In this document: in pieces, positions 1-23,223 of the stretch
Layout: each line of letters starts with the position of its first letter
How positions within the stretch are numbered: position 1 is the stretch's first letter
Source: a virus
Length of the DNA stretch: 23,223 nucleotides
IMG/VR virus record: IMGVR_UViG_3300020180_001414
Location: 1-23,223 of that record
Strand: one strand, 5' to 3'
Made by a program: the position numbers and the translations under genes
The notes under the pieces: generated by a model
Told to the model about the DNA's origin: nothing
The model's database searches: none
The model's input: the letters and a program-made list of their open reading frames with translations, nothing else

Positions 1-1116
1 TTATAGTTCATCTAAAAATTTCTTTATTGCCTTAGCAATAGGCTTAATTCCGGCCGGAGGGACGGAGTTTCCGATCTGCCTTCTGACTTCTGTTATCGAC
101 CCCACAAATTCAAAATCGTCTGGGTAGCCGAAGAGTCTGGCGCGCTCTCGGTTGGTCAAAGGGCGGTTTTCCTTCCAGTGATAGCCCCACGTTCCACCGC
201 CACCACCTGCGATTATAGTAGTCGATGGCTTATCTGGATGCAAGCGACGATACACATGCGAGATCATTCCCTTCACATAATGAGGTGAGTCTTTTGGTAT
301 ATTGGTGAAGTTACCTCCTGCAGGAATCAGTCTCAATTTTGCGACTGTACTTGGAGCAATGTTCTGGTGTTCATTATTTAAAAGCACTTTTTCTACACCT
401 TCGAGAGCCTGCTTTGCAGTGACATAGTTCTCTGGAGTATGTGTAGGAGCAGGCAGTTTGAATTCCTTATTAAGATCGTTGCGAACACCGATGATCAATA
501 CTCGATTTCGAAGCTGCGGAGCACCGTATGCTGCAAAGTTTATAGGGTATACATCAACCTTGTAGCCTGCCTTTCCAAAGTCATCCACGATCTGTGTAAC
601 TGCCTTTCCTTTGTTTGCACTTAGAAGCCCTCGTACATTCTCAGCAACAAACATTTTTGGTTGCTTAGCCAAAACAACACGGACAAATTGTCGGTAGAGA
701 TTTCCTCGATCCGTCTTGAGGCCCATGCGCTTCCAGATCATTGAAAAATCTTGGCACGGGAATCCGCCGAGTATAATGTCGCACCCTGGAATGTCTTGGT
801 CTTTAATACCAGTGATACTTCCTTCAGTGATATGATCGCCGAAATTCTTTTTGAAAGTTTCGCAGGCCCAGTGATTCACATCATTCGCCCATAGCACATC
901 AAATCCCATTTGTTTGAAACCGAGATCCATTCCTCCGGAGCCGGAAAAAAGTGATGCAACTCTAGGAGCTTTTTTCTTCGTATCGGTCTTCACCGAGTTG
1001 CTTTTCTGTGGCTTAGTTACAGCGTTATTTTGTTTTTGTAAGGTAGTTGTTCCCATGTGGCTATTATACACTAAGACGCTTTTTTTCGCCGCTACTTTCT
1101 TAGCTTTTTTGATCAA
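1..1116 (-). CDS. DNA (cytosine-5) methyltransferase
   Basis: Transfers methyl groups to C5 of cytosine in DNA, probably to protect phage DNA from host restriction. The class motifs appear in order: the SAM-binding FSGSGG near residue 57, the catalytic GGFPCQ with Cys121, ENV at 159-161, QLRNR at 201-205, and a C-terminal QIGNSVPP near 347. The length (371 aa) is normal and there is no fused domain. The longest reading starts at a TTG at 1116. An ATG at 1056 (MGTTTLQKQ) would remove 20 lysine-rich residues and keep every motif, so the start is open. It is the last gene after the lysis cassette, separated from it by about 160 nt with a hairpin and a DnaA-box-like site. The target sequence cannot be read from the protein. 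The family assignment is secure. Confidence 0.96.
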   Translation of the reverse strand: MIKKAKKVAAKKSVLVYNSHMGTTTLQKQNNAVTKPQKSNSVKTDTKKKAPRVASLFSGSGGMDLGFKQMGFDVLWANDVNHWACETFKKNFGDHITEGSITGIKDQDIPGCDIILGGFPCQDFSMIWKRMGLKTDRGNLYRQFVRVVLAKQPKMFVAENVRGLLSANKGKAVTQIVDDFGKAGYKVDVYPINFAAYGAPQLRNRVLIIGVRNDLNKEFKLPAPTHTPENYVTAKQALEGVEKVLLNNEHQNIAPSTVAKLRLIPAGGNFTNIPKDSPHYVKGMISHVYRRLHPDKPSTTIIAGGGGGTWGYHWKENRPLTNRERARLFGYPDDFEFVGSITEVRRQIGNSVPPAGIKPIAKAIKKFLDEL

Positions 1117-1135
1117 AGATGAAGGACTGTTTTCT

Positions 1136-1164
1136 AAATCGCGGCTTAATCTGGGCCGCGATTT
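1136..1164 (-). other. Perfect 10-bp inverted repeat upstream of the C5 methyltransferase
   Basis: AAATCGCGGC and GCCGCGATTT flank a 9-nt loop. The minus-strand RNA would form a strong GC-rich hairpin 20-30 nt before the TTG start of the methyltransferase. No U-run follows on the minus strand, so it is not a classical intrinsic terminator. It could separate the lysis genes from the methyltransferase, act as an mRNA end, or bind a regulator. Confidence 0.55.
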
Positions 1165-1170
1165 GGGAAA

Positions 1171-1186
1171 AAAAGTTATCCACAGG
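1171..1186 (+). repeat. 16-bp repeat with a consensus DnaA box (copy 1)
   Basis: AAAAGTTATCCACAGG contains TTATCCACA (1176-1184), the consensus bacterial DnaA box. The same 16 bases recur at 22203-22218 inside the replication gene, in the same orientation. The site is intergenic, between the 58-residue membrane protein gene and the methyltransferase. Binding by DnaA is inferred. Confidence 0.5.
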
Positions 1187-1279
1187 CATTAATTTTACAG
1201 CCTTAAATAACCCTCAAGTTTGAGCGCTTTTGTGCGTCATGGCACACACTACTCGAAACAAAAACGAAGTAAAGCGTTT

Positions 1280-1456
1280 TTACTTTCCTGCAAATGGCTG
1301 GGTATTGTCCCCTTTATTTGAGAAGTAGAACGACGATGCCGCGATCGCCAGGATCATAAACTGATCGACTGGTAACTTCCCCATTACAAATCCGGCACAT
1401 GCTGTGGCAGTGAGTAAAACGAAGACTAATTTTGATGCTGATTGATATATTTGCAT
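1280..1456 (-). CDS. Small two-helix membrane protein, holin candidate (58 aa)
   Basis: A 58-residue frame from ATG (MQIYQSASKL) to TAA. Two hydrophobic segments, about residues 9-25 and 33-47, flank a short GKLPVDQ turn, and the tail is polar and ends in Lys. This shape is typical of small phage membrane proteins encoded next to endolysins. It follows the amidase and the 26-residue peptide, with an AT-rich TTAATTAA leader and no Shine-Dalgarno box. A holin role (making membrane lesions that let the endolysin out) is inferred from size, topology and position. The XhlA-like protein and the 26-residue peptide compete for that role. Confidence 0.7.
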   Translation of the reverse strand: MQIYQSASKLVFVLLTATACAGFVMGKLPVDQFMILAIAASSFYFSNKGDNTQPFAGK

Positions 1457-1475
1457 ATTTTTTAATTAATAACTT

Positions 1476-1556
1476 TTAATGAACCTGCTCTAGCCATATT
1501 GCATACATAAACAGAAATGCTGCGATAGCTAAAAGAATTTGTGAGAGGTATTTCAT
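1476..1556 (-). CDS. 26-residue single-helix membrane peptide overlapping the endolysin stop
   Basis: A tiny frame, MKYLSQILLAIAAFLFMYAI followed by six polar residues, is almost entirely one transmembrane helix. Its ATG overlaps the amidase TGA stop as ATGA (1553-1556), the classical arrangement for translational coupling, so ribosomes ending the endolysin could restart here. No Shine-Dalgarno box is visible. It lies between the amidase and the 58-residue membrane protein. A lysis-accessory role (pinholin, holin partner or antiholin) is inferred. The stop/start overlap and clean hydrophobicity argue that it is real; its small size is the main doubt. Confidence 0.55.
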   Translation of the reverse strand: MKYLSQILLAIAAFLFMYAIWLEQVH

Positions 1557-2158
1557 AGTTGATTCAGTAAGCTGATAATCTGAGACTTGATCGCATCTTT
1601 GTTTCCTGACTGGACCGGAATCAATCTCTTAAGAAGTTCAGTCCGTACAATCTCCGGCTTTTCCTTGTAGTCTGCAATGTCACCGTGAATGATGATGTTT
1701 TTCTCATCAAGAACAAATGCTGTATCAGAATTATTTGTAAATGACTTCACAAGCTCTATGAGTGCCTGGTACTGCCATGCTGTAACATCATTTTCATTCG
1801 GTTCGACCGCACCATCCTGATCCACGTCGTACCCGGCTGCGAGCTCGATGCCGATCGTGTATTGATTTGGATTGACCCAGGACCCGTCGAGATTCTTTTT
1901 CATGATGCGCTTTGCACGATCATTTGGATTGTTGATTATGCCCGCATGCCAGGCGATGTCAGTGACCTTTACCAGCTGCACGATTTCACCTTGATTGCGC
2001 CCGATCACAAAGTTTGCAGATGATCGATTTGGTCTATTAGCATTTGAAAGCCAGTTGACTGCTCCGTTGTATGCCCCGAGTGTAAAATGAAGGACAATCG
2101 CACTTTTCTTTGTGGGACCGGCTGAATAGTTTTGAGTTTGCTGAAATGGAATATTCAT
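1553..2158 (-). CDS. Endolysin: N-acetylmuramoyl-L-alanine amidase (Amidase_2 type)
   Basis: Cuts the amide bond between muramic acid and the stem peptide of peptidoglycan, lysing the host at the end of infection. The 201 residues form one catalytic domain. IVLHFTLG carries zinc-ligand candidate His24, IAWHAG has His71, NQYTIGIELA is the conserved core strand, and IIIHGDIADYKEKPE carries candidate His158 with the usual PE motif. No signal peptide or separate cell-wall-binding domain is present, so export should need a holin. Residues 111-122 (DVDQDGAVEPNE) match a 12-residue EF-hand calcium loop inserted after the GIELA strand, which is unusual for this family. The gene lies 3 nt after the XhlA-like gene and its stop overlaps the next start. 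Confidence 0.93.
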   Translation of the reverse strand: MNIPFQQTQNYSAGPTKKSAIVLHFTLGAYNGAVNWLSNANRPNRSSANFVIGRNQGEIVQLVKVTDIAWHAGIINNPNDRAKRIMKKNLDGSWVNPNQYTIGIELAAGYDVDQDGAVEPNENDVTAWQYQALIELVKSFTNNSDTAFVLDEKNIIIHGDIADYKEKPEIVRTELLKRLIPVQSGNKDAIKSQIISLLNQL

Positions 2159-2161
2159 ATA

Positions 2162-2518
2162 TTAAAAATTAAATACATATTTAAGGACTAGTGGAATAAC
2201 AACTTGAATAGCTGAGAGAATTCCAATACCGATGTACATATTCCTTTCGATTCTTGAAATTCGTGTATCTTGAGATTTAAACATCTCATCATTATGCTGA
2301 TTCCTTTCCAAAAGAATTTTATTAAACGAGAGCTCCGTTTTATTTAAATCGTTTTGAATATTAACCCTGAAATCATTGAAGTCTGATTTCTCTACTTTGG
2401 TCTGCTCGACAGTGCTAAGGCGCTGGTTTGTGTTGTCCCGCATAAGCTGGACCTCCTCGATCAAGGTTCCTAGCTTGGTATCGACTCTGATCAATAGGTC
2501 ATGGTCGTTTTTGTCCAT
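2162..2518 (-). CDS. XhlA-like coiled-coil protein with C-terminal membrane anchor (lysis)
   Basis: The protein has 118 residues. About 90 are charged and helical with a coiled-coil look, including SRIERN just before the membrane segment. A single transmembrane helix spans about 94-114 and the tail is very short. This is the architecture of the haemolysin XhlA / phage holin-accessory family, which sits in lysis operons and works with a holin and an amidase. It is the first gene after motif copy 1 at 2550-2562 and directly precedes the amidase. The family call rests on shape and context. A tail-anchored spanin-like role is an alternative. Confidence 0.65.
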   Translation of the reverse strand: MDKNDHDLLIRVDTKLGTLIEEVQLMRDNTNQRLSTVEQTKVEKSDFNDFRVNIQNDLNKTELSFNKILLERNQHNDEMFKSQDTRISRIERNMYIGIGILSAIQVVIPLVLKYVFNF

Positions 2519-2549
2519 AGGTATATGGTAAGAGTGGATTTTGTTCTAA

Positions 2550-2562
2550 CTGTAGGAATTAC
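2550..2562 (-). promoter_or_regulatory. 13-bp late-region motif, copy 1 (before lysis cassette)
   Basis: GTAATTCCTACAG read on the minus strand, an exact match to three other intergenic copies in the window. It ends 31 nt before the ATG of the XhlA-like gene. A promoter or activator site for the lysis operon is inferred. It lacks an obvious sigma-70 pair of hexamers. Confidence 0.7.
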
Positions 2563-2622
2563 AAAAAAGGACCTATACGAAGGACATTTGCTTTGATATG
2601 CCGTCTATGGATAAATAGCGAT

Positions 2623-2760
2623 ATGCCTTATGTCGTATTTTTTATAGCCTTAGCAATATTTGTTTTTATAGGAGGAGCCATCTTTGGACCGATCGGAGTT
2701 GGTATCGGAGCCGTGGCTGCTTTTATTGTGGCACTTGGTTCAGCGTTTCTTTTGGGGTAG
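2623..2760 (+). CDS. Possible 45-residue membrane protein on the opposite strand
   Basis: An ATG-to-TAG frame on the plus strand encodes a very hydrophobic protein with two potential membrane helices (residues 3-20 and 24-44) and GG/GxG spacing in the middle. It fills the otherwise non-coding 160 nt between the ejection-protein gene and the lysis promoter motif, running 38 nt into the 3' end of the former. No Shine-Dalgarno box or strong promoter is visible, but the phage genes here also lack SD boxes. It would be the only plus-strand gene. It may be an antisense membrane protein linked to lysis control, or chance hydrophobicity in an AT-rich gap. Confidence 0.35.
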   Translation: MPYVVFFIALAIFVFIGGAIFGPIGVGIGAVAAFIVALGSAFLLG

Positions 2761-4768
2761 ACAAGAGTTCGTTTACCGCTTTTGTACCTTGCGAGTTGAG
2801 CAGCTTGACCCAGTATTTCGCAGCGTTCAGAGTTCCTATTTCCATCAGCTTATTTGCAAGTTCTGATTTTTGAACTGCACGAAGAGTGTTGAACCATGTG
2901 CTATTAAGTGCAGTGGTAAGTCCCACGGCTAAACCTCCACCTGTAATAGTTCCCACAGCCGATCCTGCAGGACCAGCAACAAACCCTCCGGTCGTCCCAC
3001 CGATAGTGGCACCGCTACTTCCCATGACAGCGTTGAACCACGAGATGAGAGGTCGCGCTTCCCTACGCTTTGCAGTCTCATCAAGAATATCGAAGAGACG
3101 CGAATTGAGCGTATAGACTTTATTTATTTTTTCATAATCGGGATTGTTGGTATTGAGAAGATCTCGAATTGCACCATCAATTTTCCGTACTTGAGAAAGT
3201 GTGCCATTGTCTTCAACAGTCTTCAAACTCTTTCTTGTCTCATAGACAACATTTCCATAATCCTGGGCAAGCTCTCGAAGATCCTGCTGGTATGCCTCAA
3301 ATGGTTTTTGTGAAAGATGATATGCCTCAATGTCAGCACGCAATTTTTTAAGTTGAGTAACCTTTGAACTGTTCACAGAGATTGGCCTGTTAGGCATCGC
3401 TTCAGACACAGCGTGTTTTAGCGCTCTAGAATATTCGTCAACGCTATCCATTTTTCCAAGATCAAGGTTATCTATCAAATCTCCTATCTCATCGAGACCA
3501 TTATGACGGAGTTGATCTACGATGTTTCTTTGAGAGTCAGCAAGAACAGTCGGAACACCGCCCGCTTTTTTAACTTGCTTTACTATGTCAGGATCAGCAA
3601 GAATTTGTTTGGCTGTAGCAAGATGATTGTCGATAGCACTTTGAACAGCAGTTGTCTTCTCAGTAAACGCGCGACCGCCTTGAGAGTAATTAGAAATTTC
3701 GTCATCGATCTTTTGAAGCAAGCCGTCTGTATTGACCGTTCCTTCAAGTTCACCGAGCTTGGCATAGTCATCATTCGACAGTTTAATTCCTTGTTCTGCT
3801 TTTTTAATAAGTTGCTTACGTGTACCCCATTGCTTATCATCCAAAAGATCAGGGATAATTTTTTCAACTTGCTCTTTATATTTTTCTTTTGTGGCATTGA
3901 GTCCGCGCTTGTAGCTATCGATAGCTTCTTTTTTAAGGACTTCAGGACTTACATTTTTCATGTTCGCAAATCCAGAAAGCGTACCGCCAATGACTCCGGA
4001 TATAGCACTGCTTCCAAGAGCTTTTTTCATGATCGTAGGTAGGTCATCATCGACTTGCATTGAGGATGCGGCACCATAGCTTGCACCAAGCGGAACCGCT
4101 TCTTTGGCACCCTCGAGGAATCCTTTGCCAAATGCAGCGATCTTTGATGTAGCAGTTGGTATTGTCTTTTGGAATGTGGTTGATGCGCCTGCAGGAAGAG
4201 CCTTTGCCAGTACTCCACTCATCTTTCCACTCACAAGGAGCTTGCCGGTTTGAGCACCTTTTGCAGCGTTCCCATAAGTACCGAACGAGGCGATGTCAGT
4301 CGCCACCCCAAGTCCTTCACCGAAGATCTGCTTAGCACTTTTATTCACACTGGCATTCGTTTCGTTTATATCAATCGGCGGTTTGCTGGTATCTTTCACA
4401 TGTTGTTGGAGTGCTGCCTCTAGGCGTGATACATCTTCGCCGCGTGCCCTCTTTTCTTTAATTGTCTTTAGGAGATTATTAGCAATATCCTCATGCTGCT
4501 TCATGAGTTCTTCGTTTTGTTTATTTGTCCATGCTGCGCTTCCTGGCACAAAAGAAGGTAACGCATCAGCAATGCTCTTTCCAAATTTCAGTTCACTTGA
4601 AATGAGAGCTTTCCCGACTGACTTCAAAATCCCATCTTTCTTTGGTGGCTCAGGCTGTTGACCAGAAGAAGACGGCAAGGTGTCGAGCCATTCCTGAATT
4701 TCTTGCTGACTGGCTCCTTGGCCTTCGAGCGCTTCGATATTTTGTTGTATTTTTTCTCGAGTAAGCAT
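2723..4768 (-). CDS. Putative internal virion (ejection) protein, 681 aa
   Basis: No specific family was recognised. The N-terminus (1-35) is a short helical segment with QGASQQEIQEWLDTL, followed by a Pro/Ser linker. Glycine/alanine-rich, mildly hydrophobic stretches lie at about 150-275 and again at about 585-625 (GGTTGGFVAGPAGSAVGTITGG). Between them is a long charged alpha-helical region, about 280-580. Helical protein with glycine-rich membrane-active patches, encoded between tail and lysis genes, resembles the ejection proteins of P22-like and T7-like phages, which leave the capsid and help build a DNA conduit across the envelope. The gene follows the LysM gene by 2 nt. The role is inferred from composition and position. 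Confidence 0.6.
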   Translation of the reverse strand: MLTREKIQQNIEALEGQGASQQEIQEWLDTLPSSSGQQPEPPKKDGILKSVGKALISSELKFGKSIADALPSFVPGSAAWTNKQNEELMKQHEDIANNLLKTIKEKRARGEDVSRLEAALQQHVKDTSKPPIDINETNASVNKSAKQIFGEGLGVATDIASFGTYGNAAKGAQTGKLLVSGKMSGVLAKALPAGASTTFQKTIPTATSKIAAFGKGFLEGAKEAVPLGASYGAASSMQVDDDLPTIMKKALGSSAISGVIGGTLSGFANMKNVSPEVLKKEAIDSYKRGLNATKEKYKEQVEKIIPDLLDDKQWGTRKQLIKKAEQGIKLSNDDYAKLGELEGTVNTDGLLQKIDDEISNYSQGGRAFTEKTTAVQSAIDNHLATAKQILADPDIVKQVKKAGGVPTVLADSQRNIVDQLRHNGLDEIGDLIDNLDLGKMDSVDEYSRALKHAVSEAMPNRPISVNSSKVTQLKKLRADIEAYHLSQKPFEAYQQDLRELAQDYGNVVYETRKSLKTVEDNGTLSQVRKIDGAIRDLLNTNNPDYEKINKVYTLNSRLFDILDETAKRREARPLISWFNAVMGSSGATIGGTTGGFVAGPAGSAVGTITGGGLAVGLTTALNSTWFNTLRAVQKSELANKLMEIGTLNAAKYWVKLLNSQGTKAVNELLSTPKETLNQVPQ

Positions 4769-4770
4769 GA

Positions 4771-6396
4771 TTAATTCGGAAGGTTATATGTCTTTCCGCT
4801 CTTGCTTGTGAACCCCGATGTCTCAGTAGTAGGACTCGATCCATATCCCAGTTCTGATTTGAGCGAAGTTGCTTTGGCATTAAGGCCGGTATAAATAGAT
4901 TCAAAGCGCGAGACATCACGCTGTCCGGCGGCCATTGAGTTGAGCTGGCTTGCAAGCGATCGAGTTGCAATGTCGAGCGTCATTGCCATAACTGCCTTAT
5001 TCACATCTGTTGTACTTCGAAGGTTTGCGATCGTACGAGAATAATTTTCTATGTCCGCATCAGTAAGCACTCCCACTTCGCCGTAGACTCCACGAGCGAG
5101 TTTGGGAACGATAGCGGTGATCGCCGCTTTCATCTGCTGTGCTTTGGTGTCGTATGGATTATTACTCTTAATGATTCCGACAATCGGACCAGTGTCGACA
5201 CTATTAATAAGACTTGTGATTGTGTCAGCCTGACTTACGATTGTTTGAATATCAGTAATTGGTTTGAGTTCGCCTTGAGTCATTACTCTGCCACCTTTCG
5301 ATTTACGGATTGCATCTAGTGTGTAATTTGCATCATCGTATGCGAGAGTAGTTCCCGAACTGTTTCCGCCCCCATTACTACCACTACCAGGCGCATATGT
5401 TTTTGCTCGAGCAGCCACGAGCTTTGCGGTTCCGGTTGCAGGGTCATATACATATCGAGCCTCTCCCTCACTAAGATCAAATTGATTTATTTCTGATTGT
5501 GCTTTTGCTGTATCCGCTTTCTTTTTCTCAAGGTCTGCAGCAGACATTGCCGACTCTTGTTCTTGCGCACCCTTTTGAGTTTTTATATCACCGAAGAGCG
5601 TAGAGATTTGATCCTTACTGAATCCATACTGATCTTCCAACTTCTGGAAGTCTTTATCGTCGATTTCGTTTGGATCAACTCCGAGCGCGAGCATGTTTCG
5701 AAGGAATGAAGTTACCTGATCTTTCTTTCGCTGGCCTTGAGTTTCTAGGTATTCAAAATATTTATCGGCACCTTCTTTAATCGCTGCACGCTTTGCCTCA
5801 ATTTCACCCTGCGCATCACGAGTAGCAGCACCCAGAAGAGAGGAGATTTTGACATTCCCCTCACTTCGATAGGTGTTTTCTTCTTGGTTATTGTAATCCT
5901 CAGTCTTTTGGAATTCAGCCTCGCCTGTAGCACTTCCAATACGTCCACCAGCAGCCGCAAGGGCGTAACTTTGGCCTTGGCGGTTCTTTCCGGTCGTATT
6001 CCTGAAGTTGGCTATCTGATCGGCCACAGCTGCGTTTATAGCGTCAATTTGGCCCTGAATACGGGACCTTGTGGCAGCCCTGATGGCTTCTTCATTCACC
6101 TTATCGGTCGCCTGGCTTTTGAAACTATTTCCGATCTTTGAAGAGGTAGGATCTTCTACGTAATTCGGCACAGTCACTTTTGCCACTTGTGCAATTGTCT
6201 GCTTTTTAGCTGTTGGCACTGGAGGTGGTGGCGGCACAACCGAAGCACTATCCCCCACGTTTAAAGTACGACCAGCCTGAATTTTATTCGGGTCTGTTAT
6301 AGAAGGATTAAGACGCATCAATTCCTGAATGCTTTTCCCTGACTGTGATGCGATCCCACTTAAGGTGTCGCCATATTTTATCGTGTACGATGCCAT
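4771..6396 (-). CDS. LysM-domain virion protein, probable internal/ejection protein
   Basis: Residues 3-48 form a LysM domain: YTIKYGDTLSGIASQSG, then ELMRLNP and a closing IQAGRTLNVG. LysM binds N-acetylglucosamine in peptidoglycan or chitin. A proline-rich linker (PPPPPVP) leads into a long helical region (about 75-310) with many charged and Ala/Gln residues, then a Gly/Ser linker near 335-350 and a second helical domain ending near 500. No catalytic cell-wall hydrolase domain is visible. It is encoded with the tail genes rather than the lysis genes and is large, so I infer a structural protein that contacts the cell wall during entry. The LysM call is firm; the rest is positional. Confidence 0.75.
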   Translation of the reverse strand: MASYTIKYGDTLSGIASQSGKSIQELMRLNPSITDPNKIQAGRTLNVGDSASVVPPPPPVPTAKKQTIAQVAKVTVPNYVEDPTSSKIGNSFKSQATDKVNEEAIRAATRSRIQGQIDAINAAVADQIANFRNTTGKNRQGQSYALAAAGGRIGSATGEAEFQKTEDYNNQEENTYRSEGNVKISSLLGAATRDAQGEIEAKRAAIKEGADKYFEYLETQGQRKKDQVTSFLRNMLALGVDPNEIDDKDFQKLEDQYGFSKDQISTLFGDIKTQKGAQEQESAMSAADLEKKKADTAKAQSEINQFDLSEGEARYVYDPATGTAKLVAARAKTYAPGSGSNGGGNSSGTTLAYDDANYTLDAIRKSKGGRVMTQGELKPITDIQTIVSQADTITSLINSVDTGPIVGIIKSNNPYDTKAQQMKAAITAIVPKLARGVYGEVGVLTDADIENYSRTIANLRSTTDVNKAVMAMTLDIATRSLASQLNSMAAGQRDVSRFESIYTGLNAKATSLKSELGYGSSPTTETSGFTSKSGKTYNLPN

Positions 6397-6402
6397 GTGT
6401 TT

Positions 6403-8499
6403 TTATTCAATTGCAGTTACGAGGTTAGGCATCATGAAGAACAGGTCGACGGCTCCTGTGTTTTTGATCTTGAGCGCTGCTTCGAATCGATTGAGCGGGA
6501 TTCGAACAATCACACCTTCGATGGTTCCTGGCATCGTTTTGTTGTATGTTCCGATCAATTCATCATCCAGATAGACTTCGAAACTGAAGGTCTTATCGGA
6601 CCACGCAACAATTCCGCCATTGATGTTATTGTCAGTAGCCATGAATACCCATCCATTTGTGGTGATTACTGGATCAGCAGCACGCTGGATGTTGTTAGTC
6701 TCGGCAAGTTTCTGCATAAAGTTTGTCTGGTAACTATCATGATCCCAGATACTATGCTGGTAAGGGATATCATTAATGGTCATCTGGTTATTAGTAAGAT
6801 CGAGCGTCATCTTACCGACACGACCTTGAGGTTTATTCCACATCATCCAGTTGTTTGTATCCAACTTTTTGAAGTAAGTAATATTTCCGTCATATACTCC
6901 ATTTCGCATTTCGAGTGTGTGCGAGATAGCAGTTGTATTTGCTGTGATATTGAGCATGACAAACTTTGCTCGATCACGTCCACGATATGGATGAAGTTGC
7001 CCATTGTAGTGGTAATACACGAACTTGTCGGTTGCTACCTGAACGATCTGGTTTGATTTATAAGTAAAACTTCCCTCGTATCCGATTATGATTGAGGCCT
7101 GAATAGTTGGAGTCGTACCAGTCACCGTAATCACTGAAGACTTCACACGCGATGCCGTACTATCCCAGAAGACGAGTTGTGCTTTGTCGATTCCGTTCTG
7201 AACAATGTACGGATATTGTGATGTTGCTTGGTTTACTACTGATCCATAAGACGGAACAGTTCCTGAGATAGTAACCACATAGATCGACAGAGTGGTTCCG
7301 GTGAATACCGCTAGAAGCGCCTTATCGGTATCTAGTTTGCAGAGCTTTTTCCATGTGAAGTTAGTTGCGACAACCTGAACGGCAGTATTTACCGATGCGA
7401 CAGTCCCCGACACTGTAATCGTAGCTGTATGTGTGAAGGTGCTTACCGCATGTCCAAATGTGCAGAGGATTTTGTTTGTGCTTACAAGAACCGCATCAAA
7501 GTTTGAGTCGTATTGATCGAGTGTAGTTATGATTGCCGGAGTTCCCCATGTGATCGTTCCGTTTGTCGCAAGCTGTCCAATGATGACGTAAATACCAGCG
7601 GTTCCTGCTTGCTGTCGATAGAAAAGTGCGAATCGATCATCGCCCATTTCCACTGTGTGGAATGTGATATTGCTTGTGCTTTCTGCAAACGGAGAGGATA
7701 TGGTTGACTGCCACTCAGGTCGCTTGATAAATGACTTGATGTTCATCACATCTATTCGCTTTACCAGTCGATCCAAGTTATTCGGCATGAAAAGCTTTCG
7801 AGTTGCACCTGCAGGAAGCTTGTATTCCTTCATCGGAAAATTCATGACCGCATGTTTGTGCTGCCATAGACGATCATCAGATGCATCTGATTCGCCACCT
7901 CCGTGGTAGTACATTTCACGCACATTGTATTGCTGACCGGAGTTGTTGTTTACGCCTCCATAGTAGTGAGGTTGAATAAATGAGTCTGCATCTGATTCAT
8001 CTGCTCCGGCTACTGTCGTTCCGAGAGTTGCGGCATCCCATTGGTTGCCTGCGCCTACGAGAGATTCACCGAGTACGATTGAGTTACCTGCTACACCTCC
8101 CACTTTTGCCCCAGCGAGAAGTTTTGCTGTGGTCGAACCTGTCTTTGCGAATACCGTAGGATGCAAAGTTGTCTGCGTGGTGTATTGAGAATTTGGTGTT
8201 CCTTCGAGGTTGATCGCTGCGATAAGATTCGCAATTGATTCTTCTTTCGTTACACCGATCTTTACTTGTCCGTCGACACCGGTGAGCGTATTCACAAAGA
8301 CATACGTCTTGGAATCAACGAGTACTGTTTCGCCGTTTGATACATTGAGAGCAAGCGTAAGAGTACCTCTGGCTTTTACTGCCGGATATCGCAACTGTCC
8401 GAGACGATTTACTTCCATCATCATTACTTGAGGGAAGAGCCATTCTCCTTTTGGAGAAACTGCTTGTGGTTTTTTATCTGTAAATAGTGTTACGCTCAT
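6403..8499 (-). CDS. Tail protein with beta module and probable beta-propeller
   Basis: Residues 45-168 form a beta module beginning GETVLVDSKTYVFV and containing NLIAAIN, of the type often embedded in phage capsid and tail proteins. A related module is inserted in the capsid protein of this window. From about 283 to 560 a roughly 50-residue unit recurs, with a signature of acidic/polar residues, Asp-Lys or similar, then alternating hydrophobics (MGDDRFALFY, STNKILCTF, DTDKALLAVF, TDKFVYYHY) and TVSGT-like turns. This suggests five or six propeller blades. The C-terminal 80 residues are beta-rich. Likely a tail fibre or host-recognition protein, from repeats and position. It lies 10 nt after the fibre-like gene. 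Confidence 0.7.
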   Translation of the reverse strand: MSVTLFTDKKPQAVSPKGEWLFPQVMMMEVNRLGQLRYPAVKARGTLTLALNVSNGETVLVDSKTYVFVNTLTGVDGQVKIGVTKEESIANLIAAINLEGTPNSQYTTQTTLHPTVFAKTGSTTAKLLAGAKVGGVAGNSIVLGESLVGAGNQWDAATLGTTVAGADESDADSFIQPHYYGGVNNNSGQQYNVREMYYHGGGESDASDDRLWQHKHAVMNFPMKEYKLPAGATRKLFMPNNLDRLVKRIDVMNIKSFIKRPEWQSTISSPFAESTSNITFHTVEMGDDRFALFYRQQAGTAGIYVIIGQLATNGTITWGTPAIITTLDQYDSNFDAVLVSTNKILCTFGHAVSTFTHTATITVSGTVASVNTAVQVVATNFTWKKLCKLDTDKALLAVFTGTTLSIYVVTISGTVPSYGSVVNQATSQYPYIVQNGIDKAQLVFWDSTASRVKSSVITVTGTTPTIQASIIIGYEGSFTYKSNQIVQVATDKFVYYHYNGQLHPYRGRDRAKFVMLNITANTTAISHTLEMRNGVYDGNITYFKKLDTNNWMMWNKPQGRVGKMTLDLTNNQMTINDIPYQHSIWDHDSYQTNFMQKLAETNNIQRAADPVITTNGWVFMATDNNINGGIVAWSDKTFSFEVYLDDELIGTYNKTMPGTIEGVIVRIPLNRFEAALKIKNTGAVDLFFMMPNLVTAIE

Positions 8500-8509
8500 A
8501 AATTTATTT

Positions 8510-9286
8510 TTAATTTGTTACTTTAGTAATAAGTCGCCCATCGACAGTGGTTATCTTTGATCTCGAAATACCGTCATAGATGGAGTACAGGAAACCATTT
8601 CGGTCGTATTGCATGACATATGTTTTTCCATTCACGTTGTCGTGGATGGACCGAACGCTGTCATCGTCATTTCTGACTACATCCACGTTTTCGAATCCAG
8701 CAGAAATACCCACAAGAGCAGCCGCCATGAGCTGCGACAATGTGACCGGCTGATTTGCAGATACAGCGCTTGGAATAGTCGGAGACTGTGTAAAAGAATT
8801 CTGTCCGGTGAAAACATTGTTAGCTGCAAGTTCTGCTTTATTGGCTAGTGATGAATCAATGTATGCCTTATCGGGAATATGCCGTGGATTACTTAGAGCG
8901 GGCGGAGCATCATACTTGAGAGGCTTTGTTCCGTCGAACGGCTCATCTCCATTGAGAATGTCTACGATAATCTTTAGATTCACGAAATCCGTGAGATAGC
9001 ATTTTGCTCCTGCACGGTGACCATTTAAATTTTGAACTCCCACAACCTGAGCTCCTTGTCGAGAAATACTTATGATATTTGAGATTGCATTACTCGCCAG
9101 ATCGAAGAGGAGATGTTCTTCGTCACCGGTTCCTCGGTCGACAATCATGCAATATTTACCGTTCACTAGGCTGATTACATTCTTATCTAAAATACTTGTG
9201 AGAGCACCTGAAGTAGCACCGTTTGCGAGCTTTGTTGCAAGTGATGTTTCGAAGTTAGCGACTACTTTGGTGAGTTTGCTCGACAT
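8510..9286 (-). CDS. Phage fibre/baseplate-like structural protein
   Basis: The first 110 residues follow a pattern I recognise from many phage structural proteins: SKLTKVVANFETSLATKL, a short beta strand, NGKYCMIVDRGTGDEEHLLF, then a Gly-His-Arg-x-Gly motif and LTDFVNLKIIVDIL. The pattern describes a virion attachment domain. The middle (about 125-185) is low-complexity and helical (PDKAYIDSSLANKAELAANN). The C-terminus (about 195-258) is beta-rich with Asp/Asn/Gly turns. It is the first gene of the block after motif copy 2, and the next gene encodes the propeller protein, so a fibre or fibre-adaptor role is likely. No receptor-binding chemistry is visible. Confidence 0.65.
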   Translation of the reverse strand: MSSKLTKVVANFETSLATKLANGATSGALTSILDKNVISLVNGKYCMIVDRGTGDEEHLLFDLASNAISNIISISRQGAQVVGVQNLNGHRAGAKCYLTDFVNLKIIVDILNGDEPFDGTKPLKYDAPPALSNPRHIPDKAYIDSSLANKAELAANNVFTGQNSFTQSPTIPSAVSANQPVTLSQLMAAALVGISAGFENVDVVRNDDDSVRSIHDNVNGKTYVMQYDRNGFLYSIYDGISRSKITTVDGRLITKVTN

Positions 9287-9317
9287 AATATGAGTATCAG
9301 CTCTAAAAAATGAATAT

Positions 9318-9330
9318 CTGTAGGAATTAC
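9318..9330 (-). promoter_or_regulatory. 13-bp late-region motif, copy 2 (before fibre genes)
   Basis: Exact GTAATTCCTACAG on the minus strand. Its first bases include the TAA stop of the nozzle-like gene, and it ends 31 nt before the ATG of the fibre-like gene. Downstream it shares CATTTTTT and ATACTCA with copy 4 at similar offsets. Inferred promoter or activator site for the tail/ejection block. Confidence 0.7.
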
Positions 9331-11228
9331 TGATTGACCTGCTTGCCGTCCAGGCTCACATGCTCTTTCTGCCTATAAACCTTTGGGAGTTTGTCCTCGT
9401 AGGTCAAAATATCCCAATCGACCGACTCCATTACGCTCACATAGCCGATCCCCTTCGCCAGGAATCGAATACTTCGCCTACGGAACTTGGGAATCTTCAT
9501 CGCCTTGATCTGAAGCTCGTATGGGTACACTTGAGCTGATCCATCGCCTCCGACAGCAGCTTCACCGACCATTGTTGTACCCACACTCGATGGACTTGTG
9601 CGGTTTACGTATGTTCCATCGCCTCGAATCGTTCCGATAAGGGCATATCCACCTCCATCAAAGTCTGCGTACACTTCCACGTATTGAGCAGGATCGATCT
9701 CGCCACGATATCGCAAGCGACGATATTTCTTGAGTCTTCGGACCCCGTACGTTTCGTATTTACTGTCCCAGTTGTTTTGGATGACATAACCATCATCGTC
9801 GAATCCATTCAGGATTTTATAAACTGTTTGAGTGTGGGGACTTCCGCCATACAGCACACCAGAATCTTTTGCAAGCGCTTTCATGCCGTAATTTGAGATG
9901 TCGACTGTATTTTTTACGATATCAATTACAAGTGTGCGGTCGTTCACGATACTCGATTGAGCGCGACACGAGAGAACAATAAATTGTCCGTAGGTTTCCA
10001 TGACTGCATCTGAGTAATCAAATTTCTCCCACGCAAAATGCGGGATGAGTTCAGTTGCAAGGATGTCATCACCGAGTGGATTCTTTTCGAGAACCGTAAG
10101 TTGGGGACGATCGGGATTGGCAGTATTGATGAAGACTACACCTCGGCCGGTTGTCACCACACTCTTTCTTGTAAATACACCTATATTTCTTCGGACCACT
10201 TGGTTGTTGAAAGTCTTATCATCATCCGTGTATTTATGCTGATACGCGCTTTGCTTTTTGAGTGAGTAGTAATTCCCATCAATACCAATGACAAGCTGCT
10301 GGATTGCATCACCACCTTCATCCTGTCGGATCACATCACCCTCACCTGCGAGTCGGGATGCACTGTATGTAAAATCGGCCACACCTTTGCTCGTGCTGTT
10401 TTCCCAGACATAATCTGCTTTTATATTGTTGGCTGAATTTGATGGAACAGTTACGAATGTCACGCTCCATGCACCAGTAATGTAATTTATAGTTCCTACT
10501 CCTCCTGCAGTTCCCTTCAGGTTTCCGTTCTTATCATCAGTAAATATTTCTCCACCCCCATCAGTACACTTGATCGTCACAAGTCCGCAGTTTCGTTTTG
10601 GTTGGCCTGACTTAAATAAAAGCACACCGGAAAATATTGTTTGAGATCCATTTCCGCTTGCAGCATTTTCGTTAGAGACTTGCGTAAAACTCACGCCATC
10701 GCGCTGAACATCGACATAACTTCGATAAAGACTTGTCTGATCTTTAACGATTCCCCATAGATACATTCTCGCCTTATCGATTAGCGGATATCCGCAGAAA
10801 AAGTCGGTTGAAGTATAAAGTTGGATATAGTCGTTAGGATTGGCATTAGCAAATTTGAAAAGACCGCCTGGACCGCCAGCGAACGTCCACGCGCCTGTGA
10901 GTGAGCTATAGTTTGTAAAAATATAGAGATCGGTAGCTCCAAGACCTGAGACCACATCGATCCAATTGAGACCATTGAAATATTGAATTTTCGTAGCAAT
11001 CTTACGCCAAAGAATAGCAATACCGGTACTTTTATAACCGATATGGATCGAGGGGCATGCTCCAGCAACCCCCTCACTTCCGACGGTCACCTTTCCTCTC
11101 GCTAATTCAATACGACCGTCTATAGTTAGCCAATTAAGAGAATCCTTGGCACTGTCTTTAGGCGTGTCTTCATTATCTTCACGATTGTATACTCCCGATG
11201 CGAATTTTTTAATTTCATGATCGGCCAT
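9327..11228 (-). CDS. Putative tail nozzle / tail tubular protein (beta-rich, 633 aa)
   Basis: A large beta-rich protein. The N-terminus combines IKKFASGVYNREDNEDTP, DSLNWLTIDGRIELARGK, and repeated short strands with hydration-type turns such as YKSTGIAILWRKIATKIQYF. This N-terminal pattern recalls podovirus tail-tube or nozzle proteins (P22 gp10 / T7 gp12-like), often built as a beta-propeller. It sits right after the head-tail adaptor gene, the usual position of the nozzle. The identity is inferred from fold-like features and gene order; a generic tail protein is the fallback. The start follows the adaptor-preceding gene order with an AT-rich leader and no SD box, and the stop overlaps motif copy 2. 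Confidence 0.6.
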   Translation of the reverse strand: MADHEIKKFASGVYNREDNEDTPKDSAKDSLNWLTIDGRIELARGKVTVGSEGVAGACPSIHIGYKSTGIAILWRKIATKIQYFNGLNWIDVVSGLGATDLYIFTNYSSLTGAWTFAGGPGGLFKFANANPNDYIQLYTSTDFFCGYPLIDKARMYLWGIVKDQTSLYRSYVDVQRDGVSFTQVSNENAASGNGSQTIFSGVLLFKSGQPKRNCGLVTIKCTDGGGEIFTDDKNGNLKGTAGGVGTINYITGAWSVTFVTVPSNSANNIKADYVWENSTSKGVADFTYSASRLAGEGDVIRQDEGGDAIQQLVIGIDGNYYSLKKQSAYQHKYTDDDKTFNNQVVRRNIGVFTRKSVVTTGRGVVFINTANPDRPQLTVLEKNPLGDDILATELIPHFAWEKFDYSDAVMETYGQFIVLSCRAQSSIVNDRTLVIDIVKNTVDISNYGMKALAKDSGVLYGGSPHTQTVYKILNGFDDDGYVIQNNWDSKYETYGVRRLKKYRRLRYRGEIDPAQYVEVYADFDGGGYALIGTIRGDGTYVNRTSPSSVGTTMVGEAAVGGDGSAQVYPYELQIKAMKIPKFRRRSIRFLAKGIGYVSVMESVDWDILTYEDKLPKVYRQKEHVSLDGKQVNQ

Positions 11229-11231
11229 AAT

Positions 11232-11855
11232 TTATATGAGTTTGAATCTCGCATCGCGCAACTTGAGATTCTTTAGGTATCGCTGGTACTGCACGAAGTT
11301 GTCTTGCATACTGCTTCTCGCCTTCTCGGACTTCTTGATAATTTCTTCATCTATTAGCATGGAGAAAACGACCATAGGATGATATTCGGCTGGAAGTTTA
11401 GGAGATGTTCCGACTGCTATGTCATCAGGGCTGGTCTTATAATCAAATTCATAAGAGGCACCGGAGCCAGGACTTTGCGCAAAGTTTATTTTTCCGTCAG
11501 TCGGATCTACCCAGCACACGTTACTGTAATTGTTGGCATTCCTTTGACCCATCGGGACCACGAGATATGGAGACCTGTCGACATAGACCACTTTTGTGAT
11601 CGGCTCCCCGATCGTAGGATCTTCACTATAGTTTTCCATTAATTCATCAAAGTCGGATGGAGGAGTAATCTTGCCATCGCTTTCTACACTTCCGGATTTC
11701 TTTCGTCGCAAAAACTCCCACGGCTGTTCCATGTAAATAAGCCGCAGTTTATCGTTTGCAATAATAAGCTCCTCATCGCTCGACAAATCCGTAGTGTCGT
11801 CGGTGTAGAGTTCGAAACGCTCGATGATTTGTTGTCCGATGAGTGGTGTTGCCAT
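11232..11855 (-). CDS. Head-tail adaptor protein (P22 gp4 / T7 gp11-like), putative
   Basis: A 207-residue protein with a helical N-terminus (QQIIERFELYTDDTTDLSSD), a central stretch of short beta strands, and a long C-terminal helix (YHPMVVFSMLIDEEIIKKSE onward) with a basic tail. Helix, beta insert and C-terminal helix in this order suit the gp4/gp11 connector family that binds under the portal ring. It is the second gene after scaffold and capsid, before the nozzle-like gene. I chose ATG 11855 (MATPLIGQQ) over ATG 11894 because the longer start lies inside a 17-bp hairpin and its extra 13 residues look non-coding. An AATATAAAAATT tract precedes the chosen start. Confidence 0.65.
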   Translation of the reverse strand: MATPLIGQQIIERFELYTDDTTDLSSDEELIIANDKLRLIYMEQPWEFLRRKKSGSVESDGKITPPSDFDELMENYSEDPTIGEPITKVVYVDRSPYLVVPMGQRNANNYSNVCWVDPTDGKINFAQSPGSGASYEFDYKTSPDDIAVGTSPKLPAEYHPMVVFSMLIDEEIIKKSEKARSSMQDNFVQYQRYLKNLKLRDARFKLI

Positions 11856-11866
11856 AATTTTTATAT

Positions 11867-11914
11867 TCCAGTGCCAGAAGCAGTCCCGTTGCAAGTGCTG
11901 CTTCTGGCACTGGA
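11867..11914 (-). other. 17-bp perfect hairpin between capsid and adaptor genes
   Basis: CCAGTGCCAGAAGCAG and CTGCTTCTGGCACTGG, plus one further T-A pair, flank a 14-nt loop. No U-run follows, so it is not a standard terminator. It starts 30 nt after the capsid stop and ends 11 nt before the adaptor ATG. It could be an mRNA-processing or stabilising element that keeps capsid expression above its neighbours, or a partial attenuator (inference). Confidence 0.75.
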
Positions 11915-11944
11915 CCCCAGCGTGAGCTGAGGACAGTGCAGTGT

Positions 11945-13147
11945 TTAAGACTGAAGAAGAACGTCGAGGAACTGAGGCTTTCCATCTGCGAAGGTAAAGA
12001 TTCCGTAGATCGCATCTGCGCGGATGATCTTTGCTCGCTGGTATGGGTCATCAACCATTTCCATTTCGGCGAGGTCTTGAATGACCACGTCGATCGCACC
12101 TTTCTTACCGTAGTAAGCATGAACGAGGTTTTTGGTAACTGTGTACGTAGCGTTTCCGCCGAATACAAGTCGACCTGAACCAGTTCCGGTAATTGTGATG
12201 GTATCGGCCGCATCACTATCGACTGCAGCAATCTGGAGATCAACCCAGTTGGACTGATCGTAGCCAGGATCAGTGTCAGTCCATGCAACATACTTCACGC
12301 CTGCGGTACCAGATATCTGGTGAATCGCATCGATGAGATTGTCTCGAGTTGCATCGACACCCGCTTCGATAAGCACGTTACCTGGCGTAGTACCAATTGC
12401 TACTACGAAGGTGTACACGAATCCGTTGACAGAGAATGTCTGAGCAGCGGTTGGGTTGGCTGCCATCGTGATCACTGCTTCTGCAAGCAAGTTCTCGGAG
12501 AGGTAAAGCTCCGCACCGCCGACAGGACCGGCATAACCGTTCTTGAAGGCGGCAGCAGCGAGGTCAATGTTTTTAGACATGACGTACTGCTCGATCACCG
12601 ATCCACCGTAGCTGTCGAGGACAAGCGCGAGACTGGTGAGGTCCTGGTTTGCCTTTCGGAGCTTGGCACGTCCTTGAGCCAAAAGCTGAGGGATATTTGT
12701 AGTGGAGAGAGTAATCGCCACACCAGATGAAGTCATCGTGGTAAGGTCGCCGGTGTCGAATGTTTGCTGCGCATTTTTCACTTGCGCAAACACATCGGCA
12801 TCGATGTATCGAGATAGTTTCTTGGCTACTTCGGCACCGATAGTCTCTGCCGGATTCAGTGGGCCTGCTTGAATCATTTCTTTCTTCGAGACTCGAAAGT
12901 CCGCACCCTTGTTCTTATTTACAAGCAAGGTTTCGCCGGAGTCATTGAGCTGGTCAATAGTTCGGTTCACGCCGATCGTAATGTTTCGAATACGAATCGG
13001 TGCAAGAGAATACTTCACACGCTTGACGCTCGCTCCGTACTCGAGTTTCTTCTCGAGGCGTGTGTTGGCGATCTCCATCGCCACGAGCACTTTATCGAAT
13101 ACCGCTTGATAGGCGTTATCGAACTGTTCTTTGAATACTGCTAACAT
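11945..13147 (-). CDS. Major capsid protein with inserted beta module
   Basis: Forms the icosahedral shell. The protein has 400 residues, with a helical N-terminus (FKEQFDNAYQAVFDKVLVAME), a coat-like region with GASVKRVKYSLAPIRIRN, and a central helix/strand region (ETIGAEVAKKLSRYIDADVF; LALVLDSYGGSVIEQYVMSK). About residues 225-336 are a beta-rich insertion (TFSVNGFVYTFVVAIGTTPG, then NLIDAIHQ and DTITITGTGSG) resembling surface modules on other capsids. The fold then resumes with the C-terminal strand MEMVDDPYQRAKIIRADAIY. The preceding gene encodes a scaffold-like protein and the portal lies further upstream. HK97-fold membership is inferred from this context; the coat role itself is well supported. 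Confidence 0.85.
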   Translation of the reverse strand: MLAVFKEQFDNAYQAVFDKVLVAMEIANTRLEKKLEYGASVKRVKYSLAPIRIRNITIGVNRTIDQLNDSGETLLVNKNKGADFRVSKKEMIQAGPLNPAETIGAEVAKKLSRYIDADVFAQVKNAQQTFDTGDLTTMTSSGVAITLSTTNIPQLLAQGRAKLRKANQDLTSLALVLDSYGGSVIEQYVMSKNIDLAAAAFKNGYAGPVGGAELYLSENLLAEAVITMAANPTAAQTFSVNGFVYTFVVAIGTTPGNVLIEAGVDATRDNLIDAIHQISGTAGVKYVAWTDTDPGYDQSNWVDLQIAAVDSDAADTITITGTGSGRLVFGGNATYTVTKNLVHAYYGKKGAIDVVIQDLAEMEMVDDPYQRAKIIRADAIYGIFTFADGKPQFLDVLLQS

Positions 13148-13192
13148 ATGAGGAATAAATTAAGTGAATAAATTTACCCTCTCAGAAATCAT

Positions 13193-14038
13193 TTACTTCG
13201 AGCGATGACGTGAGCGATGAGTCAGGCGATCAATCAGGCCGTCCTGGTATTTTTCGAATTCCTGTCCACCACGTTCGCGGGATTCAGCAATGCGTTTATG
13301 ATCGTCCTCGGATGGTTTCGTATAGTCCGGTTCCTTCTGATGGTTACTGCCTTGTGAGCTGTATCCTTCCATTCCTGGTTCCGGCTTTACTACATCGCCA
13401 TAGAGTTCCTCGAGAATTTCTTCCATCGTGCGGCTGAGGTTTTCCTCGCTCGACATGATGTATTTCTTCACGGCTTCCTTTTTAGCGACTTTTCCAAGCT
13501 CGGGATTATCTGCAATCACTCGCTCGAACTCTTTCGAGATCGCACCAGTGATTTGCGCATTGTTGATTTCCTTTGACTGAGCTTCCGTCTTCTTCTTGAT
13601 ATCTTTGATATCTGAAAGGTACTCGTCTTCGAATTGCTTCTTGGACTTTGAGAGGAGTGCGTTCGCCAGCTTTCGTGTGAACTCTGGATCTGCACTTCCT
13701 TCGATGAGCGCTTCGACTTCGTCTTTAGCGTCTTCACCGCGCGAACCTCCTTTCTTGATCTGCTCCTGCAAATCTTTGATGGTAGGAATGACCTCGTCAC
13801 GGATCATTTTTTTCATCTCACGATTCTCTTTCTTGAGGTCGACTATGAGACTGTCTCGGTCGTCACCCTCTTTAGGCTTTCCGCCTTTTGAATCGTCAGC
13901 TCCTGCAACTTGTGCAATCGATTGACCATTTGAAGGGTTGTTGTCTTTACCACCCTGATCGGCTGGCTTTTGGTCCCCTGTAGCTTTTCCTGACTTGTCG
14001 TCTGCGGGTGCTGATTCCTGGTTGTGTGGTTTTGGCAT
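13193..14038 (-). CDS. Putative scaffolding protein
   Basis: A 281-residue, extremely hydrophilic protein. The N-terminal 75 residues are disordered (Lys/Asp/Gly/Gln-rich). A coiled-coil-like segment follows (DLKKENREMKKMIRDEVIPT onward, about 75-105), then a helical middle part, and the C-terminus ends in a basic stretch RLTHRSRHRSK. Charge, coiled coil and a basic C-terminal helix directly before the capsid gene are the hallmarks of scaffolds that drive procapsid assembly and leave before packaging. ATG 14038 is chosen over 14068 because the earlier one lies in a hairpin, while AAATAAAAACGTT precedes the chosen codon. There is no visible protease domain. Function is from composition and position. 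Confidence 0.7.
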   Translation of the reverse strand: MPKPHNQESAPADDKSGKATGDQKPADQGGKDNNPSNGQSIAQVAGADDSKGGKPKEGDDRDSLIVDLKKENREMKKMIRDEVIPTIKDLQEQIKKGGSRGEDAKDEVEALIEGSADPEFTRKLANALLSKSKKQFEDEYLSDIKDIKKKTEAQSKEINNAQITGAISKEFERVIADNPELGKVAKKEAVKKYIMSSEENLSRTMEEILEELYGDVVKPEPGMEGYSSQGSNHQKEPDYTKPSEDDHKRIAESRERGGQEFEKYQDGLIDRLTHRSRHRSK

Positions 14039-14050
14039 AACGTTTTTATT

Positions 14051-14071
14051 TCGATGGTTTCGCCCCATCGA
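14051..14071 (-). other. Hairpin in the scaffold-gene leader
   Basis: TCGATGG and CCATCGA form a 7-bp stem with a 7-nt loop, 12 nt before the scaffold ATG at 14038. It sits in a 133-nt leader that begins at motif copy 3. A second 7-bp inverted repeat (AGAGCAT at 14090-14096, ATGCTCT at 14139-14145) encloses a smaller GAGG/CCTC hairpin. This is structured 5' UTR of unknown function. Confidence 0.5.
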
Positions 14072-14171
14072 TGCTCGGTTGTGGAACGCAGAGCATTAGC
14101 GCAATTAACCTTTTTATTAATAAGAGGTTGGCCCCTCTATGCTCTAAGTGTGTTGGAGAAAAAATGTATAA

Positions 14172-14184
14172 CTGTAGGAATTAC
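14172..14184 (-). promoter_or_regulatory. 13-bp late-region motif, copy 3 (before scaffold/capsid block)
   Basis: Exact GTAATTCCTACAG on the minus strand, lying 10 nt after the intrinsic terminator that ends the portal block. A terminator followed at once by this motif is the strongest local argument that the motif starts transcription. The scaffold ATG is 133 nt downstream. CATTTTTT follows 6 nt after the motif, as in copy 2. Confidence 0.75.
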
Positions 14185-14194
14185 TTTCAGCATG

Positions 14195-14224
14195 AAAAAA
14201 CCACCGGTCCATCCGGTGGTTTTT
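14195..14224 (-). terminator. Intrinsic terminator of the portal block
   Basis: CCACCGG and CCGGTGG form a 7-bp GC-rich stem with a 5-nt loop. On the minus strand an A-run precedes it and TTTTTT follows, as in a rho-independent terminator; the A and T runs also make it workable in both directions. It begins 13 nt after the stop of the 131-residue gene and ends just before motif copy 3. Confidence 0.92.
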
Positions 14225-14237
14225 CTTTAGAATTTCT

Positions 14238-14633
14238 TTACTTCGCTAGGCTACCCGCAGCGCTTGGACGCTTTCTTGAAAGTTCATCGAGCAAGGTATC
14301 AAGGTCTTCATCCGCCCCAACGAAACGTCTGAGCATCTGCACCGATGCTTCAAAACGAGCAACAACGGAGATCAGCTTTCCGAGCTCCGGAGTGTCATGA
14401 AGCACTGCAAAGAGCTCATTCATTGCCTTGCGAGATTCGTTTTGCAGACGATCAATCGTGTCCTTGCCGGCTGGAGTCTTAGACCATGAGAGCAGATCAC
14501 TTGTTACATCGATTGCTTTGTTAATTTCCTCAACCTCAGCATCTTCAGCTAGCTGCTGTTCTTGCTGCACTTCTTGTTCTGCATTATGAGGACCAGTAAG
14601 GGCAGATTCTGATTGTGTTTCTTCTTCGCTCAT
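14238..14633 (-). CDS. Hypothetical acidic phage protein (131 aa)
   Basis: Not recognised. The first 40 residues are acidic and rich in Glu/Gln, likely disordered. The rest is predicted helical, with SKTPAGKDTIDRLQNESRKA and a hydrophobic helix near KLISVVARFEASVQMLRRFV. Its ATG overlaps the stop of the previous gene as ATGA, which suggests translational coupling. It is the last gene of the portal block, just before the terminator. A small structural or assembly role is possible from position only. Confidence 0.75.
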   Translation of the reverse strand: MSEEETQSESALTGPHNAEQEVQQEQQLAEDAEVEEINKAIDVTSDLLSWSKTPAGKDTIDRLQNESRKAMNELFAVLHDTPELGKLISVVARFEASVQMLRRFVGADEDLDTLLDELSRKRPSAAGSLAK

Positions 14634-15004
14634 AGTTTTAATTGATTACGGACTTCTTTGTCTTCGCTTACAAGAGTGCGAAGAATGTTTTTCGACATCT
14701 TTTCCTGATCCTTGAACTGCTTAGCTTTGTTTTCTTGAATCGCAAGCATGATGAGTGCGTGTCGCTTTTTAGGTGACAGTTTCTTCATGTACGCTAGCAA
14801 TTCAGGATTAGCACGTCTGATATTTTCAGCGAGTGCCTCTTGCAGTTTTGCGTTCGCTTCCATTTCCCGAGCTTGTTTCCGGACCTGCTCGATGTTGCGA
14901 TTCATTTCGCGCAAAGAAAACTCAGCGACCTGACCATGTTTTGTGATGCGGTAGTCGCCCTTGTCTTTCGATTTCTTTTTTACTTTGTAAGCGAATTTAA
15001 GCAT
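14630..15004 (-). CDS. Hypothetical coiled-coil protein (124 aa)
   Basis: Not recognised. It is strongly basic and helical (KVKKKSKDKGDYRITKHGQ at the N-terminus), with long Glu/Arg/Lys/Ala heptad-like stretches from about 30 to 118 and no membrane segment. It starts on TAATG, sharing one base with the stop of the preceding gene, and its own stop overlaps the next start as ATGA. The three small genes therefore form a tightly coupled group after the portal. No function is assigned. Confidence 0.8.
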   Translation of the reverse strand: MLKFAYKVKKKSKDKGDYRITKHGQVAEFSLREMNRNIEQVRKQAREMEANAKLQEALAENIRRANPELLAYMKKLSPKKRHALIMLAIQENKAKQFKDQEKMSKNILRTLVSEDKEVRNQLKL

Positions 15005-15303
15005 TAGAGTGATGCCGATCCGGCGGTGTTATCATTTGGCTCGATGTGATCGCCTGCAGGTGGTGTAAACTCTCCATCGCCGGTTGCTGTGCCTACATGA
15101 TCACCATCTGGTGTGAGCTGCTCGTGATCGTCTGGATTTGAAAGTGGCGCTTGACCATCTTCATTCTGATAATGTTCTCGCGCCTCTCTTTCAGTATCAA
15201 AGAGTGGGCTACGATAAGTTACAGAACCCTGGCCGTCATAGCGTTTCCATAGCCACTTATTGTTATCTTCTACGAATTTTACGTTGCCTTTTATTTCAGT
15301 CAT
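15004..15303 (-). CDS. Hypothetical small protein (99 aa)
   Basis: Not recognised with confidence. Residues 1-50 have the pattern NNKWLWKRYDGQGSVTYRSP followed by FDTEREAREHYQ, faintly like the YegP/DUF1508 fold, which pairs a WRW-type strand with a helix. The rest is acidic and probably disordered (Asp/Glu/Gly/Pro). The gene begins 12 nt after the portal stop with an AATTAATTAA tract, and its stop is shared with the next start (TAATG). Confidence 0.75.
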   Translation of the reverse strand: MTEIKGNVKFVEDNNKWLWKRYDGQGSVTYRSPLFDTEREAREHYQNEDGQAPLSNPDDHEQLTPDGDHVGTATGDGEFTPPAGDHIEPNDNTAGSASL

Positions 15304-15315
15304 GATGTTAATTAA

Positions 15316-17331
15316 TTAAATTGATAATGCTGCGGTTGCAGCAGCTTCCGCGCCTGGATCTCCAAGCGGGATCGCATCGGCTCCAGCAAGTTCAGGATTT
15401 TCAAGGCCGGTTCCATCGACCATACCGCCTCTACTACTGATCAAGCCTGCCTTTGCTGATTCCGCTACCACCGAACGTGCGGCGTTACGCTCTACGATTG
15501 GTGTTATTTCTTCGATGTAAGCGAATACCGCATCATGCTGTTCGGGAGTGAGTTCGTGATCGTATTTGTCTGAAAGGTCATGGAGTCTCTGAAGGAATGC
15601 GGTGTTTGCATCTTTGTACTGCGGAGCTCTTTCGCTTCCGAGAATGATCTGGAAGGCTTCATCAGCCTGGGCTATCACTTCGATCGCATCATAATCACTG
15701 GTATCAAGAAGTCGTTTGATTGTGTCATCATCTACTCCTGCAATTGCTGCTTGAGTTTCAAACAATACTTTTTGATTAATAGTCTGGTCACCCTTGTATG
15801 CACCAAGAAAGGTGAGTTTGTTTTTGCTGTCCGCAAGATTGCTTTGCGCTTCAGCCAAGCTCGACTCGACGAGAATGTCGTAGTCATTTTGATAAGGTTT
15901 CAAATCACGTGCGCTTACCATTTCAATCTCTAGACCCATCGGGCCGAGGATCTGGACCGCAGTTTTCTTTTTCAAATCCTGCATCACACCTTCTTTGTGA
16001 AGGACCGCGAATCGATAGTAGCCTTCGGCGTAGCTTTTATTCAAGAGTCCGAATCTGTCTCCGGCCTGCATGAGATTTCCCTCGTAAATTCCAAGTGTGT
16101 CTTCATCACTCGTTCCTTTCATATCCGCAGTCACCCCACTCTCAGCTTCTGCAATCTGCTCGAGCTTGTCATAGACCATGAATGGACCTTGGATTGGAGG
16201 AGTCTGTCTAGTTTGCAGCACTCTATTCACATCGACATTGCCTTCAATTTCAATGTATCCGTCTTTTCGATAGCGCACTTGCGCAAGGTTCCGAACGTAG
16301 TCTACGTTTACGGCAGTCTGAGGTCTGTTGATCTGTTCAGAGTTATCGAGCGATTGATTGATACTCTTTTCTTGCGCCATGAAGAGACCACGAGCGAAGT
16401 CACAGTACGAAGGGGTCCAGAATTCTCTTGGATCTGGAAAAGCTGCCCATGTCCAGATCGGATACTTGCTACTTTTTCTGATGTCAGTCCAAGGTTCGCA
16501 ACGAATGCAGTCTCCGGAAGGAGTGAGGACCAAATAAAAGCGATTGTCATTCTCGTCGGTAGTGATCCATGTATAAAAAATAAACTGGTTCTCGTTTTTG
16601 AAACGTTCTCGAGGCATCCCGCTTGCCTTTCGATTATCCTTGTCGGCATCCTGTTGAGTTTTCGCTTTCGTATTCGTACCGCCATCAAGCAAGTCTTCAA
16701 CAACTTTCTTGTAGTAGATTCCGTCTTTGATTCCTTTTGTAAGTTGAGCACGAGTGAGCTTTGTATTCCACCATCCAAGGTATGCGGCTTTCTCTACTCC
16801 GCTTCCGTCTTCTTCTTCAGTACAAAGTCCACCGACATCTGGATCAATGAGAAAGTCTTTCGGATCAATCAGGTTGAGTAGACTCTTGTACTGACCTTTA
16901 TCGTTTCGTGTGAGGTAGAGATAAATCGCACGACCATAAATTGCAGCATCTCGCTTTCCCATAAGGTCTTTGAAATTCCATCGGCCAACTTTAGAATCCT
17001 TATCCTTGATACCGTTCATCAATTTCGCTTTCTTGAGGTCAGCTGATTCGCCTTTTGTGTATTTAAATGTCAGAGGGCTATCGATCTTTGAGAGGATAGT
17101 GTGGACGAATCCATGCATCTTATATAGCGGGACCTGCGCTCTTGTGTCTGCTTGCTGAACGGACCCGCCGTATGGAGAAATGACTGCTGGACTATTCTTA
17201 TCCGGATTCATCATGTCTTCGTTTTTATTCCATGCAGCCATTCGCGCTTTCTTGTAGCGGTATGAGAAATCAATCTCGCCAAGCGACTGTTTTGCTAGTT
17301 CATCTCGTTTCTTGTAGTGGGCTAATGCCAT
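15316..17331 (-). CDS. Portal protein
   Basis: Forms the twelve-subunit ring at one capsid vertex through which DNA is packaged and ejected, and nucleates head assembly. The 671 residues fit P22-like portals. Supporting stretches are an aromatic, beta-rich wing region (FIFYTWITTDENDNRFYLVL; YPIWTWAAFPDPREFWTPSY), then a helix with GLFMAQEKSINQSLDNSEQINRP-type residues, a TRQTPPIQGPFMVYDKLEQI crown/stem segment, and SGVTADMKGTSDEDTLG. The C-terminus is long and helical with a Gly/Ala-rich end. Its position between large terminase and capsid agrees. It is first in its block, 34 nt after motif copy 4. Confidence 0.88.
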   Translation of the reverse strand: MALAHYKKRDELAKQSLGEIDFSYRYKKARMAAWNKNEDMMNPDKNSPAVISPYGGSVQQADTRAQVPLYKMHGFVHTILSKIDSPLTFKYTKGESADLKKAKLMNGIKDKDSKVGRWNFKDLMGKRDAAIYGRAIYLYLTRNDKGQYKSLLNLIDPKDFLIDPDVGGLCTEEEDGSGVEKAAYLGWWNTKLTRAQLTKGIKDGIYYKKVVEDLLDGGTNTKAKTQQDADKDNRKASGMPRERFKNENQFIFYTWITTDENDNRFYLVLTPSGDCIRCEPWTDIRKSSKYPIWTWAAFPDPREFWTPSYCDFARGLFMAQEKSINQSLDNSEQINRPQTAVNVDYVRNLAQVRYRKDGYIEIEGNVDVNRVLQTRQTPPIQGPFMVYDKLEQIAEAESGVTADMKGTSDEDTLGIYEGNLMQAGDRFGLLNKSYAEGYYRFAVLHKEGVMQDLKKKTAVQILGPMGLEIEMVSARDLKPYQNDYDILVESSLAEAQSNLADSKNKLTFLGAYKGDQTINQKVLFETQAAIAGVDDDTIKRLLDTSDYDAIEVIAQADEAFQIILGSERAPQYKDANTAFLQRLHDLSDKYDHELTPEQHDAVFAYIEEITPIVERNAARSVVAESAKAGLISSRGGMVDGTGLENPELAGADAIPLGDPGAEAAATAALSI

Positions 17332-17365
17332 GATTCTTTGAGTATGAAAGGAAAAAATGTTCTTT

Positions 17366-17378
17366 CTGTAGGAATTAC
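17366..17378 (-). promoter_or_regulatory. 13-bp late-region motif, copy 4 (before portal)
   Basis: Exact GTAATTCCTACAG on the minus strand, 6 nt after the large-terminase stop and 34 nt before the portal ATG. CATTTTTT and ATACTCA follow at offsets close to those of copy 2. It is the first copy met by minus-strand transcription, so terminase and replication genes lie outside its control (inference). Confidence 0.7.
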
Positions 17379-17384
17379 TTTCAT

Positions 17385-19073
17385 TTAGATGCCGATATCA
17401 GGGTATTGGGGACCTTCGTCCATCAATTCATCCTCGTATGCTGGTCTTACTTTGCCGTATGCCGTATCGATTACCCTCTCTGGCGTTATATCTCTAGGTC
17501 TTTCGGTTCCAGCAGGGCGTGCTATATCGCTTTGGTATGCTGCAGCATCGCTTGTATCGTCAAAGGGCGCATCAGGAAAGCGAATCAGTTCGTTTTCAAG
17601 GTCTTTACACTCTCCTTCAAGATGGAAAATGCTTCGGGTTTCGTATCGATACAACAGCCCTGTTCTGATTCTGTCTTCTTTTGATCGGCCGGCATGTTTA
17701 AGCCACATGAGCGGAAGGAATATCTGACGGGTGCGTTGCTCGTGTCTAAGCATCGGTTCAAGTCCGCGAGTGAATGCAGTATCTTCCCATCCAAACTTCA
17801 CAGGAGGAGTACCCGCTTGCAAAAGGAATGAATAAATACCGAACATCTTTTCAATGATCGCAGTTGGTCCGAGTCTTTCTCTCCATGACTTGAGGTGCCA
17901 CTTTCCTTCCCGATCTATCCAGTTTATGCAGATGCCGACAAAATCACCCTCTTTACTTACTTCTCCTTCTTTTCTGCTTGGAGTGTCGAGCGTGACGTAC
18001 GCAGCAACTTTCTTTTGCATAAGCGCTTCCCATGCGACCATCTGGAACCACTCACGTTTGAATATTGCCTTAGCTTCATCTAATGGCTGACAAAGCATTT
18101 CAGACTGAAAGTCCATGTCACCTTCTTCGGGTGTCCACATAGACCTTCTTTTTCCTTCAATACTCACTTTGCCAGTCGCTACCGCTTCAGCATCGGTCAG
18201 GGTCCAGCGTTCAGGCCATGATGGTGTATGCAATCCCGACATTAGATCACCTTCACAAATAGGAACTATGCGGACCCGAAGTTCGTGATCTACTTTTGAT
18301 CGCTCGATCACACTCTGCACGTTTCCGTATTCGCTCAGGATGTTACCAAGGTATAGGACCCTGCGCTTGCTTGAGTCGAGTCCTCGCTTGAATTCCTGCA
18401 TGTGAGTTCTAATCTGATTTGTTGACACTTCGCTTCTCAATGTTTTCTTTGTCTCGAAGTCATCGAGTAAAACGAAACCTGGACGCATTGATCCATGGAC
18501 CCGACCTCGAACACTTTCTTGAGTGCTATGCGCTTCGACACGAATACCATCTTTAATAATCTCTCCATCCTCCATTCCTGGATTGGTGACGAAATCTTTT
18601 ATTCTCTTTTGAGTTACCTGCTCTTTAGTCCGCTTGATGTTGTATAGCTCTCCGAAGTCTTCAGCGATGCGAGCATTCGTTTGAAGTTCCAGCACCACAT
18701 CAAAGAGGATACGTTCCGAGTTGGTGCTATCGAAGGCATCAGCATTTATGTACGGCTCGATATCAAACACGATCATATAAAGAATCAGTGCCTTGGCGAA
18801 GCTAGTCTTTGCGCTCTCTCCGAACATGAACCATGCAACCTCTCTTACTTTTAGATTCAGCAAATCATGGACATCACCCATCATGTCGTAGTGAAAAGGT
18901 GCGAACTCACTTCGTACGTAAAGCGGAAGGTAGTGTGCGAGAAAATATCCGAAGTGATTACGAGTCGCCCTCGTACGCACCTCTCGGTCGGCCGACCTCA
19001 ATATTCGTATCTTTTCTAACGTTACTTTCTCCAGCCTTTGTGTTGGTTTCTGGTTGAGGATTAATTGGTCCAT
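17385..19073 (-). CDS. Terminase large subunit
   Basis: Packages DNA into the procapsid: an N-terminal ATPase motor and a C-terminal nuclease. From the start used here, the Walker A variant is FGESAKTS at 84-91 and Walker B is FVLLDD at 200-205, preceded by the usual AHSTQESVRGRVHGSMRP segment. The nuclease has a LDTPS Asp near 363, GWED near 429, and an Asp cluster FDDTSDA near 505-509. The reading frame extends to an ATG at 19142, but 19073 (MDQLILNQKP) is preferred. Either overlaps the small-terminase gene; a GTG at 18980 would cut the overlap to 23 nt. The conserved segment NHFGYFLAHYLPLY just inside excludes any later start. Confidence 0.93.
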   Translation of the reverse strand: MDQLILNQKPTQRLEKVTLEKIRILRSADREVRTRATRNHFGYFLAHYLPLYVRSEFAPFHYDMMGDVHDLLNLKVREVAWFMFGESAKTSFAKALILYMIVFDIEPYINADAFDSTNSERILFDVVLELQTNARIAEDFGELYNIKRTKEQVTQKRIKDFVTNPGMEDGEIIKDGIRVEAHSTQESVRGRVHGSMRPGFVLLDDFETKKTLRSEVSTNQIRTHMQEFKRGLDSSKRRVLYLGNILSEYGNVQSVIERSKVDHELRVRIVPICEGDLMSGLHTPSWPERWTLTDAEAVATGKVSIEGKRRSMWTPEEGDMDFQSEMLCQPLDEAKAIFKREWFQMVAWEALMQKKVAAYVTLDTPSRKEGEVSKEGDFVGICINWIDREGKWHLKSWRERLGPTAIIEKMFGIYSFLLQAGTPPVKFGWEDTAFTRGLEPMLRHEQRTRQIFLPLMWLKHAGRSKEDRIRTGLLYRYETRSIFHLEGECKDLENELIRFPDAPFDDTSDAAAYQSDIARPAGTERPRDITPERVIDTAYGKVRPAYEDELMDEGPQYPDIGI

Positions 19074-19599
19074 TGTCTGTTTTCGGTTGGGTTGGTAATT
19101 CGACCTCTGGCTCATCCCAGTCTTTTGGACCGAACAAGTCATCGACGTGTTTTATTTCTTCAGGTGAGAGCTTTCGTTTTCCTACATACTGACCATTGGT
19201 CACGATAAACTGAGGAGGTTTTCCATCTCGGTAGTTCCATATGAGCTCGATCATCTTGCGGTCTCCTGCGACTGCCATTTTTACTATCTTTTGGACTAGT
19301 GCTTTCTCGATTGGCACCGGCTTACCTTGAGCATCTTTTGCGCCCATTTCCTGCAGGGCTTCGTCGATCAAGGACCTCATTTTCATAGCACCCTTGGGCC
19401 TGCCTGGACCACCCTGATTTCCTGTCACAAACATACCCGTCGAAGGGTCCCTATCCTCCTCTGTAAGCCGTTTTTCACCGTTTATAAACGGTTGCTCTGG
19501 AGCTATCGTAGTATCACTGGTGATACTACCTGTCAGCAGCAAAAGTGGTTCTTTTGGAGCAGATTCTTTCTCGTCATTGTTATTACTCTGTGGTGTCAT
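18958..19599 (-). CDS. Putative terminase small subunit (DUF5681-like)
   Basis: A 213-residue protein with a central GNQGGPGRPKGAMKMRSLID segment (about 55-75), the signature of the DUF5681 family, followed by a helical domain to about 140 and a charged, proline-rich C-terminus. Members often lie directly before the large terminase and are proposed to recognise packaging DNA. The start at MTPQSNNN (ATG 19599) is preferred to 19632, which would extend further into the methyltransferase; it already overlaps that stop by 17 nt. Its 3' end overlaps the large terminase reading frame by about 116 nt with the start chosen there. The family call is good; the packaging role is inferred. Confidence 0.7.
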   Translation of the reverse strand: MTPQSNNNDEKESAPKEPLLLLTGSITSDTTIAPEQPFINGEKRLTEEDRDPSTGMFVTGNQGGPGRPKGAMKMRSLIDEALQEMGAKDAQGKPVPIEKALVQKIVKMAVAGDRKMIELIWNYRDGKPPQFIVTNGQYVGKRKLSPEEIKHVDDLFGPKDWDEPEVELPTQPKTDNGPINPQPETNTKAGESNVRKDTNIEVGRPRGAYEGDS

Positions 19600-20905
19600 A
19601 TTTAGTCTTTGCCCATTCGATCGAGTCACCATTTAGGACCACCTCCTCGGTACCGGTGAAGTCGATCCATCGCTGGACGATTACGTCAGCAAATTTGGGA
19701 TCAAGTTCGATGCCAGCGCACACTCGGCCGGTCTTCTCACAAGCAATGAGTGTGCTGCCACTTCCGAGGAACGGATCGACAATCAAGTCCTCTGCTTTTG
19801 AACTATTGAAGAGCGCATAAGTAATGAGCTCTACAGGCTTTTGTGTCGGATGCTTATACTCATTGACCTTGTCACGCTTCATAGTCCAGATCGTGAACTT
19901 GCCTTCAGTCTCAAGTTGTTTCTGACGCTTTGCCCAGTTAAGTAGCTTTTGTTCGCTATCATGAAAGTCTAAGATCGTATGATGCGTTCGGTCGCCATAG
20001 AAGACTGTTTCAGTTCCTTCTTTGGACGCGTAGAAGAACGGCTCATGTTTCCATCGGTAGTCGCCCCATCCCATTGATGCGGTTGGCTTATTCCATATCA
20101 GCTGATTACGGATTGCCATGCCGAACTTCTTCAAAGCCTTCTCGAATTGGGCTTGGGTTGATGTCGAATGAAATACGTACCATCCAGCCCCAGTCTTTGC
20201 TGCAATAGATATTCTTTCGAATGCTGCCTCGAGAAAAGTATCGAACGCTCCCTCGCTCATATCATCGTTCATTATTCCTTCGCTTGTGTTTTTTCCTCTG
20301 CCGGAATAGTTCACGTTATAAGGCGGGTCGGTGAAGATGCAATCTGCTTTACGATTCTGCATTACTTTTTCCCATGCCACCTGATCGGTTGAGTCGCCGC
20401 ACACAACTGTGTGAGGGCCGAGTTGATAAACATCGCCTACCTTGCTTTTCGGAAGGATCGGAGTTTCAGGTAGCACGTCATCCTGCTCATCGTCATCAAC
20501 AAGAAGATCTCTGTCGAATCCGGTGAGTGTGATATCAAATCCCGACACATCAAGATCTTTCAGTTCAGTGACGATTAGGTTCATGTCCTGACCAGTTAGT
20601 GCATTGAGCTGGTTGTCGGCGATGCGGTACGCTTTGACTTCATCTTCAGTCAAGTCATCAACCATCACATATGGAATAACAGGCTCTCCTTTTTTAGTGA
20701 ATGCTTTTTGCTCCATAAGCGTGTAGCCGAGAAGTTCTGTCATTGCTATGAATCGCCCGTGACCGACTACTATCACTCCGTCCTTATCGAGGATGAGTGA
20801 CTGCTTGCATCCAAATGCTTTTATTGAGCTTGCGATTTTCTCAAGCTGAAAGCCTGGATGCTCTTTAGCGTTCTTCTCGTATTTTTTTACATCTGTTATT
20901 TGCAT
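19583..20905 (-). CDS. ParB-domain / beta-class DNA methyltransferase fusion
   Basis: Residues 1-110 are a ParB/Srx-like N-terminal nuclease-type domain, with VVGHGRFIAM at 47-55 and DDLTEDEVKAYRIADNQL at 83-100. A methyltransferase domain follows with FTDPPYNVNYS (DPPY at 193-196) first and DPFLGSGST (377-385) second, the motif order of beta-class N6-adenine/N4-cytosine enzymes, plus HPTQKP at 352-357. This fusion is known in phages and prophages; whether the ParB part cuts DNA is unclear. ATG 20905 is chosen over the longer 20950, because 20905 is 3 nt after the upstream stop and AATGGAAATAAAT precedes it. The methylation target cannot be read off. Confidence 0.93.
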   Translation of the reverse strand: MQITDVKKYEKNAKEHPGFQLEKIASSIKAFGCKQSLILDKDGVIVVGHGRFIAMTELLGYTLMEQKAFTKKGEPVIPYVMVDDLTEDEVKAYRIADNQLNALTGQDMNLIVTELKDLDVSGFDITLTGFDRDLLVDDDEQDDVLPETPILPKSKVGDVYQLGPHTVVCGDSTDQVAWEKVMQNRKADCIFTDPPYNVNYSGRGKNTSEGIMNDDMSEGAFDTFLEAAFERISIAAKTGAGWYVFHSTSTQAQFEKALKKFGMAIRNQLIWNKPTASMGWGDYRWKHEPFFYASKEGTETVFYGDRTHHTILDFHDSEQKLLNWAKRQKQLETEGKFTIWTMKRDKVNEYKHPTQKPVELITYALFNSSKAEDLIVDPFLGSGSTLIACEKTGRVCAGIELDPKFADVIVQRWIDFTGTEEVVLNGDSIEWAKTKYDTTE

Positions 20906-20907
20906 AT

Positions 20908-21330
20908 TTATTTCCATTGCCATTCTTGTAATGTGGAACTTGCACAACATCCCTCTCGATCGTTATCATCGATATAGTGGTAAATGTTATATGCGTATTG
21001 ATCTTTAGGATCAGCGGGAGTGACACCGATGACCATCCTCTCTTTTCCAAAATGCTTATTTTTGATTATTGAACCCAGCGGAAAATTGTGGAGTTCATGT
21101 TTTATTCTTTTCTTTACTTGATTGTTTAAAGCAATAAAAAATTGCTGTTCTACAGTCTCAAGAAAAGTCGTGATCGCTTCTTTATATTCGGATTTGAATA
21201 TCGGAAGCAAGCTATGCGCTCCAATAATCCAAGCGCCGACAAAATCCGGACGCACACAAAGGAATCTAGCTGAGAGACTTATCGGATTAAGCACAGGTTT
21301 GATTTCTTTTTTGGTACTCTTTTTTGGCAT
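20908..21330 (-). CDS. Hypothetical protein (140 aa)
   Basis: Not recognised. The lysine-rich start (MPKKSTKKEIKP) is followed by LSARFLCVRPDFVGAWIIGA, a helical region to about 75, and a beta-rich end with FPLGSIIKNKHFGKERMVIG and an acidic IDDNDREGCC. The FPLGSII...KERMVIG part resembles an SH3-like beta barrel, but that is impressionistic. It lies 16 nt after the HTH/Cys-rich gene and 2 nt before the methyltransferase start, in the same early operon. No function is assigned. Confidence 0.75.
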   Translation of the reverse strand: MPKKSTKKEIKPVLNPISLSARFLCVRPDFVGAWIIGAHSLLPIFKSEYKEAITTFLETVEQQFFIALNNQVKKRIKHELHNFPLGSIIKNKHFGKERMVIGVTPADPKDQYAYNIYHYIDDNDREGCCASSTLQEWQWK

Positions 21331-21346
21331 GGTGATTAATTAATTG

Positions 21347-21730
21347 TTAATGTTTATGGCACGTTGCATCGGATTCGAGGATCTCATTGCAAATACTGCA
21401 GCGCTTGATCCAGAGAAGATGCTCACAAGCCAGACGTTTCCTTTCCTGTCCCTGCATCTGGATGAAGTCATATGTTCCTCTCACTTTGCTGAGATATTTT
21501 TCTTTTCGTCTTTCTCGATAAATCTCAGCAACTTCATCTGGCATGAACTTCGGCATGAGTGATCTACGAATCCATCCATGATTGCCAGCATGAAAGCGAA
21601 TTGCCCGAGGATCGACTTTGAAGAAACGGGATATCCATAGGATCTTCCATCCGCTTTCTTCATAACGCTTTCGAGCATCCTCGATCTGTACGGCGTTTAG
21701 TTTATGCCTGGGATTATTCGCGTTGAACAT
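21347..21730 (-). CDS. HTH protein with C-terminal Cys/His cluster (127 aa)
   Basis: Residues 8-55 look like a helix-turn-helix of the homeodomain-like type: LNAVQIEDARKRYEESGWK, then ISRFFKVDPRAIRFHAGNHG with the WISRFF...DPRAIRFH recognition pattern. The last 27 residues contain ACEH, CSIC and CHKH, a Cys/His arrangement that could hold one zinc ion. The middle is a charged helix. A DNA-binding regulatory or recombination role is inferred. It lies 12 nt after the RusA gene. Confidence 0.7.
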   Translation of the reverse strand: MFNANNPRHKLNAVQIEDARKRYEESGWKILWISRFFKVDPRAIRFHAGNHGWIRRSLMPKFMPDEVAEIYRERRKEKYLSKVRGTYDFIQMQGQERKRLACEHLLWIKRCSICNEILESDATCHKH

Positions 21731-21742
21731 GAGCTAAAGAGA

Positions 21743-22141
21743 TCATGCATTATCGAGTGATATCTCTACTTCGACCTTTCCTTTACCGTCGGATGCATAG
21801 TGAGATTCAAACGCCCCATCAAGGAACTTGTCATTTTGGAAGAGAGCATCGGCCAGTCCCTTGAAGACGTTGTCTGGATCAGCATGCACGCCATTGACCC
21901 AGTAGATTACGATCGACATATGCGCCCTAGCTGATATTTTCGTGGTGAGTGGCTGTGTGCTTTCGAACTTGAACTCTGGGTACTCTCGGTAGAAAATACT
22001 ACGAACATATTCTTTCCAAGCGTGATACTTCTTTGCCTTTGGCAGCCATAGCGCTCTGCCGACCACCCGAACGTATGGGGCTGGATTACCTTCGATGTCA
22101 TCCGGATTTCCTTTTATAGTGAATTTGATTATTTTATTCAT
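21743..22141 (-). CDS. rusA: RusA-type Holliday junction resolvase
   Basis: Cuts four-way DNA junctions, helping resolve branched replication or recombination intermediates before packaging. The 132 residues match the family size. The defining motif HADPDNVFKGLADALFQNDK carries Asp at the D-x-D positions with Asn and a Lys following, and a further Asp in KFLDGAF completes the acidic metal site. The N-terminus FTIKGNPDDIEGNPAPYVRV matches the usual first strands. It lies 5 nt after the replication gene. The name is used for the family, not for a specific orthologue. Confidence 0.9.
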   Translation of the reverse strand: MNKIIKFTIKGNPDDIEGNPAPYVRVVGRALWLPKAKKYHAWKEYVRSIFYREYPEFKFESTQPLTTKISARAHMSIVIYWVNGVHADPDNVFKGLADALFQNDKFLDGAFESHYASDGKGKVEVEISLDNA

Positions 22142-22146
22142 AGGTC

Positions 22147-22683
22147 TTAGTGATTGAATCTGTTAATGGTCATTTTTCGAGTAAGTTCTCGAGTCATTTC
22201 TGAAAAGTTATCCACAGGGTCCCTAATACTAGGTTTCTCTTTTTTCCCTAGATTCTGTGTGTTAACTTCCTTTACTACTTTTGGTAAAGAGGATTTACCA
22301 CTTCTGGTTAACTCTCTTAACTGGTTAATTTCGTTTACTACTTTATCCACATCCATATGCAGGTTTAATTTGTAGCGATTTCCCCTGGACCTTTGCTGCA
22401 CAAAAATCACCCCGACTTTGATCAGGTTTTGAAGTGCAGTATTTACGGCTGGACGAGACAAACCAGTACCATAATCGAGTCGCCTGCCCTGACTTGTTTT
22501 GATGCCGTTTTCGAATTGAGAGAAGCTGATATTATCTTCGTCCTTATGAAAACCGAACGTGCGACGACATATGTAAAGAAGGCATCGGGCTTCCGCCTCT
22601 GAGACGCGCGGAAGAACAAGATCCAAAATTACATTTGGAATCTGGGAGCTGTTTGGTATTAAGTTATGTGTTTTTTCGTCCAT
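22147..22683 (-). CDS. Replication protein O-like initiator (N-terminal domain protein)
   Basis: Binds origin iterons and recruits the helicase in lambda-type replication. Residues 12-60 match the family start: SQIPNVILDLVLPRVSEAEA, then CLLYICRRTFGFHKDEDNIS and SFSQF, a winged-helix fold. A second part (about 75-110) has LSRPAVNTALQNLIKVGVIF, a winged-helix-type recognition helix. The rest is short and charged, with KVVNEIN and KVVKEVN repeats. At 178 residues it is shorter than lambda O, so the C-terminal helicase-binding part may be reduced. The gene holds two DnaA boxes and a repeated DNA segment. It is preceded by a structured 126-nt leader. Confidence 0.82.
   Translation of the reverse strand: MDEKTHNLIPNSSQIPNVILDLVLPRVSEAEARCLLYICRRTFGFHKDEDNISFSQFENGIKTSQGRRLDYGTGLSRPAVNTALQNLIKVGVIFVQQRSRGNRYKLNLHMDVDKVVNEINQLRELTRSGKSSLPKVVKEVNTQNLGKKEKPSIRDPVDNFSEMTRELTRKMTINRFNH
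22203..22218 (+). repeat. 16-bp repeat with a consensus DnaA box (copy 2)
   Basis: AAAAGTTATCCACAGG, identical to 1171-1186, with TTATCCACA at 22208-22216. It lies inside the replication-protein gene, encoding part of PVDNFS on the minus strand. DnaA binding is inferred. Confidence 0.5.
22261..22281 (-). repeat. Iteron-like 21-bp repeat, copy A
   Basis: On the minus strand it reads AAAGTAGTAAA, then GGAA, then GTTAAC. It matches copy B (22324-22344) at 19 of 21 positions and lies 63 bp from it, about six helical turns. Both copies are in the same codon frame (KVVKEVN and KVVNEIN), so the similarity could be protein-driven. It may be an origin iteron within the O-like gene, as in lambda. Confidence 0.4.
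22324..22344 (-). repeat. Iteron-like 21-bp repeat, copy B
   Basis: On the minus strand it reads AAAGTAGTAAA, CGAA, ATTAAC, two mismatches from copy A. It touches the second DnaA box at 22343-22351. The AT-rich stretch between the copies contains GGTTAAC and TTAAC elements that might serve as unwinding DNA. Confidence 0.4.
22343..22351 (+). other. Consensus DnaA box inside the replication gene
   Basis: TTATCCACA exactly, in the same orientation as the box at 22208-22216 and 135 bp away. A given 9-mer is expected about 0.2 times in both strands of this window, so three copies, two of them in the initiator gene, suggest a functional origin. Confidence 0.45.
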
Positions 22684-22695
22684 AGTTTTTTTGGA

Positions 22696-22730
22696 AGAGA
22701 GAAGACATCGATTGCTCGATGTTTCTCTCT
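22696..22730 (-). other. 14-bp interrupted hairpin before the replication gene
   Basis: AGAGAGAA with CATCGA pairs to TCGATG with TTCTCTCT around a TTGC loop, with a small internal bulge. On the minus strand it ends 12 nt before the replication ATG, with only A-rich sequence between. No U-run follows, so it is a leader structure rather than a clear terminator. Confidence 0.65.
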
Positions 22731-22737
22731 AGTTACA

Positions 22738-22793
22738 GGGGCTTAGCCCCCGATCTCAGCCCTCATGCCACTGGATCAGGGCTGAGTCAGTGG
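22738..22793 (-). ncRNA. Pseudoknot-capable structured leader
   Basis: CTCAGCCCT (22755-22763) pairs with AGGGCTGAG (22778-22786), while CCACTG inside its loop (22768-22773) pairs with CAGTGG just outside (22788-22793): two interleaved perfect stems, an H-type pseudoknot on paper. A further GGGGC/GCCCC hairpin lies at 22738-22750. The element is in the 126-nt gap before the replication gene. It resembles no riboswitch class I know. Function unknown; a regulatory 5' UTR is possible. Confidence 0.45.
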
Positions 22794-22809
22794 CCAAGCT
22801 ACTTAGTTG

Positions 22810-23223
22810 TTACTTGCCACTTTTCACTGCAGCCTTGGCTGGCTTCTTGGGTTTATCTTCTGTCTTTGAATCTCGAAGGTCTTTTTCGAATTTCTGTTCA
22901 GGTGTCAGCTCAGGCACTTGTTCGCCTTTTAATTCAGCGATCTTTTTCTGAGCAAACTCCTGCACTCGTGCGAATCCGTCCTCGAGGACATCTGGTCGCA
23001 TCGACTCTATTGCGGACCAACTGCGGGTCTGGAAGGCGTACTCAAGCGCATCAGTTTTATTTTTCTTTTCCTGAGCTCCGGTACTTGGCCAAATTGATAC
23101 GAGGTAACCCTCGATCTCTTCAAGCCATCGCTTCCTTTCGAGGACCCACTTACGCTTGTCTTCTTCGGTACGGATCAGCTCGCCGGCATCCCTTCCTGCA
23201 GGGCTAAAGCGAGCTGTTATAGG
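22810..23223 (-). CDS. Unrecognised protein, 5' end outside the window
   Basis: The minus-strand frame is open from the window edge to a TAA at 22810, giving the last 137 residues. The sequence is charged and helical, with Trp-rich RKWVLERKRWLEEIEGYLVS early, then EYAFQTRSWSAIESMRPDVL and a Lys/Ala/Pro-rich C-terminal tail (KPKKPAKAAVKSGK). No catalytic motif is visible. It precedes the replication gene in the early direction, so a DNA-metabolism role is plausible but unsupported. An ATG at 23001 is internal and should not be taken as the start. Confidence 0.75.
   Translation of the reverse strand, partial: PITARFSPAGRDAGELIRTEEDKRKWVLERKRWLEEIEGYLVSIWPSTGAQEKKNKTDALEYAFQTRSWSAIESMRPDVLEDGFARVQEFAQKKIAELKGEQVPELTPEQKFEKDLRDSKTEDKPKKPAKAAVKSGK

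Follow-up and report, generated by a model that had tools for sequence, protein, structure and literature searches.

The last third of an O-like gene in a 23,223-nucleotide stretch of viral DNA (IMG/VR record IMGVR_UViG_3300020180_001414, positions 1 to 23,223; this whole stretch is referred to here as the window) is almost certainly the replication origin of the phage, and it is very probably an origin of the lambda type in which host DnaA takes part. Origins located within O genes are already known; DnaA boxes built into such an origin, without P, in a Patescibacteria phage lineage appear to be undescribed in the searched literature, where no replication origin was found for any Patescibacteria phage (most subscription journals lay outside the search). 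Together with its initiator, a self-contained origin of ~160 bp would offer a basis on which to build replicons for the ultra-small, hard-to-manipulate Patescibacteria. Both the proposed dependence on host DnaA and the residue 78 pattern described below are directly testable with purified proteins.

The O-Type Initiator Gene and Its Neighborhood

The source, a 23.2-kb virus record, is apparently a phage fragment in which the right-end genes all read leftwards. Their order runs from a Sak4-like AAA ATPase, truncated where the window ends, through the O-like gene, RusA, small unknown genes and a ParB-like/DNA methyltransferase fusion to the terminase and portal genes (Table 1). The fusion is a single gene at 19583-20950 that comprises a ParB-like domain and an N6/N4 DNA methyltransferase.

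The first-pass annotation, made from the sequence alone, had proposed an O-like initiator gene, and this assignment is borne out by a Phage_rep_O winged-helix N-domain, evident from the match to PF04492 (1.4e-9), from O-like PHROGs and from the winged helix-turn-helix of an AlphaFold2 model. The model (mean pLDDT 72.6) displays an N-terminal winged helix-turn-helix with blocks of about 90, a low-confidence linker that is encoded by the origin and whose iteron-encoded part is mostly at 37-62, and a short C-terminal helix. Searches of the PDB by sequence and by fold retrieved weak generic winged-helix matches only, and no Rep-family initiator was found at the origin, the PF04492 and PHROG matches being to the O family only.

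Table 1. Coordinates of the origin, its surroundings and the related prophages (window positions unless a contig is named)
Feature	Position	Strand	Remarks
O-type replication initiator gene, 178 aa	22147..22683	-	PF04492 E=1.4e-9; phrog_18020 and phrog_678 'replication initiation O-like'; AlphaFold2 model
Codons 76-78 (Ser-Arg-Pro), start of predicted recognition helix	22450..22458	-	Residue 78 tracks iteron base 3
Origin core, frozen synonymous sites (residues 107-160)	22204..22365	.	Codon-identity comparison
DnaA box 1	22343..22351	+	TTATCCACA, coding strand TGTGGATAA; ends 4 bp before iteron 1
Iteron 1	22324..22338	.	Coding strand GTAAACGAAATTAAC
Iteron 2	22307..22321	.	Coding strand GTTAAGAGAGTTAAC
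Iteron 3	22284..22298	.	Coding strand GTAAATCCTCTTTAC
Iteron 4	22261..22275	.	Coding strand GTAAAGGAAGTTAAC
Purine-rich tract after iteron 4, possible unwinding element	22234..22260	-	Coding strand ACACAGAATCTAGGGAAAAAAGAGAAA; largely conserved in all iteron types
DnaA box 2	22208..22216	+	TTATCCACA; in relatives TTATGCACA, TTATTCACA or inverted TTATCCACA beside it
RusA-like Holliday junction resolvase	21743..22141	-	Adjoins O, at lambda's P position; PF05866, phrog_6537
Sak4-like AAA ATPase, C-terminal part, upstream of O	22810..23223	-	Cut by window end; 98% identical to L002:978-2165; homologues match phrog_124 Sak4-like and PF13479
Prophage	G007:C1 about 181.0-217.5 kb		Presumed ychF at one end
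Prophage	G006:C1 about 311.0-349.2 kb		Phage integrase at one end, presumed gapA at other

Iterons and DnaA Boxes within the Coding Sequence

Four 15-bp palindromic iterons of the form GTWAA-N5-TTWAC occupy the last third of the O gene at spacings of 17, 23 and 23 bp. A 21-bp segment repeated with two mismatches at a 63-bp spacing had been annotated previously, and that repeat is exactly as described (22261-22281 and 22324-22344); its copies are iterons 4 and 1, however, of an array that consists of four palindromes and not of two direct repeats. Under a general GT-N11-AC rule, itself prompted by the data, at least four palindromes in the window O gene correspond to p=0.0006 in synonymous-codon shuffles of that gene. 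The chance value for the iteron consensus is 0.07, a figure that is biased because the consensus was derived from the same four copies.

The iteron array is flanked by two DnaA boxes 135 bp apart, both of which are exact TTATCCACA 9-mers on the same strand, as the annotation had stated. Synonymous-codon shuffles of the window O gene give p=0.004 for at least two DnaA boxes, and the window contains five copies of TTATNCACA, a count reached in 0 of 100 shuffles, where 0.79 would be expected. Elsewhere in the window, a third exact TTATCCACA at 1176 and a fifth iteron match at 1269, the latter resembling a terminator hairpin, were rejected; neither recurs at the corresponding position of the two prophages. 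Between late genes, 85 bp separate this TTATCCACA from the iteron-like palindrome (1176-1283).

The DNA between the boxes and repeats had also been described as AT-rich. AT content is indeed raised from box to box (0.643 vs 0.549 for the window, within the top 4.6% of 126-bp stretches), but modestly only, with 0.591 in the segment from iteron 4 to box 2. By the iterons, the purine fraction reaches up to 0.8, with AT at only 0.59-0.64. GC skew, which the annotation had suggested plotting, falls monotonically in one prophage and rises in the other with no switch at the O gene; it is uninformative.

Selection at the DNA Level

Relatives were drawn from IMG/VR, genomes mostly labelled Patescibacteria, and a class-wide genome search. 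Among close relatives, identical residues are encoded by identical codons at a frequency of 0.881 over residues 107-160 vs 0.519 elsewhere, and in the wider set the corresponding values are 0.770 and 0.451 (permutation p<1/20000). Synonymous-site conservation in homologues, the check that had been proposed for this origin, is therefore confined to the origin segment (88% vs 52%). Across 23 non-redundant genes, 31 DnaA boxes are found where 5000 synonymous-codon shuffles give 3.8 on average and a maximum of 11, and 84 palindromes where such shuffles give 21.8 and at most 38. Comparison thus shows the iterons and DnaA boxes to be under selection at the DNA level.

Were the repeats selected as peptide, as a repeated motif of the linker with the DNA repeats a by-product, iterons 1 and 4 would be expected to share a codon phase and to encode similar peptides, as they do (VVNEIN and VVKEVN). 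The annotation had raised this caveat for the two copies of its repeat, and it is true of that pair; the remaining iterons, 2 and 3, lie in the other two phases. Because the iterons use all three codon phases (0, 2, 1, 0 along the coding strand), a peptide repeat cannot account for the array, and this reading was rejected. The frozen synonymous sites and the low model confidence of the linker likewise speak against it, as do relatives whose peptides differ over the iterons while the palindromes persist. A peptide kept over freely varying DNA had been named as the pattern that would refute an origin; the homologues display the reverse, altering the peptide and keeping the DNA repeats and DnaA boxes. 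Selection on the peptide is thus extremely improbable.

Conservation could also stem from an overlapping antisense gene (22154-22375, + strand) or from RNA structure, since a 73-aa antisense ORF in the window covers exactly the origin segment and the palindromes could form RNA hairpins. The antisense gene was rejected because its frame contains stops in most relatives beyond the closest group (e.g., at gene nt 312, 351 or 414), and RNA structure fails to explain either the covariation with the DNA-recognition helix described below or the DnaA boxes kept on either strand, which leaves both sources very improbable.

The boxes themselves are retained in varied forms. Box 1 is encoded by GAT-GTG-GAT-AAR in most relatives. 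Where the basal unwinding system of bacterial oriC has DnaA-trios adjoining a DnaA box, the window has GTAGTA following box 1, and this is not kept in every relative. At box 2, an Asp residue is replaced by His in L003, L005 and L012, yet the sequence reads TTATGCACA and TTATNCACA is kept; in L009, L013, L014, L026, L032 and L080, an inverted TTATCCACA lies on the other strand beside box 2 and the peptide is different, with both forms present in L009 and L080. The box-to-box spacing is nearly fixed at 135 or 147 bp. In two relatives, L016 and L017, the iterons stand without any DnaA box, so that a need for DnaA is not universal, and L019 keeps box 1 alone. Both L016 and L017 carry a C-terminal extension; a rule equating this extension with the absence of DnaA boxes was rejected, since L035, L021 and L019 have the extension together with boxes. 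In the long O variants L016, L017, L019 and L035 the extension measures ~130 aa, gave no confident Pfam match in the three scanned (L016, L019 and L035), and may be a helicase-contacting domain.

Iteron Type and the Recognition Helix

All four iterons change type jointly among relatives, with half-sites of GTWAA (type A), GTCWA (B), GTTCA (C) or GTYCG (D), iterons 2 and 3 often being imperfect in type C. Residues 76-78 switch with iteron type, reading SRP in A, SRQ in B, ARA in C and ARS in D, and residue 78 stands at the start of the recognition helix (residues 77-90 in the AlphaFold2 model). Comparison therefore shows that the iterons covary with the predicted recognition helix. When each residue is assigned one base class, 28 of 34 non-redundant O genes, including those of Acinetobacter phage Ab1656-2 and Pasteurella phage Pmp13, are consistent between residue 78 and iteron type, whereas 20,000 shuffles average 18 and reach at most 25. 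Residue 78 and iteron type each change 17 times on a tree that is weakly resolved, and a tree-corrected pair test of the pattern has no power, as supported branches are too few. For L021, L043 and L044, iteron types were called from the helix, with the protein sequences in view, and a palindrome scan confirmed all three. The residue 78 pattern is thus a possible recognition code legible from each O gene alone. Residue 78 predicts iteron base 3 in many O-like phages (the L003-L171 set, MZ675741.1 and OR544130.1).

Hosts, Prophages and Helicase Loading

Colinear prophages homologous to the window are integrated in two chromosomal contigs of Patescibacteria MAGs (Table 1), one from Parcubacteria bacterium C7867-008 (G006) and the other labelled 'uncultured bacterium' (G007). 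From their sequences, we take the flanking host genes to be gapA and ychF, respectively. A DnaA with the GGRDHTTV helix is encoded in all seven host genomes searched, most of which have DnaA-box matches adjoining dnaA, and a DnaB match was retrieved from six of the seven. DciA gave no match in these seven genomes, and the PF01695 matches above the cut-off are DnaA itself. Neither DnaB nor a DnaC-type, DciA or lambda-P protein was detected in the two prophages at the level of Pfam and PHROGs, and lambda-P (PF06992) was found neither in the window nor in the prophage-bearing genomes or relatives, RusA being the gene that follows O. As the MAGs are incomplete, these absences are provisional, and one of the unknown early genes could encode a loader that has diverged beyond recognition by Pfam or PHROGs.

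Outside the clade, a DnaB-family helicase is encoded near O in the O-like phages L022, L047, L120, L126, L129, L132, L141 and L147. Among ten out-of-clade O-like phages with DnaB or P near O, none carries a DnaA box at the iterons; several box-free phages are also without a neighboring helicase. This contrast between clades, which is not phylogenetically independent because the box carriers are largely one clade, is suggestive of DnaA acting in place of a loader.

Comparison with Known Origins and Proposed Mechanism

Lambda gene O contains four inverted repeats to which O dimers bind, opening an adjoining AT-rich tract that has its purines on one strand (PMC5043065), and P then delivers DnaB (PMC5043065; PMC3985674). 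An analogy with this layout had been drawn in the annotation and is supported by the four palindromic iterons in an O-type gene. The phage origin resembles those of lambda and lambdoid phages in its location within the O gene and in its four inverted-repeat iterons followed by a one-strand purine tract (PMC5043065), but differs from lambda in that its 15-bp iterons are shorter, two DnaA boxes of consensus sequence fall within it, its AT-richness is much weaker and RusA, not P, comes after O. Ab1656-2 and Pmp13 likewise possess palindromic GT-N11-AC iterons in their own O genes and follow the same residue 78 pattern; the difference is that a P-type protein follows O and that the O gene lacks a DnaA box.

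In the iteron plasmids P1, F, RK2, pSC101 and R6K, a single origin brings together DnaA boxes, iterons and a segment at which the DNA opens (PMC4980987; PMC5043065), and for RK2 the DnaA boxes are reported to be the site of helicase delivery (Pacek 2001, as cited in PMC4980987). DnaA boxes sit inside the phage origin too. The plasmids, however, rely on Rep initiators and mostly on direct-repeat iterons bound as monomers, whereas here the initiator is O-type, the iterons are palindromes and the origin lies within coding sequence. As read from its sequence, the phage origin pairs an initiator and iterons of the lambda type with DnaA boxes of the plasmid type.

In the mechanism that we propose, O dimers would bind the four 15-bp palindromic iterons through the winged helix-turn-helix, like lambda O, while host DnaA would bind one box beside iteron 1 and another past the purine-rich tract. 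Together, O and DnaA would open the DNA between the boxes. DnaA would then, on balance, bring in the host replicative helicase, since neither a helicase nor a loader of the P/DnaC type was detected among the phage genes. We infer protein binding, strand opening and helicase recruitment at the origin, all three, from sequence: conservation and gene content make the direct participation of host DnaA likely, and DnaA-based recruitment of the host helicase is slightly favored.

The boxes of an O-type origin might instead serve transcription or the sensing of DnaA levels and have no role in opening or helicase loading. Lambda provides grounds for this view, as two DnaA-box-like sites downstream of pO are bound by DnaA (PMC3985674), which acts on transcription by stimulating pR (PMC3985674; PMC7466680). 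In the present phage, which itself encodes no detectable loader, the boxes lie within the gene to either side of the iterons, their spacing is nearly fixed and they are not at any detectable promoter; a solely regulatory function is unlikely. Returning to an origin at which DnaA participates directly, a broader proposal would be that host DnaA has replaced the phage loader in this Patescibacteria phage lineage, by way of boxes in the initiator coding sequence, and that in O initiators generally residue 78 determines the third base of the iteron (Pro: A/T, Gln: C, Arg/Lys: G, Asp/Glu: C), such that specificity can be read from a phage's own gene; we give this combination an even chance.

Two placements of O genes stand apart. 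In L026 (3654-3995), the O gene begins ~340 bp past a ribosomal protein operon with early phage genes absent between them, which may reflect a truncated prophage, an unusual attachment site or an assembly join. The 59.9-kb record IMGVR_UViG_3300025323_000513 (L002 and L040) contains two O genes, of types A and B, in the same orientation and ~38 kb apart, perhaps representing neighboring prophages or a joined assembly.
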